From positions 1-64,000 of the forward strand of contig NZ_JANUXN010000009.1 in NCBI RefSeq assembly GCF_025699485.1: 64,000 nucleotides of DNA. The letters run 5' to 3'. Both the position numbers and the translations under genes were made by a program. The DNA comes from Thauera carbonicopians (GTDB taxonomy: Bacteria > Pseudomonadota > Gammaproteobacteria > Burkholderiales > Rhodocyclaceae). The first letter of the stretch is position 1; the number at the start of each line of letters is the position of its first letter. The notes beneath the pieces are model-generated. The model searched no databases and had not been told where the DNA came from. It was given only the letters and a program-made list of their open reading frames with translations. Below are positions 1-64,000 of this stretch, piece after piece.

Positions 1-2519
1 GCGTGACGCGCGAGATGCGCGTCACGCTCGACCCGCTGCGCCTCGAAGCACTGGGCGTGACCGCGGCCGAAGTGTCGCAGACGCTGCGTGACGTGCAGGT
101 GGAGAGCGCGGGAGGGCGCGCCGACCTGGGCAGCGGCGAACAGCCGGTGCGCACGCTGGCGACGGTCGCCGACGCCGAGGCGCTGGGCGACATCGAGCTC
201 GCGCTCGCCGGCGGCCGCACGCTTCGCCTGCGCGAAGTGGCGAAGGTGGAGGACACCGTGGCCGAGCGGCGCTCGGCGGCCTTGCTCGACGGCAAGCCGG
301 TGGTCGGTTTCGAGGTCGCGCGCAGCCGCGGCGAGAGCGAGGTCGAAGTCGGCGCCGCGGTGCAGGCGGCGCTGGCCGAACTGCGCCAGGCCCATCCGGA
401 CGTCGAGATCACCGAAGCCTTCAACTTCGTCGCGCCGGTGGAAGAGGAATACCACGGCTCGCTGAAGCTGCTGTACGAAGGTGCCGCGCTGGCGGTGATC
501 GTGGTGTGGCTGTTCCTGCGCGACTGGCGGGCGACGCTGGTGTCGGCGGTGGCCCTGCCGCTGTCGGTGATCCCGGCCTTCCTCGGCATGTACCTGCTCG
601 GCTTCTCGATCAACGTCGTCACGCTGCTTGCACTGTCGCTGGTGGTCGGCATCCTGGTGGATGATGCCATCGTCGAAGTCGAGAACATCGTGCGCCACCT
701 GCGCATGGGCAAGACGCCCTACGAGGCGGCGATGGAGGCGGCCGACGAGATCGGCCTGGCGGTGATCGCCACTACCTTCACCCTGATCGCGGTGTTCCTG
801 CCCACCGCCTTCATGAGCGGCGTGGCGGGAAAGTTCTTCAAGCAGTTCGGCTGGACCGCCTCGTTGGCGGTGTTCGCTTCGCTGGTCGTGGCGCGGGTGC
901 TGACGCCGATGATGGCGGCCTATCTGCTGAAGCCCATCGTCGGCAAGCACGACGAGCCGCGCTGGCTGGTCTGGTATTCGCGCTGGGCCGAGCGCTGCCT
1001 GCGCCATCGCGCGCTGACCATGCTGGCCGCCGCGGCCTTCTTCATCGGCTCGGTGATGCTGATCCCGCTGTTGCCGACCGGCTTCATTCCGCCCGACGAC
1101 AACTCGCAGACCCAGGTCTATCTGGAGCTGCCGCCGGGCGTGACGCTGGCGCAGACGCTGGAGGTGGCCGAGCAGGCGCGTCTGCTGGTCGGTGGTGTCG
1201 CGCACGTGCGCAGCATCTACACCACCATCGGCGGCGGCAGCGCCGGCGGCGATCCGTTCGCGCCCAAGAGCGCGGCCGAAGTGCGCAAGGCCACGCTGAC
1301 GGTGCTGCTGTCGCCGCGTGCGGAGCGGCCGGTCAAGCAGGTGATCGAGCAGGATATCCGCGCCGTGCTGGAAATGCTGCCCGGCGTGCGCAGCAAGGTC
1401 GGGTTGGGTGGGTCGGGCGAAAAATACATCCTGGTGCTGTCCGGTGAGGATGCCGGGGCGCTGCAATCGGCGGCGCTGGCAGTCGAGCGCGACCTGCGCA
1501 CCATCCCGGGCCTGGGCAGCATCGCTTCGACCGCGAGCCTGATCCGTCCCGAGATCGCTGTGCGGCCGGACTTTGCCCGTGCCGCCGACCTGGGCGTGAC
1601 CAGCCGTGCCATTGGTGACACGCTGCGCGTTGCCACCGTCGGTGACTACGACATGGCGCTGGCCAAGCTCAACCTGTCGCAGCGCCAGGTACCCATCTTG
1701 GTACGGCTGGACGAATCCGCGCGCGAGGATCTCGCTCTGCTCGAACGTCTCGCCGTGCCGGGTGCGCGCGGGCCGGTGATGCTAGGCCAGGTGGCAAAGC
1801 TGGAAGTGGCCGGCGGTCCAGCAGTGATCGACCGCTACGACCGCTCGCGCAACATCAATTTCGAGATCGAGCTATCCGGCGTGCCGCTCGGCGAAGTCAC
1901 CGCGGCGGTGGCGCAACTGCCGTCTGTACGCAATCTGCCGCCGGGTGTCAGGATCATCGAGATCGGTGACGCCGAAGTCATGGGCGAGCTGTTCGCCAGT
2001 TTCGGCCTGGCGATGCTGACCGGCGTGCTGTGCATCTACACGGTGCTGGTGCTGCTGTTCAAGGACTTGCTGCACCCGGTCACGATCCTGGTCGCGCTGC
2101 CGCTGTCGCTCGGCGGCGCCTTCGTCGCGCTGCTGGCGGCGCAGAAGAGTTTCTCGATGCCTTCGCTGATCGGCCTGATCATGCTGATGGGCATCGCCAC
2201 CAAGAACTCCATCCTGCTCGTCGAGTATGCCATCGTCGCCTACCGCGACCACGGCCTGTCGCGTGCCGAGGCGCTGATCGACGCCTGCCGCAAGCGCGCC
2301 CGCCCGATCGTCATGACGACGATCGCGATGGGGGCCGGCATGATGCCGATCGCGATCGGCTCCAGCGCCACCGACGGCAGCTTCCGCTCGCCGATGGCGA
2401 TCGCGGTGATCGGCGGCCTGATCACCTCGACCGTGCTCAGCCTGCTGGTAGTGCCGGTGGTGTACACCTATGTGGAGGGCTTCAAGGGACGGGTGTCGAG
2501 GCTCTTCCGGCGTTCCTGA
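1..2519 (+). CDS. RND-family efflux transporter permease, 5' truncated by window
   Basis: Inner-membrane proton-driven pump of the resistance-nodulation-division superfamily, which works with a periplasmic adaptor and an outer-membrane channel. About 838 residues are visible and the reading frame is open to the left edge, so the N-terminal first helix and part of the first periplasmic domain lie outside the window (family length is about 1,030). Visible: a porter domain, then a membrane block with GILVDDAIVEVENI (the acidic helix-4 motif of proton-coupled RND pumps) near residue 220, a second large periplasmic domain, and a second membrane block with MLMGIATKNSILLVEYAIV. Substrate cannot be told from the sequence. 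It ends about 140 bp before glyQ. Confidence 0.9.
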   Translation, partial: VTREMRVTLDPLRLEALGVTAAEVSQTLRDVQVESAGGRADLGSGEQPVRTLATVADAEALGDIELALAGGRTLRLREVAKVEDTVAERRSAALLDGKPVVGFEVARSRGESEVEVGAAVQAALAELRQAHPDVEITEAFNFVAPVEEEYHGSLKLLYEGAALAVIVVWLFLRDWRATLVSAVALPLSVIPAFLGMYLLGFSINVVTLLALSLVVGILVDDAIVEVENIVRHLRMGKTPYEAAMEAADEIGLAVIATTFTLIAVFLPTAFMSGVAGKFFKQFGWTASLAVFASLVVARVLTPMMAAYLLKPIVGKHDEPRWLVWYSRWAERCLRHRALTMLAAAAFFIGSVMLIPLLPTGFIPPDDNSQTQVYLELPPGVTLAQTLEVAEQARLLVGGVAHVRSIYTTIGGGSAGGDPFAPKSAAEVRKATLTVLLSPRAERPVKQVIEQDIRAVLEMLPGVRSKVGLGGSGEKYILVLSGEDAGALQSAALAVERDLRTIPGLGSIASTASLIRPEIAVRPDFARAADLGVTSRAIGDTLRVATVGDYDMALAKLNLSQRQVPILVRLDESAREDLALLERLAVPGARGPVMLGQVAKLEVAGGPAVIDRYDRSRNINFEIELSGVPLGEVTAAVAQLPSVRNLPPGVRIIEIGDAEVMGELFASFGLAMLTGVLCIYTVLVLLFKDLLHPVTILVALPLSLGGAFVALLAAQKSFSMPSLIGLIMLMGIATKNSILLVEYAIVAYRDHGLSRAEALIDACRKRARPIVMTTIAMGAGMMPIAIGSSATDGSFRSPMAIAVIGGLITSTVLSLLVVPVVYTYVEGFKGRVSRLFRRS

Positions 2520-2600
2520 ACGGGGCGTTTTTACCTCCGTGTGCCTGGACGAGTGAAGGGCAAGTAAGGCGCAAGTGCGCCCCTGAGGCCGGAATCCCAG

Positions 2601-2606
2601 TAAAAT
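2601..2606 (+). promoter_or_regulatory. Candidate -10 element of glyQS
   Basis: TAAAAT lies 55 bases before the glyQ start, followed by CCC as at several other unit starts here. No convincing -35 hexamer is visible 16-18 bases upstream. Confidence 0.4.
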
Positions 2607-2660
2607 CCCGGACTTTGCGTTCTTCGTGCGGCCTTTGCCGCCCCCACCGATCAAGGCGCC

Positions 2661-3575
2661 ATGTCCGTTCAGAAACCCACCTTCCAGCAAGTCATTCTCA
2701 CGCTCCAGCATTTCTGGGGCGAACGCGGCTGCGTGCTGCTGCAGCCCTACGACCTCGAAGTCGGCGCCGGCACCAGCCATACCGCGACCTTCCTGCGCGC
2801 GATCGGTCCGGAGCCGTGGAATGCCGCTTACGTGCAGCCTTCGCGCCGGCCCAAGGACGGCCGCTACGGCGAGAACCCCAACCGCCTGCAGCACTACTAC
2901 CAGTTCCAGGTGGTGCTGAAGCCGTCGCCGCTGGACATCCAGGAGCTGTACTTGGATTCGCTGCGTGCGCTGGGCATCGACCCGATGGTGCACGACATCC
3001 GCTTCGTCGAGGACGACTGGGAGAACCCCACGCTGGGTGCCTGGGGGCTGGGCTGGGAAGTGTGGCTGGACGGCATGGAAGTCACCCAATTCACCTATTT
3101 CCAGCAGGTCGGCGGGCTGGACTGCAAGCCGGTGCTGGGCGAGATCACCTACGGCATCGAGCGCCTGGCGATGTACCTGCAAGGCGTCGAGAACGTCTAT
3201 GACCTGGTGTGGTCGATCGCGCCCGACGGCCGCAAGGTGACCTACGGCGACGTCTACCATCAGAACGAAGTGGAGCAATCCACCTTCAATTTCGAGCACA
3301 GCAACGTCGACTTCCTGTTCTCGCTGTTCGCCAACTACGAATCCGAAGCCAGGCGCGTGATGGAAGTCGGCCTGGCGCTGCCGGCCTACGAGATGGTGCT
3401 GAAGGCTGCCCACACCTTCAACCTGCTCGATGCCCGCGGCGCCATTTCCGTTACCGAGCGCGCCGCCTACATCGGCCGCATCCGCAACCTGTCGCGCGCC
3501 GTGGCGCAGGCTTATTTCGAATCCCGTGAAGCCCTCGGCTTCCCGATGCTGAACGCCGGCAAGGAGGGCGTGTGA
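2661..3575 (+). CDS. glyQ: Glycine--tRNA ligase alpha subunit
   Basis: Catalytic alpha chain of the bacterial alpha2beta2 glycyl-tRNA synthetase, which charges tRNA-Gly in the cytoplasm. The 304 residues match the usual family length of about 300. The class II core is recognisable: an N-terminal [16 protein letters not shown] stretch, then [20 protein letters not shown] and the [17 protein letters not shown] region. The ATG is preceded by AAGG at a normal distance. The stop overlaps the start of glyS by one base, so the subunits are translationally coupled, as expected for a stoichiometric complex. Confidence 0.97.
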
Positions 3576-5662
3576 TGACCAGCGCGACCCTGCTCGTTGA
3601 ACTGCTGACCGAAGAATTGCCGCCCAAGGCCCTGCCGCGCCTGGGCGAGACCTTTGCCGGCAAGATCGCCGAAGGCCTGAAGGCCAAGGGCCTGGCGCCG
3701 GCAGACGCCGCTTTCCACGCCTTCGCCAGCCCGCGCCGCCTTGCCGTGACGGTGGCGAACGTGGCCGCCGAAGCGGCGGCGAAGGAAGTCACCGAGAAGC
3801 TGATGCCGGTGTCCGTCGCGCTCGACGCCGACGGCAAGCCGACGCCGGCGCTGCTGAAGAAGATGGAAGCCAAGGGCATCCCGGCCGAGGCCGTGGCCGG
3901 CTTCGAGCGCCGCATGGACGGCAAGGCCGAGGCGCTGTTCCACACCGCCACGGTGCCGGGCGCGAAGCTCGCCGAGGTGCTGTCCGCCATCGTCCAGGAT
4001 GCGATCAAGGCGCTGCCGATCCCGAAGGTGATGCACTGGGGCGACGGCGACGCCACCTTCGTGCGCCCGGTGCACAAGCTGACCATGCTGCACGGCGCCG
4101 AGGTCGTGCCGGGCCGCGTGCTCGACCTGGAGTCGGGCCGTACCACGCGCGGCCACCGCTTCATGAGCCGCGGCGACATCGACATCGCCACTGCCGATGC
4201 CTACGAGCCGACGCTGCTGGCCGAAGGCAAGGTGATTCCGCGCTTCGCCGAGCGCCGCGACGACATCGAGCGCCAGTTGCTCGCCGAGGCGGCCAAGCAG
4301 GGCGCACTGCTCGGCGAATACGCCGACCTGCTGGACGAGGTCGCGGCGCTGGTCGAGCACCCGACCGTGTATGTCGGCGAGTTCGAAGCCGAATTCCTCG
4401 CCGTGCCGCAGGAATGCCTGATCCTGACGATGCGTGCCAACCAGAAGTATTTCCCGCTGTTCGACGGCGCCGGCAAGCTGCTGAACCGCTTCCTGATCGT
4501 TTCCAACATGCGGGTGGCCGATCCGTCGAACATCGTCAGCGGCAATGCCCGCGTGGTGCGCCCGCGGCTGTCGGACGCACGTTTCTTCTTCGAGCAGGAC
4601 AAGAAGCAGCCGCTGGCCGCCCGCCTGGCGAGGCTGGCGCCGGTGGTGTATCACAACAAGCTCGGCAGCGTGCTGGAGCGCGTCGAGCGCCTCGAAGCGC
4701 TGGCCGGTGCGATCGCCGCGCAACTGAAGGCCGATGTGAGCGCGGCGAAGCGCGCCGCGCGCCTGGCGAAGGCCGATCTCGTCACCGACATGGTCGGCGA
4801 GTTCCCCGAGCTGCAGGGCATCATGGGCCGTTATTACGCGCTGGCCGACGGCGAGGGTGAAGTCGTTGCCGACGCCATCCAGGCCCACTACCAGCCGCGC
4901 TTCGCCGGCGATGCGCTGCCGGCCGGCAACGTCGCCGCCGCCGTGGCGCTGGCCGACAAGCTCGACGCGCTGGTCGGTTTCTTCGGCATCGGTATGGTGC
5001 CGACCGGCGACCGCGATCCCTTCGCGCTGCGCCGCGCCGCGCTCGGCGTGCTGCGCATCCTGATGGAAACGCCGCTGCCGCTCGAGCTGCCCTGGCTCAT
5101 CGATACCGCCGCCGCCGGCTTCAAGCCCGGCCTGCTGACTGCGGAAGGCTTCGCCGCGCAGTTGCAGGACTTCATGTTCGAACGGCTGAAGAACCTGCTG
5201 CGCGAGCGCGGCCGCGACGGCGCGGTGATCGACGCCGTGCTGGCGCTCCGGCCGGCCCGCATCGACCTGGTGCCGGCCAAGCTGGCAGCGGTCGAGGCTT
5301 TCCGTGCGCTGCCCGAAGCCGAGGCGCTGGCCGCCGCCAACAAGCGCATCGTCAACATCCTGAAGAAGGCCGAAGGCGAGCCGGGCGAGCCCGACATCGC
5401 GCTGCTGCAGGAAGAGGCCGAGAAGGCGCTGTTCCATCGCGTCGTCGAGGTCGCGCCGCTGGTGCGTTCGCACGTCGCCAACGAGGACTACACCGAGGCG
5501 CTGCGCGTGCTTGCGAGCCTGCGCGGCACGGTCGACCAGTTCTTCGAGGATGTCATGGTGATGGCCGAAGAGCCGCTGACGCGCCAGAACCGCTTGGCCC
5601 TGCTGGCCCAGCTTGCCGGTTTGATGAACCAGGTGGCCGACATTTCGCGCCTGTCCGCCTGA
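3575..5662 (+). CDS. glyS: Glycine--tRNA ligase beta subunit
   Basis: Beta chain of the tetrameric glycyl-tRNA synthetase, contributing tRNA recognition. It is 695 residues, normal for the family, and opens with [20 protein letters not shown]. The central [20 protein letters not shown] motif is a family hallmark, and the C-terminal part resembles a DALR anticodon-binding domain. I chose the ATG that shares its A with the glyQ stop (TGATG). A GTG three bases earlier is possible but less likely. A long antisense open frame under this gene is a high-GC shadow. Confidence 0.97.
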
Positions 5663-5682
5663 CGCTGCAGGGACCGCCCGCC

Positions 5683-6228
5683 ATGCCGATGAAGCTCATC
5701 ATTCTCGACCGCGACGGCGTCATCAACGTCGATTCGGACCAGTTCATCAAGTCGCCCGAGGAGTGGAAGCCGATCCCGGGCTCGCTCGAAGCCATCGCCC
5801 GCCTCAACCAGTGGGGCTGGCGGGTGGTCGTGGCCTCGAACCAGTCCGGCGTCGGCCGCGGCCTGTTCGGCATGGACACGCTGAACGCGATCAACGACAA
5901 GATGGTGCGCAGCCTGGCCCAGGTGGGTGGACGCCTGGATGCGATCTTCTTCTGCCCCCACGCCGCCGATTCGACCTGCGACTGCCGCAAGCCGAAATCC
6001 GGCCTGTTCCAGCAGATCGCCGAGCGCTTCAACGTTGACCTGAACGGCGTGCCCTGCGTGGGCGACAGCCTGCGCGACCTGCAGGCGGGCGTGCGCCTGG
6101 GCTGCGAGCCCTATCTGGTGCTGACCGGCAAGGGCGAAGCGACGCGCGAGAGCCCGGAGCTGCCGCCCGGCACCCGGATCTTCCCGGATCTCGATGCGGT
6201 GGCCACGGCGTTGACGGCCTCGCGCTGA
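5683..6228 (+). CDS. gmhB: D-glycero-beta-D-manno-heptose 1,7-bisphosphate 7-phosphatase
   Basis: HAD-superfamily phosphatase that removes the C7 phosphate during ADP-heptose synthesis for the LPS inner core. It is 181 residues. HAD motif I is IILDRDGVIN with both catalytic aspartates. ASNQSGVGRG supplies motif II, and GDSLRDLQAG the C-terminal acidic motif. The zinc-binding cysteine and histidine cluster is visible in FFCPHAADSTCDCRKP. AGGGA about ten bases upstream supports the first ATG. A second in-frame ATG two codons later is possible. It sits 20 bases after glyS, a gene order common in betaproteobacteria. Confidence 0.94.
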   Translation: MPMKLIILDRDGVINVDSDQFIKSPEEWKPIPGSLEAIARLNQWGWRVVVASNQSGVGRGLFGMDTLNAINDKMVRSLAQVGGRLDAIFFCPHAADSTCDCRKPKSGLFQQIAERFNVDLNGVPCVGDSLRDLQAGVRLGCEPYLVLTGKGEATRESPELPPGTRIFPDLDAVATALTASR

Positions 6229-6311
6229 AGTTTTCGTACCGGTGCTCCGCGCACCTTCCCGATCCGCCCGCCGGCGCGCCGTCCGGCGGGGCCATTTCCA
6301 GAGTCCCGACC

Positions 6312-7052
6312 GTGCCCCTGATCCGCTCCTCCGTCTTCGCCGTCCTGCTTGCCCTGGTCACGATCCCGTACGCGCTCTTCGCCATCCTGATCTTCTGGCT
6401 GCCGCCGATGACGCGACACCGCCTGATCACGACCTGGGTGCCGATCATGATGTGGATCATCAAGCACGTGCTGGGCATCCGCTACCGGATCGTCGGCGCC
6501 GAGAACATGCCGGCCGGGCCGGCGGTGGTGCTGTCCAAGCACCAGTCGGCGTGGGAGACGATCGCGCTGCAGCAGATCTTTCCGCCGCTGTGCTACGTAC
6601 TGAAGAAGGAAGTGCTGAAAGTGCCGTTCTTCGGCTGGGGCATGGCGAGCATTCCCGGCATCGCCATCGACCGTGCGGCGGGCAAGGATGCGCTGGCCCA
6701 GGTCGTGGAGCAGGGACGCGAGCGCCTGAAGGAAGGGCTGTGGGTCGTGGTGTTCCCCGAAGGCACGCGCACGGCACCGGGAAAGACGGGCCGCTACAAG
6801 CCGGGCGGGGCGATTCTGGCCAAGCGTGCCGGTGTGCCGGTGGTGCCGGTGGCGCACAACGCCGGCGAGTTCTGGGCCCGCAACGCCTTCATCAAGCGTC
6901 CGGGCGAGATCGTCGTCAGCATCGGCCCGGTGATCGAGGTCAAGGGCGTCAAGGCCGACGAGGTCAACAAGCAGGCCGAGGCCTGGATCGAAGCCGAGAT
7001 GCGGCGGCTGTTCCCGCATCACTATGCCGATGAGCGTGTGCCTGAACAGTGA
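6312..7052 (+). CDS. plsC: 1-acyl-sn-glycerol-3-phosphate acyltransferase
   Basis: Inner-membrane acyltransferase that converts lysophosphatidic acid to phosphatidic acid in phospholipid synthesis. It is 246 residues with a GTG start. An N-terminal hydrophobic stretch at about residues 8-30 is followed by the acyltransferase blocks: KHQSAWET (block I), GMASIPGIAIDRA (block II), FPEGTRTAPGK (block III) and GVPVVPVAHNAG (block IV). Block I reads HX4E rather than the textbook HX4D. Lysophospholipid or ornithine-lipid acyltransferase activity is an alternative within the same family. Confidence 0.9.
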   Translation: MPLIRSSVFAVLLALVTIPYALFAILIFWLPPMTRHRLITTWVPIMMWIIKHVLGIRYRIVGAENMPAGPAVVLSKHQSAWETIALQQIFPPLCYVLKKEVLKVPFFGWGMASIPGIAIDRAAGKDALAQVVEQGRERLKEGLWVVVFPEGTRTAPGKTGRYKPGGAILAKRAGVPVVPVAHNAGEFWARNAFIKRPGEIVVSIGPVIEVKGVKADEVNKQAEAWIEAEMRRLFPHHYADERVPEQ

Positions 7053-7332
7053 GCTTTGGAAGTGGCATCTGTATCGACGGCTGTACGCAGGAACATATCT
7101 CCCGATTTGATTCTCGACGGCCGCTCTGCTTTTCATAGGGGCGGCTAGCTTTAGCCGCGAATCGGGCCTACCTTGGCATCCTACAATGCGTCCCCGGGCA
7201 CCGTTGCGCTGCTGATAGGGGAGCACCTGCGGATACATCCGGGTGCTTGGGGAACAAAGGTCGTTTCGCGGCTAGCCCTCCATCGGCGGTGCCGTCAGAC
7301 GCCATTGCGCACAAGAAGCCACCGTAAACGCA
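7053..7332. other. Non-coding interval after plsC with hairpins and a candidate small-RNA promoter
   Basis: No convincing gene is seen here. Bases 7141-7158 form a perfect hairpin (GCGGCTA, four-base loop, TAGCCGC) that may end plsC transcripts. TACAAT at 7182-7187 resembles the -10 hexamers of other units in this window. Downstream, AGCACC pairs with GGTGCT around 7220-7245, and the interval runs into the strong hairpin at 7333-7359. A plus-strand small RNA of about 165 nt is therefore conceivable, but no known RNA family was recognised. Confidence 0.3.
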
Positions 7333-7359
7333 AAACGGCCCCGCATCGCGGGGCCGTTT
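7333..7359 (-). terminator. Intrinsic terminator of the phasin gene (possibly bidirectional)
   Basis: Perfect 12-bp stem (AAACGGCCCCGC / GCGGGGCCGTTT) with a three-base loop. It lies 25 bases beyond the phasin stop and is followed on the minus strand by a short T-rich run contributed by the stem itself. Confidence 0.85.
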
Positions 7360-7384
7360 CGTTGCAGCTTTCTACCGAAGAAGC

Positions 7385-7951
7385 TTAGGCAGCCTTCTTG
7401 GAAGCGGTCTTGGCGGAGGTGCTCACGGCCTTGACGGTGGCGTTGGTCGCGGCAGCCACGTTGGCTTCGGCGATTTCGGCGACTTGCTTGGCAGCCTTGC
7501 TCATGCTGTCGTAGGCGCTGTTGGCGGCGGCGATGGCCGACTTGACGGCGGCGACGGCAACGTCCGAACCGGCGGGAGCCGACTTGGCAGCCTTGTCCAG
7601 GGCGGAAGCGACACCCTTGTTCAGCTCGGCGACCTGGCCTTCGAAGACCTTCGACACTTCTTCCTGGCTCTGCGAGGTGATCTCGTAGACGCTACGGGCG
7701 TAGGCGACGGCCTTCTCGACGATCGGCTGGGCCAGCGAAGCTTGCAGGTTGACCAGTTCTTGCACGTCCTTGACGGCCAGCAGAGCCTTGGTGTTGGCAA
7801 CGCCGTCTTCCAGGATCGAACGGGCGGTGTTCAGGTTCAGGGCGGCCAGGCGCTCGGCGCTGGCGAAAGCGGCGTTGGCCAGGGTCAGCAGGGTTTCGAC
7901 GTTGGCTTTGTTGGTGGCGGCGAACTGCTCGGGGGTGACGAAGGCGGACAT
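7385..7951 (-). CDS. phaP: Phasin, PHA granule-associated protein
   Basis: Small amphipathic protein that coats polyhydroxyalkanoate granules and controls their number and size. It is 188 residues, predicted nearly all helical and Ala/Lys-rich, with the Phasin_2 pattern: an N-terminal TPEQFAATNKANVETLLTLA, a central QSQEEVSKVFEGQ, and a Lys/Ala-rich tail ending SAKTASKKAA. It stands alone between its own strong promoter and a strong terminator, which suits an abundant structural protein. AGGAGAT sits just upstream of the ATG. No PHA synthase or depolymerase gene lies in this window. Confidence 0.93.
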   Translation of the reverse strand: MSAFVTPEQFAATNKANVETLLTLANAAFASAERLAALNLNTARSILEDGVANTKALLAVKDVQELVNLQASLAQPIVEKAVAYARSVYEITSQSQEEVSKVFEGQVAELNKGVASALDKAAKSAPAGSDVAVAAVKSAIAAANSAYDSMSKAAKQVAEIAEANVAAATNATVKAVSTSAKTASKKAA

Positions 7952-8011
7952 GGATATCTCCTGATAAAAATAAGGTCATGCAGAAACATCGGACTTTCTT
8001 GCTTGCCGCGA

Positions 8012-8026
8012 TGTTGCGTTGCAGCA
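8012..8026 (-). promoter_or_regulatory. Candidate PhaR-type operator at the phasin start site
   Basis: TGCTGCAACGCAACA (minus strand) lies just downstream of the -10 box and covers the expected transcription start, a placement that would let a repressor block transcription. TGC/GCA-rich sites of this kind are what PhaR binds at phasin promoters in related bacteria. Assignment to PhaR is inference. Confidence 0.5.
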
Positions 8027-8034
8027 TGGACTGA

Positions 8035-8062
8035 ATTATAGGGACGCCATTTCCGCTGTCAA
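8035..8062 (-). promoter_or_regulatory. Consensus sigma-70 promoter of phaP
   Basis: Reading the minus strand, a perfect -35 TTGACA (8062-8057) and a perfect -10 TATAAT (8040-8035) are separated by 16 bases. This is the best promoter in the window and predicts a start near 8028, giving a leader of roughly 75 nt. Confidence 0.9.
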
Positions 8063-8070
8063 GAAGTATT

Positions 8071-8085
8071 TTGTGCATTGCACAA
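8071..8085. promoter_or_regulatory. Perfect palindrome upstream of the phasin -35 box
   Basis: TTGTGCATTGCACAA: 6-bp arms around a 3-bp centre, located about 9 bp upstream of the -35 hexamer. It is a likely transcription-factor site, possibly a second PhaR-type site or an activator site. Confidence 0.55.
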
Positions 8086-8266
8086 TGGCGATGCGATTAT
8101 TTCCGTCTATCGCCATCGATGGCCATCCGGCCATCGGTCGTTCGGGGAGATGGCGGACGGCATCATGTCTCGGAAAGTTTGCGTGAGCATGACGGCGGGC
8201 AGCGGGAGCCACCCAGGCAGCCATCCCTTGGCTGCGGCAGGGCCGGGGCAGGCCGTGAACGTGAAA

Positions 8267-8286
8267 CGACCGCCGGGGGGCGGTCG
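8267..8286 (-). terminator. Terminator after the enoyl-CoA hydratase gene
   Basis: An 8-bp GC-rich stem (CGACCGCC / GGCGGTCG) with a four-base loop lies 32 bases past the stop of the hydratase gene. It is followed on the minus strand by TTTCAC, a weak U-tract. Confidence 0.65.
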
Positions 8287-8318
8287 CATGTTCTGCTGCA
8301 TCGCGGCCGGAAGGGGCT

Positions 8319-9095
8319 TCAGTCGTGCCTGAAGCTGGGCTTGCGCTTGCCGACGAAAGCGGCCATGCCTTCCTTCTGGTCGTTGAGCGCGAAGGAGGAA
8401 TGGAACACGCGGCGCTCGAACAGCAGGCCTTCGTTGAGGCTGCTCTCGAAGGCGCGGTTGACCGATTCCTTGATCATCATGACGACGGGCAGCGAGAAGC
8501 CGGCGATGGTCTCGGCGGCGGCCAGGGCTTCCTCCAGCAGCTTGTCGGCAGGAACGACGCGGGACACCAGGCCGGCCTTTTCGGCTTCGGCCGCATCCAT
8601 GAAGCGCGCGGTCAGGCACAGGTCCATCGCCTTGGCTTTGCCGACTGCGCGCGGCAGGCGCTGGGTACCGCCGGCGCCGGGCAGGATGCCGAGCTTGACT
8701 TCGGGCTGGCCGAAGCGGGCGCTGTCGGCGGCGATGATGATGTCGCAGGTCATCGCCAGCTCGCAGCCGCCGCCCAGGGCAAAGCCGGCGACTGCGGCGA
8801 TGATCGGCTTGCGGCAGGTCTTGACGCGTTCCCAGTTGCGCGTGATGTAGTCGCCCTTGTAGGCGTCCATGTACGAGTAGTCCGCCATCGCGCCGATGTC
8901 GGCGCCGGCGGCGAAAGCCTTGTCGGAGCCGGTGATGACGATCGCGCCGATGCCTTCGTCGGCCTCGAAGCCGTCGAGCGCCGCGCCGATTTCGTCCATC
9001 ACCTGGTCGTTCAGCGCATTCAGCGCCTTGGGCCGGTTCAGGGTGATCAGGCCGACGCGGCCGCGGGTTTCGGTGAGGATGAGTTCGTAGTCCAT
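8319..9095 (-). CDS. Enoyl-CoA hydratase/isomerase family protein
   Basis: Crotonase-fold enzyme, most likely hydrating trans-2-enoyl-CoA in fatty-acid or aromatic-acid beta-oxidation. It is 258 residues. The oxyanion-hole segments are seen as [11 protein letters not shown] and [10 protein letters not shown]. The two catalytic glutamates expected for hydratases are present in GGGCELAM and [18 protein letters not shown] precedes the ATG. It lies 30 bases downstream of lptA on the same strand, where lptB would normally be, so it probably shares transcripts with kdsD-lptC-lptA without sharing their function. The chain-length range cannot be told. Confidence 0.88.
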
Positions 9096-9125
9096 GCTGT
9101 CTCCGGGCAGGTGGAAGGAGTCGGC

Positions 9126-9677
9126 TTACGGCTGCGTGGCCGGCTTGTTGTCGCTCTTGGGCTGGATGACCGCGCGAACGCGCCCGTCGCCGCTCGGTTT
9201 GCCGCCCGGTGCGTTCTTGGCGAGGTAGTTCTCGGTGATCGCGTCGTACTCGATGTAGGCGCCGCGGACTTCGTCGCCGCCGCTGGTGACGCGTGCGCGA
9301 TTGAACAGCCGTGCCTTCTCGTTGCGGCTGTCGTACTCGATGCGTTCGGCTTCGCCGTCGACGTATTCGTTGGTGCCTTCGCGCTTCTGGCGGAAGGTGG
9401 CGAGCTTGCTGCCTTCGGCGGTGGCGACGCCGTTCTGGAAGCCGGCGGCGTCCTGGGTGACGACGAGCTTGTCGCCCTTGATCAGCAGGCTGCCCTGGGT
9501 CAGGACGACGTTGCCCTCGAACACGTGCACCTTGTTGCGATCGTCGACCGTCATGCGGTCGGCTTCGATGTTGACCGGCTGCTGGCGGTCGGCGCTTTCG
9601 GCGAGCGCGGGCCGGGCGATGGCGCTGAGGGCGAGGAAGAGCAGCGGAACCAGTGAGCGGAGGGTCGGAGCGTTCAT
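9126..9677 (-). CDS. lptA: LPS transport periplasmic protein LptA
   Basis: Periplasmic OstA/LptA-like protein forming the bridge that carries lipopolysaccharide from LptC to the outer-membrane LptD/E complex. It is 183 residues with a signal peptide (about 25 residues, ending ARPALAES). The beta-jellyroll repeats are typical: INIEADRMTVDD-like, FEGNVVLTQGSLLIKGDKL, and YVDGEAERIEYDS. The start was chosen at the ATG overlapping the lptC stop (ATGA), preceded by AAGGAT. An upstream extension of the frame lacks a signal-peptide-like start. Confidence 0.92.
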   Translation of the reverse strand: MNAPTLRSLVPLLFLALSAIARPALAESADRQQPVNIEADRMTVDDRNKVHVFEGNVVLTQGSLLIKGDKLVVTQDAAGFQNGVATAEGSKLATFRQKREGTNEYVDGEAERIEYDSRNEKARLFNRARVTSGGDEVRGAYIEYDAITENYLAKNAPGGKPSGDGRVRAVIQPKSDNKPATQP

Positions 9678-10252
9678 GAAGCGGATCCTTGGCGGCGAGG
9701 CATGTTGACGTGTACCTGGCCGATGAGTTCGAGCGTGCCGAACAGGTTGTCGGCGCGCATGCCCTGCGCATCCGCGCGGGTGCTGCCGCGCGTCAGCTGC
9801 ACGGGCGAATCGGTGTGCGCCCGATGGGTGTCGGGCCATATGGTGAGGGTCTCGGAGTCGAGCGCCAGGGCGGGGTCGTCCGCCACCGCAGGACGGCGCA
9901 CGCGCACCTCGCCCTGCATGTCGACCTGTTCGCCGCCCGGCGAGACTTCGGCGTGTCGGGCGGTGATGTGCGTTTCCCGGCCTTCGTTGATCATGCGCAG
10001 GCGCGGCATGTCGAGCCGGGTGATGTCGCCCTGCGGAAAGTGGGTGAGGCGGTCGGCGAACAGTTCGTAGCGCTGCGCGCCGTTTGCGCCGTAGCCGACC
10101 ACGCGGGTGTGCTCGGCGATGAAGTCCGGCCCGGTCTGCTCCGCGGCTTCGGCGGCAGGCTCATCGACGCGGGTGATGCGTTCCAGCCACACCGAAGCGC
10201 CGGCCAGCAGCGCGAGCATGATGATGGGGTAGAGGCGATAGCTGTTGACCAC
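9674..10252 (-). CDS. lptC: LPS export ABC transporter periplasmic protein LptC
   Basis: Bitopic inner-membrane protein that receives LPS from the LptBFG transporter and passes it to LptA. It is 192 residues. An N-terminal anchor lies at about residues 8-23 (LYPIIMLALLAGASVWL). The periplasmic domain carries the family features DFIAEHTRVVGYGANGAQRYELFADRL and a late LIGQVHVNMP strand. The start is GTG, immediately after the kdsD stop. The four-base overlap with lptA indicates translational coupling. Confidence 0.9.
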   Translation of the reverse strand: MVNSYRLYPIIMLALLAGASVWLERITRVDEPAAEAAEQTGPDFIAEHTRVVGYGANGAQRYELFADRLTHFPQGDITRLDMPRLRMINEGRETHITARHAEVSPGGEQVDMQGEVRVRRPAVADDPALALDSETLTIWPDTHRAHTDSPVQLTRGSTRADAQGMRADNLFGTLELIGQVHVNMPRRQGSAS

Positions 10253-11233
10253 TCAGATTACCTTGGCCTGCATCAGGTCGTGGGTGGTGAGCGCGCCGAC
10301 GAGGCCGCCGTCCGCGTCGAGCACCAGCAACTGGCTGATCCGCATGCGTTCCATCAGTTCCGCAGCTTCGGCGGCGAGGGCTTCCGGGCCGATCGAGCGC
10401 GGGTTGCGCGTCATCACCTCGGTCAGCTTGGTGCTGCGGACGTCGCAGCCCTTTTCCAGTGCGCGGCGCAGGTCGCCGTCGGTGAAGATGCCGATCGGGC
10501 GCGAATCCGCGCCGCATACCGCGGTCATGCCCATGCCGCCTGCGGTCATCGCCAGCAGGGCCTGGGTCAGCGGCGCATCGCTTGCGACCATCGGCACGGC
10601 TTCGGCCGGGCGCATGACGTCGCCGACGTGGGTCAGCAGGCGGCGGCCGAGGGCGCCGCCCGGATGGGAGCGGGCGAAGTCGTCGGCACCGAAGCCGCGG
10701 GCGTCGAGCAGGGCCACGGCCAGCGCGTCGCCCAGCGCCAGCGCGGCGGTGGTGCTGGCGGTGGGGGCGAGGTTGAGCGGACAGGCTTCCTCGGCGACGA
10801 TGGCTTCGAGATGGATGTCGGCCTGCTGCGCCAGCGGTGACTCCGGCCGGCCGGTGATCGAGATCAGTTGCGCGCCCTGGCGCTTGACCAGCGGCACGAT
10901 GGTCAGCACTTCCTCGCTGGTGCCCGAGTTCGACAGCGCGATCACGACGTCTTCGGGCGTGATCATGCCCATGTCGCCATGCGCGGCTTCGGCGGCATGG
11001 ACGAAGTAGGCGGGGGTGCCGGTACTGGCGAGCGTGGCGGCGATCTTGCGTGCGATGTGCCCCGATTTGCCGATGCCGGTGACGATGACGCGTCCGCGCC
11101 GCTGCAGGATGAGCTGGACCGCGCGCTCGAATGCCGTGCCGAGGCGGTCGGCGAGCGCGGCGACGGCGGCGGCTTCGATTCGGAGCACGCGGCGGGCAAG
11201 CGCGAGCGTGGGGCTGTCGGCGGCTGGAGTCAT
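10253..11233 (-). CDS. kdsD: Arabinose-5-phosphate isomerase (KdsD/KpsF family)
   Basis: Interconverts ribulose 5-phosphate and arabinose 5-phosphate, the first step toward Kdo for LPS. It is 326 residues. The sugar-isomerase (SIS) domain spans about residues 35-175, with VTGIGKSGHIARKIAATL and the ALSNSGTSEE signature. Two CBS domains follow (about 205-325), including IGIFTDGDLRRALEKG. It is the first gene of a minus-strand unit with lptC and lptA. The kdsC phosphatase gene that commonly follows kdsD is absent. Confidence 0.95.
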   Translation of the reverse strand: MTPAADSPTLALARRVLRIEAAAVAALADRLGTAFERAVQLILQRRGRVIVTGIGKSGHIARKIAATLASTGTPAYFVHAAEAAHGDMGMITPEDVVIALSNSGTSEEVLTIVPLVKRQGAQLISITGRPESPLAQQADIHLEAIVAEEACPLNLAPTASTTAALALGDALAVALLDARGFGADDFARSHPGGALGRRLLTHVGDVMRPAEAVPMVASDAPLTQALLAMTAGGMGMTAVCGADSRPIGIFTDGDLRRALEKGCDVRSTKLTEVMTRNPRSIGPEALAAEAAELMERMRISQLLVLDADGGLVGALTTHDLMQAKVI

Positions 11234-11302
11234 CGGGAGATCGGGAAGCCTGGGTCGGTTGCGGATTCCGCCGGCACGGTGCCGTGCCGACGGAGACTCG
11301 CA

Positions 11303-11308
11303 ATTGTA
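11303..11308 (-). promoter_or_regulatory. Candidate -10 element of kdsD-lptCA
   Basis: TACAAT on the minus strand, about 70 bases before the kdsD ATG, within an AT-rich island. No clear -35 box. Confidence 0.4.
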
Positions 11309-11340
11309 TAACAGTCGGTGCGCCGCTCGATGGGCGTGGC

Positions 11341-11371
11341 GGCGCGCCCGGAAGTCCGGGTCGGGCGCGCC
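11341..11371 (-). terminator. Strong hairpin after the pilus locus, probable terminator
   Basis: A perfect 10-bp stem (GGCGCGCCCG / CGGGCGCGCC) with an 11-base loop lies 28 bases past the stop of the last prepilin gene. There is no U-run on the minus strand, so termination there may be inefficient or Rho-assisted. Confidence 0.45.
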
Positions 11372-11398
11372 GTTCGGTGCGGATTCCTGCTGCCGGGG

Positions 11399-12037
11399 CT
11401 ACAGACTCGCGCACACGGTATAGCTGATGCCGTCGTCCAGCGGAGCCGAACCGGAGACCGGCGTGAGCGAGCCGGTGCCGCTGTCGATGCCGGCCCGCAT
11501 CGAGCCCGTCGCCGGATCACCGTCGTCCAGTGCCAGGTCGAGCTGGCGCACGAGTTTGCCCAGGATGCCGCCCGAGCAGGTCAGGACGCTGCCGCGAAGG
11601 CCGAGCAGGCTGCCGCTCTGCACGCCGAGCCGGCCGCCGACCGTGTTGCGCGGCAGGTAGCCGGCATTGCCGGTGTCGCTGCTGCCGGTGGCGAGGCCGG
11701 CGAGGCGCACGTGCTGCCAGAAGCGGAATGCGTCGCTGTCGGCGTCGTCGTTCCAGTTGCCGTCGATCGTGCCGTTGCCGTTGCCCGCGCTGGTGCAGTC
11801 GTCGCCGCTCGGGCACAGGTGCAGGCGGGCACGGGCATCGTCGCCCGGCAGCGCGCGGAAGCGGTCCTGGTAGGCGTGGGCCAGGGCCGGCAGGCTGCGG
11901 AAATCCTGGGCCAGATTCTTGACCTTGGCGCTGTCGATCAGCTCCTGGCCCTTGAGCACGCCGCCCAGCAGCAGACTGACGATCAGCAGGACGACGGCGA
12001 TTTCCACGAGGGTGAAGCCTTGTTGATGGGGTTTCAT
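11399..12037 (-). CDS. Prepilin-type protein with class III N-terminal cleavage motif
   Basis: Pilin-like protein of 212 residues, the last gene of the MSHA-like locus. The short basic leader MKPHQQG is followed by FTLVEIAVVLLIVSLLLGG, the canonical prepilin peptidase site (cleavage after Gly, Glu at +5) and hydrophobic assembly helix. The rest, with KVKNLAQDFRSLPALAHAYQDRFRALPGDD, resembles the major-pilin/pseudopilin style in which alpha1 leads into an ALPGDD loop. A cysteine pair in CPSGDDC may form a disulfide. AGGAGG precedes the chosen ATG. It may be the main pilus subunit of this locus (inference). Confidence 0.8.
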   Translation of the reverse strand: MKPHQQGFTLVEIAVVLLIVSLLLGGVLKGQELIDSAKVKNLAQDFRSLPALAHAYQDRFRALPGDDARARLHLCPSGDDCTSAGNGNGTIDGNWNDDADSDAFRFWQHVRLAGLATGSSDTGNAGYLPRNTVGGRLGVQSGSLLGLRGSVLTCSGGILGKLVRQLDLALDDGDPATGSMRAGIDSGTGSLTPVSGSAPLDDGISYTVCASL

Positions 12038-12110
12038 CGGTATTGCCTCCTTGTTGCGTGGGTGGAAAAAGTGGGGCCGGCCATCCGGGGGACGGCCATC
12101 CGGGGCCGCC

Positions 12111-12827
12111 TCACAGGCGGCCCGCCTGGGCAAGGCGGGCGATCAGCAGCGGACGCCCGATCCAGACCAGGATGTCGTCGAAGTCGGCGGTCGGTTCGCC
12201 GGCCTGGTAGGTCGGGCCGGTGGCGGAATAGGTGGCGTTGAGGCCGTCGGCGCGGCGATTGGCGCCGGTCGAGAACACGATCGCGACGGCCTGGGAGTCG
12301 CTGACCGTGATGCGGCGGCCGTCGTGCGCGTGGATCTGGAGATTGCTGGCCGGCACGCTCGCGGCAGTGATGAGCTGGTCGCTGAAGCTGCGGTCGACCC
12401 GATAGCGCCAGTGGCCTTGCCAGGGGGCGTCGGCGCTGACGCGCGTGCTGCCCCAGGCGTCGGTGGCGGGCATGCCCAGCGTGCGCCAGGGCAGCAGGCC
12501 TTCGGTGGCGGTGTTGCAGGGTGGCGGCGCTTCCTGGCCGTAGTCCGGATGGGCCGGGTCCGCTTCGATGCTGGGGCAGGGCAGGCGGCCGTGGATGATG
12601 GCGAAACCGGTCAACGCTTGCTGGATGTCGCGCAGGCGGTCCAGCGTCGCCTGGCGGTCACGGGCTTCGATGCGGCTGGCGAGTGGGACCAGCATGCTGC
12701 CGGACAGCAGCGCGAGGATGATCAGCACGACGGCGAGTTCGGCCAGCGTGAAGCCGCTCTGGCGGCACGGGGGTGGTGGGCGCATGCCGGCGGCCGCGAA
12801 GCGGGTGGGAGGACTCAACTCAGGCAT
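12111..12827 (-). CDS. Prepilin-like protein with LPCP/LPWRTLG ectodomain
   Basis: Protein of 238 residues. An unusually long leader ends RQSG, then FTLAELAVVLIILALLSGS, a class III prepilin signal with Glu at +5. The ectodomain carries GRLPCPS, GLLPWRTLGMPATDAWG, VAIVFSTGANRR and DDILVWIG, all with counterparts in the neighbouring upstream gene, so the two are paralogues. Start chosen at the ATG overlapping the upstream gene by 13 bases, with AGGA nine bases before it. An ATG 14 codons later (base 12785) would give a more usual leader length. It is probably a minor pilin (inference). Confidence 0.75.
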   Translation of the reverse strand: MPELSPPTRFAAAGMRPPPPCRQSGFTLAELAVVLIILALLSGSMLVPLASRIEARDRQATLDRLRDIQQALTGFAIIHGRLPCPSIEADPAHPDYGQEAPPPCNTATEGLLPWRTLGMPATDAWGSTRVSADAPWQGHWRYRVDRSFSDQLITAASVPASNLQIHAHDGRRITVSDSQAVAIVFSTGANRRADGLNATYSATGPTYQAGEPTADFDDILVWIGRPLLIARLAQAGRL

Positions 12828-14047
12828 CGGACGACATCCTGGCTGGCGGGGCGATGCGGATCGGTGATGCGGAATCCGGCAGTGCCGTGGAATTCCGCGA
12901 TGCCGAGCAGGAAATGGCGGGGATTGTCGCCTTCGAGGTATTGCGCGACATCGGCCCGTTCGGCCGCCGTGCCGCGCCGCTGGCGCCCGTCGCCGCTGCG
13001 GATCCGTTCGCCGCCGAACAGCAGTACCGCGCGGCAGCTTGCGGTGTGCGGCAGCTCCGGATCGATCACGGTGATGCAGTCGCTGTCGTCCTTGCACAGG
13101 GCGACCTGGAACTGGTCGCGCCAGTTGTCGTGGGCACTGCCGGCGGGCGCGGCGATTCCGAGTTCCGAGGCGGCGGCGAGCCTGCCCGTCAGCAACTGGC
13201 CATGCGGCGTCTCGTGCAGATGGCGGGCGACGAAATCCGCGTCGGTGAGCCGCGAGGCCAGGTGCAGTGCGGCAGTCTCGCCGATGTGGTCGATGCGCGG
13301 GGCGAAGTCGCTGCGCCGGCGCAGCGCATCGTAGATGTCGTCGATGCCCAGCCAGGTGATCAGGTCGTTGCGGATGGTGCTGCCGACCTGGCCCTGATGG
13401 ATGTCCGATATCGCGATGGATGGCAGATCGCTGCCGGCCTCGATGAAATCACCGGCCTCGTTCAAGCTGGTGCCGGCCGTGCAAGGCGCGTGGCCGGCGC
13501 CGTGGCGGCGCTGGCCGTCGAGGGCGGGGCCGGGGGCGAACACGACGGCGATGGCAAGGCCGTCCGGCGAAGCGGCAGGCAGGCTGTGGCCGTCGCCGCG
13601 CCACAGCCTGAACTGCCCCGGGCTGTCCCAGTTGAGTGCGAGCGGCTTCGGGTTGTGCTTGACGCTGCCGGACACCGTGTACCACAGGCATTCGCCCCAG
13701 CCGTCCTGCAGTTGCGGCAGGGCCAGGGTCCGCCATGGCAGCCGGCCGGCGGCGACGCCGCCGCGGGGGCCGCAGGCACCGAGTGCCGTCGAGCCGGTGT
13801 TGCCGGTGTCCGGGCAGGGCAGGTAGCCCTGGCCCTGGCCTGCGTGGCTTTCGTCATAGCTGATCGCATAGCCGAGCAGGGCTTCGCGCGCCTGCGAAAG
13901 CGCCGCGATGCTGCGGGCCTGGGCACGGGTGCGGAAGCGGGCATCGAGTTCGCCGTGGGCGAGCAATCCGCCGGCACCGAGCAGGATGGCGAGCGCAAGG
14001 GCGGCGACCAGGCCGTGGCCGGCGGCTTTCACGCGGGCGGGCTTCAT
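12815..14047 (-). CDS. Large prepilin-like protein lacking the canonical cleavage motif
   Basis: Protein of 410 residues with a single N-terminal hydrophobic segment (about residues 13-32, LVAALALAILLGAGGLLAHG). The G-FTLxE prepilin signal is missing. Downstream, SQAREALLGYAISYDE, GYLPCPD, GRLPWRTLALPQLQDGWG, AIAVVFAPG and NDLITWLG parallel the next gene's ectodomain, with a longer C-terminal extension containing several cysteines. It may be a non-processed minor pilin or tip-associated protein (inference). The start overlaps the preceding stop by four bases. Confidence 0.65.
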   Translation of the reverse strand: MKPARVKAAGHGLVAALALAILLGAGGLLAHGELDARFRTRAQARSIAALSQAREALLGYAISYDESHAGQGQGYLPCPDTGNTGSTALGACGPRGGVAAGRLPWRTLALPQLQDGWGECLWYTVSGSVKHNPKPLALNWDSPGQFRLWRGDGHSLPAASPDGLAIAVVFAPGPALDGQRRHGAGHAPCTAGTSLNEAGDFIEAGSDLPSIAISDIHQGQVGSTIRNDLITWLGIDDIYDALRRRSDFAPRIDHIGETAALHLASRLTDADFVARHLHETPHGQLLTGRLAAASELGIAAPAGSAHDNWRDQFQVALCKDDSDCITVIDPELPHTASCRAVLLFGGERIRSGDGRQRRGTAAERADVAQYLEGDNPRHFLLGIAEFHGTAGFRITDPHRPASQDVVRCLS

Positions 14048-14532
14048 TCCGGTCGCCCCTGAGAAGTGTCCGGCGCCGCCTGCCAGCTGTCGCCGGTGCG
14101 CAGGCGCTGGCGAGGGGCGTGCACCGGGATCAGTTCCAGCGCCGGGAAGGGCGCGGCACGCAGGCCCGCCGGCAGCGGGCCGGGCACACCGTCCAGCCAC
14201 AGTGTCGTGTCGCCGTTCGAATGGCGCAGGAAGCCGTCGATGCGCCGGGGCGCTGCGCTCGGGGGGCTCGCCGACATGGCGGTTTTGGGGGGAGGCGCCG
14301 GCGGTGGAGGCTGATCCAGCGCGCGGCGCTCGCCGGGCGTGAAGAACAGGCGACCGAACGCGCCATCGGCGGGCTGGGCGATCGCTGGTGGATTGCCGCG
14401 GGTCTGCGCCATGGCTGGGGCCGCTGCCGCCAGCGTGCAAGCGAGCAGCGCAAGCAGGCCGCGCCGTGACCGCTGCGCGGCGCATGCGCACGGCGCGGGG
14501 CGAAGCCGGGCGGGTGTCCTGGCCGGCATCAT
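14044..14532 (-). CDS. Small exported protein, MshK-like position
   Basis: Protein of 162 residues with an N-terminal signal peptide (hydrophobic core LLALLACTLAAAAPAMA) followed by a proline-rich linker of about 20 residues and a compact C-terminal domain with GDTTLWLDGVPGPLPAG. Its size, export signal and position after the PilO-like gene match MshK-type components of MSHA pilus loci, but no clear sequence motif confirms this. Two adjacent ATG codons are possible starts. The first overlaps the upstream stop. Confidence 0.55.
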   Translation of the reverse strand: MMPARTPARLRPAPCACAAQRSRRGLLALLACTLAAAAPAMAQTRGNPPAIAQPADGAFGRLFFTPGERRALDQPPPPAPPPKTAMSASPPSAAPRRIDGFLRHSNGDTTLWLDGVPGPLPAGLRAAPFPALELIPVHAPRQRLRTGDSWQAAPDTSQGRPE

Positions 14533-15128
14533 CTTGCGCCCGTGCCGGACGGCAGCGAAATCGTCAGCCAGTCGAGCCGGCAGCGTGCGTGCACGCGTCC
14601 GGCCGTGCCGCCGTCGAGGCGGTTCAGCGTGCAGCTGCGCGGCAGCACAAGCGCGCCGGGGACGGCGGCCAGGGTGGCGATCAGCACCGGCAGCCGGCCT
14701 TCATGCTGCAGCGGGGTGTCGATCTCCAGGGTGTGGACGAGAATGTGCGGTGCATCCGGATCCGCCCCACCGGCCACCGGCCGAGGCGGCGTGAATTGTA
14801 GTTCCTTGCCGGCGAGGCCTTGCCGTTCGAGGCTGCGGGCGGCTTGGGCGGCCCATGCCGTGGCGGCGGGCGGCTGCATCGCGCCGAGTGCGGCGAGGGC
14901 GTTCCAGTGTTCGAGCGCGGCATCCAGCTCGGGCTGCTGCAGTCGCAGCGCGTCCAGCTCGGTGGCGAGGCGGGCGTGCTGGCGCTGTGTTGCCGCCAGC
15001 CTTGCCAGGGCTTCGTCGCGCGCGCCGGTCGAGGCGACGAGAGCGCCGATGCCGCCTGCGGCAAACCCTGCGGCAAGCAGCAGCGCGGCGATGCTGCGGG
15101 TGTCGATGGTGAGCGGCGTGGCTTTCAT
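14529..15128 (-). CDS. PilO/MshJ-like inner-membrane assembly protein
   Basis: Protein of 199 residues with one N-terminal transmembrane segment (about residues 13-33), then a coiled-coil-like region (ATQRQHARLATELDALRLQQ) and a small alpha/beta domain. This architecture and its place directly after the PilM/PilN-like gene match PilO/MshJ, which dimerises with PilN to link the cytoplasmic ATPase platform to the secretin. ATGA overlap with the preceding gene. Confidence 0.65.
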   Translation of the reverse strand: MKATPLTIDTRSIAALLLAAGFAAGGIGALVASTGARDEALARLAATQRQHARLATELDALRLQQPELDAALEHWNALAALGAMQPPAATAWAAQAARSLERQGLAGKELQFTPPRPVAGGADPDAPHILVHTLEIDTPLQHEGRLPVLIATLAAVPGALVLPRSCTLNRLDGGTAGRVHARCRLDWLTISLPSGTGAR

Positions 15129-16522
15129 CGCGGCTGCACCTGGACGGGCTTCGGTGTCAGCAGCAGTTCGAGCTGCGTATCGCCGCCGGCATCGGCGCGT
15201 GTATCGATGAGCCGCGCACCGCGCCTGGCGAGATGGGCGACGATGGCTTCGATTGCTGCGTACGCGTTGGTGCCGGCAGCGGACGAGAGATTCATCCTGA
15301 CGCGGACGAGCGCAGGCTCGGCGCCTGCAGGGGCAGGCGACCATTCCAGGGCCTGCAGCGCGAGCCCGGGCGCGTGGTCCAGGCTGTCCGCGATTGGGCG
15401 AAGAACGTCCAGCGGCATGATGGCCGTGCCTCTTTCGTTCGCGACCAGCCGGATGGTGTCGATGATGCGGGCGGGCGGCGCATCGAGTCCGGCGTGGGCG
15501 GCCGTCAGCTCCGTCAGTTCGTGCTGCAGGCGGGCGGTTTCGCGTTGCAGTGCGGCACGGCTTTCCTCGGTGCCTCGCGCCGCCTGCCAGTGCATGGCGG
15601 CGATGCCGGTGCCGCCGGCGAACAACAGCACGCCGGCGCCGAAGGCCAGCTTGCGGACGTGGCGCAGCGGAAATGCCGCGTCCGGCGAGGGGCCGGGCCA
15701 GCCGAGCTTGCGTGGGGCGCGTGCCAGCCAGGCCAGCAGTAGCTCGCTGCTGTCGGTGATGTGAATGGAATCGGCGCCGAGCGGATCGAGGGGGTGTAGC
15801 TGGACTTCGGTCGCGTGGGCGGGGCCGGCGGTGAGCAGGACGACCTGGAGGTGCCCGCCGGGATCTTCGGTGGCAGCTTCGCCTGCCTGCAGTTGCAGCT
15901 TGTTCGCGTACTGCAGCGTGCGTTCGATCTCGTGCTGCCACTCGGCGCGGGTGGGGTCGTCATCGGCGCCGGAGCCGATGTGTTCCACCAGTCGTGACAG
16001 CCGCGTGGCATGCCCGGCGACCAGTGTCAGGCGCATGCCGGCGCGGCTGCGGCAAACGATCAGCCGAGCCGGGCCGGGCAGCGCATGGGCGATCAGTTCG
16101 CTGGCCGGCACCAGCCGCTCGCAACTGCATCCCGCGCGGCGCAGGGCGCTCGCCCAGACATCGACACCGGCTGGCCGGGCGAGGCCGCTGAACAGGATCT
16201 GCTCGGTATCGGCCTTGCGGTCGATGGCCAGGGTGTCGGCCCTGGCATAGCAGGCTTGCGGATACCAGGCGGCGAGGCGGCGGCCGATCAGGGCGCGGCG
16301 GTCGGCGCCGCGGGTGCGCGGCAGGGTTTCGGTTTCGTGGCATTCGTCGGCCAGGTCCACCAGCATGCGGTAGCGGGTCTTGCCGGGCTGGCCGCGGAGC
16401 CAGTCGGTGAATGCGCTCTGCTCGCCGGTGGCGAAGCCGGCGAGGCGGGCCAGCGGGCGTTTGCCGGCCTGGAATGCTTCGAGGCCGAGAGCGTCGATGC
16501 GGAGCAGGATGGTGTTCGGCAT
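15125..16522 (-). CDS. PilM/PilN-like (MshI/GspL-type) pilus assembly protein
   Basis: Protein of 465 residues. The N-terminal cytoplasmic part (about 1-285) is likely a diverged actin-like PilM/GspL fold. A single transmembrane helix follows (about 290-310, AFGAGVLLFAGGTGIAAMHW), then a coiled coil (LQRETARLQHELTELTAAHA) and a PilN-like ferredoxin-type periplasmic domain. It therefore appears to combine PilM and PilN roles in one chain, as MshI and GspL do. Assignment rests on architecture and neighbours, since motifs are weak. It overlaps the next gene by four bases. Confidence 0.65.
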   Translation of the reverse strand: MPNTILLRIDALGLEAFQAGKRPLARLAGFATGEQSAFTDWLRGQPGKTRYRMLVDLADECHETETLPRTRGADRRALIGRRLAAWYPQACYARADTLAIDRKADTEQILFSGLARPAGVDVWASALRRAGCSCERLVPASELIAHALPGPARLIVCRSRAGMRLTLVAGHATRLSRLVEHIGSGADDDPTRAEWQHEIERTLQYANKLQLQAGEAATEDPGGHLQVVLLTAGPAHATEVQLHPLDPLGADSIHITDSSELLLAWLARAPRKLGWPGPSPDAAFPLRHVRKLAFGAGVLLFAGGTGIAAMHWQAARGTEESRAALQRETARLQHELTELTAAHAGLDAPPARIIDTIRLVANERGTAIMPLDVLRPIADSLDHAPGLALQALEWSPAPAGAEPALVRVRMNLSSAAGTNAYAAIEAIVAHLARRGARLIDTRADAGGDTQLELLLTPKPVQVQPR

Positions 16523-16535
16523 GGCGGGCTCCGCG

Positions 16536-17738
16536 TCAGGTCGGGAGGCGGGTGATGATGTCGTAGATGGGGCCGAGCACTGCGCTGGCGATCCACAGCA
16601 GCAGCGCGCCCATGGCCAGCGTCAGCAAGGGTTCGATGGCGGCTTGCAGGCGAGCGGTGGCGTCGGCGACGTCGCGCCGGTAGAGCGCGGCGACGTTGCC
16701 GAGGGCGCGATCCAGCCCGCCGGTCTGTTCGCCCACCCTGAGCATGCGTTCGACCAGCGGCGGGAACAGGCCGGTCGCTTCGAAGGCGGCCGAGACCGCG
16801 TAGCCTTGCTCGATACGCCCGGTGGCCGTGTGCAGGGCCTTGCGCAGGGCCAGATTGCCGGTGATGTCCTGGGTGATGCGCAGCGCGTCGATGATCGTGA
16901 TGCCGGCGGCGTAGAGCGTCGCCAGCACGCTGGCGAAGCGGGCGAGCGTGAGTTTGGTGAGGATCTCGCCGGCGACGGGGAGCCGCAGCAGCAGGTGGTG
17001 CAGGCGGGTGCGGGCGGCATCGGAGCGTGCCAGGAACCCGCGCACGCCGGCCAGCCCGATGGCGATGCCGGCCGGCAGCAGCCAGCCGGCCTGCGTCACC
17101 GCATGCGACAGGCCGATCAGCAGGCGGGTCTGCAGCGGCAGGGTCTGGCCGCTGCTGAGGAACAGCTTTTCCAGTTCGGGGACGACGTGCACCAGGGCGA
17201 CGACCACGGCGAGCAGCATCAGGCTGGCGACGATGGCCGGATAGATGGCGATGCGGCGGGCGTAATTGGCCAGTTCGTCTTCGTGTTCGAGCGCCGCGCC
17301 GATGTCGCGGATGGTCTCGGGCAGGCGGCCGGCCTGTTCGCCGGCGCGCAGCAGGGCGACGGTGGCGGGCGGAAACACGCCGGGCTGGCGGGCGGCGGCA
17401 GCGGACAGCGGCTGGCCGCGCTCGATGTCGGCAAGCAGGGTGATGACCGCCGTGCGCATGCGCGGATGGGTGGTGGCGTCGCGCAATGCGGCGAGGCTTT
17501 CGAAAGGCGGCACGCCGGCGGCCAGCAATTGCTCGAGGTGGAAGCAGAAATGGATCAGCTCCCGGCGCGGTACCCGTTTGCTGCCCGGCAGGCTCAGGCT
17601 GAGTCTGGCTTCGCCGTTGATGAAGGCGAGGCCTTGTTCCCGCAGCCGGCTTTCCAGGTCGGCGAGATCGGCCGCATCCAGCCGGCCGCGCAGCAGGCGG
17701 CCGTCGGCGCTCATGGCGCGGTAGCTGTAGGTTTTCAT
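16536..17738 (-). CDS. Type II secretion/type IV pilus inner-membrane platform protein (GspF/MshG family)
   Basis: Polytopic platform protein that couples ATPase motion to pilin insertion. It is 400 residues, the family norm. Two GspF domains are seen (about 65-190 and 270-390), each with hallmark segments: FHLEQLLAAGVPPFESL, LLRAGEQAGRLPETI, then FASVLATLYAAGITIIDAL and MLRVGEQTGGLDRAL. Three membrane segments are visible. The ATG shares one base with the stop of the ATPase gene, so the pair is translationally coupled. Confidence 0.88.
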   Translation of the reverse strand: MKTYSYRAMSADGRLLRGRLDAADLADLESRLREQGLAFINGEARLSLSLPGSKRVPRRELIHFCFHLEQLLAAGVPPFESLAALRDATTHPRMRTAVITLLADIERGQPLSAAAARQPGVFPPATVALLRAGEQAGRLPETIRDIGAALEHEDELANYARRIAIYPAIVASLMLLAVVVALVHVVPELEKLFLSSGQTLPLQTRLLIGLSHAVTQAGWLLPAGIAIGLAGVRGFLARSDAARTRLHHLLLRLPVAGEILTKLTLARFASVLATLYAAGITIIDALRITQDITGNLALRKALHTATGRIEQGYAVSAAFEATGLFPPLVERMLRVGEQTGGLDRALGNVAALYRRDVADATARLQAAIEPLLTLAMGALLLWIASAVLGPIYDIITRLPT

Positions 17739-19441
17739 CAGGCGTGCTCCACTTGGGTGGCGAGGCCGTCGAGAGCGACGACGCGGGCCAGTTCGGCCAG
17801 CGAGGTGCTGCCGTCCAGCACCCGGCGTAGGCCGTCGTCGGCGAGGCCGGCATGGCCGCGGCGGCGCAGCAGGGGCCGCAGCACGCCGGGGCGGGCACCG
17901 GCGCCGATCTGCTCGTCGAGCTCTTCGTCGATGTGCAGCAATTCCATGATCGCGATGCGGCCGCGGTAGCCGCGGAACTCGCATTCGGCGCAGCCGGACG
18001 GGGAGAACAGTGCCGGTGGCCGTTCGGCAGGCAGGCCGAGCAGGCGGCATTCGGCCGGCGATGCGGGGGCCTCGATCCGGCAATGCGGGCACAGCCGCCG
18101 CACCAGGCGCTGGGCAATGATGCCCGACAGGTTGCCGGCCAGCAGGTCGGCGCGCAGGCCGATGTCGAGCAGGCGCGGGATGGCACCGAGCGCGGAGTTG
18201 GCGTGCAGCGTGGCGAACACCTGGTGGCCGGTGAGCGCGGCGCGCAGCGCCATCTGTGCGGTATCGGCGTCGCGGATCTCGCCGATCAGCAGGATGTCCG
18301 GATCCTGGCGCAGCAGCGCGCGGACACCGTCGGCGAAACCGAGGCGGCTGGCGTCGCCGATCGGGGTCTGGCGGATCTGGGCGAGCGGGTATTCCACCGG
18401 ATCCTCCAGCGTCATGATGTTGACCGCTTCGGTGTTGAGGTGGTTGAGGATCGAATACAGCGTCGTCGTCTTGCCGCTGCCGGTGGGGCCGGTGACGAGG
18501 ATCAGGCCTTCCGGGCGGGACAGCATGCGGTCGAGCGTGTTGTGCTGAGCGTCGCTGAGCCCGAGCGCATCGAGCGGCACGATGCCTTTTTCGCGGTCGA
18601 GGATGCGCAGCACGATGTTTTCGCCGTGCAGCGTGGGCTGGGTGGCGACGCGGAAGTCGATCGGCCGCCCGGCGACGGCCAGCGAGATGCGGCCGTCCTG
18701 CGGGCAGCGCGATTCGGCGATGTCGAGCCCGGCCATGACCTTGAGGCGTACCGCCAGTTCGGGCCAGAAGGATTTGTGCAGGGCACGGACCTGGCGCAGC
18801 GTGCCGTCGATGCGCAGGCGGATGCGCAGATAGCCGGCTTCGGGTTCGAAATGGAGGTCGGAGGCACGGCTGGCGACGGCCTCGGCCAGCATCGCGTCGA
18901 CCAGGCGGACCACGGCCGGGCCGTCTTCTCGGCTGCCTGCGGGGGCATGGCCGGAGCTGCGCTGCTCGATCTCGCGGACGATGTCGTCGATGGTGACAGC
19001 CTGGCCGTAGTGGCGCTCGATGGCGCGTTCGAGCTGGACGTCGGCGGCGACCCGCAGTTCGAGGCGGGTGCCGGGGCCGAGTTCGGCATGCAGGCGGTCG
19101 AGGGCGACGACATTGCCGGCGTCGGCGATGGCGACGACCAGGGTGCGCTCGGCAGCGCGGTATTCCAGCGGCAGCAGTCTGTGGCGCCTGGCGAGCGCCT
19201 GGGGCACGAGCGACAGTGCGGCGGGGTCGGCCAGGGTGTTGGCGAGATCGACGCTGGGGTGGCCGCAATGGGCGGCGAGGGCATCGCGCAGCGCGGTATC
19301 GCTGACGAAGCCGAGTTCGACCAGTACCTGGCCGAGCGGGCGTTTGCGCTGCTGCTGTTCGTGCAGCGCGATGCGCAACTGGTCGGCGCCGATCAGGCGG
19401 GCGTCGAGCAGGAGCTGGCCGATCGGCAGGGCGGCGTTCAT
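17738..19441 (-). CDS. Pilus/secretion assembly ATPase (GspE/PilB/MshE family)
   Basis: Hexameric motor that powers pilin polymerisation. It is 567 residues. The N-terminal MshEN-like domain (about 1-90) has two 24-residue-style repeats beginning IGQLLLDARLIG and LGQVLVELGFVS. The ATPase core has Walker A GPTGSGKTTTLYSIL, an Asp box, Walker B DILLIGEIRDADTAQMA and the His box GHQVFATLHANSA. A zinc site is indicated by CPHC and CAEC. The arginine that precedes the first LG in c-di-GMP-binding MshEN domains appears replaced by proline. The start overlaps the secretin stop (ATGA). Confidence 0.9.
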   Translation of the reverse strand: MNAALPIGQLLLDARLIGADQLRIALHEQQQRKRPLGQVLVELGFVSDTALRDALAAHCGHPSVDLANTLADPAALSLVPQALARRHRLLPLEYRAAERTLVVAIADAGNVVALDRLHAELGPGTRLELRVAADVQLERAIERHYGQAVTIDDIVREIEQRSSGHAPAGSREDGPAVVRLVDAMLAEAVASRASDLHFEPEAGYLRIRLRIDGTLRQVRALHKSFWPELAVRLKVMAGLDIAESRCPQDGRISLAVAGRPIDFRVATQPTLHGENIVLRILDREKGIVPLDALGLSDAQHNTLDRMLSRPEGLILVTGPTGSGKTTTLYSILNHLNTEAVNIMTLEDPVEYPLAQIRQTPIGDASRLGFADGVRALLRQDPDILLIGEIRDADTAQMALRAALTGHQVFATLHANSALGAIPRLLDIGLRADLLAGNLSGIIAQRLVRRLCPHCRIEAPASPAECRLLGLPAERPPALFSPSGCAECEFRGYRGRIAIMELLHIDEELDEQIGAGARPGVLRPLLRRRGHAGLADDGLRRVLDGSTSLAELARVVALDGLATQVEHA

Positions 19442-21132
19442 GGGCGGAGCTCCGTTTCGCTGGCGTCGTGGCTCGGCACCAGCAGCGGGCGCATCGGCAT
19501 CGACGGGAAGTTGCGCCGGCCGGGCGAAGGCCGGGAGACGAGGAAGTCCGGTCCGGGAAGCTGGTCGGCATAGCCGGCGTAGTTGCCGCGGGTGCTCGGG
19601 TCGTCGATCAGCAGCGGCCGCAGGAAGATCAGCAACTCGGTGCGGCGCACGGTATTGTCGCGGCGGGTGAACAGCTCGCCCAGCACCGGGATGTCGCCCA
19701 GTAGCGGAATGCGGCCGGTGTCGTGGTCCACGCGGTCTTCCATCAGGCCGCCGAGCACGGCGATCTCGCCGCTGCGCAGGCGCAGCATCGATTCGATCTC
19801 GCGGGTGCGGATCTGCGGCACGCGGTTGGGGATGTCGCGCAGCGAAGGATTGGGGTCGTCGCGGAAACCGGAAATCCCGGAGACGGTCGGCCGCACGTTC
19901 AGCGTGATCTCGCCGCTGGCACTGATCTGCGGCGTCACCGACATCACCATGCCGACCGAGACCGACTGGGGCGTCGTCGTCGCGGTGACCTTCTCGCGCT
20001 CGCTGTCGCCGTATTCGGTGGTGGTGGCATCGACGAGGAAGTAAACGTATTCCTCGACCACCTTGAGCATCGCGGTTTGATTGTTGAGCACCGACAGGCG
20101 TGGGCTCGAGAGCACCTTGACGGTACCGAAGGTTTCCAGCAGCTCGAGCCTGAAATCGGTGTCGGCCGAAGCGTAGCTCAGGGTCGGCGCGCCGCTGCCG
20201 GCGCTGCTGCGCGGGCTGATGTTCCAGCCGGGCAGGCCGAGGCGGCTCCAGTCGATGCCCTGGACGTAGCCATCGGCCAGCGTGACCTCGACGATGGTGG
20301 CTTCGATCATGACCTGCCGGCGGGCGGCGCGCTGGACCTGATCGATGAAGGCGGCGAGCTGTTCGTGCTGGCGGGCCGTGGCCCGCACCATGACGATGCC
20401 GCTCTCCCTGTTGACCATGATGTCGCCGTCGCGGCAGTCGTCGCCCTTGCCGGCGCAGCGGGACGGGCCTGTTGCGCCGTCGTCGAGGATGGCGCGGATG
20501 TTGGCCTGGATCGACTGCCAGAAATCGTTGCTCGAACGGGTTTCGATCTGGGTCACGGAGGTGTTGCCGGCGGCGTCGCCATGATTGCCTGCGCTGCTGG
20601 AACTGGTGGAGATCTGCGTGCTGGTGGCGACGGTGCCGCGCATGCTGCGGCTCAGGTTGACGTAATCGAGCGTGTAGCTGCGCAGGAACGGCGTATCCGG
20701 CCGCACGCTGAGATGGCTGCCGGCGATCTCGTAGCGGATCGGTGCCTGGCGGGCGATGCGGGCGAGGATCTCGCCGAGCGGCTGGTCGATGGCGTTGAGG
20801 GTGACGCGGCCGTCGATGCCGCCGTACAGGTCGAGGTCGAGCCGGGCGTCGCGGCCGATCGCCAGCAGCAACTGGTGGACGGGGATGTCGTGTACCGAGA
20901 TCGAATAGGTTTTTTCGCGCCTGGCCGGCACAGCCGGTGCCGGCGCTTCGGTAGATGCGGGGAGAGGAGGCTCGGTAACTGCGGGCGGCGGGTCCGCGCT
21001 CACCGCCGGCGGCTGCGGGGCGGAGAGGTGGCCGGCCGGCGCCCGGTGAACGCCGAGTTGCGTGCATGCGCCCAGCAGCACGACGAATGCAAATGACATT
21101 GGCGAGAGGGCGATGGAGGCTCGGCGGCTCAT
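19438..21132 (-). CDS. Pilus secretin, MshL-like lipoprotein
   Basis: Outer-membrane secretin through which the pilus or pseudopilus passes. It is 564 residues. The N-terminus has a lipobox (VVLLGACTQ), then a proline-rich linker, an STN/N0-type domain (HDIPVHQLLLAIGRDARLDL), an NDFWQSIQANIRAIL segment typical of MshL, and the C-terminal secretin domain with SSPRLSVLNNQTAMLKV and RSGEIAVLGGLMEDR. It is the first gene of the nine-gene minus-strand locus. The AGGAG at about 21170 is too far from the ATG to serve it, so translation initiation looks weak or atypical. Confidence 0.85.
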   Translation of the reverse strand: MSRRASIALSPMSFAFVVLLGACTQLGVHRAPAGHLSAPQPPAVSADPPPAVTEPPLPASTEAPAPAVPARREKTYSISVHDIPVHQLLLAIGRDARLDLDLYGGIDGRVTLNAIDQPLGEILARIARQAPIRYEIAGSHLSVRPDTPFLRSYTLDYVNLSRSMRGTVATSTQISTSSSSAGNHGDAAGNTSVTQIETRSSNDFWQSIQANIRAILDDGATGPSRCAGKGDDCRDGDIMVNRESGIVMVRATARQHEQLAAFIDQVQRAARRQVMIEATIVEVTLADGYVQGIDWSRLGLPGWNISPRSSAGSGAPTLSYASADTDFRLELLETFGTVKVLSSPRLSVLNNQTAMLKVVEEYVYFLVDATTTEYGDSEREKVTATTTPQSVSVGMVMSVTPQISASGEITLNVRPTVSGISGFRDDPNPSLRDIPNRVPQIRTREIESMLRLRSGEIAVLGGLMEDRVDHDTGRIPLLGDIPVLGELFTRRDNTVRRTELLIFLRPLLIDDPSTRGNYAGYADQLPGPDFLVSRPSPGRRNFPSMPMRPLLVPSHDASETELRP

Positions 21133-21152
21133 GCACTCATGCTAGATGAATT

Positions 21153-21181
21153 TATGACATAAGAAAATACTCCTATGACAT
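21153..21181. promoter_or_regulatory. Direct repeat TATGACAT between the pilus locus and mlaF
   Basis: Two exact copies of TATGACAT (21153-21160 and 21174-21181) are spaced 21 bp start to start, two helical turns, in the AT-rich island that must carry the promoter of the minus-strand pilus locus. Candidate regulator binding site. Confidence 0.35.
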
Positions 21182-21278
21182 TTTTCGATGCCGCCGCGGG
21201 GGCGCGATCGCGGGCCCAGCATGGGGTAACGGACTGTTGCATTGCGACAAATTGCCGGGAAGCGGTGCCCGCCTCTGC

Positions 21279-21284
21279 TAGAAT
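21279..21284 (+). promoter_or_regulatory. Candidate -10 element of the mla operon
   Basis: TAGAAT followed by a G-rich start region. It predicts transcription from about 21291, just ahead of the chosen GTG of mlaF, and argues against the in-frame ATG at 21283 that overlaps it. Confidence 0.45.
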
Positions 21285-21315
21285 GCGCGGTTCTCGAACA
21301 AAAGAATCTGCTTTC

Positions 21316-22137
21316 GTGGCCCCTGCAGCCGAGCGCGATGCGCCTCTCGTTTCCCTTCGCGACGTCCGTTTCGCCTATGGCGAGCGGTCGGTGCTGCGCG
21401 GCATCGACCTGGAGGTGCATCGCGGCCAGGTGGTGGCGATCATGGGCGGCAGCGGTTGCGGCAAGACCACCTTGCTGAGGCTGATCGGCGGCCAGTTGAA
21501 GGCGAATGCGGGGGCGGTGGAAGTCGCCGGCCATGAAGTCGGCAAGCTCGGCGGAGCCGAGCTCTATGCGATGCGCCGGCGCATGGGCATGCTGTTCCAG
21601 TTCGGCGCGCTGTTCACCGACATGAGCGTGTTCGACAACGTCGCCTTTCCGTTGCGCGAGCACACCGACCTGCCGCCAGGCATGATTCGCGACCTGGTGC
21701 TGATGAAGCTGCAGGCGGTGGGGCTGCGTGGTGCGGCCTCGCTGCGGCCGGGCGAGCTGTCGGGCGGCATGGCGCGGCGGGTGGCGCTGGCGCGCGCGGT
21801 GGCGCTCGACCCGATGCTGATCCTCTACGACGAGCCTTTCGCCGGGCTGGACCCGATCTCGCTCGGCATCATCGGCCAGTTGATCCGGCGCCTGAACGAT
21901 GCGCTCGGCGCCAGTTCGGTGATGGTCACGCACGACGTGCATGAATCGCTGGAGATCGTGGACTACATCTACTTCGTGTCGGAAGGGCGCATCGTCGCGC
22001 AAGGCACGCCGGACGAGATCCGCGCCTCGACCGACCCCTTCGTCCACCAGTTCGTCAATGCCGAGGCCGACGGCCCGGTGCCCTTCCATTATCCGGCGCC
22101 GCCGATCGACAGCCTGCTGGGCGGGAGGAGCGCATGA
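21316..22137 (+). CDS. mlaF: Phospholipid ABC transporter ATP-binding protein MlaF
   Basis: Cytoplasmic ATPase of the MlaFEDB complex that moves phospholipids between the two envelope membranes and keeps the outer leaflet asymmetric. It is 273 residues from GTG. Walker A is MGGSGCGKTTLL, the signature LSGGMARRVALARA and Walker B LILYDEPFAGLD. A C-terminal tail after about residue 240 is typical of MlaF. The GTG was chosen because an upstream ATG overlaps the likely -10 box. It overlaps mlaE by four bases. Confidence 0.92.
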   Translation: MAPAAERDAPLVSLRDVRFAYGERSVLRGIDLEVHRGQVVAIMGGSGCGKTTLLRLIGGQLKANAGAVEVAGHEVGKLGGAELYAMRRRMGMLFQFGALFTDMSVFDNVAFPLREHTDLPPGMIRDLVLMKLQAVGLRGAASLRPGELSGGMARRVALARAVALDPMLILYDEPFAGLDPISLGIIGQLIRRLNDALGASSVMVTHDVHESLEIVDYIYFVSEGRIVAQGTPDEIRASTDPFVHQFVNAEADGPVPFHYPAPPIDSLLGGRSA

Positions 22138-22934
22138 ACGGCCTGTTCGCCGGCCTCGTCGCCGGGCTGCGCCACGTCGGCAAGCTGACGATAGACGGCA
22201 TCTGGCGCCTGGGTTTCGCCACCCGCTTCATGTTCGCGGTGCTGCTGGCCTCGGGGCAGTCGCTGACCCGCATCCATCTGACGATCCGCGAACTGTATTT
22301 CAGCGGCGTGCTGTCGCTGCTGATCATCACCGTGTCCGGTCTGTTCGTCGGTCTGGTGCTCGGCCTGCAGGGTTACGACATCCTGCAGCGCTACGGCTCG
22401 GCCGATGCGGTGGGGGTGATGGTGGCGCTGTCGCTGCTGCGCGAGTTGGGGCCGGTGATCGCGGCACTGCTGTTCGCCAGCCGCGCGGGTTCGGCGATCA
22501 CCGCCGAGATCGGCCTGATGAAGACCACCGAGCAGTTGAAGGCGATGGACATGATGGCGGTGAACCCGATCGCGCGCGTGGTGGCGCCGCGCTTCTGGGG
22601 CGGCGTGTTGTCGATGCCGCTGCTGGCTGCGCTGTTCTCGGCGATGGGCGTGTTCGGCGGCTGGCTGATCACCGTCGTCGTCATCGGCGTCGATGACGGC
22701 GCGTTCTGGTCGCAGATGCAGGCGGCGGTCGAGTTCGACCACGACGTGCTGAACGGGGTCATCAAATCCTTTGTCTTCGGTACCGTGGTGTCGCTGATCG
22801 CCGTGTTCGAGGGTTACGATTGCGAGCCCACCGCCGAAGGCGTGTCGCGCGCGATCACCCGTACCGTCGTGACGTCGGCGCTGGCGATCCTGGCGCTCGA
22901 TTTCGTGCTTACCTCTTTCATGTTCCGGGGTTGA
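22134..22934 (+). CDS. mlaE: Phospholipid ABC transporter permease MlaE
   Basis: Inner-membrane permease of the Mla transporter, 266 residues with an N-terminal interfacial helix and about five transmembrane helices. Family landmarks are ALLFASRAGSAITAEIGLMKTTEQ and MAVNPIARVVAPRFWGG, followed by the EGYDCEPTAEGVSRA loop near the C-terminus. It overlaps mlaF and mlaD by four and one bases, so the complex subunits are likely translated together. Confidence 0.94.
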   Translation: MNGLFAGLVAGLRHVGKLTIDGIWRLGFATRFMFAVLLASGQSLTRIHLTIRELYFSGVLSLLIITVSGLFVGLVLGLQGYDILQRYGSADAVGVMVALSLLRELGPVIAALLFASRAGSAITAEIGLMKTTEQLKAMDMMAVNPIARVVAPRFWGGVLSMPLLAALFSAMGVFGGWLITVVVIGVDDGAFWSQMQAAVEFDHDVLNGVIKSFVFGTVVSLIAVFEGYDCEPTAEGVSRAITRTVVTSALAILALDFVLTSFMFRG

Positions 22935-23413
22935 TGATGAGTCGCACCGCACTCGACCTGTGGGTCGGCATTTTCGTTGCCATCGGCTTCGCCGCGCTGG
23001 TCTTCCTGGCGATGAAAGTCGGCAATTTTTCCGGCATCAACGGTAGCGAGAGTTACCGTGTGGAGGCCGCCTTCGACAACATCGGCGGGCTGAAGGTACG
23101 CGCACCGGTCAAGAGCGCCGGCGTGCTGGTCGGCCGCGTGCAGGGCATCCGCTTCGACACCGACAGCTATCGCGCGGTCGTGCAGCTGGATATCGACAGG
23201 CGCTTCGAGTTTCCCGCCGACACTTCGGCGTCGATCCTGACTTCCGGCCTGCTCGGCGAGCAGTACGTCGGCCTCGAGGCGGGCGCCGACGTCGAGCCGC
23301 TGAAGGAGGGCGATCGCCTGATGATCACGCAATCCGCCGTGGTGCTGGAGAAGCTGATCGGCCAGTTCCTGTTCGACAAGGCCGCCGAGCCGGCCGCGCC
23401 GGCGGCGCAGTGA
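22934..23413 (+). CDS. mlaD: Phospholipid ABC transporter substrate-binding protein MlaD
   Basis: MCE-domain protein anchored in the inner membrane and forming the periplasmic hexameric ring of the Mla transporter. It is 159 residues. The N-terminal anchor (about residues 9-27, LWVGIFVAIGFAALVFLAM) is followed by one MCE domain with FDNIGGLKVRAPVKSAGVLVGRV and ILTSGLLGEQYVGLEAG, then a hydrophobic pore helix near the C-terminus. Two tandem ATG codons are available. The first overlaps the mlaE stop. Confidence 0.93.
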   Translation: MMSRTALDLWVGIFVAIGFAALVFLAMKVGNFSGINGSESYRVEAAFDNIGGLKVRAPVKSAGVLVGRVQGIRFDTDSYRAVVQLDIDRRFEFPADTSASILTSGLLGEQYVGLEAGADVEPLKEGDRLMITQSAVVLEKLIGQFLFDKAAEPAAPAAQ

Positions 23414-23446
23414 AGAACGTAGTGGACATCGCTGGAGAACAATGAC

Positions 23447-24178
23447 ATGAACGCCAGAATCCCCAACTTCCCTGCCACGCTGCGCCGGCCGCTGGCGGTC
23501 GCCACCCTGTCGGCGCTGCTGCTCGGGGGCTGTGCCACGGCCGGCAACCCCGATCCGCTCGAAGGCTACAACCGGGCGATGTTCAGCTTCAACGAGCAGG
23601 TCGACAAGGCGGTCGTCAAGCCGGTGGCGCAGGCCTACGAGTTCGTGCTGCCGGACGTTGCCCGGACCGGTTTCGGCAACTTCATCGCCAATCTCGAAGA
23701 TCCTTGGATCGCGATCAACAACCTGCTGCAGGGCAAGCCGGCCGACGCCTTGTCCGACCTGATGCGCTTCGCCTTCAACTCGACGTTCGGCCTGCTCGGC
23801 CTGATCGACATCGCCACGCCGATGGGGCTGCCCAAGCATGACGAGGACCTGGGCCAGACGCTCGGGAGCTGGGGCGTGGGCGAAGGCGCCTACATCGTGC
23901 TGCCGTTCTTCGGGCCGCGCACCGTGCGCGATACCGCTGCGCTGCCGGCCGATTACCTGGGCCAGAATCCGTGGCAGATCGACCACGTTCCGACGCGCAA
24001 CAGTTACACCGCATTGCGCTTCACGCACATCCGCTCGACCTTCCTCGGCACCGAGAAGACGGTGGATGAGGCGACGACCGACAAATACGCCTACATCCGC
24101 GATTTCTACCTTGAACAACGCCGTTACAAGGTTTCGGATGGAAACGTGATGCGCGAGTACGAAGATTTCGAGGATTGA
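23447..24178 (+). CDS. mlaA: Outer-membrane lipoprotein MlaA (VacJ)
   Basis: Lipoprotein that forms a ring in the outer membrane and extracts mislocalised phospholipids from the outer leaflet. It is 243 residues. Its lipobox is LLLGGC, with the mature protein starting at a Cys near residue 29. VacJ motifs include DPLEGYNRAMFSFNE, NLEDPWIAINNLLQGK and EDLGQTLGSWGVGEGAYIVL. GGAGAACA precedes the ATG. Its place between mlaD and mlaC puts all Mla components in one operon, unlike E. coli where it is unlinked. Confidence 0.94.
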   Translation: MNARIPNFPATLRRPLAVATLSALLLGGCATAGNPDPLEGYNRAMFSFNEQVDKAVVKPVAQAYEFVLPDVARTGFGNFIANLEDPWIAINNLLQGKPADALSDLMRFAFNSTFGLLGLIDIATPMGLPKHDEDLGQTLGSWGVGEGAYIVLPFFGPRTVRDTAALPADYLGQNPWQIDHVPTRNSYTALRFTHIRSTFLGTEKTVDEATTDKYAYIRDFYLEQRRYKVSDGNVMREYEDFED

Positions 24179-24232
24179 ACGAGCGTGACGGTGATCGTCC
24201 CGCCAGTGTGCAACCCCATACGGAAACGCGAC

Positions 24233-24868
24233 ATGAACTTCTTCAACAAGCTACTCACCCTGTTCTGCCTTCTCGCCGCCGGGCTGATGCCGGTGGCCCA
24301 GGCTGCGGCCCAGCAGGGTCCGGACGTGCTGGTGCGCGACGTGACCAACGAAGTACTGGAGATCGTGCGTACCGACAAGGCGATCCAGGCCGGCGATCCG
24401 CAGCGGATCATGGCGCTGGTGGATGCCAAGGTGCTGCCGCACTTCGATTTCCGCCGCATGACCATGCTGGCGGTCGGCCCCGACTGGCGCAGTGCGTCGG
24501 CCGAGCAGCAGACGCGCCTGACCGATGCCTTCCGCACCCTGCTGGTGCGCACGTATTCCAATGCGCTGACGCAGTATCGCGACCAGACGATCGACTTCAA
24601 GCCGACCCGCTTCGGCGAAGCCGACAAGCGCGTGCAGGTCCGCACCGAAGTGCGCCAGACCGGCGCCCAGCCGATCGGCATCGACTACATGCTGGAAAAA
24701 TCCGACGCGGGCTGGAAAGTGTTCGACGTCATCGTCGCCGGTGTCAGCCTGGTCACGAACTACCGCAGCAGCTTCGCCCAGGACGTGCGCAGCGGCGGGA
24801 TCGACGGCCTGATCAAGTCGCTCGAAGCTAAGAATCGCGCACTCGAAGTGGAGCAGCAGCGTTCATGA
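24233..24868 (+). CDS. mlaC: Phospholipid-binding periplasmic protein MlaC
   Basis: Soluble periplasmic carrier shuttling phospholipid between MlaA and MlaD. It is 211 residues with a cleavable signal peptide (hydrophobic core LLTLFCLLAAGLMPVAQA, then AAAQQG). Family features: ALVDAKVLPHFDFRRMTMLAVG, LVRTYSNALTQYRDQ and WKVFDVIVAGVSLVTNYRSSF. The internal ATG was chosen because it starts directly at the signal peptide. An upstream in-frame start adds an unlikely proline-rich prefix. Confidence 0.93.
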   Translation: MNFFNKLLTLFCLLAAGLMPVAQAAAQQGPDVLVRDVTNEVLEIVRTDKAIQAGDPQRIMALVDAKVLPHFDFRRMTMLAVGPDWRSASAEQQTRLTDAFRTLLVRTYSNALTQYRDQTIDFKPTRFGEADKRVQVRTEVRQTGAQPIGIDYMLEKSDAGWKVFDVIVAGVSLVTNYRSSFAQDVRSGGIDGLIKSLEAKNRALEVEQQRS

Positions 24869-25158
24869 GCGATGCAGGTGCGGTGGCGGTGTTCGCGCCG
24901 CAGGGGCCGTTGACGATGCACAGCGCCGCGCCGGTGCTGGAAGAGGGGCGGCGGCTGGCCAAGGCCGGTTCCCTGGTGGTCGACATGGCGGCGGTGCCGA
25001 CGGCCGATTCGGCGGCGCTGGCGCTGGTCCTCGACTGGCTGCGCACCGCGCGCGAGGCAGGCCACGACATCGTGTTGCGCAGCCTGCCGCCGGGGCTCGC
25101 CAGCCTTGCCGCGCTCTACGACATCGACGCCTTGCTGCCGCTGGAGCGCGGTGAATGA
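24865..25158 (+). CDS. mlaB: STAS-domain protein MlaB
   Basis: Small cytoplasmic STAS protein that binds MlaF and is needed for transporter assembly. It is 97 residues. It has the STAS fold pattern with SLVVDMAAVPTADSAALALVLDWL, where the helix-start threonine/serine region contacts the ATPase. ATGA overlap at both ends (mlaC and the following ABC gene) places it inside the operon. Confidence 0.85.
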   Translation: MSDAGAVAVFAPQGPLTMHSAAPVLEEGRRLAKAGSLVVDMAAVPTADSAALALVLDWLRTAREAGHDIVLRSLPPGLASLAALYDIDALLPLERGE

Positions 25159-26051
25159 CGGTGCCGGCCATCAGGGTCAGCGCCGTCACCAAGCAGTACG
25201 GAACGCTGAAGGCGCTGGGCGGCGTCGATCTCGAAATCGGCCAGGGCGAATTCTTCGGCCTGCTCGGGCCGAACGGCGCCGGCAAGACCACGCTGATCTC
25301 GGCGCTGGCCGGGCTGGTACGGCCCGACGGCGGTTCGCTCGAGATCATGGGCCACGACGTCGTGCGCGACTACCGCAATGCGCGGCGCAATCTCGGCGTG
25401 GTGCCGCAGGAACTGGTGTTCGATCCCTTCTTCTCGGTGCGCGAGCTGCTGCGCATCCAGTCGGGCTATTTCGGCATCCGCGGCAATGACGACTGGATCG
25501 ACGAGATCCTCGCCAGCCTGGACCTGACGCACAAGGCCGATGACAACATGCGCATGCTGTCCGGCGGCATGAAGCGGCGCGTGCTGGTGGCACAGGCGCT
25601 GGTGCACCGGCCGCCGGTGATCGTGCTCGACGAGCCCACCGCCGGCGTCGACGTCGAGCTGCGCCAGGGCCTGTGGCAGTTCGTGCGCAAGCTCAACCGC
25701 GACGGCCACACCATCGTGCTGACCACGCATTATCTCGAAGAGGCGGAAACGCTCTGCGGCCGCATCGCGATGCTCAAGGCCGGCAAGGTCGTCGCCCTCG
25801 ACACCACCGAGAACCTGCTGCACCGCTTCGCCACCCATAGCCTGCGCGTCAGCGTGGACAGGGCCGAGGCGGCCGTCGCACTCGGCGGGGTGGCGGTCGA
25901 GGACGGCTGGGTGGAGTTCGCCTTCGAGGGCTACGACAAGCTCGAGACGCTGCTGGCGCGTCTGCGCGAGGCCGGTGCCGGGCTGCGCGAGATCCAGCTG
26001 GGAGAGCCGGATCTCGAAAGAGTCTTCGTGGAGGTCATGCATCGTGCCTGA
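25155..26051 (+). CDS. ABC transporter ATP-binding protein (YadG-like)
   Basis: ATPase of an ABC-2 type exporter, 298 residues. Walker A is GPNGAGKTTLISAL, the Q-loop is VVPQELVFDP, the signature MLSGGMKRRVLVAQAL, Walker B VIVLDEPTAGVDVE and the switch TTHYLEEAE. A C-terminal accessory domain (about 215-298) ends LEEPDLERVF-like. Paired with the next gene, it resembles E. coli YadGH, whose substrate is not established. It lies between mlaB and ibaG/murA in one coding run, suggesting an envelope role (inference). Confidence 0.88.
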   Translation: MTVPAIRVSAVTKQYGTLKALGGVDLEIGQGEFFGLLGPNGAGKTTLISALAGLVRPDGGSLEIMGHDVVRDYRNARRNLGVVPQELVFDPFFSVRELLRIQSGYFGIRGNDDWIDEILASLDLTHKADDNMRMLSGGMKRRVLVAQALVHRPPVIVLDEPTAGVDVELRQGLWQFVRKLNRDGHTIVLTTHYLEEAETLCGRIAMLKAGKVVALDTTENLLHRFATHSLRVSVDRAEAAVALGGVAVEDGWVEFAFEGYDKLETLLARLREAGAGLREIQLGEPDLERVFVEVMHRA

Positions 26052-26862
26052 AACGCGCCGCGGCGCGACGCCGCCGCGCATCGAGCCGATGGCCGCCGAT
26101 GCGCCGCTAACGGGTTTTCGTACCCTGCTGTACAAGGAAGTGCTGCGCTTCTGGAAAGTGGCTTTCCAGACCGTCGCCGCACCGGTGCTCAACGCGCTGC
26201 TGTTCCTGCTGATCTTCTCGCATGTGCTCGACCGTCACGTCACCGTGTATGGCGACGTCGCCTATACCAGCTTCCTGGTGCCCGGCCTGGTGATGATGTC
26301 GGTGCTGCAGAACGCCTTCGCCAACAGCTCGTCCTCGCTGATCCAGAGCAAGATCACCGGCAACATCATCTTCGTGCTGCTGCCGCCGCTGTCCTATCGC
26401 GAGTTCTACGCCGCCTACGTCATCGCCGCGACGCTGCGCGGGCTGTTCGTCGGCTGTGGCGTGCTGCTGGTGGCGATGCCCTTCGTCGATCTGGATATCG
26501 CCAGCCCGCTGTGGGTGCTGGCGTTCGCCGTGATGGGCGGGGCGATCCTGGGCTCCTTCGGCGTCATCGCCGGCATCTGGGCCGACAAGTTCGACCAGCT
26601 CGCCGCTTTCCAGAACTTCCTGATCCTGCCGCTGACGATGCTGTCCGGCGTGTTCTACTCGATCCATTCGCTGCCGCGCTTCTGGCAGGATGTATCGCAT
26701 TTCAACCCGTTCTTCTTCATGATCGACGGGTTCCGTTATGGCTTCTTCGGCCAGTCGGACACTTCGCCCTGGCTGTCGCTTGCGGTGGTGTCCGGCTGTT
26801 TCGTATTGCTCGCGGCGCTGACCCTGGCCTTGCTCGGACGGGGCTACAAGCTGCGCTCCTAA
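26044..26862 (+). CDS. ABC-2 type transporter permease (YadH-like)
   Basis: Polytopic permease of 272 residues with about six transmembrane helices. It has the ABC-2 pattern: a cytoplasmic N-terminus, SFLVPGLVMMSVLQNAFAN in the middle, and LPLTMLSGVFYSIHSLPRFWQ followed by NPFFFMIDGFRYGFFG, strongly characteristic of YadH/NodJ-type exporters. The GTG start was chosen for its GGAGG nine bases upstream and its eight-base overlap with the ATPase gene. An ATG 15 codons later is an alternative. Confidence 0.88.
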   Translation: MPETRRGATPPRIEPMAADAPLTGFRTLLYKEVLRFWKVAFQTVAAPVLNALLFLLIFSHVLDRHVTVYGDVAYTSFLVPGLVMMSVLQNAFANSSSSLIQSKITGNIIFVLLPPLSYREFYAAYVIAATLRGLFVGCGVLLVAMPFVDLDIASPLWVLAFAVMGGAILGSFGVIAGIWADKFDQLAAFQNFLILPLTMLSGVFYSIHSLPRFWQDVSHFNPFFFMIDGFRYGFFGQSDTSPWLSLAVVSGCFVLLAALTLALLGRGYKLRS

Positions 26863-26872
26863 AGGATGAATC

Positions 26873-28388
<1,516 letters not shown>

Positions 28389-28485
28389 ACGGGCTGGCGC
28401 CTGCAGCGGCGATCAGATGCCGTCAGCGGAGTGCCCTGAGGCCACGGGGCCTGGGGAGCGCTCGGAGATCGCGTTCAAAGATCGC

Positions 28486-28893
28486 TCAGAGATCGAACTG
28501 ACCGTTCGCTTCGGGCTGCCAGGTCACTTCCAGCACCTTCAGGTGCAGTTCCTTGCCGTCCGGCGTGGTCCAGTCGATCGACTGGCCGGTGGCCAGCCCG
28601 AGCAGGGCGCTGCCGGCCGGCGAGAAGATCGACACCCGGCGCGCTTCGGCGTTGGCGTCCTTGGGGTAGGCCAGAGTCAGCTCGTATTCGCGGCCGGTGC
28701 CCTCTTCGAGGAAGCGGGCGCGGCTGTTCATCGTGATGACGTCGGCCGGCATCTCCTCGGGTTCGCGCACGTCGGCCCGTTCGAGCTCTTCGCGCAGGCC
28801 GTCGAGGTCGCTGCGGCTGCGGAAGGCGGGGAGGGTCAGCAGGCCCTCGAGGCGTTCGAGGTCGCTGCTGGATACGATGATTGGCGGCTTCAT
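28486..28893 (-). CDS. rnk: Regulator of nucleoside diphosphate kinase (Rnk), GreA/GreB C-terminal family
   Basis: RNA-polymerase secondary-channel-type protein of 135 residues: a short N-terminal coiled coil (about 10-45, LERLEGLLTLPAFRSRSDLD) and an FKBP-like GreA/GreB C-terminal domain with VSIFSPAGSALLGLATGQSIDW. Rnk proteins lack the long acidic-tipped coil of GreA, consistent with a regulatory rather than a transcript-cleavage role. The ATG with AGGA upstream was chosen. An in-frame ATG 18 codons upstream follows directly after a terminator-like hairpin and has no ribosome site. Confidence 0.85.
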   Translation of the reverse strand: MKPPIIVSSSDLERLEGLLTLPAFRSRSDLDGLREELERADVREPEEMPADVITMNSRARFLEEGTGREYELTLAYPKDANAEARRVSIFSPAGSALLGLATGQSIDWTTPDGKELHLKVLEVTWQPEANGQFDL

Positions 28894-28949
28894 GATGTCG
28901 TCCTGCGTGACGTCCTGCGCGGAAAACCTTGCGAACCGCGCGGACATGC

Positions 28950-28985
28950 AAAAGAAAAGGCCGAACTGCCGCTCGCAGTTCAGCC
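28950..28985 (-). terminator. Intrinsic terminator/attenuator-like hairpin in the rnk leader
   Basis: On the minus strand an 11-bp stem with one G-U pair (arms 28985-28975 and 28969-28959, five-base loop) is followed by TTTTCTTTT. It lies about 57 bases upstream of the rnk start, pointing toward rnk. Either rnk transcription is attenuated or a short minus-strand RNA ends here. Confidence 0.65.
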
Positions 28986-29045
28986 CATTGAGTCTGCCCT
29001 TGGGGCTACCCGTTTGGACGAAGGTTAACAGAAGCGGTGCCGGGT

Positions 29046-29051
29046 TACAAT
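29046..29051 (+). promoter_or_regulatory. Candidate -10 element of hisGD
   Basis: TACAAT 29 bases before the chosen hisG GTG. A weak TTAACA lies 15 bases upstream. It overlaps an upstream in-frame ATG, which is why the later GTG is preferred. Confidence 0.45.
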
Positions 29052-29079
29052 GTCGGCCCGTTCGACCAAGGTTTTTCAC

Positions 29080-29724
29080 GTGTCCAGCATCACGCTCGCC
29101 CTGTCCAAGGGGCGCATCTTCGAAGAGACGCTGCCGCTGCTCGCGGCCGCCGGCATCGTGCCGACCGACAACCCCGAATCCTCGCGCAAGCTCATCATCG
29201 GCACCAATCGGCCGGACGTGCGCCTGGTCATCGTGCGCGCCACCGACACGCCGACCTACGTGCAGTACGGTGCGGCCGACCTCGGCATCGCCGGCAAGGA
29301 CGTGCTGCTCGAACACGGTGGCGCCGGCCTGTACCAGCCGCTGGACCTCGACATCGCCCGCTGCCGCCTGTGCGTGGCGGTACAGAAGGGCTTCGATTAC
29401 GCTGCAGCCACCCGGCCCGGCGGGCGCATCCGCGTCGCCACCAAGTACATCAATGCCGCCAAGGCGCACTTCGCCGGCAAGGGCATGCACGTCGACCTGA
29501 TCAAGCTCTACGGTTCGATGGAGCTGGCGCCGCTGGTCGGGCTGGCCGATGCGATCGTCGACCTGGTGTCCACTGGCGGCACGCTGCGCGCCAACAACCT
29601 CGAAGAAGTCGAGGACATCATGCCGATCAGCTCGCGCCTGATCGTCAACCAGGCCTCGCTGAAGCTCAAGCGCGAACTTCTGCAGCCGGTGCTCGACGCC
29701 TTCGCCGGCGCGATCAAGTCCTGA
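29080..29724 (+). CDS. hisG: ATP phosphoribosyltransferase, short form
   Basis: Condenses ATP with PRPP in the first step of histidine synthesis. At 214 residues it is the short HisG form, which lacks the C-terminal regulatory domain and requires the HisZ subunit for activity. No hisZ gene lies in this window. Motifs include [18 protein letters not shown] at the start and the PRPP loop [14 protein letters not shown]. The GTG start was chosen from promoter position and the family's usual start. AAGG lies about nine bases upstream. Confidence 0.93.
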
Positions 29725-29734
29725 GGAACCGATC

Positions 29735-31042
29735 ATGAGCCAGACGCCCATCCGCCGCCTCGACGTGCGCGAGCCCGAATTCCTGACCACGCTGGACGCC
29801 TTGCTGGCCTTCGAGGCCGAAGCCGACGAGCGCATCGACGGTGCGGTGACCGAGATCCTGCGTGCGGTGCGCAGCACCGGCGACGCCGCGGTGGTCGAAT
29901 ACACCCGCCGCTTCGACGGCCTCGAGGTGAATTCGATGGCGGCGCTGGAACTGCCGAAAGCCGAACTGCACGCCGCGCTCGATAGCCTGTCGTCGGCCCA
30001 GCGTGAAGCGCTGACGGTCGCTGCCGACCGCGTGCGCATCTACCACGAGCGCCAGAAAGGCGAATCCTGGGAGTTCGAAGAAGCCGACGGCACCCGCCTG
30101 GGGCAGAAGGTCACGCCGCTCGACCGCGTCGGCCTCTACGTGCCGGGCGGGCGGGCGTCCTACCCGAGCTCGGTGCTGATGAACGCGATTCCGGCCAAGG
30201 TCGCCGGCGTCGGCGAACTGATTATGGTGGTGCCGACGCCGCGCGGCGAGAAGAACCCGCTGGTGCTGGCCGCCGCCGCGATAACCGGCGTCGACCGGGT
30301 GTTCACCATCGGCGGCGCGCAAGCTGTGGCGGCACTGGCCTACGGTACACAGACCATCCCGCAGGTGGACAAGATCGTCGGCCCCGGCAACGCCTACGTC
30401 GCCGAAGCCAAGCGCCGGGTGTTCGGCACCGTCGGCATCGACATGGTGGCGGGGCCGTCCGAGGTGCTGATCATCGCCGACGGTTCCGGCCACGCCGACT
30501 GGGTGGCGATGGATCTGTTCGCGCAGGCCGAGCACGACGAACTGGCGCAGTCCATCCTGCTGTGCACCGATGCAGGTTTCATCGACGCGGTGCACGAGGC
30601 GATCGACCGCCTGCTGCCGACGATGCCGCGGCGTGAGACCATCGCCAAGTCGCTGGCCAATCGCGGCGCGCTGATCCGCGTCGACAGCATCGAGCAGGCC
30701 TGCGCGCTGGCCAACCGCATCGCGCCCGAGCACCTAGAGCTGTCGCTGGAGGATGCCGAAGCCTGGATCGACCACATCCGCCACGCCGGCGCGATTTTCG
30801 TCGGCCACTGGGCGGTGGAGGCGCTGGGCGACTACTGCGCCGGGCCGAACCACGTGCTGCCGACGATGCGCAGCGCGCGCTTCTCGTCGCCGCTGGGCAC
30901 CTACGATTTCCAGAAGCGCACCAGCATCGTCAACATTTCGCAGGCCGGTGCCCAGCACCTGGGCAGGGTGGCATCCATCCTGGCGCATGGCGAGGGCTTG
31001 CAGGCCCATGCACGCTCGGCGGAGATGCGCCTGAAGGTCTGA
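29735..31042 (+). CDS. hisD: Histidinol dehydrogenase
   Basis: Zinc enzyme making the last two oxidations, histidinol to histidine. It is 435 residues. Recognisable segments are the [19 protein letters not shown] loop, [33 protein letters not shown] and the late EHLEL with GPNHVLPT, which carry zinc and catalytic residues. It begins 10 bases after hisG, with GAGGAACC upstream of the ATG. It ends in a hairpin shared with the convergent hisC. Confidence 0.96.
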
Positions 31043-31048
31043 TGCTGT

Positions 31049-31077
31049 CCGCCACCATCCATGACCGATGATGGCGG
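31049..31077. terminator. Bidirectional hairpin between convergent hisD and hisC
   Basis: An 11-bp stem with one mismatch (CCGCCACCATC / GATGATGGCGG) and a seven-base loop fills the 44-bp gap between the two stops. No strong U-run. Confidence 0.55.
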
Positions 31078-31086
31078 TGCCATTTC

Positions 31087-32160
31087 TCAACGCCCGAGGA
31101 TTTCCTTCAGGGTTTCGACCAGGACGGCGCACTGCTCGTCCGTGCCCACCGTGATACGCAGGAATTGATCGATGCGCGGCGCCTTGAAGTGGCGCACGAT
31201 GATCGCGCGCTTGCGCAGTTCGGTCGCCAGTTCGGCGCCGTCGCGCTGCGGATGGCGGGCGAAGATGAAGTTCGCTGCCGAGGGCAGCACTTCGAAGCCC
31301 AAGGCCTGCATCTGGCCGACCAGGGTTTCGCGGGTCGCGATCACCTTGCGGCAGCTTTCCTGGAAGAACGCCTCGTCCTCGACCGAAGCTACCGCGCCGG
31401 CCAGCGCCAGGCGGTCGAGCGGATAGGAGTTGAAGCTGTTCTTGACCCGCTCCAGCCCCTCGACCAGCTCGGCGTGGCCGGCAGCGAAGCCGACGCGCAG
31501 GCCGGCGAGCGAGCGGCTCTTGGAGAAGGTGTGCACGACCAGCAGGTTGGGGTACTTGTCGACCAGCGTGATCGCGCTGTCGCCGCCGAAGTCGATGTAG
31601 GCCTCATCCACCAGCACCACGGCGTCCGGGTTGCCGGCGACGATGCGCTCGACCTCGGCGAGGCTCAGCAGGCGGCCGGTGGGGGCGTTGGGGTTGGGGA
31701 AGATGATCGCGCCGGGCTGCCCGCCGTTTTGCGGCAGGTAGTCGTCGACGCGGATAGAGAAGTCGTCGGCCAGCGGCACCGCGCGCTGCTCGATGCCGTA
31801 CAGGCCGCAATATACCGGGTAGAAGCTGTAGGTGATGTCCGGAAACCACAGCGGCTGGTCGTGCTTCAGCAGTGCCATGAAGGCGTGCGCCAGCACTTCG
31901 TCCGAGCCGTTGCCGACGAAGATCTGCGACGGCTGAAGGCCGTGGCGGCGGGCCAGCGCAGCCTTCAGCGTGTCGGCGTTCGGGTCCGGGTAGAGCCGCA
32001 GGCTGTCGTCGGTGGCGGCGCGGATCGCGGCAAGAGCCTTGGGCGAGGGGCCGTAGGGGTGTTCGTTGGTGTTGAGCTTGACCAGCTTGTCGAGCTTGGG
32101 CTGTTCGCCCGGAACGTAGGGGGTCAGGCCGTGGACGACGGCGCTCCAGAAGCGGCTCAT
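31087..32160 (-). CDS. hisC: Histidinol-phosphate aminotransferase
   Basis: PLP-dependent transaminase converting imidazole acetol phosphate to histidinol phosphate. It is 357 residues. HisC features: [17 protein letters not shown] near the N-terminus, [39 protein letters not shown] and the lysine loop [16 protein letters not shown] (Schiff-base Lys). The ATG gives the typical MSRFWS start. An upstream extension is unlikely. It is encoded opposite to all other his genes in the cluster. Confidence 0.95.
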
Positions 32161-32290
32161 GTTCTGTCTGCTGTGCGGGGTTCGAAGGCGGGGGGAAACA
32201 TCTCGCACCGTGGCTGTCCACCTTGCGAGCTGCACGCTATTGCCGACCTGATGAGCGGTCATTCGAGGCGGCCATTTTGCCGGGCGATGT

Positions 32291-32296
32291 TATCAT
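32291..32296 (+). promoter_or_regulatory. Candidate -10 element of hisBHAFIE
   Basis: TATCAT 37 bases before the hisB ATG, in the gap between divergent hisC and hisB. No strong -35 box. Confidence 0.35.
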
Positions 32297-32332
32297 GGCC
32301 CGAACCTGCAACTCTTGAGCCTCACAGCAGCC

Positions 32333-32920
32333 ATGCGGCAAGCCGAAGTCACTCGCAACACCCTCGAAACGAAGATCTCCGTGCGCATCGACCTCGACGG
32401 CACGGGTAAGGGACAACTGGATACCGGCGTCCCCTTCTTCGATCACATGCTCGACCAGATCGTGCGCCACGGCCTGATCGACCTGGACATCCACTGTGAG
32501 GGCGATACCCACATCGACGACCACCACACGGTCGAGGACGTCGGCATCACGCTGGGTCAGGCCTTCGCCAAGGCCGTCGGCGACAAGAAGGGGCTGCGCC
32601 GCTACGGCCACGCCTACGTGCCGCTCGACGAGGCGCTGTCGCGCGTCGTGGTGGATTTCTCCGGCCGGCCCGGCCTGCATTACTTCGTGGATTACACCCG
32701 TGCCCGCATCGGCAACTTCGATGTCGACCTGGCGCGCGAGTTCTTCCAGGGTTTCGTCAATCACGCCGGCGTCACGCTGCACATCGACAACCTGCGCGGC
32801 GACAACGCCCACCACCAGTGCGAAACCGTGTTCAAGGCCTTCGCCCGCGCGCTGCGCATGGCGGCCGAGGTCGACGAGCGCGCGGCGGGGACGATTCCTT
32901 CCACCAAGGGCGCGCTCTGA
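32333..32920 (+). CDS. hisB: Imidazoleglycerol-phosphate dehydratase
   Basis: Mn-dependent dehydratase, sixth step of histidine synthesis. It is 195 residues, so monofunctional (no N-terminal phosphatase domain as in E. coli HisB). The metal-binding motifs are [13 protein letters not shown] and [24 protein letters not shown] is also diagnostic. The ATG giving [10 protein letters not shown] was chosen. An in-frame TTG six codons earlier is less likely. Confidence 0.95.
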
Positions 32921-32981
32921 GCCAGAACCTTCCGCGGCCGTGCGCAACGGCCGCCATCCTGTACGAAAGCGAGTCAAGCCG

Positions 32982-33620
32982 ATGACCACCGTGGCCATCA
33001 TCGATTACGGCATGGGCAATCTGCGCTCGGTCGCCAAGGCGATCGAGCACGTGGCACCCGGCCATGAAGTCTTCGTCACCTCCGATCCCGCGCGCGTCGC
33101 GGCCGCCGAGCGGGTCGTCTTTCCGGGTCAGGGGGCGATGCCCGACTGCATGCGCGAACTGGACGGCCGCGGTCTGCGCCAGGCGGTGCTGGATGCGGCG
33201 GCGAGCAAGCCTTTCCTGGGAATCTGCATCGGCCAGCAGATGCTGTTCGAGCACAGCGCCGAAGGCGACGTGCCCGGTCTCGGCATCCTGCGGGGCGAAG
33301 TGATGCGCTTTCCCGAATCCGCGATGCTGGCAGCGGACGGCAGCCGCCTGAAGGTGCCGCACATGGGCTGGAACGAAGTGTGGCAGCGCGGCCCGCATCC
33401 GATGTGGGACGGCATCCCGGACGGCGAGCGCTTCTACTTCGTGCACAGCTACTTCGTCGTGCCGGCCGAAGAGGCGCTGACCGCGGCGGACACCGACTAC
33501 GGGGTTCGCTTTACCAGTGCGGTAGCGCGGGATAATATCTTCGCGGCCCAGTTCCACCCCGAGAAAAGCGCTGCGGCCGGCTTGCGCCTGCTGGCGAACT
33601 TCATCCGCTGGCAGCCCTGA
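32982..33620 (+). CDS. hisH: Imidazole glycerol phosphate synthase, glutaminase subunit
   Basis: Class I glutamine amidotransferase supplying ammonia to HisF. It is 212 residues. The nucleophile is in [12 protein letters not shown], and the His-Glu pair in AAQFHPEKS. The N-terminal [17 protein letters not shown] is typical. It lies 61 bases after hisB on the same strand and is followed by hisA. Confidence 0.95.
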
Positions 33621-33671
33621 GCACCGGCCCAGACTGCCTTTTTCCATCGTCCCATCCATTCCAGAACCGGT

Positions 33672-34421
33672 ATGCTGCTCATTCCCGCCATCGACCTCAA
33701 GGACGGTCACTGTGTTCGCCTGAAGCAGGGCGAAATGGACGACGCCACGGTGTTTTCCGAAGATCCCGGTGCCATGGCCCGCCACTGGCTCGACGCCGGC
33801 GCCCGCCGCCTGCACCTGGTCGACCTCAACGGCGCCTTTGCCGGCAAGCCGAAGAACGGCGCCGCGATCCGCGCGATCACCGACGAAGTCGGCGAGGACA
33901 TCCCGGTGCAGCTCGGCGGCGGCATCCGCGACCTCGACACCATCGAGCATTACCTCGACAACGGCATCAGCTACGTCATCATCGGCACCGCGGCGGTGAA
34001 GAACCCCGGTTTCCTGCACGATGCCTGCGGCGCCTTCCCCGGCCACATCATCGTCGGCCTGGATGCCAAGGACGGCAAGGTGGCGGTGGACGGCTGGTCC
34101 AAGCTGACCGGGCACGACGTCGTCGATCTGGCGAAGAAGTTCGAGGACTACGGCGTCGAAGGCGTGATCTACACCGACATCGGCCGCGACGGCATGCTGT
34201 CCGGCGTCAATATCGAAGCCACCGTGCGGCTGGCGCAGGCGCTGCGCATTCCCGTCATCGCCAGCGGCGGCATCACCGACCTGCGCGACATCGACGCACT
34301 GTGCGCGGTCGAGGACGAAGGCATCATGGGCGCGATCACCGGCCGGGCGATCTACGAAGGCACGCTCGACTTCGCCGCCGCCCAGGCCCGTGCCGACGAA
34401 CTGCGCGGTACCACCGAATGA
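33672..34421 (+). CDS. hisA: Phosphoribosylformimino-5-aminoimidazole carboxamide ribotide isomerase
   Basis: TIM-barrel isomerase, fourth step of the pathway. It is 249 residues. It begins [17 protein letters not shown] with the catalytic Asp, and has the phosphate-binding loops [15 protein letters not shown] and [12 protein letters not shown]. The C-terminal [15 protein letters not shown] is characteristic and separates it from the paralogous hisF. It is 22 bases from hisF. Confidence 0.96.
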
Positions 34422-34443
34422 CTTTCTCCGCCGAGTACCGCTG

Positions 34444-35202
34444 ATGCTGGCCAAGCGCATCATCCCCTGTCTGGACGTGAGCGCCGGACGCGTGGTCAAG
34501 GGCGTCAATTTCGTCGAACTGCGCGATGCCGGCGATCCGGTCGAGGTCGCCCGCCGCTACGACGAGCAGGGCGCCGACGAACTGACCTTTCTCGACATCA
34601 CCGCGAGTTCCGACGACCGCGACATCATCCTGCACGTCGTCGAGCATGTCGCCGAGCAGGTCTTCATCCCGCTGACCGTCGGCGGCGGCGTGCGCGCGGT
34701 CGAGGATGTGCGCCGCCTGCTCAATGCCGGCGCCGACAAGGTCAGCATGAACACTGCGGCGGTGAATAACCCGCAACTGGTGCACGACGCGTCGAGCAAG
34801 GTCGGCAGCCAGTGCATCGTGGTGGCGATCGACGCCAAGCAGACCGCGCCGGGCAAGTGGGAAGTCTTCACCCACGGCGGGCGCCGCAACACCGGGCTGG
34901 ACGCCATCGAGTGGGCGCGCAGGATCGAAGCGCTGGGTGCGGGCGAGATCCTGTTGACCAGCATGGACCGCGACGGCACCAAGAGCGGCTTCGACCTGGC
35001 GCTGACGCGCGCGGTGTCGGACGCGGTGCGCATCCCGGTGATCGCCAGCGGCGGCGTCGGCACGCTCGATCACCTGGCCGACGGCGTCTCCGAAGGCCGC
35101 GCCGATGCGGTGCTGGCGGCGAGCATCTTCCATTTCGGCGAACACACAGTGCGCGAAGCCAAGGAGCTGATGCGCGCACGCGGGATCGAGGTGAGACTGT
35201 GA
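34444..35202 (+). CDS. hisF: Imidazole glycerol phosphate synthase, cyclase subunit
   Basis: TIM-barrel synthase that uses HisH-derived ammonia to form imidazole glycerol phosphate and AICAR. It is 252 residues. Catalytic aspartates are in [15 protein letters not shown] and [15 protein letters not shown]. Further markers are [20 protein letters not shown] and [13 protein letters not shown]. The start giving MLAKRIIPC matches the family. Its TGA overlaps the hisI GTG by four bases. Confidence 0.96.
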
Positions 35203-35594
35203 GCGCGAATGCGGCCTGGCTGGACGAGATCGAGTGGGACGACAACGGCCTGGTGCCGGTGATCGCGCAGGAAGCGTCCAGCGGCGACGTGCTGATGTTC
35301 GCCTGGATGAACCGCGACGCGCTGCAGCGCACGGCGGAAACCGGCGAAGCCATCTACTGGTCACGTTCGCGGCGCAAACTGTGGCACAAGGGCGAGGAGT
35401 CCGGCCATGTGCAGAAGGTGCTCGACATCCGCATCGACTGCGACAACGACGTCGTGCTGCTGAAGATCGAGCAGGTCGGCGGCATCGCCTGCCACACCGG
35501 ACGCCACAGCTGCTTCTTCCAGAAATATTTTGCCGACGGCCGCTGGGAAGCCGTCGAACCGGTTTTGAAAGACCCGAAGGAGATCTACAAGTGA
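35199..35594 (+). CDS. hisI: Phosphoribosyl-AMP cyclohydrolase
   Basis: Zinc enzyme opening the adenine ring of phosphoribosyl-AMP. It is 131 residues and a stand-alone HisI, with the HisE activity on the next gene. Motifs: [40 protein letters not shown], and the metal-binding [11 protein letters not shown] with [11 protein letters not shown] cysteines. GTG start overlapping the hisF stop. Confidence 0.95.
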
Positions 35595-35917
35595 TCGATA
35601 TCGAAGTGCTGCGCCGTGTTTCCGATACCCTGGTCGCGCGCAAGAAGGCGGACCCCGACGCCTCCTACGTCTCCAGCCTGTACGCCAAGGGCACGGACGA
35701 GATCTGCAAGAAGGTCGCCGAGGAGGCTGCCGAGACCATCATGGCGGCCAAGGACCAGGACAGGCTGCACCTGGTGTGGGAAGTCACCGACCTGTGGTTC
35801 CACTCGCTGGTGCTGCTGGCCCACCACGGCCTGTCGGTCGAGGACGTGCTGGCCGAGTTCCGCCGCCGCGAAGGCGTGTCGGGCATCGACGAGAAGAAGT
35901 CGCGGACGGCGCAATGA
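35591..35917 (+). CDS. hisE: Phosphoribosyl-ATP pyrophosphatase
   Basis: MazG-like all-helical hydrolase converting phosphoribosyl-ATP to phosphoribosyl-AMP. It is 108 residues. The catalytic acidic motif is visible in [15 protein letters not shown] (EExxE) and the following [14 protein letters not shown]. The GTG start overlaps the hisI stop and its TGA overlaps the hinT ATG, so four genes here are translationally chained. Confidence 0.94.
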
Positions 35918-36261
35918 GCGAGTGCATCTTCTGTCGCATCGCCCGCGGCGAGATTCCGTCGAAGAAGGTCTATGAGGACGAGCACGTCTTCGCCTTCCAC
36001 GACATCAATCCCGCAGCGCCGGTGCATGTGCTGGTGATCCCCAAGGTCCACGTCGATTCGATGGCGCAGCTCGGTGAGGAACACGAGGTGGCGATGGGGC
36101 GTCTGATGGTTGCGGCGGGGCGCATTGCGCGCGAGCAGGGCTGCACCGACGGTTTCCGGACCATCGTCAACACCGGAAGGGTGGGACTGCAGGAGGTGTA
36201 TCATCTGCACCTTCATATTCTGGGTGGCCCCAATCCCCTGCCGCCCATGTTGAAGCATTGA
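35914..36261 (+). CDS. hinT: HIT-family purine nucleoside phosphoramidase (HinT)
   Basis: Histidine-triad hydrolase acting on AMP-N-linked and phosphoramidate substrates. It is 115 residues. The triad is HLHLHILGG near the C-terminus. The N-terminal [20 protein letters not shown] and [18 protein letters not shown] are classic HinT. It follows hisE with a four-base overlap and precedes tatA by 10 bases, a linkage common in betaproteobacteria. Confidence 0.94.
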
Positions 36262-36271
36262 GGAGAGCGGT

Positions 36272-36499
36272 ATGGGTTCATTGAGCATCTGGCACTGGCT
36301 GATCGTGCTGGTCATCGTCCTGCTGGTGTTCGGGACGAAGAAGCTGCGCAACATCGGCTCGGACCTGGGCGGCGCGGTCAAGGGCTTCAAGGAAGGCATG
36401 AAGGAAGGTGATACCGACGCCGCCGCGCAGCAGAAGATCGCCGAAGGGCAGACGATCGAAGGCGAGGCGCGGGAAAAGGTCGACAAGTCCGCTTCCTGA
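36272..36499 (+). CDS. tatA: Sec-independent protein translocase subunit TatA
   Basis: Small membrane protein that oligomerises to form the Tat translocation pore for folded proteins. It is 75 residues. Its N-terminal helix [16 protein letters not shown] is followed by the hinge [20 protein letters not shown] and an acidic/basic tail. GAGGAGAGCGG precedes the ATG. An intrinsic terminator directly follows, before tatB, which may help keep TatA in excess. Confidence 0.94.
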
Positions 36500-36518
36500 G
36501 CCTTGCGTCTGGATGGAG

Positions 36519-36550
36519 GGGGCGCCCATCAGGGAGCGCCCCTTTGTTTT
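36519..36550 (+). terminator. Intrinsic terminator between tatA and tatB
   Basis: GGGGCGC pairs with GCGCCCC (36519-36525 and 36536-36542) around a ten-base loop and is followed by TTTGTTTT. A second small hairpin (36556-36574, 7-bp stem) lies just before tatB. Confidence 0.75.
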
Positions 36551-36590
36551 CGTGCGGCACATGCATGATGTGCCTCCATAGCGGCGAAAC

Positions 36591-37004
36591 ATGTTCGATT
36601 TCGGCTTTTCTGAACTCGTTGTGATCGGGGTGGTGCTCCTGATCGTGGTCGGCCCCGAGCGCCTGCCCAAGGTCGCGCGTACGGCCGGGCACCTGCTGGG
36701 ACGGCTGCAGCGCTACGTGTCGGACGTCAAGTCCGACATCCAGCGCGAGATGCAGCTCGAGGAACTGAAGAAGCTGCAGGAGCAGGTCAAGCAGCAGGCG
36801 CAGGAGCTTGAGAGTTCGGTGCGCACTGGCGTCGCCGGCGTCGAGAACCAGATCGGCAGCACGGTCGACGAACTGCGCTCCACGCTGCCGGATGCGGCGG
36901 CCCTGGATCCTTCGACCGACTCTGCTGCGGCAACGGAAAAGCAGCTCGATCTCGGGCTCGATGCCAAACCGCAGGCCAGTACGGCGGACAAGACCCAGGC
37001 ATGA
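36591..37004 (+). CDS. tatB: Sec-independent protein translocase subunit TatB
   Basis: Membrane protein that with TatC forms the receptor for twin-arginine signal peptides. It is 137 residues. The N-terminal MFDFGFSELVVIGVVLLIVV helix, with the family's conserved Glu, is followed by GPERLPKVARTAGHLLGRLQRYV and a long amphipathic, coiled-coil-like tail rich in Gln/Glu. Its stop overlaps the tatC start (ATGA). Confidence 0.93.
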   Translation: MFDFGFSELVVIGVVLLIVVGPERLPKVARTAGHLLGRLQRYVSDVKSDIQREMQLEELKKLQEQVKQQAQELESSVRTGVAGVENQIGSTVDELRSTLPDAAALDPSTDSAAATEKQLDLGLDAKPQASTADKTQA

Positions 37005-37822
37005 GCACCCAACAAGAAACTTTCATCTCCCACCTGATCGAGCTGCGCGACCGCCTGATCCGCGCGCTGCTCGCGCTGGTGATCGTGTTCGTCTGCCTGA
37101 TGCCGTGGGCGGGCGACATCTACGACATCCTCGCCAAGCCGATGATGGACACCTTGCCGGCGGGCACGAACATGATCGCCACCGGCGTGGTGACGCCGTT
37201 CTTCGTGCCGGTCAAGGTCACGATGATGGTCGCCTTCGTGCTGTGCCTGCCCTGGGTGCTGTACCAGGCCTGGGCTTTCATCGCGCCGGGGCTGTATGCG
37301 CACGAGAAGCGCCTGGCGCTGCCGCTGGTGGCCGGCAGCACGCTGCTGTTCATCGCCGGCATGGCCTTCTGCTACTTCTTCGTGTTCGGCATGGTGTTCA
37401 AGTTCATCGCCGAATTCGCCCCCAAGAGCATCGTGCCGGCGCCGGACATCGAGCAGTACCTGTCCTTCGTGATGTCGATGTTCCTCGCTTTCGGCATCAC
37501 TTTCGAAGTGCCGGTGGTGGTGATCGTGCTGGCCAAGGCCGGCATCGTCAGCGTGGCGAAGCTGCGCGAGGCGCGTCCCTACGTCATCGTTGGTGCCTTC
37601 GTGGTTGCCGCCATCGTCACGCCGCCCGACGTCGTTTCGCAACTGATGCTGGCGATTCCGATGTGCCTGCTCTACGAGCTGGGCATCATCCTTGCCAACT
37701 GGATGGTGAAATCGGCGCCTGCCGCTGCCGCAGCGGAGGCAGACTACGTTCCTCCGTCCATCGAGGACATGGACAAGGAGCTGGACCGCATCGAAGCCGG
37801 TGAGGGCGCCGACAAGCGCTGA
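37001..37822 (+). CDS. tatC: Sec-independent protein translocase subunit TatC
   Basis: Six-helix core of the Tat receptor. It is 273 residues. It begins with FISHLIELRDRLIRAL, the conserved cytoplasmic segment that contacts twin-arginine signals. Further markers are PWVLYQAWAFIAPGLYAHEK and FAFGITFEVPVV-like helix 4. The C-terminus is a cytoplasmic acidic tail. About 225 bp of non-coding sequence follows, in which no clear terminator or gene was seen. Confidence 0.95.
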   Translation: MSTQQETFISHLIELRDRLIRALLALVIVFVCLMPWAGDIYDILAKPMMDTLPAGTNMIATGVVTPFFVPVKVTMMVAFVLCLPWVLYQAWAFIAPGLYAHEKRLALPLVAGSTLLFIAGMAFCYFFVFGMVFKFIAEFAPKSIVPAPDIEQYLSFVMSMFLAFGITFEVPVVVIVLAKAGIVSVAKLREARPYVIVGAFVVAAIVTPPDVVSQLMLAIPMCLLYELGIILANWMVKSAPAAAAAEADYVPPSIEDMDKELDRIEAGEGADKR

Positions 37823-38047
37823 GCGGCCAGGCAGGCGAGGCCGTGCCGGTATGGGGCGAGCCCCAGCTTTTCGGAGTGGATTTAGCCGGGGACGCCTGGC
37901 CGCGGTAGGGTGTGACAGCGCCCCTTTTCCCGATGAAGAAGGCAGGCCTGCGGCCCGCATTCGTGGCTGTGAAGCCGCTTACAAGGGCCGGTTGCCGTTG
38001 TGGTTGGGCCAAGGGCGAAGCGCATCGTCCGCTGCGGGCCGGATTCT

Positions 38048-39208
38048 TCAGCGATTGGCAGAAGGCGTCGGACGGCGGCCGACCGCCACTTCCAGCTCCA
38101 CTTCCTTGTCGCCGCGCAGGACGCGGAAGCTGGCCGTGTGCCCGGGCGGCAGCGCGGCGACCATGTCGAGCATCGCACGCGGATCGCGGACGCTGGTGCC
38201 ATCGACCGCGATCAGCACGTCGCCCGGCCGGATGCCGGCACGGTCGGCCGGGCTGGCGCGCAGCACGCCGGCGATCAGCGCGCCCTGGGTGCCGCGCAGG
38301 CCGAAGGATTCCGCCAGTTCGGGGGTGATGTCCTGGATCTCGACGCCGACCCAGCCGCGCGTGACCTCGCCGGTGGCGACGATCTGTTCGAGCACGTTGC
38401 GGGCGATGGAGACCGGGATGGCGAAGCCGATGCCGAGCGAGCCGCCGGAGCGCGAGTAGATCGCGGTGTTGATGCCGACCAGGTTGCCGGCGCTGTCGAC
38501 CAGCGCGCCGCCCGAGTTGCCGGGGTTGATCGCGGCATCGGTCTGGATGTAGTTCTCGAAGGTGTTGATGCCCAACTGGCTGCGCCCCAGCGCGGAGACG
38601 ATGCCCATCGTCACGGTCTGGCCGACGCCGAAGGGATTGCCGATCGCCAGCACGACATCGCCCACGCTCAGGGCCTCGCCGCTGGCCAGGGTAATGACCG
38701 GCAACTGGTCGTCGGTGTCGATCTTCAGCACCGCCAGATCCGTCTCGGGGTCGCGTCCGATCTGGCGTGCGCTGAACTTGCGTCCGTCGTTGAGCGCGAT
38801 CTCGATCTGATCCGCGGTCTCGATGACGTGGTTGTTGGTGATGATGTAGCCGTCGGGGCTGACGATCACGCCCGAACCCAGGCCCGAGGGGCGCTGGCTG
38901 GGGCCGCTGTTCGGGCGTTCGCCGAAGAAGTGGCGGAACATCGGGTCGTCGAACAGCGGATGGCGGGCGCCGGCGCCGGCCTTGCTGGTGAAGATATGGA
39001 CGACCGCAGGCATCGAGCGCTGCGCAGCGCTGGCGTAGGAGCCGGACGCCGGCGCGCGCGCGCCGCTGTCGGCAGGCGCTTCCAGGATGGCGACGACCGA
39101 AGCGGGTGCGCTGTCGCGCAGCCACTCGGGCTTGAGTGTGCTGAGGACGAACAGGCCGGCGACGCTGATGGTCACGGCCTGGGCGAAGATGAGCCACAGA
39201 CGGCGCAT
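38048..39208 (-). CDS. Trypsin-like serine protease with one PDZ domain (DegS/AlgW-like)
   Basis: Membrane-anchored periplasmic protease of 386 residues. The N-terminal anchor (about 5-24, LIFAQAVTISVAGLFVLSTL) is followed by the trypsin-like domain with His in ITNNHVIE, Asp in PETDLAVLKI and Ser in INPGNSGGALVD. A single PDZ domain (about 280-370) contains RASPADRAGIRPGDVLIAVDG. One PDZ plus an uncleaved anchor points to the DegS/AlgW group that starts regulated proteolysis of anti-sigma factors, rather than DegP. No anti-sigma factor gene lies nearby. It is divergent from the Nif3-like gene. Confidence 0.88.
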   Translation of the reverse strand: MRRLWLIFAQAVTISVAGLFVLSTLKPEWLRDSAPASVVAILEAPADSGARAPASGSYASAAQRSMPAVVHIFTSKAGAGARHPLFDDPMFRHFFGERPNSGPSQRPSGLGSGVIVSPDGYIITNNHVIETADQIEIALNDGRKFSARQIGRDPETDLAVLKIDTDDQLPVITLASGEALSVGDVVLAIGNPFGVGQTVTMGIVSALGRSQLGINTFENYIQTDAAINPGNSGGALVDSAGNLVGINTAIYSRSGGSLGIGFAIPVSIARNVLEQIVATGEVTRGWVGVEIQDITPELAESFGLRGTQGALIAGVLRASPADRAGIRPGDVLIAVDGTSVRDPRAMLDMVAALPPGHTASFRVLRGDKEVELEVAVGRRPTPSANR

Positions 39209-39282
39209 AATGTGATGGGTTCGAAAGAGGGTGGAGCCTGGCGGGCGGGGTGCCCGGCCAGGCCGGAACGACAGGAGGCCGC

Positions 39283-40032
39283 ATGCAACTCGGTGAGCTC
39301 ACGGCGCGTCTGGACGCACTGCTCGACGCTCCGCGCTTCAAGGATTATTGCCCAAACGGTCTGCAAGTGGAAGGACGCGCCGAAGTGGCGCGGGTGCTGT
39401 GCGGAGTGACCGCCAGCCAGGCGCTCGTCGATCTCGCGGTGTCCGGCGGCTATGACGCCGTGTTCGTCCATCACGGCTATTTCTGGAAGGGCGAGGACGG
39501 GCGCATCACCGGCATCCGCCGGCAACGGCTGAAGAGCCTGCTGGCCAACGACATCAGCCTGCTCGCCTACCATCTGCCGCTGGATGCCCATGCCGAGCAC
39601 GGCAACAACGCCCAGCTCGGCAAGCTGATGGATTGGGTGCCGGAAGGGCGTTTCGCCGACCAGGATCTCGGCTGGTTCGGCCGCCCGGCCAGGCCGGGCG
39701 AGCCAGCGGGGCAGATCGCCTGTGCGCTGGCCGAGCGGCTGCAGCGCGAGCCGCTGCTGGCGGGAGATGCGTCGCGGCCGGTGCGGCGGGTGGCGTGGTG
39801 CACCGGCGGTGCCCAAGGCTACTTCGAGCAGGCGATCGCGGCGGGCGCCGATGTATTCGTGTCCGGCGAGATTTCCGAACAGACGGTGCATCTGGCGCGC
39901 GAGACGGGTATCCCGTACATCGCCGCCGGCCACCATGCGACCGAGCGCTATGGCGCGAAGTCGATCGCGGCCTGGCTGGCGGATGAACTCGGCCTGGCTG
40001 CGGATTTCGTCGATCTGCCCAATCCGGTCTGA
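39283..40032 (+). CDS. Nif3-like dinuclear metal-centre hexameric protein (YbgI family)
   Basis: Protein of 249 residues of the widespread NIF3/DUF34 family, with a proposed role as a metal-dependent hydrolase or GTP cyclohydrolase-type protein whose exact substrate is unsettled. Metal ligands are visible in VFVHHGYFWK, LLAYHLPLDAH and the C-terminal GHHATERYG with GEISEQTVH. AGGAGG precedes the ATG. It is encoded divergently from the DegS-like protease. Confidence 0.88.
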   Translation: MQLGELTARLDALLDAPRFKDYCPNGLQVEGRAEVARVLCGVTASQALVDLAVSGGYDAVFVHHGYFWKGEDGRITGIRRQRLKSLLANDISLLAYHLPLDAHAEHGNNAQLGKLMDWVPEGRFADQDLGWFGRPARPGEPAGQIACALAERLQREPLLAGDASRPVRRVAWCTGGAQGYFEQAIAAGADVFVSGEISEQTVHLARETGIPYIAAGHHATERYGAKSIAAWLADELGLAADFVDLPNPV

Positions 40033-40052
40033 GCCTTCCGTGCGCGATTGGT

Positions 40053-40058
40053 TAGAAT
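40053..40058 (+). promoter_or_regulatory. Candidate -10 element of the DUF2889 gene
   Basis: TAGAAT followed by CC, 36 bases before the ATG. No clear -35 box. Confidence 0.4.
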
Positions 40059-40093
40059 CCGCTTCTCCATACGTCCGCGTACGTGAATAGAAG

Positions 40094-40648
40094 ATGCCTC
40101 TGCCCGCCAGTTCCGCGCCCCGCCGGCGCATCCACACCCGGCGCATCGAAGTCGAAGGCTTCCTGCGCGAGGACGGCCTGTACGAACTCGATGCCTCGCT
40201 GACCGACGTCAAGGATGTCGATTATCCGATTGCGTCCGGCATCCGCCCTGCGGGTGTGCCGGTCCATCTGATGCGGCTGAGGATCGTCTTCGACACCACC
40301 TTCAACGTCCGCGACGCGGTGGCCTGTTCGGATGGCGTGCCCTATCCCGGCTACTGCGACACCATCGGGCCGGCATACCGGCAGTTGATCGGGCTGAACC
40401 TGGTGCGCGGCTTCCGCCGCACCATCGGCGAGATGTTCGCCGACGTCCGCGGCTGTTCGCACATGACGGAAATGCTCAACTCGCTGCCGACGGCGGCGAT
40501 CCAGACGATCGCCACCTTCATGCGGGACAACGAGGACACCGGCGAGAAGCCCTTTCAGCTCGATCGCTGCCATGCCCTGGACACATCGTCGAAGGCCGTG
40601 CGCCGCTACTATCCCAAGTGGTACCGGAAGCCCGGCGCGGCCGGCTGA
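40094..40648 (+). CDS. DUF2889 domain-containing protein
   Basis: Protein of 184 residues that appears to belong to the uncharacterised DUF2889 family. Features: a basic N-terminus (RRRIHTRRIEVEGFLREDG), DASLTDVKDVDYP, a central HLMRLRIVFDTTFNVRDAVA, YPGYCDTIGPAYRQLIGLNL, RGCSHMTEML and a final CHALDTSS with several conserved His/Cys that might bind metal. No signal peptide or membrane segment. The function is unknown. It is flanked by its own candidate promoter and by the sucC promoter region. Confidence 0.75.
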   Translation: MPLPASSAPRRRIHTRRIEVEGFLREDGLYELDASLTDVKDVDYPIASGIRPAGVPVHLMRLRIVFDTTFNVRDAVACSDGVPYPGYCDTIGPAYRQLIGLNLVRGFRRTIGEMFADVRGCSHMTEMLNSLPTAAIQTIATFMRDNEDTGEKPFQLDRCHALDTSSKAVRRYYPKWYRKPGAAG

Positions 40649-40680
40649 TCCGCGCCCACAGTGCACTGCGCAAAACTGGT

Positions 40681-40686
40681 TATAAT
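40681..40686 (+). promoter_or_regulatory. Candidate -10 of sucCD with long structured leader
   Basis: A perfect TATAAT lies 185 bases before sucC. The leader that follows (to 40871) is GC-rich and can fold, for example around GCAGGCGAGC near 40701. No known riboswitch was recognised. Confidence 0.5.
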
Positions 40687-40871
40687 TATGGAGTCTTGCG
40701 GCAGGCGAGCGCTCGCGCCTGCATGTCACGAGGCTGGGCCGGCTCCGCTGGCCGAAGGCGGCGGGTGGCGGTCGAGGGAGACGACGCCTGCCGTGGAGCG
40801 GGACGCTCCGAAGCATGCCATCAACCTGTTTGCGACGGGCCTGCCGTCGTGACTTCGAACGAAGGGCAACC

Positions 40872-42032
40872 ATGAAGATTCATGAGTATCAGGCAAAAGA
40901 AGTTCTAAGAAAGTTCGGCGTCGTGACGCCCCGTGGCATCCATTGCACCAGCGTAGAGGGCGCGGTGAAGGCTGCCGAGGAACTCGGCGGCAATTTCTGG
41001 GTGGTCAAGGCCCAGATCCACGCCGGCGGCCGCGGCAAGGGCGGCGGTGTCAAGCTCGCCAAGTCGCTCGACGACGTCCGCAAGTGCGCAAGCGAAATCC
41101 TCGGCATGCAGCTGATCACCCACCAGACCGGCCCCGAAGGCCAGAAGGTGCGCAACCTGCTGATCGAGGAAGGCGCCGACATCCAGCACGAGTACTACGT
41201 TGCCGCGCTGACCGACCGTGCCACCCAGAAGGTCGCCATGATGGCCTCCTCCGAAGGCGGCATGGACATCGAGGAAGTCGCGCACAACACTCCCGAGAAG
41301 ATCATCAAGGTCTTCGTCGATCCGTTGGTCGGCCTGACCGACGAGCAGGCCACCGAGCTGGCCAAGGGCATCGGCATGCCGGCCAATTCGATGGCCCAGG
41401 CGGTCGACACGCTGAAGAAGCTCTACACCTGCTACATGGAAACCGATGCCTCGCTGGCGGAGATCAACCCGCTGATCCACGAAAGCAACGGCACCGTGAA
41501 GGCGCTCGACGCCAAGTTCAACTTCGACTCCAACGCGCTCTACCGCCATCCCGAGATCGTCGCCTACCGCGACCTCGATGAAGAGGATGCCGACGAGATC
41601 GAGGCTTCCAAGTTCGACCTCGCCTACATCAGCCTCGACGGCAACATCGGCTGCCTGGTGAACGGCGCCGGCCTGGCGATGGCCACGATGGACACGATCA
41701 AGCTGTTCGGCGCCGAGCCGGCCAACTTCCTCGACGTCGGCGGCGGCGCCACCACCGAGAAGGTCACCGAAGCCTTCAAGATCATGCTCAAGAACCCCAA
41801 GGTCAAGGGCATCCTGGTCAACATCTTCGGCGGCATCATGCGCTGCGACACCATCGCCACCGGCGTCGTCGCCGCGGCCAAGGAAGTGCATCTCTCCGTC
41901 CCGCTGGTGGTGCGCATGAAGGGCACCAACGAAGACCTCGGCAAGAAGATCCTCGCCGAGTCGGGCCTGCCGATCATCACCGCCGACACCATGGCGGAAG
42001 CCGCGACCAAGATCGTCGCTGCGGTCAAGTAA
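40872..42032 (+). CDS. sucC: Succinate--CoA ligase [ADP-forming] subunit beta
   Basis: Beta subunit of the TCA-cycle enzyme that makes ATP (or GTP) from succinyl-CoA. It is 386 residues. The ATP-grasp domain begins [17 protein letters not shown] with [18 protein letters not shown]. The Mg-nucleotide region [12 protein letters not shown] and the CoA-ligase domain [11 protein letters not shown]-like ([16 protein letters not shown]) follow. No obvious strong ribosome site beyond GAAGGGCAACC, which is adequate. sucD follows after 12 bases. Confidence 0.96.
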
Positions 42033-42044
42033 GGAGCGTTGCGA

Positions 42045-42938
42045 ATGTCCATCCTGATCAACAAAGATACCAAGATCATCACCCAGGGGATCACCGGCAA
42101 GACCGGCCAGTTCCACACCGAGAAGTGCATCGAGTACGCCAACGGCAAGAACTGCTTCGTCGCCGGCGTGAACCCGAAGAAGGCCGGCGAGAAGATCTTC
42201 GACGTGCCCATCTACGCCTCGGTCAAGGAAGCTGCGGCTGAAACCGGCGCCACCGTGTCGGTCATCTACGTGCCGCCGGCAGGTGCCGCCGACGCCATCT
42301 GGGAAGCCTGCGAAGCCGACCTCGATCTGGCGATCTGCATCACCGAAGGCATCCCGGTGCGCGACATGCTGGTCGTGCGCAACAAGATGAAGCAGAAGGT
42401 TGCCGCCGGCGGCAAGGAAACCCTGCTGCTCGGTCCCAACTGCCCCGGCCTGATCACGCCGGACGAAGTCAAGATCGGCATCATGCCCGGCCACATCCAC
42501 CGCAAGGGCCGCATCGGTGTGGTTTCGCGCTCCGGCACGCTGACCTATGAAGCCGTGGCGCAGCTCACCGAGATCGGCCTGGGCCAGTCCTCGGCGGTCG
42601 GTATCGGCGGCGACCCGATCAACGGCCTCAAGCACATCGACGTGATGCGCATGTTCAACGACGATCCGGACACCGACGCGGTGATCATGATCGGCGAGAT
42701 CGGTGGTCCGGACGAAGCTGAAGCCGCGCAGTGGTGCAAGGCCAACATGAAGAAGCCGATCGTCGGCTTCATCGCCGGCGTCACCGCGCCGGCCGGCAAG
42801 CGCATGGGCCACGCCGGCGCGCTGATCTCGGGCGGCGCCGATACCGCCGATGCCAAGCTCGCCATCATGGAAGAGTGCGGCTTCAAGGTAACGCGCGATC
42901 CGTCGGAAATGGGCAAGCTGCTGAAGGCGATGCTCTGA
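42045..42938 (+). CDS. sucD: Succinate--CoA ligase subunit alpha
   Basis: Alpha subunit that binds CoA and carries the phosphohistidine intermediate. It is 297 residues. The Rossmann segment is [19 protein letters not shown]. The phosphorylated His is expected in the C-terminal [33 protein letters not shown] and [12 protein letters not shown] are typical. AAGGAG lies nine bases before the ATG, and a strong intrinsic terminator follows the stop. Confidence 0.96.
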
Positions 42939-42962
42939 CCGCCTGATCTGCACGACCCAGAA

Positions 42963-42989
42963 AACGCCGGCCTGTCCGGCGTTTTTTTT
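42963..42989 (+). terminator. Intrinsic terminator of sucCD
   Basis: 8-bp stem (AACGCCGG / CCGGCGTT) with a five-base loop followed by an uninterrupted T run, 24 bases past the sucD stop. Confidence 0.92.
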
Positions 42990-42993
42990 GCTT

Positions 42994-42999
42994 TAGAAT
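42994..42999 (+). promoter_or_regulatory. Candidate -10 element of the FHA gene
   Basis: TAGAAT directly after the sucCD terminator and 56 bases before the FHA protein start. Confidence 0.4.
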
Positions 43000-43054
43000 G
43001 TCCCCGGACGGCCGGCGGAACTGCGGGCCACGAACATCAAAGCGGGTACAGGCA

Positions 43055-43777
43055 ATGCCGAAGTTGATCCTCAGCATGGACGGACTCGTCCTCAAGGAGA
43101 TCGAGCTCGACAGGGAGCGGATTTCGATCGGGCGCAAGCCGGACAATGACATCCAGATCGACAATCTGGCAATCAGCGGCCATCACGCGGTGATCACCTG
43201 CATCCTCAACGACGCCTTTCTCGAGGACCAGAACAGCACCAACGGCACCTACGTCAATGGCCAGCCGGTGAAGAAGCATGTGCTGCACCACAACGACGTC
43301 GTCGAACTCGGCAAGTACCGGATCAAGTATCTCGTCACTGCGCCGCCGGCCGGACAGGCGGCTGCCGAAATGATCGATACCGTTGCGCTGAAGGCCTTCG
43401 AACTGCCGCCGGCCGACACCGCTGCCGAGCCCAAACCGGGTCCCAGCGAAACGCAGATCGTCGCCGCCGGCGCGCTCGAGCGTGCGGAAAAGGCCGCCGC
43501 CGCCAGTGCCGGCCGCGTCGGCGTGATCCAGGTGCTGAGCGGCGCCAACAGCGGGCGCGAACTGGAACTGACCAAATCCCTGACCACGCTGGGGAAGCCG
43601 GGCAGGCAGGTGGCGGTCATCACCCGCCGTCCGCACGGCTACTTCATCACCCATGTCGAAGGCGCCTCCTTTCCAAAGGTCAATGGCAAGCCGATCGATG
43701 CCCAGGCACATCCGCTCAAGGATCACGACATCATCGATCTGGCCGGCGTGAAGATGGAATTCTTCCTGCGTTCCTGA
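43055..43777 (+). CDS. FHA domain-containing protein
   Basis: Protein of 240 residues. The N-terminal forkhead-associated domain (about 1-95) is intact, with ISIGRKPDNDI, ISGHHAVI and NSTNGTYVNGQ, so it should bind phosphothreonine peptides. A linker rich in Ala/Pro (about 105-160) leads to a second FHA-like domain (about 165-238) that is diverged: the GR and NGT motifs are only partly kept (KVNGKPIDAQ). No membrane segment. The kinase and target are unknown. It stands alone between terminators, so it forms its own unit. Confidence 0.85.
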   Translation: MPKLILSMDGLVLKEIELDRERISIGRKPDNDIQIDNLAISGHHAVITCILNDAFLEDQNSTNGTYVNGQPVKKHVLHHNDVVELGKYRIKYLVTAPPAGQAAAEMIDTVALKAFELPPADTAAEPKPGPSETQIVAAGALERAEKAAAASAGRVGVIQVLSGANSGRELELTKSLTTLGKPGRQVAVITRRPHGYFITHVEGASFPKVNGKPIDAQAHPLKDHDIIDLAGVKMEFFLRS

Positions 43778-43787
43778 GCCCGGCAGG

Positions 43788-43810
43788 CGGCCGGGGGGCC
43801 GTGATTTTTT
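43788..43810 (+). terminator. Intrinsic terminator of the FHA gene
   Basis: Short GC stem (CGGCC / GGCCG, four-base loop) followed within three bases by TTTTTT, 11 bases past the stop. Confidence 0.65.
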
Positions 43811-43907
43811 GCCTATCGATGCCCCCGGTGGAGTGATAAGGTTTCCTCCGACGACACAACTGGGAATCGTAACGGCGTACGCCCTGACAGGCGTGCCGCG
43901 ATCGGGC

Positions 43908-44675
43908 ATGAAACTGACGGTGCTGGGGTGCAGTGGCGGTATTGGCGGGGCGCAGGCGCGCACCACCGCGCTGCTCGTGGACGATGACATCCTCATCGAT
44001 TGCGGCACCGGCGTGGGGGATCTGCCGTTCGAGGCGCTGTGCAGGATCGATCACGTCTTCATCACCCACGCCCATCTCGACCACATTGCCTCGCTGCCGC
44101 TGCTGATCGACTCCGTCGGTGAGCTGAGGACCACGCCGCTGATCGTGCATGCGCTGCCGGAAACCATCCGCATCCTGCACTCGCACATCTTCAACTGGCT
44201 GGTGTGGCCGGATTTCTCGGCGATACCGGACAGGAATCACCCCTTCATGCGCTTCCAGCCCCTGAAAGTGGGGGAAACCACTCGGCTCGGCAAACGCGCC
44301 GTCACTGCCTTGCCGGCCCAGCATACCGTGCCGATGGCTGCCTTCTGCCTCGACAGCGGCGAAGGCCAGCTTGTGTTCTCGGGCGATACCGCCTACTGCC
44401 CCGAGCTCATTGCCGCCATCAACGCCCAGCCGGCGCTGCGCCATCTGATCATCGAGACTGCCTTCGCCGACGAGCAGCAAGGGCTTGCGCTCGCCTCGCG
44501 CCACCTGTGCCCGAGCATGCTGTTCGAAGTGCTGGCGGAGCTGACCGGGCAGCCGGAAGTGCATGTCACCCACCTCAAGCCGGGCGTGGACGATCGCATC
44601 ATGGCCCAGATCGAAGCGGGCGATGCAGCGCTCAAACCCCGCCGTCTGCTGCAAGGCCAGGTGCTGAACTTCTGA
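43908..44675 (+). CDS. Metallo-beta-lactamase-fold hydrolase, class II cyclic-nucleotide phosphodiesterase-like
   Basis: Protein of 255 residues with the binuclear zinc core of the superfamily: FITHAHLDHIASLPLLIDS, then AQHTVPM, FSGDTAYCPEL, LIIETAFADEQ and a final HVTHLKPG. The HxHLDH signature followed by a serine-ending segment is closest to class II 3',5'-cyclic nucleotide phosphodiesterases, though RNase Z-like or other roles are possible. The chosen ATG gives MKLTVLGCSGGIGG, typical of the fold's first strand. An upstream in-frame start lacks support. No ribosome site is obvious. Confidence 0.7.
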   Translation: MKLTVLGCSGGIGGAQARTTALLVDDDILIDCGTGVGDLPFEALCRIDHVFITHAHLDHIASLPLLIDSVGELRTTPLIVHALPETIRILHSHIFNWLVWPDFSAIPDRNHPFMRFQPLKVGETTRLGKRAVTALPAQHTVPMAAFCLDSGEGQLVFSGDTAYCPELIAAINAQPALRHLIIETAFADEQQGLALASRHLCPSMLFEVLAELTGQPEVHVTHLKPGVDDRIMAQIEAGDAALKPRRLLQGQVLNF

Positions 44676-44692
44676 GTGCTGCGGCTGGCGGT

Positions 44693-44698
44693 TAGAAT
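44693..44698 (+). promoter_or_regulatory. Candidate -10 element of rpe
   Basis: TAGAAT followed by CCC, 31 bases before the rpe ATG. Confidence 0.45.
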
Positions 44699-44728
44699 CC
44701 CGGTTTGAAAGCCTTCCCGGAGATTCCC

Positions 44729-45424
44729 ATGTACCGCATCGCCCCCAGTCTGTTGTCCGCGGATTTCGCCTGCCTCGGCGACGAAGTCCGCAACGTCGTT
44801 GCATCGGGCGCCGACTGGATCCACTTCGATGTGATGGACAATCACTACGTGCCCAACCTGACCATCGGGCCGCTGGTCTGCGAAGCCATCCGCCCCCATA
44901 CCAGCGCGCCGATCGACGTCCATCTGATGGTCAAGCCGGTCGACCGCATCATTCCCGACTTCGCCAAGGCCGGCGCCAACATCATCACCTTCCACCCCGA
45001 AGCGTCCGAGCACATCGACCGCAGCCTCGGTCTGATCCGCGACTCCGGCTGTCAGGCCGGCCTGGTGTTCAACCCGGCCACGCCGCTGCACCACATGGAC
45101 CACGTCATGGACAAGCTCGATGTGGTGCTGCTGATGAGCGTCAACCCCGGCTTCGGCGGGCAGAAGTTCATCCCCGAGACGCTCAACAAGCTGCGTGCCG
45201 CGCGCGACAGGATCGACGCCTACGCGGCACGCAGCGGTCGGCGCATCCTGCTCGAGATCGACGGCGGCGTGAAGACCGACAACATCGCCGAAATCGCCCG
45301 TGCCGGAGCGGACACCTTCGTCGCCGGTTCGGCGGTGTTCGGCGCCGGCAGGGACGAGGACCCCAACCGCTACGACTCGATCATCGGCGCGCTGCGCGGC
45401 GAACTGGCCAGGGTGGCGGCATGA
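44729..45424 (+). CDS. rpe: Ribulose-phosphate 3-epimerase
   Basis: TIM-barrel metalloenzyme interconverting ribulose 5-phosphate and xylulose 5-phosphate. It is 231 residues. Catalytic and metal residues are in [42 protein letters not shown] and [15 protein letters not shown] eight bases before the ATG supports this start. It overlaps gph by four bases. The rpe-gph-trp order is common and links Calvin/pentose-phosphate metabolism with the phosphoglycolate phosphatase. Confidence 0.95.
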
Positions 45425-46104
45425 GCGGGGCGGTGCGCTTTTCGCCGCGGGCGGTGCTGTTCGACCTCGACGGCACCTTGCTCGACACCATCGGCGACCT
45501 GGCCGACGCCGCCAACCTGATGCTGGCCGAGCTGGGCCGGCCGCAGCGCCCCCAGGACGAGATCCACCGCTTCGTCGGCAAGGGCATCCCGAACCTGGTG
45601 CGGCGCTGCATGACCGAAGGCACGACTGCGAGCGAGGCCGAGATCGACGCCGCCGTCGACGTCTTCCGCCGCCACTACGTGGTGGTCAACGGCAGGCGTG
45701 CCAGCATCTATCCCGGTATCGAAGAGGTGCTGCGGGCGCTCGATGCCCGCGCCATCCCGCTCGCCGTGGTGACCAACAAGGCCGAAGCCTTCACGCTGCC
45801 GCTGCTCGAACGCATGGGCATCGCCGCTTACTTCGGCACCGTGGTCAGCGGCGACACCTTGCCGGTCAAGAAACCCGATCCGGCCATGGTACGGCTGGCC
45901 TGCGAGCGCCTCGGCGTCGCCCCGGCCGAAGCCCTGATGATCGGCGACTCTGCCAACGATGCGCTATCGGCGCAGGGCGCCGGCATGCCGGTGCTGCTCG
46001 TCAGCTACGGTTACAGCGAAGGCGTGCCGGTGGACACCATCGAATGCGATGGGCTACTATCGGACGCGCTTCAACTGCTGGATCACATCGTTCCGGCACA
46101 GTAG
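45421..46104 (+). CDS. gph: Phosphoglycolate phosphatase
   Basis: HAD-superfamily hydrolase removing phosphate from 2-phosphoglycolate. It is 227 residues. Motif I is [12 protein letters not shown]. The cap follows at about 25-95, then motif [11 protein letters not shown], motif [11 protein letters not shown] and motif [12 protein letters not shown]. The start overlaps the rpe stop. About 250 bp of leader separates it from trpE. Confidence 0.93.
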
Positions 46105-46174
46105 CCGGCCCGGGCTTCCGATGGGCCGGTCCAGACGAGTTTCGCCAGGCACTCCACTCATACTCGACATCGTG

Positions 46175-46264
46175 ATGCTCGCACTCCGGGATCGCTTCCT
46201 CGCCGCTTCCGCAACCGTCCAGCAGGGCTGGCGCGGCGGCTGGCGTTGGCCTTTGGGCCACTGA
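46175..46264 (+). CDS. trpL: Candidate tryptophan-operon leader peptide
   Basis: A 29-codon reading frame between gph and trpE, ending GWRGGWRWPLGH, has three Trp codons within seven positions (19, 23, 25), close to its stop. The stop lies just before two mutually exclusive hairpins in the trpE leader. This is the layout of a ribosome-mediated attenuation control region. Weak points: no ribosome-binding site is obvious before the ATG (or the GTG one codon earlier), and the later hairpin lacks a U-run. Confidence 0.55.
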   Translation: MLALRDRFLAASATVQQGWRGGWRWPLGH

Positions 46265-46266
46265 CG

Positions 46267-46313
46267 CGACCTCCCTCCGCGGGGTGTCGGCTGCGCCTTG
46301 CGCACCACCCCGC
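46267..46313 (+). promoter_or_regulatory. Alternative hairpins in the trpE leader
   Basis: Hairpin A pairs 46267-46274 with 46281-46289 (one mismatch, one G-U). Hairpin B pairs 46279-46286 with 46306-46313 (perfect 8 bp). Both need bases 46281-46286, so only one can form at a time. The Trp-rich leader frame stops three bases upstream of hairpin A. Confidence 0.5.
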
Positions 46314-46357
46314 CTGCTGCAGCACCTTCCGATCGAATCGACTTACGTGGAGCCCCC

Positions 46358-47833
46358 ATGCTCGAACAGGAATTCAACGCCCTTGCCTCGCAGGGCTACA
46401 ACCGCATCCCGGTCACGCTCGAGACCTTTGCCGACCTCGACACGCCGCTGTCCATCTACCTGAAGCTCGCCAACGAGCCCTACACCTACCTGCTCGAATC
46501 GGTGCAGGGCGGCGAGCGCTTCGGCCGCTATTCCTTCATCGGCCTGTCCTCGCCGACCCGCATCGAAGTCTATGGCCGTTCCGCGCTGCTGCTCACCGGC
46601 AACCGCCTGGTCGAGCGCCGCGACTACGGCGACCCGCTGAACTTCGTCGCCGAATTCATGAACCGCATCAAGGTGCCGCCGCGCGAGCACCTGCCGCGCT
46701 TCGCCGGCGGCCTGGTCGGCTACTTCGGCTACGACACCGTGCGCTACATCGAGCCGAAGCTGGCGCAGACCGAGAAGACCGACACCATCGGCACGCCCGA
46801 CATCCTGCTGCTGCTGTCCGAGGAAGTCGCCATCGTCGACAACCTCAGCGGCAAGCTGACCCTGGTTGTTTATGCCGAACCGGAAGTGCCTGGCGCTTTC
46901 AAGCGCGCCCAGAAGCGCCTGCGTGAACTGCTGGCGCGGCTACGGGCACCGGTGCGGATACCCGAGGAATGCTGCGCCGAGCCCGCGGAGGCGGTGTCGA
47001 GCTTCGGCGAGGACGCCTTCAAGGACGCGGTGCGCCGCGCCAAGCAGTACATCGTCGACGGCGACGTCATGCAGGTCGTGCTGTCGCAGCGCATGAGCAA
47101 GCCCTACGCGGCCAGCCCGATGGCGCTTTACCGCGCGATCCGCTCGCTGAACCCGTCGCCCTACATGTTCTATTTCAACCTCGAGGACTTCCACGTCGTC
47201 GGCGCCTCGCCGGAGATCCTGACCCGGCTCGAGGACGATGTCGTCACCGTGCGCCCGATCGCCGGCACGCGCAAGCGCGGCGCCACGGTGGCCGAGGACC
47301 TTGCGCTCGAGAAGGAGCTGCTGGCGGACGCCAAGGAAATCGCCGAACACGTGCAACTGCTCGACCTCGGCCGCAACGATGCCGGCCGGGTGTCGCAGAC
47401 CGGCACGGTCAAGGTCACCGAGCGCTTCAGCATCGAGCGCTATTCCCACGTGATGCACATCGTCTCCAACGTCGAGGGCCGGCTCAAGAGCGGGCTCAAT
47501 GCGCTCGCCGTACTGCGCGCCACCTTCCCGGCAGGCACGGTGTCGGGCGCACCCAAGGTCAGGGCGATGGAGATCATCGACGAGCTCGAACCGGTCAAGC
47601 GCGGCATCTACGCTGGCTCGGTCGGCTACCTCGGCTTCCATGGCGACATGGACCTCGCCATCGCGATCCGTACCGCCGTCGTCAAGGACGGCCAGATCCA
47701 CGTCCAGGCGGGCGCCGGCATCGTTGCCGACTCCGATCCCGATTCCGAATGGGAGGAAACCCGGAACAAGGCGCGCGCGATGCTGCGTGCTGCCGAGATG
47801 GCCGAAGGCGGACTGGACACCCAGGTGCAGTGA
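46358..47833 (+). CDS. trpE: Anthranilate synthase component I
   Basis: Makes anthranilate from chorismate with ammonia from TrpG. It is 491 residues. Feedback inhibition by Trp is likely, since the N-terminal [20 protein letters not shown] motif with its regulatory Ser is intact. The chorismate-binding domain has [34 protein letters not shown] and [22 protein letters not shown] precedes the chosen ATG. First gene of trpEGDC. Confidence 0.95.
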
Positions 47834-47843
47834 GGAGCGCGAA

Positions 47844-48431
47844 ATGCTATTGATGATCGACAACTACGACAGCTTCACCTACAACCTGGTGCAGTATTTC
47901 GGTGAGTTGGGTGCCCGGGTCGAGGTCTACCGCAACGACGAGGTCACTCTCGACCAGATCGCGGCGATGAAGCCCGATCAGCTCGTGATCTCGCCCGGAC
48001 CGTGCTCGCCGGCCGAGGCCGGCGTCTCGGTGCGGGCGATCAAGGCCTTCGCCGGCAAACTGCCCATCCTCGGCGTCTGCCTCGGCCACCAGAGCATCGG
48101 CGCCGCTTTCGGCGGCCGCATCGTGCATGCGCAGCAGCTCATGCACGGCAAGACTTCGCCGGTGCGCCACCAGGGCGCCGGTGTGTTCCGCGGCCTGCCC
48201 GATCCGCTGGTGTGCACGCGTTATCACTCGCTCGCGATTGAACGCGACAGCCTGCCCGATTGTCTGGAAGTGACCGCCTGGACCGAAGACGGTGAAATCA
48301 TGGGCGTGCGCCACCGGACGCTGGACGTCGAGGGCGTGCAGTTCCACCCCGAATCGATCCTGACCGAGTGCGGCCATGAGCTGCTGCGCAATTTCCTCGA
48401 CCGCAGCGCGCCCGTGCCTGCTGCCGCCTGA
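47844..48431 (+). CDS. trpG: Anthranilate synthase component II (glutamine amidotransferase)
   Basis: Glutaminase that feeds ammonia to TrpE. It is 195 residues. [19 protein letters not shown] at the start, the nucleophile in [10 protein letters not shown], and His-Glu in VQFHPESIL. In many bacteria the same subunit also serves PabB for folate synthesis. GAGGAGCG precedes the ATG. The stop overlaps the trpD start by one base. Confidence 0.95.
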
Positions 48432-49489
48432 TGCCGAACGAGACGATGCCCGACATGATCACGCCCCAGCAAGCCCTGCAACGCACGATCGAACACCGCG
48501 AAATCTTCTTCGACGAGATGCTGTCGCTGATGCGCCAGATCATGGCCGGCGAGGTGTCGCCGGTCATGACCGCCGCCATCCTCACCGGCCTGCGGGTCAA
48601 GAAGGAGACCATCGGCGAGATCGCCGCCGCCGCCATCGTCATGCGCGAGATGTCGACCAAGGTCGAGGTCAAGCCGCCGCACGAGCACTTCCTCGACGTC
48701 GTCGGCACCGGCGGTGACGGCGCCAACACCTTCAACATCTCCACCACCACCATCTTCGTCGCCGCGGCGGCGGGCGCACGCGTCGCCAAGCATGGCGGGC
48801 GCGGCGTGTCGTCGAAGTCCGGCGCCGCCGACGTCATCGAAGCGCTCGGCGTCAATCTGGACCTCACCCCGGCCCAGGTCGCCGACTGCATCGAGGCCAC
48901 CGGCATCGGCTTCATGTATGCGCCGGCCCACCACAGCGCGATGAAGAACGTCGCCCCGGTGCGGCGCGAGATGGGCGTGCGCACGCTGTTCAACATCCTC
49001 GGTCCGCTGACCAACCCTGCGAGCGCGCCCAACACCCTGATGGGCGTGTTCCACCCCGACCTGGTCGGCATCCAGGCGCGCGTCATGGAGCGCCTCGGCG
49101 CCAACCACGTGCTGGTCGTGCATGGCATGGACGGCATGGACGAAGTCAGCCTCGGCGGTGCGACCCTGGTCGGCGAGCTCAAGGACGGCAAGGTCAGCGA
49201 ATACGAGATCCACCCCGAGGATTTCGACATCCCGATGGCCAGCAGCCGCAACCTGCGCGTCGCCGACGCCGACGAGTCGCGCCAGGTGCTGCTCGGCGTG
49301 CTCGACAACCGCCCCGGCCCGGCCCGCGACATCGTCGTCTTCAATGCCGGCGTGGCGCTGTACACCGCCAATATCGCCGATTCGATCGGTGCCGGCATCG
49401 CCCTTGCGCGCGAAACCATCGCCAGCGGCGCGGCGCGCGCCAGGCTGGACGACTTCGTGCGCTTCACCCAGCAATTCCGGAGCGCCTGA
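48431..49489 (+). CDS. trpD: Anthranilate phosphoribosyltransferase
   Basis: Transfers phosphoribose from PRPP to anthranilate. It is 352 residues. The PRPP loop is [37 protein letters not shown] and [12 protein letters not shown] are diagnostic. The first ATG overlaps the trpG stop. In-frame ATGs five and eight codons later could also serve. It overlaps trpC by one base. Confidence 0.95.
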
Positions 49490-50286
49490 TGAGCGACATC
49501 CTCAACAAGATCTGCGCGGTCAAGGTCGAAGAAGTCGCCGCTGCCCGCGCGCTCAAACCGCTCGAAACCATCCGTGCCGAAGCCGAGGCCCAACCCGCCG
49601 CGCGCGATTTCGTCGGCGCCATCCGCGCCCGCCATGCCGCCGGCCGGCCGGCGGTGATCGCCGAGATCAAGAAGGCCAGCCCGTCCAAGGGCGTGATCCG
49701 CGCCGACTTCCATCCCGCCGACATCGCCCGCTCGTACGCGCAGGCCGGCGCCGCCTGCCTGTCGGTGCTGACCGACCGCGAATTCTTCCAGGGCGCGCCC
49801 GAGTACCTGCAGGCCGCGCGCGCCGCCTGCGCGCTGCCGGCGCTGCGCAAGGATTTCCTCGTCGATGCCTGGCAGGTGTACGAAGCCCGCGCGATGGGCG
49901 CCGACGCCATCCTGCTGATCGCCGCCTGCCTCGATCTGGCGCAGATGCGCGACATGGAAACGATCGCCGGCGAACTCGGCATGGCGGTGCTGGTCGAGGT
50001 ACACGATGCGGACGAACTGGAAAGCGCCCTGCAGTTGCGGACTCCGCTGATCGGCATCAACAACCGCAACCTGCGTACTTTCGAAGTCTCGCTGCAGAGC
50101 ACACTGGACCTGCTGCCGCGCATCGCCAGCGCAGGCGCCGGCCGCATCGTCGTCACCGAATCGGGCATCCTGAAACCCGAAGACGTCGCACTGATGCGCG
50201 GCAACGCGGTACAGACCTTCCTGGTCGGCGAGGCTTTCATGCGCGTCGACGAGCCGGGCGAAGGCCTGCGCGACCTGTTCGGCTGA
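49489..50286 (+). CDS. trpC: Indole-3-glycerol phosphate synthase
   Basis: TIM-barrel enzyme closing the indole ring. It is 265 residues and a stand-alone TrpC (no fused TrpF). Catalytic motifs are [36 protein letters not shown] and [12 protein letters not shown]. It is the last trp gene here. trpF, trpB and trpA are not in the window, as is usual where they form a second operon. Confidence 0.95.
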
Positions 50287-50294
50287 ACCGCCTC

Positions 50295-50352
50295 ATGCCG
50301 TCGCCTTCGCCGGCGATTCATCGCCGGTCCGAGGCCAGGGCAGCGACGGCAT
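50295..50352. repeat. Nested inverted repeat between trpC and tamB
   Basis: A perfect 10-bp outer stem (ATGCCGTCGC / GCGACGGCAT) encloses an inner 7-bp hairpin (CCGGCGA / TCGCCGG, four-base loop). No U-run follows. Possible Rho-type terminator or protein-binding cruciform. Confidence 0.5.
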
Positions 50353-50383
50353 CGGCCTCATGAATTCCTCAGCCTGATGACGC

Positions 50384-53300
50384 ATGGACAAACCGGAACA
50401 GCCTTCGACGAACGAGCAAGCGAATCACTCCCCGGCGGCCAGGCGCCGGCTTGGCCTGCGCGGCTGGCTGGTCGGCGGGCTGATCGCCGTACTCGTCGTC
50501 GTCGCGCTGGTGCTGGGCGCGGCCGCCTGGCTGCTCGGCACGCGCTCGGGGCTGGACGCCGCGATCGCCCTCGGCCAGCGGGCGACGGACGGCGCGCTGC
50601 GGATCGAAGGTGCGCAGGGCCGGCTGCTGGGGCCGCTGAAGATCGACGCGCTGCATTACCACACGGAGGACCTGCGCCTGGACCTGCAGACGCTGGAGCT
50701 GGCCTGGCAGCCTGCGGCCCTGCTCGGGCGGAAGCTGGCCGTCGATCGCCTTGCCGTCGAACGCATCGATTTCTCCCAGCGTGGTGAGGAGAAGGACGAG
50801 ACCGAGCGCGAGCCGCTGGCGGCGCCCGAGGACTTGCAGATTCCGCTCGAAATCGAACTGAGCCGGTTGGAGCTGGGACGTTTCGAGCTGCACGAATGGG
50901 CGCCGGAGCCGGGCGATGCGCCGCCCACGGCAGGCTTCTGGGTCGCCGACCTGAGCGCTGCGCTCGGCAGCGACGGCAGGCACCACCAGGTGCGTGAACT
51001 GGCGCTCAAGTTGCCGCAGGGCGAGGTCATGCTCGAAGCTGCGCTCGATGGCCTCAAGCCTTTCGCGCTGACGGGTGACATCCGTTTCGATGGCGTCATC
51101 GAAGAGCGCCCGCTCGAGGCCAGGCTTGCCGCTTCCGGTACGCTGCTCGCACCGCATGTCGAGCTCACGGCCGCTGCCGAAGGCCTGAACGCCCATGTGG
51201 TGGCGGAAGCCGCGCCTTTCGAACCGATGCCGCTGCGCGCGCTGAAGCTGGAGGCGGGCGAAATCGATCCTTCGGCTTTTGTCGAAGGCTTGCCGCACGC
51301 CGCGCTTCGGCTCGAAGCCGAACTCGCGGCTGTCGCCGAGGGCGGCAGTCTGCCGGCCGAGCCGCAATCGGCCGGCCCGAACCTGGCCGGACCGTTCCGC
51401 CTGCTGAATCGCCAGCCGGCAGCCGTGGATGCGGGCGGCATTCCCGTCGCCTCCGTGTCCGGCCGGCTGGACCTGAAACCCACCGCGATCAACGTCGACG
51501 AGCTCGACATCCGCCTGCCGGGCGATGGCCGCATCGGCGGCCGGCTTGCCTGGCAGCCGCCGGCCGCCGGTGATGCGGGCGCGGAGACGGATCGAGCAGG
51601 GCAGTCCAAGGTGGCGGACATCGGGCAACTCGTTGCCGTGCTCGAGCTTGCCGGCATCGATACCCGTGCCCTCGATACCCGCCTGCCCAGGCAGCGCCTG
51701 GCGGGCCGCATCGACGCCGAGGCGGATGCGCAGCGCCAGCAGGCGGAGCTGGCGCTGACGCTCGGCGCAGCCAGAATCGATGCGCGAGCCGAACTGCTCG
51801 CGCAGGCGGCAGGAGAGGCTGCGGCCGGCGACCCGGCGGTCGACGTTTCGGCGGCCGGCAAACCTGCGGCCGGTGGCGGCGCTCCGGCCGCAGGTGAAAC
51901 CGTGGCCGCTGCGCCCCCACGGCGTTTTTCGGTCAATGCCCGCCTGCGCGAAGTCGACCCGCGCGCGCTGCTCCCGGAAGCGCCGAAAGCACGCCTCAAT
52001 CTCGATCTCGATGCCTCCGGCGAACTACCGGAAGCCGGCCTGCCGCAGGCGGTACAAGTCGTCTTCCAGATTCCCGACAGCCGCCTCGAAGATCTCGCGC
52101 TCGGCGGCAAGGGCCGCTTGAGGCTGGAGGGCGAGCGTCTGCCCGAAGTGGCGCTCGATCTGAACATCGCCGGCAACTCGCTGGTGGCCGAAGGCGCCTG
52201 GGGCGCCCCCGGCGATGTGCTCAAGTTCGCCCTCGACGCCTTGAAGCTCGACGCCCTCGGCCACGGCCTGGCCGGCAAGGCCGGTGCCAGCGGACGGCTG
52301 AGCGGCACGCTGGAGCTGCCGTCGGGCGAACTGCAGTTCTTCGGCGAGGCGCTGCGGTTGCCGGGCGGCGTGCGCCTGCTCGGCGTCAACGGCGTCGGCC
52401 GGCTCGATGCCGGCGCCGATGGTCCGTTCCAGCTGTCGATGGGGCTGTCCGGGCTGGGGCCGACCGCAAGGGACGCCGATGGCAGGGTGCAAGCCGACTG
52501 GCTGGCCAATGCCCGCCTGTCCGCCTCGGGCACCCGGGCGCGCCACGACATCGAGCTCGATCTCGCCACGCCGGAGCTGGACGGTGCCGGCGACACGCTG
52601 AAGCTGAGCCTGAAGGGCGGCTTGCAGGCGCCGAGCGCGCAGCGGCCCGGCCCGCGCTGGCTGGGCGAACTGAGCGCACTGGAGAGCGCCGGCCGCTTTG
52701 CCGCCCGGCTATTGGCGCCGGCACGGCTCGATCTGTCGCCGGAAGCCGCCAGCATCGGCGAGGCACGGCTCGATCTGGGCGAAAAGGGCCGCCTGCACCT
52801 GCAGGAGACCGCCTGGTCGCCGCAGCGCAGCGTGGCGCGCGGGACCTTGACCGGCCTCGCCTTCGGCCCCTTGACGCGCGCCGATGGCCAGCCGAGGCGG
52901 GGGCCCGGCCCGCTGGTGCTGGGCGCCGACTGGAACCTGAGCGTCGGCACGACACTGGACGGCCAGGCGCGTCTGTTCCGTGAATCGGGCGACATCACCA
53001 TCGAAGGCGAAACCCGCACCCGGCTCGGCCTGGAGACGCTGGAGGCGGTGCTGAAGGCCAGCGGCAACCGCCTGAGCCTGACGGCCCAGGCGCGCGGCAG
53101 CGAAATCGGCAGCCTGCAGGCCAATGCCGGGCTGCAGGCGCAGCGCGGCGCGGACGGCTTGTGGTCGGTGCCGCCGGATGCTGCGCTGGCGGGCTCGGCC
53201 GAGCTCGACGTACCCTCGATCGGCTGGCTGGGCCGCCTGGTGCCCGAGAGCATCGAAGCCGGCGGCAGCCTGAAGGGCAGCGTCGAGCTGGGCGGCACGC

Positions 53301-54553
53301 TGGCCGCGCCACGTGCTTCCGGCCGCGTCAGCGGCCGCACGCTGGAGATTGCGCTGGTCGATCAGGGGCTGCACCTGTCCGGTGGCGAATTCGATGCCAG
53401 CTTCGACAACGATCGCGTGCGTCTCGACCGGTTGTCCTTCGTGTCGCCGAATCGCGTGCGCCCGCGCGAGAACCGCATTCCCTTCGATCGCCTGACCGCG
53501 ACGCCGGGCACGTTCACCGCCAGCGGCGAAGTGAAGCTCGACAGCGGCGACGGCGATTTCAGCTTCCGCGCCGACCGCCTGCCGCTGCTGCAGCGCGACG
53601 ACCGCTGGATGCTGCTGTCGGGTGAAGGCACGGCGCGCAGCACCTGGACCTCACTGGTGCTGAATGCGGATTTCCGTACCGATGCCGGCTACATCGAATT
53701 TGCCGAAACGCCGCCGCCCAGCCTGTCGGACGACGTCGTCGTGCTCGGCCGCGACGAGAAGCCGGCCGAGGGCGGCTTCGCGCTCACCGCCGATATCGGC
53801 GTCAATCTGGGCAATGCGCTCTATTTGTCGGCGATGGGGCTGGAGACCCGGCTGGCGGGCGAACTGAAGCTGCGCATGCGCCCCGGCCTGCCGATGTCGG
53901 CGATCGGCAGCATCGCCACCGTCGGCGGCTCCTATCGCGGCTACGGCCAGAGCCTCGTCATCGACCGCGGCGTGGTCAACTTCCAGGGGCCGCTCGACGC
54001 GCCGGGGCTGGACATCGTCGCCCTGCGCAAGGGCCTGGCGGTCGAGGCGGGCGTGGCCGTCAGCGGCAGCGCCAAGCGGCCGCAGATACGGCTGGTGTCC
54101 GAGCCGAACGTGCCCGACCCCGACAAACTGTCGTGGATCGTGCTCGGCCGCGCGCCCGATTCCGGCTCCGGTGCCGACCTCGGCCTGCTGCTGCCGGCTG
54201 CGCAGGCCCTGCTCGGCGGCCCGGGCGGCGGCATGACCGAAGAGTTGTCGCGCAGCCTGGGCTTCGACAGCTTCTCGATCGGCCAGGGCGAGCTCAACAG
54301 CACTTCGCGCGCAGCCAGCAGCCGGGTGCTCGGCAGCGGTTCGACCGTCGCCAGCGACCCGTCGGTGGCTGGCCAGGTGCTGAGCCTGGGCAAGCGCCTG
54401 AGTCCCGACCTGTTCCTGTCCTTCGAGCAGAGCCTGGGCGGCGCCGAAACCCTGGTCAAGCTCAGCTACCAACTGTCGCGGCGCTTGTCGGTGGTGGCGC
54501 GCGGCGGCACCGATACTTCGCTGGATCTCCATTACGGTTTTTCCTTCCGCTGA
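50384..54553 (+). CDS. tamB: Translocation and assembly module inner-membrane subunit TamB
   Basis: Very large AsmA-like protein of 1,389 residues spanning the periplasm. It works with TamA in outer-membrane protein and lipid homeostasis. The N-terminal anchor (about residues 29-50, LVGGLIAVLVVVALVLGAAA) is followed by a long beta-taco/helical repeat region of about 1,000 residues and the conserved C-terminal TamB domain (about 1,050-1,389) with GFALTADIGVNLGNALYLS, VGGSYRGYGQSLVIDRG and a final LSYQLSRRLSVVARGG. tamA, usually directly upstream, is not adjacent: trpC is. Confidence 0.9.
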   Translation: MDKPEQPSTNEQANHSPAARRRLGLRGWLVGGLIAVLVVVALVLGAAAWLLGTRSGLDAAIALGQRATDGALRIEGAQGRLLGPLKIDALHYHTEDLRLDLQTLELAWQPAALLGRKLAVDRLAVERIDFSQRGEEKDETEREPLAAPEDLQIPLEIELSRLELGRFELHEWAPEPGDAPPTAGFWVADLSAALGSDGRHHQVRELALKLPQGEVMLEAALDGLKPFALTGDIRFDGVIEERPLEARLAASGTLLAPHVELTAAAEGLNAHVVAEAAPFEPMPLRALKLEAGEIDPSAFVEGLPHAALRLEAELAAVAEGGSLPAEPQSAGPNLAGPFRLLNRQPAAVDAGGIPVASVSGRLDLKPTAINVDELDIRLPGDGRIGGRLAWQPPAAGDAGAETDRAGQSKVADIGQLVAVLELAGIDTRALDTRLPRQRLAGRIDAEADAQRQQAELALTLGAARIDARAELLAQAAGEAAAGDPAVDVSAAGKPAAGGGAPAAGETVAAAPPRRFSVNARLREVDPRALLPEAPKARLNLDLDASGELPEAGLPQAVQVVFQIPDSRLEDLALGGKGRLRLEGERLPEVALDLNIAGNSLVAEGAWGAPGDVLKFALDALKLDALGHGLAGKAGASGRLSGTLELPSGELQFFGEALRLPGGVRLLGVNGVGRLDAGADGPFQLSMGLSGLGPTARDADGRVQADWLANARLSASGTRARHDIELDLATPELDGAGDTLKLSLKGGLQAPSAQRPGPRWLGELSALESAGRFAARLLAPARLDLSPEAASIGEARLDLGEKGRLHLQETAWSPQRSVARGTLTGLAFGPLTRADGQPRRGPGPLVLGADWNLSVGTTLDGQARLFRESGDITIEGETRTRLGLETLEAVLKASGNRLSLTAQARGSEIGSLQANAGLQAQRGADGLWSVPPDAALAGSAELDVPSIGWLGRLVPESIEAGGSLKGSVELGGTLAAPRASGRVSGRTLEIALVDQGLHLSGGEFDASFDNDRVRLDRLSFVSPNRVRPRENRIPFDRLTATPGTFTASGEVKLDSGDGDFSFRADRLPLLQRDDRWMLLSGEGTARSTWTSLVLNADFRTDAGYIEFAETPPPSLSDDVVVLGRDEKPAEGGFALTADIGVNLGNALYLSAMGLETRLAGELKLRMRPGLPMSAIGSIATVGGSYRGYGQSLVIDRGVVNFQGPLDAPGLDIVALRKGLAVEAGVAVSGSAKRPQIRLVSEPNVPDPDKLSWIVLGRAPDSGSGADLGLLLPAAQALLGGPGGGMTEELSRSLGFDSFSIGQGELNSTSRAASSRVLGSGSTVASDPSVAGQVLSLGKRLSPDLFLSFEQSLGGAETLVKLSYQLSRRLSVVARGGTDTSLDLHYGFSFR

Positions 54554-54590
54554 GCGTGCCGGCGGATCTGCCAAGCAAGGGGGCATGATC

Positions 54591-55169
54591 ATGACGACTG
54601 AAACGAACGTGAATCCGGGGCTGGAAACCGCCATTTTCGGTGGCGGCTGCTTCTGGTGCCTGGAGGCGGTCTTCCTCGAAGTCGAAGGCGTCCATGCGGT
54701 GATGTCCGGCTATTGCGGCGGCCATGTCGACTCGCCGAGCTACCGCCAGGTCTGCACCGGCACCACCGGACATGCCGAAGTGGTGAAGATCGACTTCGAC
54801 CCCGCAGTGATCACTTACCGTGAGCTGCTGGATGTTTTCTTTGCCATCCACGATCCGACCACGCCGGACCGCCAGGGCAACGACCGCGGCCCGCAGTACC
54901 GCTCGGCGATCTTCGCCACCAGCGAAGCGCAGCGCCAGGCCGCGCTGGCGATGATCGCCGAACTGGAAGCGGAGCAGGTCTTCGCCGCGCCGATCGTCAC
55001 CACGGTGGAAGCCGCGCCTGCATTCTGGCCGGCCGAAGTCGAGCACCACGACTACTTCGCCCGCAACGGCGAGCAGCCGTACTGCCAGATGGTGGTGGCG
55101 CCCAAGCTGGCGAAGTTCCGCGCCCGGTTCGCCGGCCGCCGCTTCGCCGGCCGCCGCCGCGAACGATGA
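54591..55169 (+). CDS. msrA: Peptide-methionine (S)-S-oxide reductase
   Basis: Repairs methionine-S-sulfoxide in proteins. It is 192 residues. The catalytic cysteine is in FGGGCFWCLEAVF. GYCGGHVDSPSYRQVCTGTTGHAEVV and HDPTTPDRQGNDRGPQYRSAI are standard. The second ATG was chosen because the AAGGGGG upstream then has normal spacing. The C-terminus ends in a short Arg-rich extension created by a 15-bp tandem duplication. Confidence 0.93.
   Translation: MTTETNVNPGLETAIFGGGCFWCLEAVFLEVEGVHAVMSGYCGGHVDSPSYRQVCTGTTGHAEVVKIDFDPAVITYRELLDVFFAIHDPTTPDRQGNDRGPQYRSAIFATSEAQRQAALAMIAELEAEQVFAAPIVTTVEAAPAFWPAEVEHHDYFARNGEQPYCQMVVAPKLAKFRARFAGRRFAGRRRER
55128..55157 (+). repeat. 15-bp perfect tandem duplication at the end of msrA
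   Basis: TTCGCCGGCCGCCGC occurs twice head to tail (55128-55142, 55143-55157), in frame, duplicating the residues FAGRR. Confidence 0.9.
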
Positions 55170-55200
55170 CGGGCGGCGGCAGGAAGGCCGCAGCGGCAGG

Positions 55201-55206
55201 TAGAAT
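55201..55206 (+). promoter_or_regulatory. Candidate -10 element of the FKBP gene
   Basis: TAGAAT followed by CCC, 34 bases before the ATG. Confidence 0.45.
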
Positions 55207-55239
55207 CCCAGCCTTTATCCCCCGGAGCAGGAGAAGCGC

Positions 55240-55584
55240 ATGACCCAGACCACCACCGCCAGCGGCCTCGTCATCGACGACATCGAAACCGGCAGCGGCG
55301 AAACCGCCGTCAAGGGCAAGATGGTGTCGGTGCATTACACCGGCTGGCTGACCGACGGCCGCAAGTTCGATTCGTCGAAGGATCGCAACGATCCGTTCAA
55401 CTTCCCGCTCGGCGCCGGCCACGTCATCCGCGGCTGGGACGAAGGCGTGCAGGGCATGCAGGAAGGCGGCAAGCGCAAGCTGACGATTCCGCCGGAACTG
55501 GGCTATGGCGCCCGCGGCGCTGGCGGCGTGATCCCGCCCAACGCCACGCTGGTGTTCGAAGTCGAACTGCTGAAGGTGCTGTAA
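55240..55584 (+). CDS. FKBP-type peptidyl-prolyl cis-trans isomerase
   Basis: Single-domain FKBP of 114 residues without a signal peptide, so probably cytoplasmic. The active-site pattern is complete: [52 protein letters not shown] and [20 protein letters not shown] precedes the ATG. It has its own candidate promoter and ends at a long hairpin shared with convergent recQ. Confidence 0.92.
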
Positions 55585-55616
55585 GCGGCCTGCCGCAGAG
55601 CGTTCCCGTAGTTCCA

Positions 55617-55655
55617 GGAAACGGGGTGCGATCCGACGGATCGTGCCCCGTTTCC
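55617..55655. terminator. Long hairpin between convergent FKBP and recQ genes
   Basis: 18-base arms (GGAAACGGGG.. and ..CCCCGTTTCC) with a two-base internal mismatch and a three-base loop. It likely stops transcription from both sides, although no extended U-run is present. Confidence 0.7.
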
Positions 55656-55677
55656 ATGTGGCTGGTAGCCGCGTCTC

Positions 55678-57537
<1,860 letters not shown>

Positions 57538-57544
57538 GGCGCGT

Positions 57545-57550
57545 ATTGTA
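57545..57550 (-). promoter_or_regulatory. Candidate -10 element of recQ
   Basis: TACAAT on the minus strand, eight bases ahead of the recQ ATG. If used, transcription would start at or beside the ATG. Confidence 0.4.
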
Positions 57551-57648
57551 CCGGCTTCGCGGTCCTGGCATGGTGGCAGGCCAGGCTGATTTCATGACGT
57601 CTGCAAATTTTCTCGCAGGAAAGGGGCGTGGAAGAACGTGCGCCCGGC

Positions 57649-59421
57649 TCAGTCCGTGCCTTCTTCGGCCTCCGTGCTCTGTGCCGCCTCTGCAGCCGAA
57701 CTGCCTTCTCCCAGGGCCGCGATCATGCGTGCGGCTTTTGCGATCTGCCGCGCGGCGCGGCGGGTGAGGCTGGCGAGCCGCAACCAGTCCTGCATCGTGC
57801 GGATGTCCAGGCGGGCGTGCGCGCCGGCGAGGAACAGGGCTTCCTTCAGGGCCTGATAGGACGTTTCCATTTCGTCGAGGCGCACCGATACCGCGCCGGG
57901 GCTGAAACCGTCGTGCAGGGGGACGGCAGCATCGGCCAGATTGGTGAGGGCGTGGCGGAAGGCTTCGATCTCGGTACGAAAGCCCGGGACCGTCGAGTCC
58001 GGGAGATCCAGCTCTCCGGCCAGGCCGGCTGCTTCCTGCAGCAGCACCACGGCGGTCTCCTGGTAGCGCAGCGTGCGCAGGCTGTGGGCGAGTTGCTCGA
58101 CGAGTGCCGGCGGAAGCCGTGCGCCGCTGAGCCGATGGGCATAGTCACTGATCGCCGGCGCCAGAGCCTGCAAGGATGAGGTTTCGCGCCTGACGCCCGC
58201 CTCGTCCGGTGGCTGGCGTGTGATGGCTGCCAGCCCGGCAATGGCGAATTCCTGCGAGCGCGACAACTCCAGGCGCAGCGCGCGCATGGCGAGATCGGGG
58301 ATCGTCAGCGAGTTCGCATCCAGATGCTGCGGCCGGGCTGCCTCTTCTTCGCGGGTACGGAACAGGCGCTCGAGCAGGCCTGGCATGCCGGGTGCCAGCG
58401 GTACCATCAGCAGCACGCCGAGTGCGTTGAAGGTGGTGTGGAACAGCACGATCATCAGCGCCGGCGTCGCTGGTTGTTCGAGCACGCCGCGCAGCCAGTC
58501 CGCTAGGCCGATCAGCAGCGGCAGCAGCAACAGCGCCACGATACCGGTCACCACGTTGAACAGTACGTGCGCTGCCGCCAGTCGGCGTGCTGCGGCGGTG
58601 GCGCCGATGGCCGCCAGCACGGCGGTGGAGGTGGTGCCGATGTTGGTGCCGATCACGATCGCGCAAGCCGCCTCCACCGACAGCAGGCCACCTTGCGCCG
58701 CCGTGATGACGATGGCGATGACTGCCGCCGAGGTCTGCATGAGGACGGTGAGCAGCGTGCCGATGCCGATCAGTATCAGCCAGCCGGCAAGGCCCGGGGC
58801 GATGAAATCCTGCAGGTCCACCATGCCGCCGATGCCGGAGAAACCATCCTTGAGTACGCCGATGCCGAGGAACAGGATGCCGAAGCCGGCCAGCGCCTGC
58901 CCCAGCGAACGTTCGCGCAGCGTCCGGCCGGCCAGCATCAGTATGGCGCCGATACCGGCGAAGGGCAGGGAGAAGGTGTCGATCTTGAAGCCGAAGCCGA
59001 GTATTGCCACCAGCCACGCGTTCATCGTCGAGCCCAGATTCGAGCCGAATATGACCCACAAGGCATTCTTCAGCGGCAGCAGGCCGGTGTTGACGAAGCC
59101 GATGCTGGCAACGGTGACGGCGGTGGACGACTGCACCAGTGCCGTGATCAGGTAGCCGGCCGCCAGGCCGCGCGGAGCCGTGGCGGTGCCGCGCTGGAGC
59201 AGGCCTTCCAGCGCGCGGCCGGCGGCCAGCTTCAGACCCTCAGTCATCATGTTCATGCCGATCAGGAACAGGCCGATGCCGCCGATGAGTGCGGCGAACA
59301 GCGCGAAGGGCGTGGCGGCGGTTTCCAGGACGGTTCTCCGGCATGGTTTGCGGACGGCCAAGCGTAATACCGATGCCGGCCGCCGCAAAGCGAGCCCGGT
59401 ATCGCGAAGGCGGGCGCACAT
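57649..59421 (-). CDS. Na/Pi cotransporter family protein with PhoU-like C-terminal domain
   Basis: Membrane protein of about 590 residues related to NptA/YjbB phosphate transporters. Two Na/Pi repeats are seen, each with the QSS/T motif: ALVQSSTAVTVASIGF and LMQTSAAVIAIVITAAQGG. Also GSNLGSTMNAW and GTNIGTTSTAVLAAIGA. The C-terminal third (about 390-560) is helical and PhoU-like. The start is uncertain: conserved sequence begins around ETAATPFALFAALIGG near base 59330, no well-placed ATG or GTG lies there, and the ATG chosen here adds a basic 35-residue prefix. Confidence 0.82.
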   Translation of the reverse strand: MCARLRDTGLALRRPASVLRLAVRKPCRRTVLETAATPFALFAALIGGIGLFLIGMNMMTEGLKLAAGRALEGLLQRGTATAPRGLAAGYLITALVQSSTAVTVASIGFVNTGLLPLKNALWVIFGSNLGSTMNAWLVAILGFGFKIDTFSLPFAGIGAILMLAGRTLRERSLGQALAGFGILFLGIGVLKDGFSGIGGMVDLQDFIAPGLAGWLILIGIGTLLTVLMQTSAAVIAIVITAAQGGLLSVEAACAIVIGTNIGTTSTAVLAAIGATAAARRLAAAHVLFNVVTGIVALLLLPLLIGLADWLRGVLEQPATPALMIVLFHTTFNALGVLLMVPLAPGMPGLLERLFRTREEEAARPQHLDANSLTIPDLAMRALRLELSRSQEFAIAGLAAITRQPPDEAGVRRETSSLQALAPAISDYAHRLSGARLPPALVEQLAHSLRTLRYQETAVVLLQEAAGLAGELDLPDSTVPGFRTEIEAFRHALTNLADAAVPLHDGFSPGAVSVRLDEMETSYQALKEALFLAGAHARLDIRTMQDWLRLASLTRRAARQIAKAARMIAALGEGSSAAEAAQSTEAEEGTD

Positions 59422-59531
59422 AGCCGTGGCGTATTGTTGCGTCGCGAGAAACGGCCCTATGGGAAAACCCCGAAGTCGTGGCTGAAGCGCAGGCACTTCA
59501 CGGCATCTAGCAGATACCGCAATGCAATAAA

Positions 59532-59545
59532 TTGATTTTTATCAT
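59532..59545 (+). promoter_or_regulatory. FNR/ANR-type box upstream of the cytochrome oxidase operon
   Basis: TTGATTTTTATCAT matches the TTGAT-N4-ATCAA consensus at nine of ten defined positions. It lies about 80 bp before coxB, with TATGAT at 59562-59567 as a possible -10, so the site would overlap the -35 region. That position would suit repression without oxygen, but activation from a start further downstream cannot be excluded. Confidence 0.65.
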
Positions 59546-59624
59546 AACCCCGTGTTGCGAATATGATTTTTGCTATGGCACCATCAATCGCACAGACCAA
59601 AACTGCGGTGTGTAGGGGGTGGTC

Positions 59625-60461
59625 ATGGAACGTGTCAGTCGCATCACGGGTGCTCTGCTAGCCGTTGGCCTGTCCTGTCCTGCATTTGCGCAGGACGCTC
59701 CTGCGCGCTACAACCTCCAGGCGCCGGTCACCGGTGTCGCCGAGCAGATCCACGACATGCATACCCTGATGCTGTTGATCTGTCTGGTCATTTTCATCGG
59801 TGTGTTCAGCGTGATGTTCTGGGCGGTGCTCCGCCACCGCAAGTCCAGGGGTGCGGTCGCTGCCAATTTCCATGAGAACACCGCGGTCGAGATCGCCTGG
59901 ACCGTCATTCCCATCCTGATCCTGCTCGGCATGGCCTGGCCCGCGACCCGGACCGTGATCGAGATGAAGGACACCTCCAATCCCGACATCACGGTCAAGG
60001 CCACCGGTTACCAGTGGAAATGGGGTTATGACTACCTGCAGGGCGAAGGCGAAGGCATCCGCTTCCTGTCCAGCCTGTCCACGCCGCGCGAGCAGATCGA
60101 AGGCGGCGCACCCAAGGGCGAAGCCTATCTGCTGGAAGTCGACCGGCCGCTGGTGGTGCCGGTGGGCAAGAAGGTGCGGGTGCTGCTGACGGCCAACGAC
60201 GTCATCCATTCGTGGTGGGTGCCGGCCTTCGGCGTCAAGCAGGATGCCATTCCCGGCTTCATCCGCGACACCTGGTTCCGTGCCGATAAGGAAGGGGTCT
60301 ACCGGGGCAACTGTGCCGAGCTGTGCGGCCGCGATCACGGCTTCATGCCGATCGAGGTCCATGTGCTGTCGGCCGAGAAGTACACCGAGTGGGTACAGCA
60401 GCAGGCAGCGGCAGCGGGTGCGGAGCAGGTATCGCTGGCGCCGCAGTCGCCAGCCCTGTAA
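59625..60461 (+). CDS. coxB: Cytochrome c oxidase subunit II
   Basis: CuA-carrying subunit that takes electrons from cytochrome c for the aa3-type oxidase. It is 278 residues. A signal peptide (ALLAVGLSCPAFAQD) is followed by two transmembrane helices (about 40-65 and 80-105) and a periplasmic cupredoxin domain. The CuA ligands are complete in CAELCGRDHGFM plus an upstream His in NDVIHSWW. There is no fused cytochrome c domain. AGGGGGTGG precedes the ATG, and a GTG two codons earlier is less likely. Confidence 0.94.
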   Translation: MERVSRITGALLAVGLSCPAFAQDAPARYNLQAPVTGVAEQIHDMHTLMLLICLVIFIGVFSVMFWAVLRHRKSRGAVAANFHENTAVEIAWTVIPILILLGMAWPATRTVIEMKDTSNPDITVKATGYQWKWGYDYLQGEGEGIRFLSSLSTPREQIEGGAPKGEAYLLEVDRPLVVPVGKKVRVLLTANDVIHSWWVPAFGVKQDAIPGFIRDTWFRADKEGVYRGNCAELCGRDHGFMPIEVHVLSAEKYTEWVQQQAAAAGAEQVSLAPQSPAL

Positions 60462-60498
60462 TCGCTACTCCGCCGCAGTTTGACAGGAGGACCTCCGC

Positions 60499-62079
60499 AT
60501 GGCCGCCGTCACACATGATCAGCTTCAGGAGCACCACCATGGTCCGACCGGCCTGATGCGCTGGCTCACGACGACCAATCATAAAGACATCGGCACGATG
60601 TACATGATCTTCAGCTTCATCATGTTCCTGTCCGGGGGGGTGATGGCGCTGACGATCCGCACCGAGCTGTTCCAGCCCGGCCTGCAGGTCGTGGAGCCGG
60701 AGTTCTTCAACCAGCTCACGACCATGCACGGCCTGGTGATGGTGTTCGGCGCCATCATGCCGGCCTTCGTCGGCTTCGCGAACTGGATGATTCCGCTGAT
60801 GATCGGCGCCAGCGACATGGCCTTCGCGCGCATGAACAACTGGAGCTTCTGGCTGCTGCCGCCGGCCGCGCTGTTGCTGCTCGGCTCCTTCTTCGTGCCC
60901 GGCGGCGCCTCCGCTGCCGGATGGACGCTGTATGCGCCGCTGTCGGTGCAGATGGGCATGGGCATGGACATGGCGATCTTCGCCATCCACATCATGGGTG
61001 TCAGCTCGATCATGGGCGCGATCAACATCGTCGTCACGGTGCTCAACATGCGTGCGCCCGGCATGACGCTGATGAAGATGCCGCTGTTCTGCTGGACCTG
61101 GCTCATCACCGCCTACCTGCTGATCGCGGTGATGCCGGTGCTGGCCGGCGCCGTGACGATGATCCTGACCGACCGCCATTTCGGCACCAGCTTCTTCAAC
61201 GCCGCGGGCGGCGGCGACCCGGTCATGTACCAGCACATCTTCTGGTTCTTCGGCCACCCGGAGGTCTACATCATGATCCTCCCGGCCTTCGGCATCGTCA
61301 GCCAGATCATTCCCGCCTTCGCGCGCAAGCCGCTGTTCGGTTACGCCTCGATGGTCTATGCCACGGCTTCCATCGCCATCCTGTCCTTCGTCGTGTGGGC
61401 GCACCACATGTTCGCCACCGGCATGCCGGCCGCAGGCCAGCTCTTCTTCATGTATGCGACGATGCTGATCGCGGTGCCCACCGGTGTGAAGGTGTTCAAC
61501 TGGGTGGCGACGATGTGGCGCGGCTCGATGACTTTCGAGACGCCGATGCTGTGGGCCACCGGCTTCATCTTCGTGTTCACGATCGGCGGCTTCACCGGCC
61601 TCATCTGCGCCATCGCGCCGATCGACATCCAGGTACAGGACACCTATTACGTCGTCGCGCACTTCCATTACGTACTGGTGGCGGGTTCGCTGTTCGCGCT
61701 GTTCGCCGGCGCCTATTACTGGCTGCCCAAGTGGACCGGCCGCATGCCTAGCGAGAGTCTCGGCAAGCTGCATTTCTGGTGTTCGATGGTGTTCTTCAAC
61801 ATCACCTTCTTTCCGATGCATTTCCTCGGCCTCGCCGGCATGCCGCGCCGCATTCCCGACTATGCGCTGCAGTTCGCCGATTTCAATGCCATGGCTACGA
61901 TCGGTGCGTTCGGTTTCGGCCTGTCACAGCTGATCTTCATTGCCGTGGTGGTCAAGTGCGCGCGCGGCAGCGGCGAGCGTGCGGCAGCGCGTGCCTGGGA
62001 AGGTGCCGAGGGGCTGGAATGGACAGTGCCTTCGCCGGCGCCGCATCACACGTTCGAGGAGGCGCCGGTCGTGAAGTGA
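60499..62079 (+). CDS. coxA: Cytochrome c oxidase subunit I
   Basis: Haem-copper catalytic subunit: low-spin haem a, and the haem a3-CuB centre reducing oxygen while pumping protons. It is 526 residues with 12 predicted helices. Ligand motifs: TMHGLVMVFG (haem a His), WFFGHPEVYIMILPAFG (CuB His with the cross-linked Tyr), VWAHHMFATGMP (CuB His pair), and HFHYVLVAGSLFALFAG (haem His pair). The ASDMAFARMNN segment fits the D-channel type A oxidases. AGGAGGACC precedes the ATG. Confidence 0.96.
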   Translation: MAAVTHDQLQEHHHGPTGLMRWLTTTNHKDIGTMYMIFSFIMFLSGGVMALTIRTELFQPGLQVVEPEFFNQLTTMHGLVMVFGAIMPAFVGFANWMIPLMIGASDMAFARMNNWSFWLLPPAALLLLGSFFVPGGASAAGWTLYAPLSVQMGMGMDMAIFAIHIMGVSSIMGAINIVVTVLNMRAPGMTLMKMPLFCWTWLITAYLLIAVMPVLAGAVTMILTDRHFGTSFFNAAGGGDPVMYQHIFWFFGHPEVYIMILPAFGIVSQIIPAFARKPLFGYASMVYATASIAILSFVVWAHHMFATGMPAAGQLFFMYATMLIAVPTGVKVFNWVATMWRGSMTFETPMLWATGFIFVFTIGGFTGLICAIAPIDIQVQDTYYVVAHFHYVLVAGSLFALFAGAYYWLPKWTGRMPSESLGKLHFWCSMVFFNITFFPMHFLGLAGMPRRIPDYALQFADFNAMATIGAFGFGLSQLIFIAVVVKCARGSGERAAARAWEGAEGLEWTVPSPAPHHTFEEAPVVK

Positions 62080-62171
62080 GCCGGTGCAGGGTTCGGGGTG
62101 AGCGGGGAGCGAGGGTGGAGACGATCGGGAGAGGGAGGCTTGCTCTCCGCCTCACCGCCAGCAAAACGAGG

Positions 62172-62297
62172 ATGGACGACATGACGCGCAGCGACGACCG
62201 CAGGGCAGCCAACCGGCGTATCGGCCTGGTGCTGGCTGCGGTCGCTTTCGCCTTCTTCGTCTTCGTGATCCTCAAGTACAAGGTGTTCGGCCAATGA
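62172..62297 (+). CDS. Cytochrome oxidase small assembly protein (41 residues)
   Basis: A very small membrane protein: a charged N-terminus (MDDMTRSDDRRAANRR), one transmembrane helix (about 17-34, IGLVLAAVAFAFFVFVIL) and KYKVFGQ. Its place between coxA and ctaG, with a stop overlapping the ctaG ATG, matches the small assembly ORF of betaproteobacterial oxidase operons. The ATG follows GAGG. A second in-frame ATG lies three codons later. Confidence 0.75.
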   Translation: MDDMTRSDDRRAANRRIGLVLAAVAFAFFVFVILKYKVFGQ

Positions 62298-62893
62298 CTG
62301 CGCATGCGAAGCGTCGCCTCGCCGCGGACAACCGCCGCCTGTTGCTGCGCCTGGCCATATCGGCGGTGGCGATGTTCGGCTTCGGTTTCCTGCTCGTGCC
62401 CTTCTACGAAAAGATCTGCGAAGTCACCGGCATCAACAACTTCCTGCGCCCGGAAGCCGAGCAGGGTGCGCGTGCGGTGGGCAATACGCAGGTCGATGCC
62501 AGCCGCAGCATCCTGGTCCAGTTCGATGCCAATCTGCACGATCTGCCGTGGCGCTTCCAGCCGCTGCAGCGCTCGATCGAGGTGCATCCGGGCGAACTGG
62601 TCCAGGTCGAATACGAAGTGTCGAACACGCGCGACGTGCCGGTCACCGGCCAGGCGGTGCCAAGCTACGGTCCGCAGGTCGCCGGGCGCCACTTCAACAA
62701 GCTGGACTGTTTCTGCTTCGCGCAGCAGACGCTGGCGCCGGGAGAGCGCCGCGTCATGCCGGTGGTGTTCGTCATTGACCCCGCGTTGCCGGAGGACGTC
62801 ACGGTCATCACGCTGTCGTACACCTTCTTCGAGCTGCAGGGGCGCAACACGGCGGCTGCGGCGACGGTTGCAGCGCCGGTGTCGGGAGGCTGA
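62294..62893 (+). CDS. ctaG: Cytochrome c oxidase assembly protein CtaG (Cox11 family)
   Basis: Membrane-anchored copper chaperone that delivers copper to the CuB site of subunit I. It is 199 residues. An N-terminal anchor (about 16-38) is followed by a periplasmic immunoglobulin-like domain with the copper-binding LDCFCFAQQTL motif and VPVTGQAVPSYGP. VPFYEKICEVTGINN after the anchor is a Cox11 hallmark. It overlaps the preceding small ORF by four bases. Confidence 0.94.
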   Translation: MTAHAKRRLAADNRRLLLRLAISAVAMFGFGFLLVPFYEKICEVTGINNFLRPEAEQGARAVGNTQVDASRSILVQFDANLHDLPWRFQPLQRSIEVHPGELVQVEYEVSNTRDVPVTGQAVPSYGPQVAGRHFNKLDCFCFAQQTLAPGERRVMPVVFVIDPALPEDVTVITLSYTFFELQGRNTAAAATVAAPVSGG

Positions 62894-62896
62894 GCG

Positions 62897-63121
62897 GTGG
62901 GCACGGGGCGCGACGAAGCCACGCCTGGAGCGCCGCGCCAGGCCGGTTTCTGGGCGACGATGCGCGCCGTGCTGTGGTCCTTCTTCGGCGTGCGCAAGCG
63001 GCAGGCCTATCTGGACGACGCCGGATCGCTGAATCCGCTCGCCGTGGTCGCCGCCGGTGTGCTGGCGGGGGCGATCTTCATCATCACCATCGTCGTCGTG
63101 GTACAGGTGGTGCTCGCCTAG
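62897..63121 (+). CDS. DUF2970 domain-containing small membrane protein
   Basis: Protein of 74 residues with a GTG start three bases after ctaG. It has the DUF2970 pattern: RAVLWSFFGVRKRQAYLDDA followed by one C-terminal transmembrane helix (about 50-72, VVAAGVLAGAIFIITIVVVV). Its function is unknown. It sits inside oxidase operons of related bacteria, which suggests a role in oxidase assembly or stability (inference). Confidence 0.8.
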   Translation: MGTGRDEATPGAPRQAGFWATMRAVLWSFFGVRKRQAYLDDAGSLNPLAVVAAGVLAGAIFIITIVVVVQVVLA

Positions 63122-63144
63122 CGGCACCGAACAGGGAGAAAGCC

Positions 63145-64000
63145 ATGAGTCAGACAACAGCCGCTCGGGGGTTCGACCATTACTTCGTGCCCGAACCGTC
63201 GACCTATCCCATCTTCGGCTCGGTTGCGCTGCTGCTGTTCGGCGCCGGGGCCGCACTGTGGCTCAACGACGTGCCGGCCGGGCCGTGGGTTTTCTTTGCC
63301 GGCGTGGCGATCCTGATCTACATGTTGTTCGGCTGGTTCGGCCAGGTGGTGCGCGAATCCGAGTCCGGCCGCTACGGCAGGCGGGTGGGGCTGTCCTTCC
63401 GCTGGTCGATGGGCTGGTTCATCTTCTCGGAAGTGATGTTCTTCGCCGCCTTCTTCGGCGCGCTGTTCTATGCCCGCGTGCTGTCCGTGCCCTGGCTGGC
63501 CTCGGGCGACAACGAGACGCTGCTGTGGCAGGGTTTCAGCAGTGTCTGGCCCACCGCCGGGCCTTATACGCCGAGCGGCGCAGAGGCCTTCACGCCGATG
63601 GGTGCCTGGGGCATCCCGGCGATCAACACGCTGATCCTGCTGACTTCGGGTGTCACGCTGACCTGGGCGCACCATGGCCTGCGCGCCGAGCGGCGCGGCC
63701 AGCTCAAGGCGGGGCTGGTCGCCACCATCGTGCTCGGCTTGATCTTCCTCGGCCTGCAGATCTATGAATACGGGCATGCCTATGCCGAGCTCAATCTGCG
63801 GCTCGACAGCGGCATCTATGGCGCGACCTTCTACCTGCTCACCGGCTTCCACGGCCTGCACGTCACCATCGGCGTGATCATGCTGACGGTGATGCTGGCG
63901 CGCGCGCTGGCAGGCCATTTCAGTCCGCAGCACCACTTCGGTTTCGAGGCTGCGGCCTGGTACTGGCATTTCGTCGATGTGGTATGGCTGATCCTGTTCG
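63145..64000 (+). CDS. coxC: Cytochrome c oxidase subunit III, 3' truncated by window
   Basis: Polytopic subunit III of the aa3 oxidase, needed for stable proton pumping. 285 residues are visible and the frame runs off the right edge, so only the last few residues are missing. Markers: FVPEPSTYPIFGSVALLLFG at the start, SMGWFIFSEVMFFAAFFGALFY with the conserved Glu, LTGFHGLHVTIGVIML and the terminal AAAWYWHFVDVVWLILF. AGGGAG lies about eight bases before the ATG. Confidence 0.95.
   Translation, partial: MSQTTAARGFDHYFVPEPSTYPIFGSVALLLFGAGAALWLNDVPAGPWVFFAGVAILIYMLFGWFGQVVRESESGRYGRRVGLSFRWSMGWFIFSEVMFFAAFFGALFYARVLSVPWLASGDNETLLWQGFSSVWPTAGPYTPSGAEAFTPMGAWGIPAINTLILLTSGVTLTWAHHGLRAERRGQLKAGLVATIVLGLIFLGLQIYEYGHAYAELNLRLDSGIYGATFYLLTGFHGLHVTIGVIMLTVMLARALAGHFSPQHHFGFEAAAWYWHFVDVVWLILF

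Follow-up and report, generated by a model that had tools for sequence, protein, structure and literature searches.

The MSHA pilus of Vibrio and relatives, as outlined in PMC6668835, is encoded by a single locus and has in common with the locus described here an MshL-like secretin, an MshE-type c-di-GMP ATPase, a platform protein and an inner-membrane complex. Neither locus contains a prepilin peptidase or PilT, and MSHA of V. cholerae is described as relying on a shared PilT (PMC9815625). Two MSHA components are missing from the Thauera locus: MshM, a mandatory gene in the model of Denise et al. (PMC6668835), and the TPR protein MshN, whose gain is said to mark the MSHA lineage (PMC10191384). 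That 2023 review does not tabulate MSHA components, considering the system insufficiently characterised, and, in the part available, describes no test of the role of MshM or MshN (PMC10191384).

By gene content, rather than by sequence, the full-length form of the Thauera locus corresponds to the 'pulDEFG + exeA' cluster of Dechloromonas aromatica, which is placed just before a toluene-resistance cluster (PMC2907700). As reported there, this cluster includes a kinase, an adenylate cyclase and a glnG-like regulator and, unlike the Thauera locus, has an exeA/MshM-like ATPase and linked regulators. Loci L108 and L122, from Dechloromonas and Azonexus, showed a similar arrangement. We searched open-licence papers for MSHA in Betaproteobacteria and, more narrowly, in Rhodocyclales, Thauera and Azoarcus, as well as for MshM/MshN, MshI-K and PilM/PilN/PilO gene fusions; none of the papers listed concerned the reduced form.

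A nine-gene MSHA-like locus in Thauera carbonicopians

The stretch of DNA analysed (the window; 64,000 nucleotides, from the first position of contig NZ_JANUXN010000009.1 of Thauera carbonicopians) carries nine genes on the minus strand, running from 21132 to 11399 according to ORF reading and gene calling. Their order is secretin, MshE-type ATPase, platform protein, PilM/PilN-type protein, PilO-position protein, MshK-position protein and three pilin-like genes:

21133–21315, no strand: intergenic region separating g1 from the divergent flank and presumed to hold the promoter
19438–21132, minus strand: g1, MshL-like secretin, 564 aa (Pfam Secretin 1e-40, Secretin_N_2 6e-7)
17738–19441, minus strand: g2, MshE-like extension ATPase, 567 aa (T2SSE 7e-123, MshEN 5e-14; start by gene calling)
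16536–17738, minus strand: g3, MshG/PilC/GspF-type platform protein, 400 aa (T2SSF 2e-46, 157.7 bits)
15125–16522, minus strand: g4, MshI-position protein, 465 aa (AlphaFold2 mean pLDDT 86.2, pTM 0.63)
14529–15128, minus strand: g5, PilO/MshJ-position protein, 199 aa (by position only)
14044–14532, minus strand: g6, MshK-position protein, 162 aa (by position and conserved core)
12815–14047, minus strand: g7, minor-pilin-like protein without Glu5, 410 aa (AlphaFold2 mean pLDDT 88.5)
12111–12827, minus strand: g8, prepilin, 238 aa (N_methyl 5e-6)
11399–12037, minus strand: g9, prepilin and candidate major pilin, 212 aa (N_methyl 3e-7)

All nine frames are open, and the matches to Secretin, T2SSE, T2SSF and N_methyl lie far beyond chance, which bears out the first-pass annotation of a single-strand, MSHA-like cluster with no mshM, mshN, peptidase or PilT gene among the nine. 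Adjacent genes overlap by 4 bp at g1/g2 (g2 starting at 19441), g4/g5, g5/g6 and g6/g7, by 1 bp at g2/g3 and by 13 bp at g7/g8. Of the two gaps reported earlier, the 73-bp gap stands (g8/g9), but the supposed 14-bp gap measures 13 bp from the coordinates of g3 and g4. The lack of a peptidase gene is usual for MSH loci, all of which are without one in the account of Denise et al. 2019 (PMC6668835).

The divergent flank begins at 21316 by gene calling, and the Thauera loci inspected share these divergent neighbours upstream. A simple pattern search upstream of g1 gave no sigma-54 site. The flanking genes are presumably mla, kdsD and lpt. A search of a plasmid collection gave no match that would indicate a plasmid origin of the locus.

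Relation of the secretin and ATPase to the MSHA family

The secretin g1, which has a lipobox-like LLGAC close to its N-terminus, was matched best among NCBIfam models by MshL (TIGR02519), at 232.1 bits against a cut-off of 250.2. Homologues scored 234–254 bits, with one of the five tested above the cut-off; because g1 and four of these five fall below it, the position at the edge of the MshL family is lineage-wide. The predicted machine would resemble MSHA in its working but fails a strict family test. It also differs from what we take to be the canonical MSHA gene order, an order seen in L204–L209 and L211, in having a PilM/PilN-type single protein and in its pilin set.

The ATPase g2 bears an MshEN c-di-GMP-type domain (PF05157, 52.6 bits against a cut-off of 23.1) with the corresponding motif (NF053729, 57.5 bits against 38), and we therefore rejected a loss of the c-di-GMP motif. 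The arginine of the first MshEN motif, which we assume to be canonical, occurs in only 2 of 17 aligned ATPase rows (L082 and the Thauera row L050) and is therefore no marker by which the two forms of the locus could be told apart. In the tree, g2-type ATPases form their own clade (support 100/100); the join of this clade with ATPases of canonical-order MSHA loci is weak (82/83), in a group that also includes other ATPases, and the positions of L142 and L163 are unstable.

Scores against models of the type IVa pilus (T4aP) were likewise below cut-off (PilB equivalog, 486.5 versus 675.65; PilQ, 121.5 versus 284.35). The window's genome encodes T4aP components separately, namely PilB, PilMNOP and PilQ, and g2 belongs to another ATPase clade. 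The peptidase and PilT/U are probably common to both systems.

Inner-membrane and pilin-like proteins

The earlier interpretation of the 465-residue g4 as a PilM/PilN-like protein is backed by its predicted structure. The AlphaFold2 model comprises a PilM/GspL-like cytoplasmic domain, a single long helix and a PilN-like C-terminal domain, and Foldseek matched it to the EpsL cytoplasmic domain (1yf5, 2.9e-9) and to PilM (5eq6_B, 7.6e-9), both with probability 1.00. TM-scores to these two structures were 0.33 and 0.29 by whole model and 0.56 and 0.36 by target. A PilM/GspL actin-like cytoplasmic domain in g4 is thus supported at the level of the model.

For the 199- and 162-residue proteins, the suggested PilO and MshK identities agree with gene position, but family matches (Pfam, PDB, own PilO and PilP) do not back them. 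PDB sequence searches gave only coiled-coil or chance matches for g5 and at most such matches, with no relative, for g6; g5 had no match to the genome's own T4aP PilO, nor g6 to its PilP. A core of R-x-DG ... W-[IL]-[ND]-G ... GD is kept in g6 in most of 20 aligned relatives. Comparison by hhalign of g4, g5 and g6 profiles with T4aP PilM, PilN, PilO and PilP gave no signal, a weak test with single-sequence templates that was silent also for g4 and PilM, a pair that structure supports. None of g4, g5, g6 and g7 matched a Pfam family at E 0.1.

The g7 model has a 57-residue N-terminal helix (residues 11–67) and a large beta head. Foldseek returned no PDB match for it at E <= 0.001, the best row of a second structure comparison aligned 35 helix residues (Z 3.0), and its sequence gave only coiled-coil or chance matches to solved structures.

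Absence of MshM and MshN and origin of the compact form

A genome-wide search, as the first-pass annotation had proposed, located one prepilin peptidase (contig C43) and PilT/PilU outside the locus, but, among the candidates scored, neither MshM nor MshN by profile: the sole MshM match (208 bits) is an ATPase of the XrtA/PEP-CTERM system, and MshN was not found (best E 3.4e-7). Taking the best score per genome, with at most 26 (MshM) or 33 (MshN) scored candidates each, MshM matches beside a secretin outside Thauera reached 385–709 bits, compared with at most 222 bits within Thauera except in G023 (307 bits). For MshN, among the matches listed, those beside a secretin outside Thauera reached 171–375 bits, and those in any Thauera were partial TPR matches of at most 60 bits.

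Among the matches listed, 27 of the 28 other Thauera genomes have the secretin, each with a score of at least 657 bits, and G028 lacks it; T. linaloolentis 47Lol is one of the strains with the nine-gene form (L044, L084). In a contig scan of the best 80 of 561 relatives, with L079 left out of the synteny counts, clusters of other genera comprised about thirteen genes, compared with nine here, and typically included an AAA ATPase resembling MshM and a TPR protein resembling MshN, as in Methyloversatilis (L141); a kinase, a cyclase and an NtrC-type regulator were also present where tested. Linkage of the missing MSHA genes in relatives, which had been named earlier as evidence against a reduced machine, is therefore found in other genera and not in Thauera. 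Since the Thauera–Azoarcus form is nested among full forms (support 100/99), gene loss is the most likely origin of the compact state, a conclusion that is inferred rather than computed because the tree roots are midpoints. Together with the peptidase and PilT/U encoded elsewhere, these patterns favour the earlier suggestion of a reduced pilus with a shared peptidase. We consider that the locus probably encodes a reduced MSHA-like type 4 pilus. The betaproteobacterial cluster from which it would descend held MshM and MshN along with a kinase, a cyclase and a sigma-54 response regulator, none of which the Thauera–Azoarcus lineage retains there.

With MshN and MshM absent, g1 is accompanied by no relative of either known type of assembly factor, the TPR pilotin or the ExeA-like ATPase. 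The lost MshM/MshN-like proteins may install the outer-membrane pore. As their loss falls in steps placed on the tree, with differences in the secretin, this proposed assembly role is directly testable. We rejected the idea that a lipobox was gained to offset pilotin loss: 56 of 60 secretin rows with MshM and MshN show the pattern, as do 26 of 30 rows that have neither. At such similar frequencies the lipid anchor does not count as a newly acquired compensation. The secretin N-domain linker is shorter in the lineage without MshM/MshN (4 of 112 secretin rows, too short, were left out). Against MshN, five independent pairs changed the same way 1.0 times and the opposite way 0.4 times on average, and against MshM, four pairs did so 2.1 and 0.0 times, with 0.05 unreachable in both cases. 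Given so few independent losses and no significance, we rejected the shortening as a statistically independent correlate and treat it as descriptive.

A seven-gene form within Thauera

In a Thauera subclade of 12 genomes the locus is down to seven genes. It has lost the PilO-position gene and the PilN-like domain, and a fusion links the PilM-like part with the MshK-position domain. This form, which Thauera sp. 28 carries (L086), arose once. Three genomes were set aside when assigning the g4 form: G005, where the contig ends within g4, and G020 and G024, which gave no g4 match and whose contigs end after g3 and within g2, respectively.

It is possible, and we propose it tentatively, that Thauera and its kin build a surface pilus whose secretin assembles without an MshN- or ExeA-type factor, and that the subclade does so with seven genes, a single membrane helix connecting its PilM-like part directly to the MshK-position domain. 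If so, the T4aP/MSHA/T2SS branch would include a secretin-bearing filament that lacks its own PilN–PilO scaffold, and this would be a natural test of which machine parts are indispensable. With no PilN/PilO partner in the locus, the seven-gene form would be a naturally occurring minimal version of the machine in a genus from the environment.

A somewhat unlikely alternative, compatible with the pilus reading, is that the missing parts are borrowed, with PilN/PilO and pilotin of the T4aP, or the XrtA-associated ATPase, replacing MshN and MshM, and also PilN/PilO where the locus has seven genes. A search of ten Thauera genomes, of which eight have the fused form, showed that each retains one PilO above cut-off, and the window's genome has the ExeA-like ATPase of the XrtA system; yet the losses are clean and common to whole clades, the secretin differs alongside, and we saw no sign of cross-talk between systems.

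Working of the proposed pilus

Judged by its genes, the reduced MSHA-like locus most likely encodes a c-di-GMP-gated adhesive pilus that uses shared PilD and PilT. The chromosomal peptidase would process the prepilins, with g9 as the polymerised pilin and g7 and g8 priming or capping the filament. At high c-di-GMP, g2 would extend the filament from an inner-membrane platform of g3 and g4–g6; it would exit through g1 and be retracted by PilT/U. In this lineage the MshN pilotin and the MshM peptidoglycan factor would not be needed for the secretin to reach and assemble in the outer membrane; its own lipid anchor, or else a general factor, would serve instead.

A protein-secretion pseudopilus, whose filament would stay periplasmic while the secretin exports a substrate, is improbable and has little positive support. 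The ATPase, platform and secretin are homologous to those of the type II secretion system (T2SS), the GspL-like g4 matches EpsL first with PilM close behind, T2SS and MSH are both described as derived from T4aP (PMC6668835), and the D. aromatica relative, so called by gene content, was filed under type II secretion (PMC2907700). However, g1 and g2 score far below the T2SS cut-offs (GspD, 156.6 versus 351.35; GspE, 494 versus 630.25), g2 bears the MshEN domain, and the genome has its own T2SS genes elsewhere, with GspE above cut-off on C45 and GspD on C46.

That the locus is a decaying relic seems very improbable: gene loss along the lineage is stepwise, G028 lacks the secretin, g3 of G012 is split in two pieces (L049) and, among the matches listed, the aligned secretins of G012, G013, G019 and G025 each contain one stop, but the 4-bp overlap has been re-formed at the g4–g7 junction in 6 of 8 fused loci measured, and dN/dS is mostly below 0.5 in nine- and seven-gene forms. 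Over all genes and pairs compared it ranged from 0.03 to 0.65, highest in g4 and g5 (0.29–0.65); the candidate major pilin g9 gave 0.05–0.37 across five pairs.

Composition of the MSHA-like locus

ORF analysis and gene calling defined nine open genes in the window (contig C48, positions 1–64000), whose genome comprises 4.52 Mb in 48 contigs (C numbers; G and L numbers denote the genomes and loci of relatives). The overlaps and gaps described in the first-pass annotation all held, except that the g3–g4 gap is 13 bp rather than 14 bp.

Features of the locus
21132 to 11399, minus strand: MSHA-like locus of nine open genes, g1 to g9
g1: secretin (Pfam supported)
g2: ATPase with MshEN domain (Pfam supported)
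g3: platform protein (Pfam supported)
g4: 465 aa (Pfam family absent)
g5: 199 aa (Pfam family absent)
g6: 162 aa (Pfam family absent)
g7: 410 aa (Pfam family absent)
g8 and g9: prepilins (both Pfam supported)

The top NCBIfam model for g1 was MshL (232 bits, slightly below its cut-off of 250), versus 157 bits for GspD and 122 bits for PilQ. A Pfam search of g4–g7 found a family for none of the four. The AlphaFold2 model of g4 (42 aligned sequences, pLDDT 86) contains a PilM/GspL-matching domain, from which a long helix leads to a small alpha/beta domain. In a structure search it matched the EpsL/GspL cytoplasmic domain (E = 2.9e-9), PilM (7.6e-9) and one chain of a T4aP machine model (8.6e-4), which supports the original PilM/PilN reading; we read the predicted protein as PilM/PilN-type and resembling GspL. 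The g7 model (pLDDT 88.5) pairs an N-terminal helix of 57 residues with a large head rich in beta structure, as would fit a minor pilin without Glu5; its comparison with solved structures found no PDB fold match. Judged by position only, g5 is PilO-like and g6 MshK-like. Relatives of g7 range from ~300 to >1,100 aa in other genera (for example, L074:3737-6967, L077 and L081) and from ~390 to 470 aa in Thauera; in the long forms, tip adhesin domains could be present.

Absence of MshM and MshN from Thauera

We compared the locus with that of other genera in the same family and order, plus 80 named contigs (the best 80 of 561 relatives). In other genera, an MshM-like AAA_22 protein (weak SPOR match in two of three tested) usually lies upstream of the secretin and an MshN-like TPR protein usually sits between secretin and ATPase. 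In or beside this full form were found an adenylate/guanylate cyclase (n = 3 tested), a histidine-kinase-type ATPase (n = 2) and a sigma-54-type regulator (n = 3; receiver domain in two), and we equated a Dechloromonas aromatica cluster (PMC2907700) with it by gene content, not sequence. Overall, 108 loci were tabulated: 60 with both genes, 30 with neither, 8 with MshN only and 10 scored for one gene only. Thauera loci had a secretin–ATPase spacing of -4 to +21 bp; in loci with MshN it was at least 895 bp, except for L163, a divergent second copy with 485 bp and a weak MshN match. Linkage of the missing genes in relatives, which the first-pass annotation took as counting against its compact reading, thus occurs for MshM and MshN in other genera but not in Thauera. 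In Duganella/Pseudoduganella (L138, L143, L147, L152 and L156), the MSHA-like locus is flanked head to head by a divergent ATPase–platform–pilin cluster.

Genome-wide profile searches likewise recovered neither gene in the window's genome, where the MshM-profile match (208 bits) is an XrtA/PEP-CTERM ATPase (TIGR03015, 424 bits). Outside Thauera, MshM matches beside the secretin scored 385–709 bits; that of G036 was on another contig, and G040 had no match though secretin and MshN are present. Across 29 Thauera genomes the best MshM score was 222 bits, four genomes having no match, apart from G023 (8% contamination), where a 307-bit match with three stops lies beside a secretin fragment. With the MshN profile, proteins beside a secretin scored 171–375 bits in genomes outside Thauera; no Thauera match, each a partial TPR hit, exceeded 60 bits. 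The pilD and pilT genes missing from the locus are encoded elsewhere: one prepilin peptidase gene lies close to PilB on C43, and PilT/PilU-family genes lie on C10 and C11. The genome also carries PilMNOP with PilQ on C8, and GspE and GspD above cut-off on C45 and C46, respectively.

Of the 28 other Thauera genomes, 27 gave a secretin match of at least 657 bits and 25 a match to g4. Among all 29, only G028 lacks the secretin; this genome (10 contigs, 100% complete) retains a PilO. In the Thauera loci inspected, the divergent genes next to the locus start, presumably mla, are those that flank it in the window, and the end mostly adjoins genes that we take to be kdsD–lptC-type or a Na/H antiporter, the latter backed by Pfam in one locus (L045).

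An ATPase and platform tree (40 rows, 964 columns, mixture model) united Thauera, Parazoarcus/Azoarcus and one Zoogloea row in one clade (100/99) adjoining Zoogloeaceae rows with both genes; the Zoogloea row is without MshN and loses its MshM side at a contig end. MshN changed state three times on this tree. A quick tree of 83 of the 102 usable loci gave five changes for MshN and four for MshM. We read the compact state as a loss, based on this nesting and on how widely the full form is distributed, the root not being inferred by the program. A second MshN loss occurs in termite-gut-type Zoogloeaceae, whose near relatives retain MshN without visible MshM.

Secretin linker and assembly factors

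The linker between two periplasmic secretin N-domains had a median of 89 residues (45–110) where both genes are present (60 rows) and 38.5 residues (31–58) where neither is (30 rows). Of these 30, 23 are Thauera (two being second records of the same genomes), and there are not enough independent losses for a test. At least two linker cysteines occurred in 23/30 rows with neither gene versus 3/60 with both; a cysteine pair in the shortened linker is seen in most Thauera and Azoarcus-type rows. Ahead of the next secretin domain, an REA(A/S)-type motif was present in 47/60 rows with both genes, 7/8 with MshN only, 0/30 with neither and 3/5 without MshN and with MshM unscored. According to one source (PMC6532946), the T2SS ExeAB complex acts on the secretin N-terminal region and pilotins on the C-terminal S-domain. 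By analogy, MshM and MshN may have secretin assembly roles. With neither MshM nor MshN, the Thauera–Azoarcus lineage lacks relatives of both kinds of factor.

Family placement and proposed mechanism

On an ATPase tree the lineage stood as a separate clade (100/100); PilB, GspE and the ATPases from a second MSHA-like locus with canonical gene order, present in other family members, fell outside it. We regard the locus as a reduced sister form that is MSHA-like, not MSHA proper, because MshM and MshN are absent; the first-pass reading of a reduced MSHA-like pilus is supported. The model of Denise et al., in which mshA, E, G, L and M are mandatory genes and three of them are required, might still detect the locus (PMC6668835). 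The second locus (L204–L209 and L211, other genera) contains PilM-, PilN- and PilO-size genes, a secretin, MshM of ~270–320 aa and often an MshN-like gene; in Thauera it appears only as a stop-containing fragment in G023.

In Vibrio cholerae, two papers describe MshE extending MSHA pili under c-di-GMP and PilT retracting them (PMC7096442, PMC9815625). Since the MshEN domain and PilT/U are common to both systems, we infer the same cycle here: a shared peptidase would process the prepilins, g2 and g3 would polymerise g9 on a g4–g6 platform, and the filament would exit through g1 and be retracted by PilT/U. The main rival is a pseudopilus instead of a pilus.

A seven-gene fused form

Twelve Thauera genomes carry a seven-gene form (L049, L051, L053/L086, L055, L057, L058, L059, L060, L213, L214, L217 and L222) in which g5 was not found and g4 ends in the g6 (MshK-position) core instead of a PilN-like domain. 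The g6 profile matched 13 of 104 g4 proteins (i-E 2.5e-8 to 1.4e-18; 12 genomes, one in two collections); the remaining 91 gave no match at 0.01. A PilN-like domain profile found all 86 long split-type g4 proteins from which it was built and had no match among the 13 that are fused; elsewhere in fused loci, this and the g5 profile found nothing. In this form the PilM-like part of g4 has joined the g6 domain, with the PilN-like domain and g5 lost. The g4–g7 junction in eight fused genomes measured -4 bp (six), 56 bp and 113 bp. Fused forms make up one clade (14 rows, 100/100; two without a scored form), with fusion as one change of single origin on the tree.

The 29 Thauera genomes comprise 13 with the split form (including the window's, G021, where g6 was not called, and G007, where the caller missed g6 but six-frame search found it), 12 fused, 3 at contig ends (G005, G020 and G024; the first two inside the fused clade) and 1 without the locus. 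One PilO is retained in each of ten Thauera genomes searched, so the fused form may borrow from the T4aP. In G012, g3 is broken into two pieces, and the aligned secretins of G012, G013, G019 and G025 have one stop each, which may reflect decay, sequencing error or an alignment that extends into the flank. Across fused-form genes dN/dS was 0.11–0.50, and 0.21–0.52 in one further pair.
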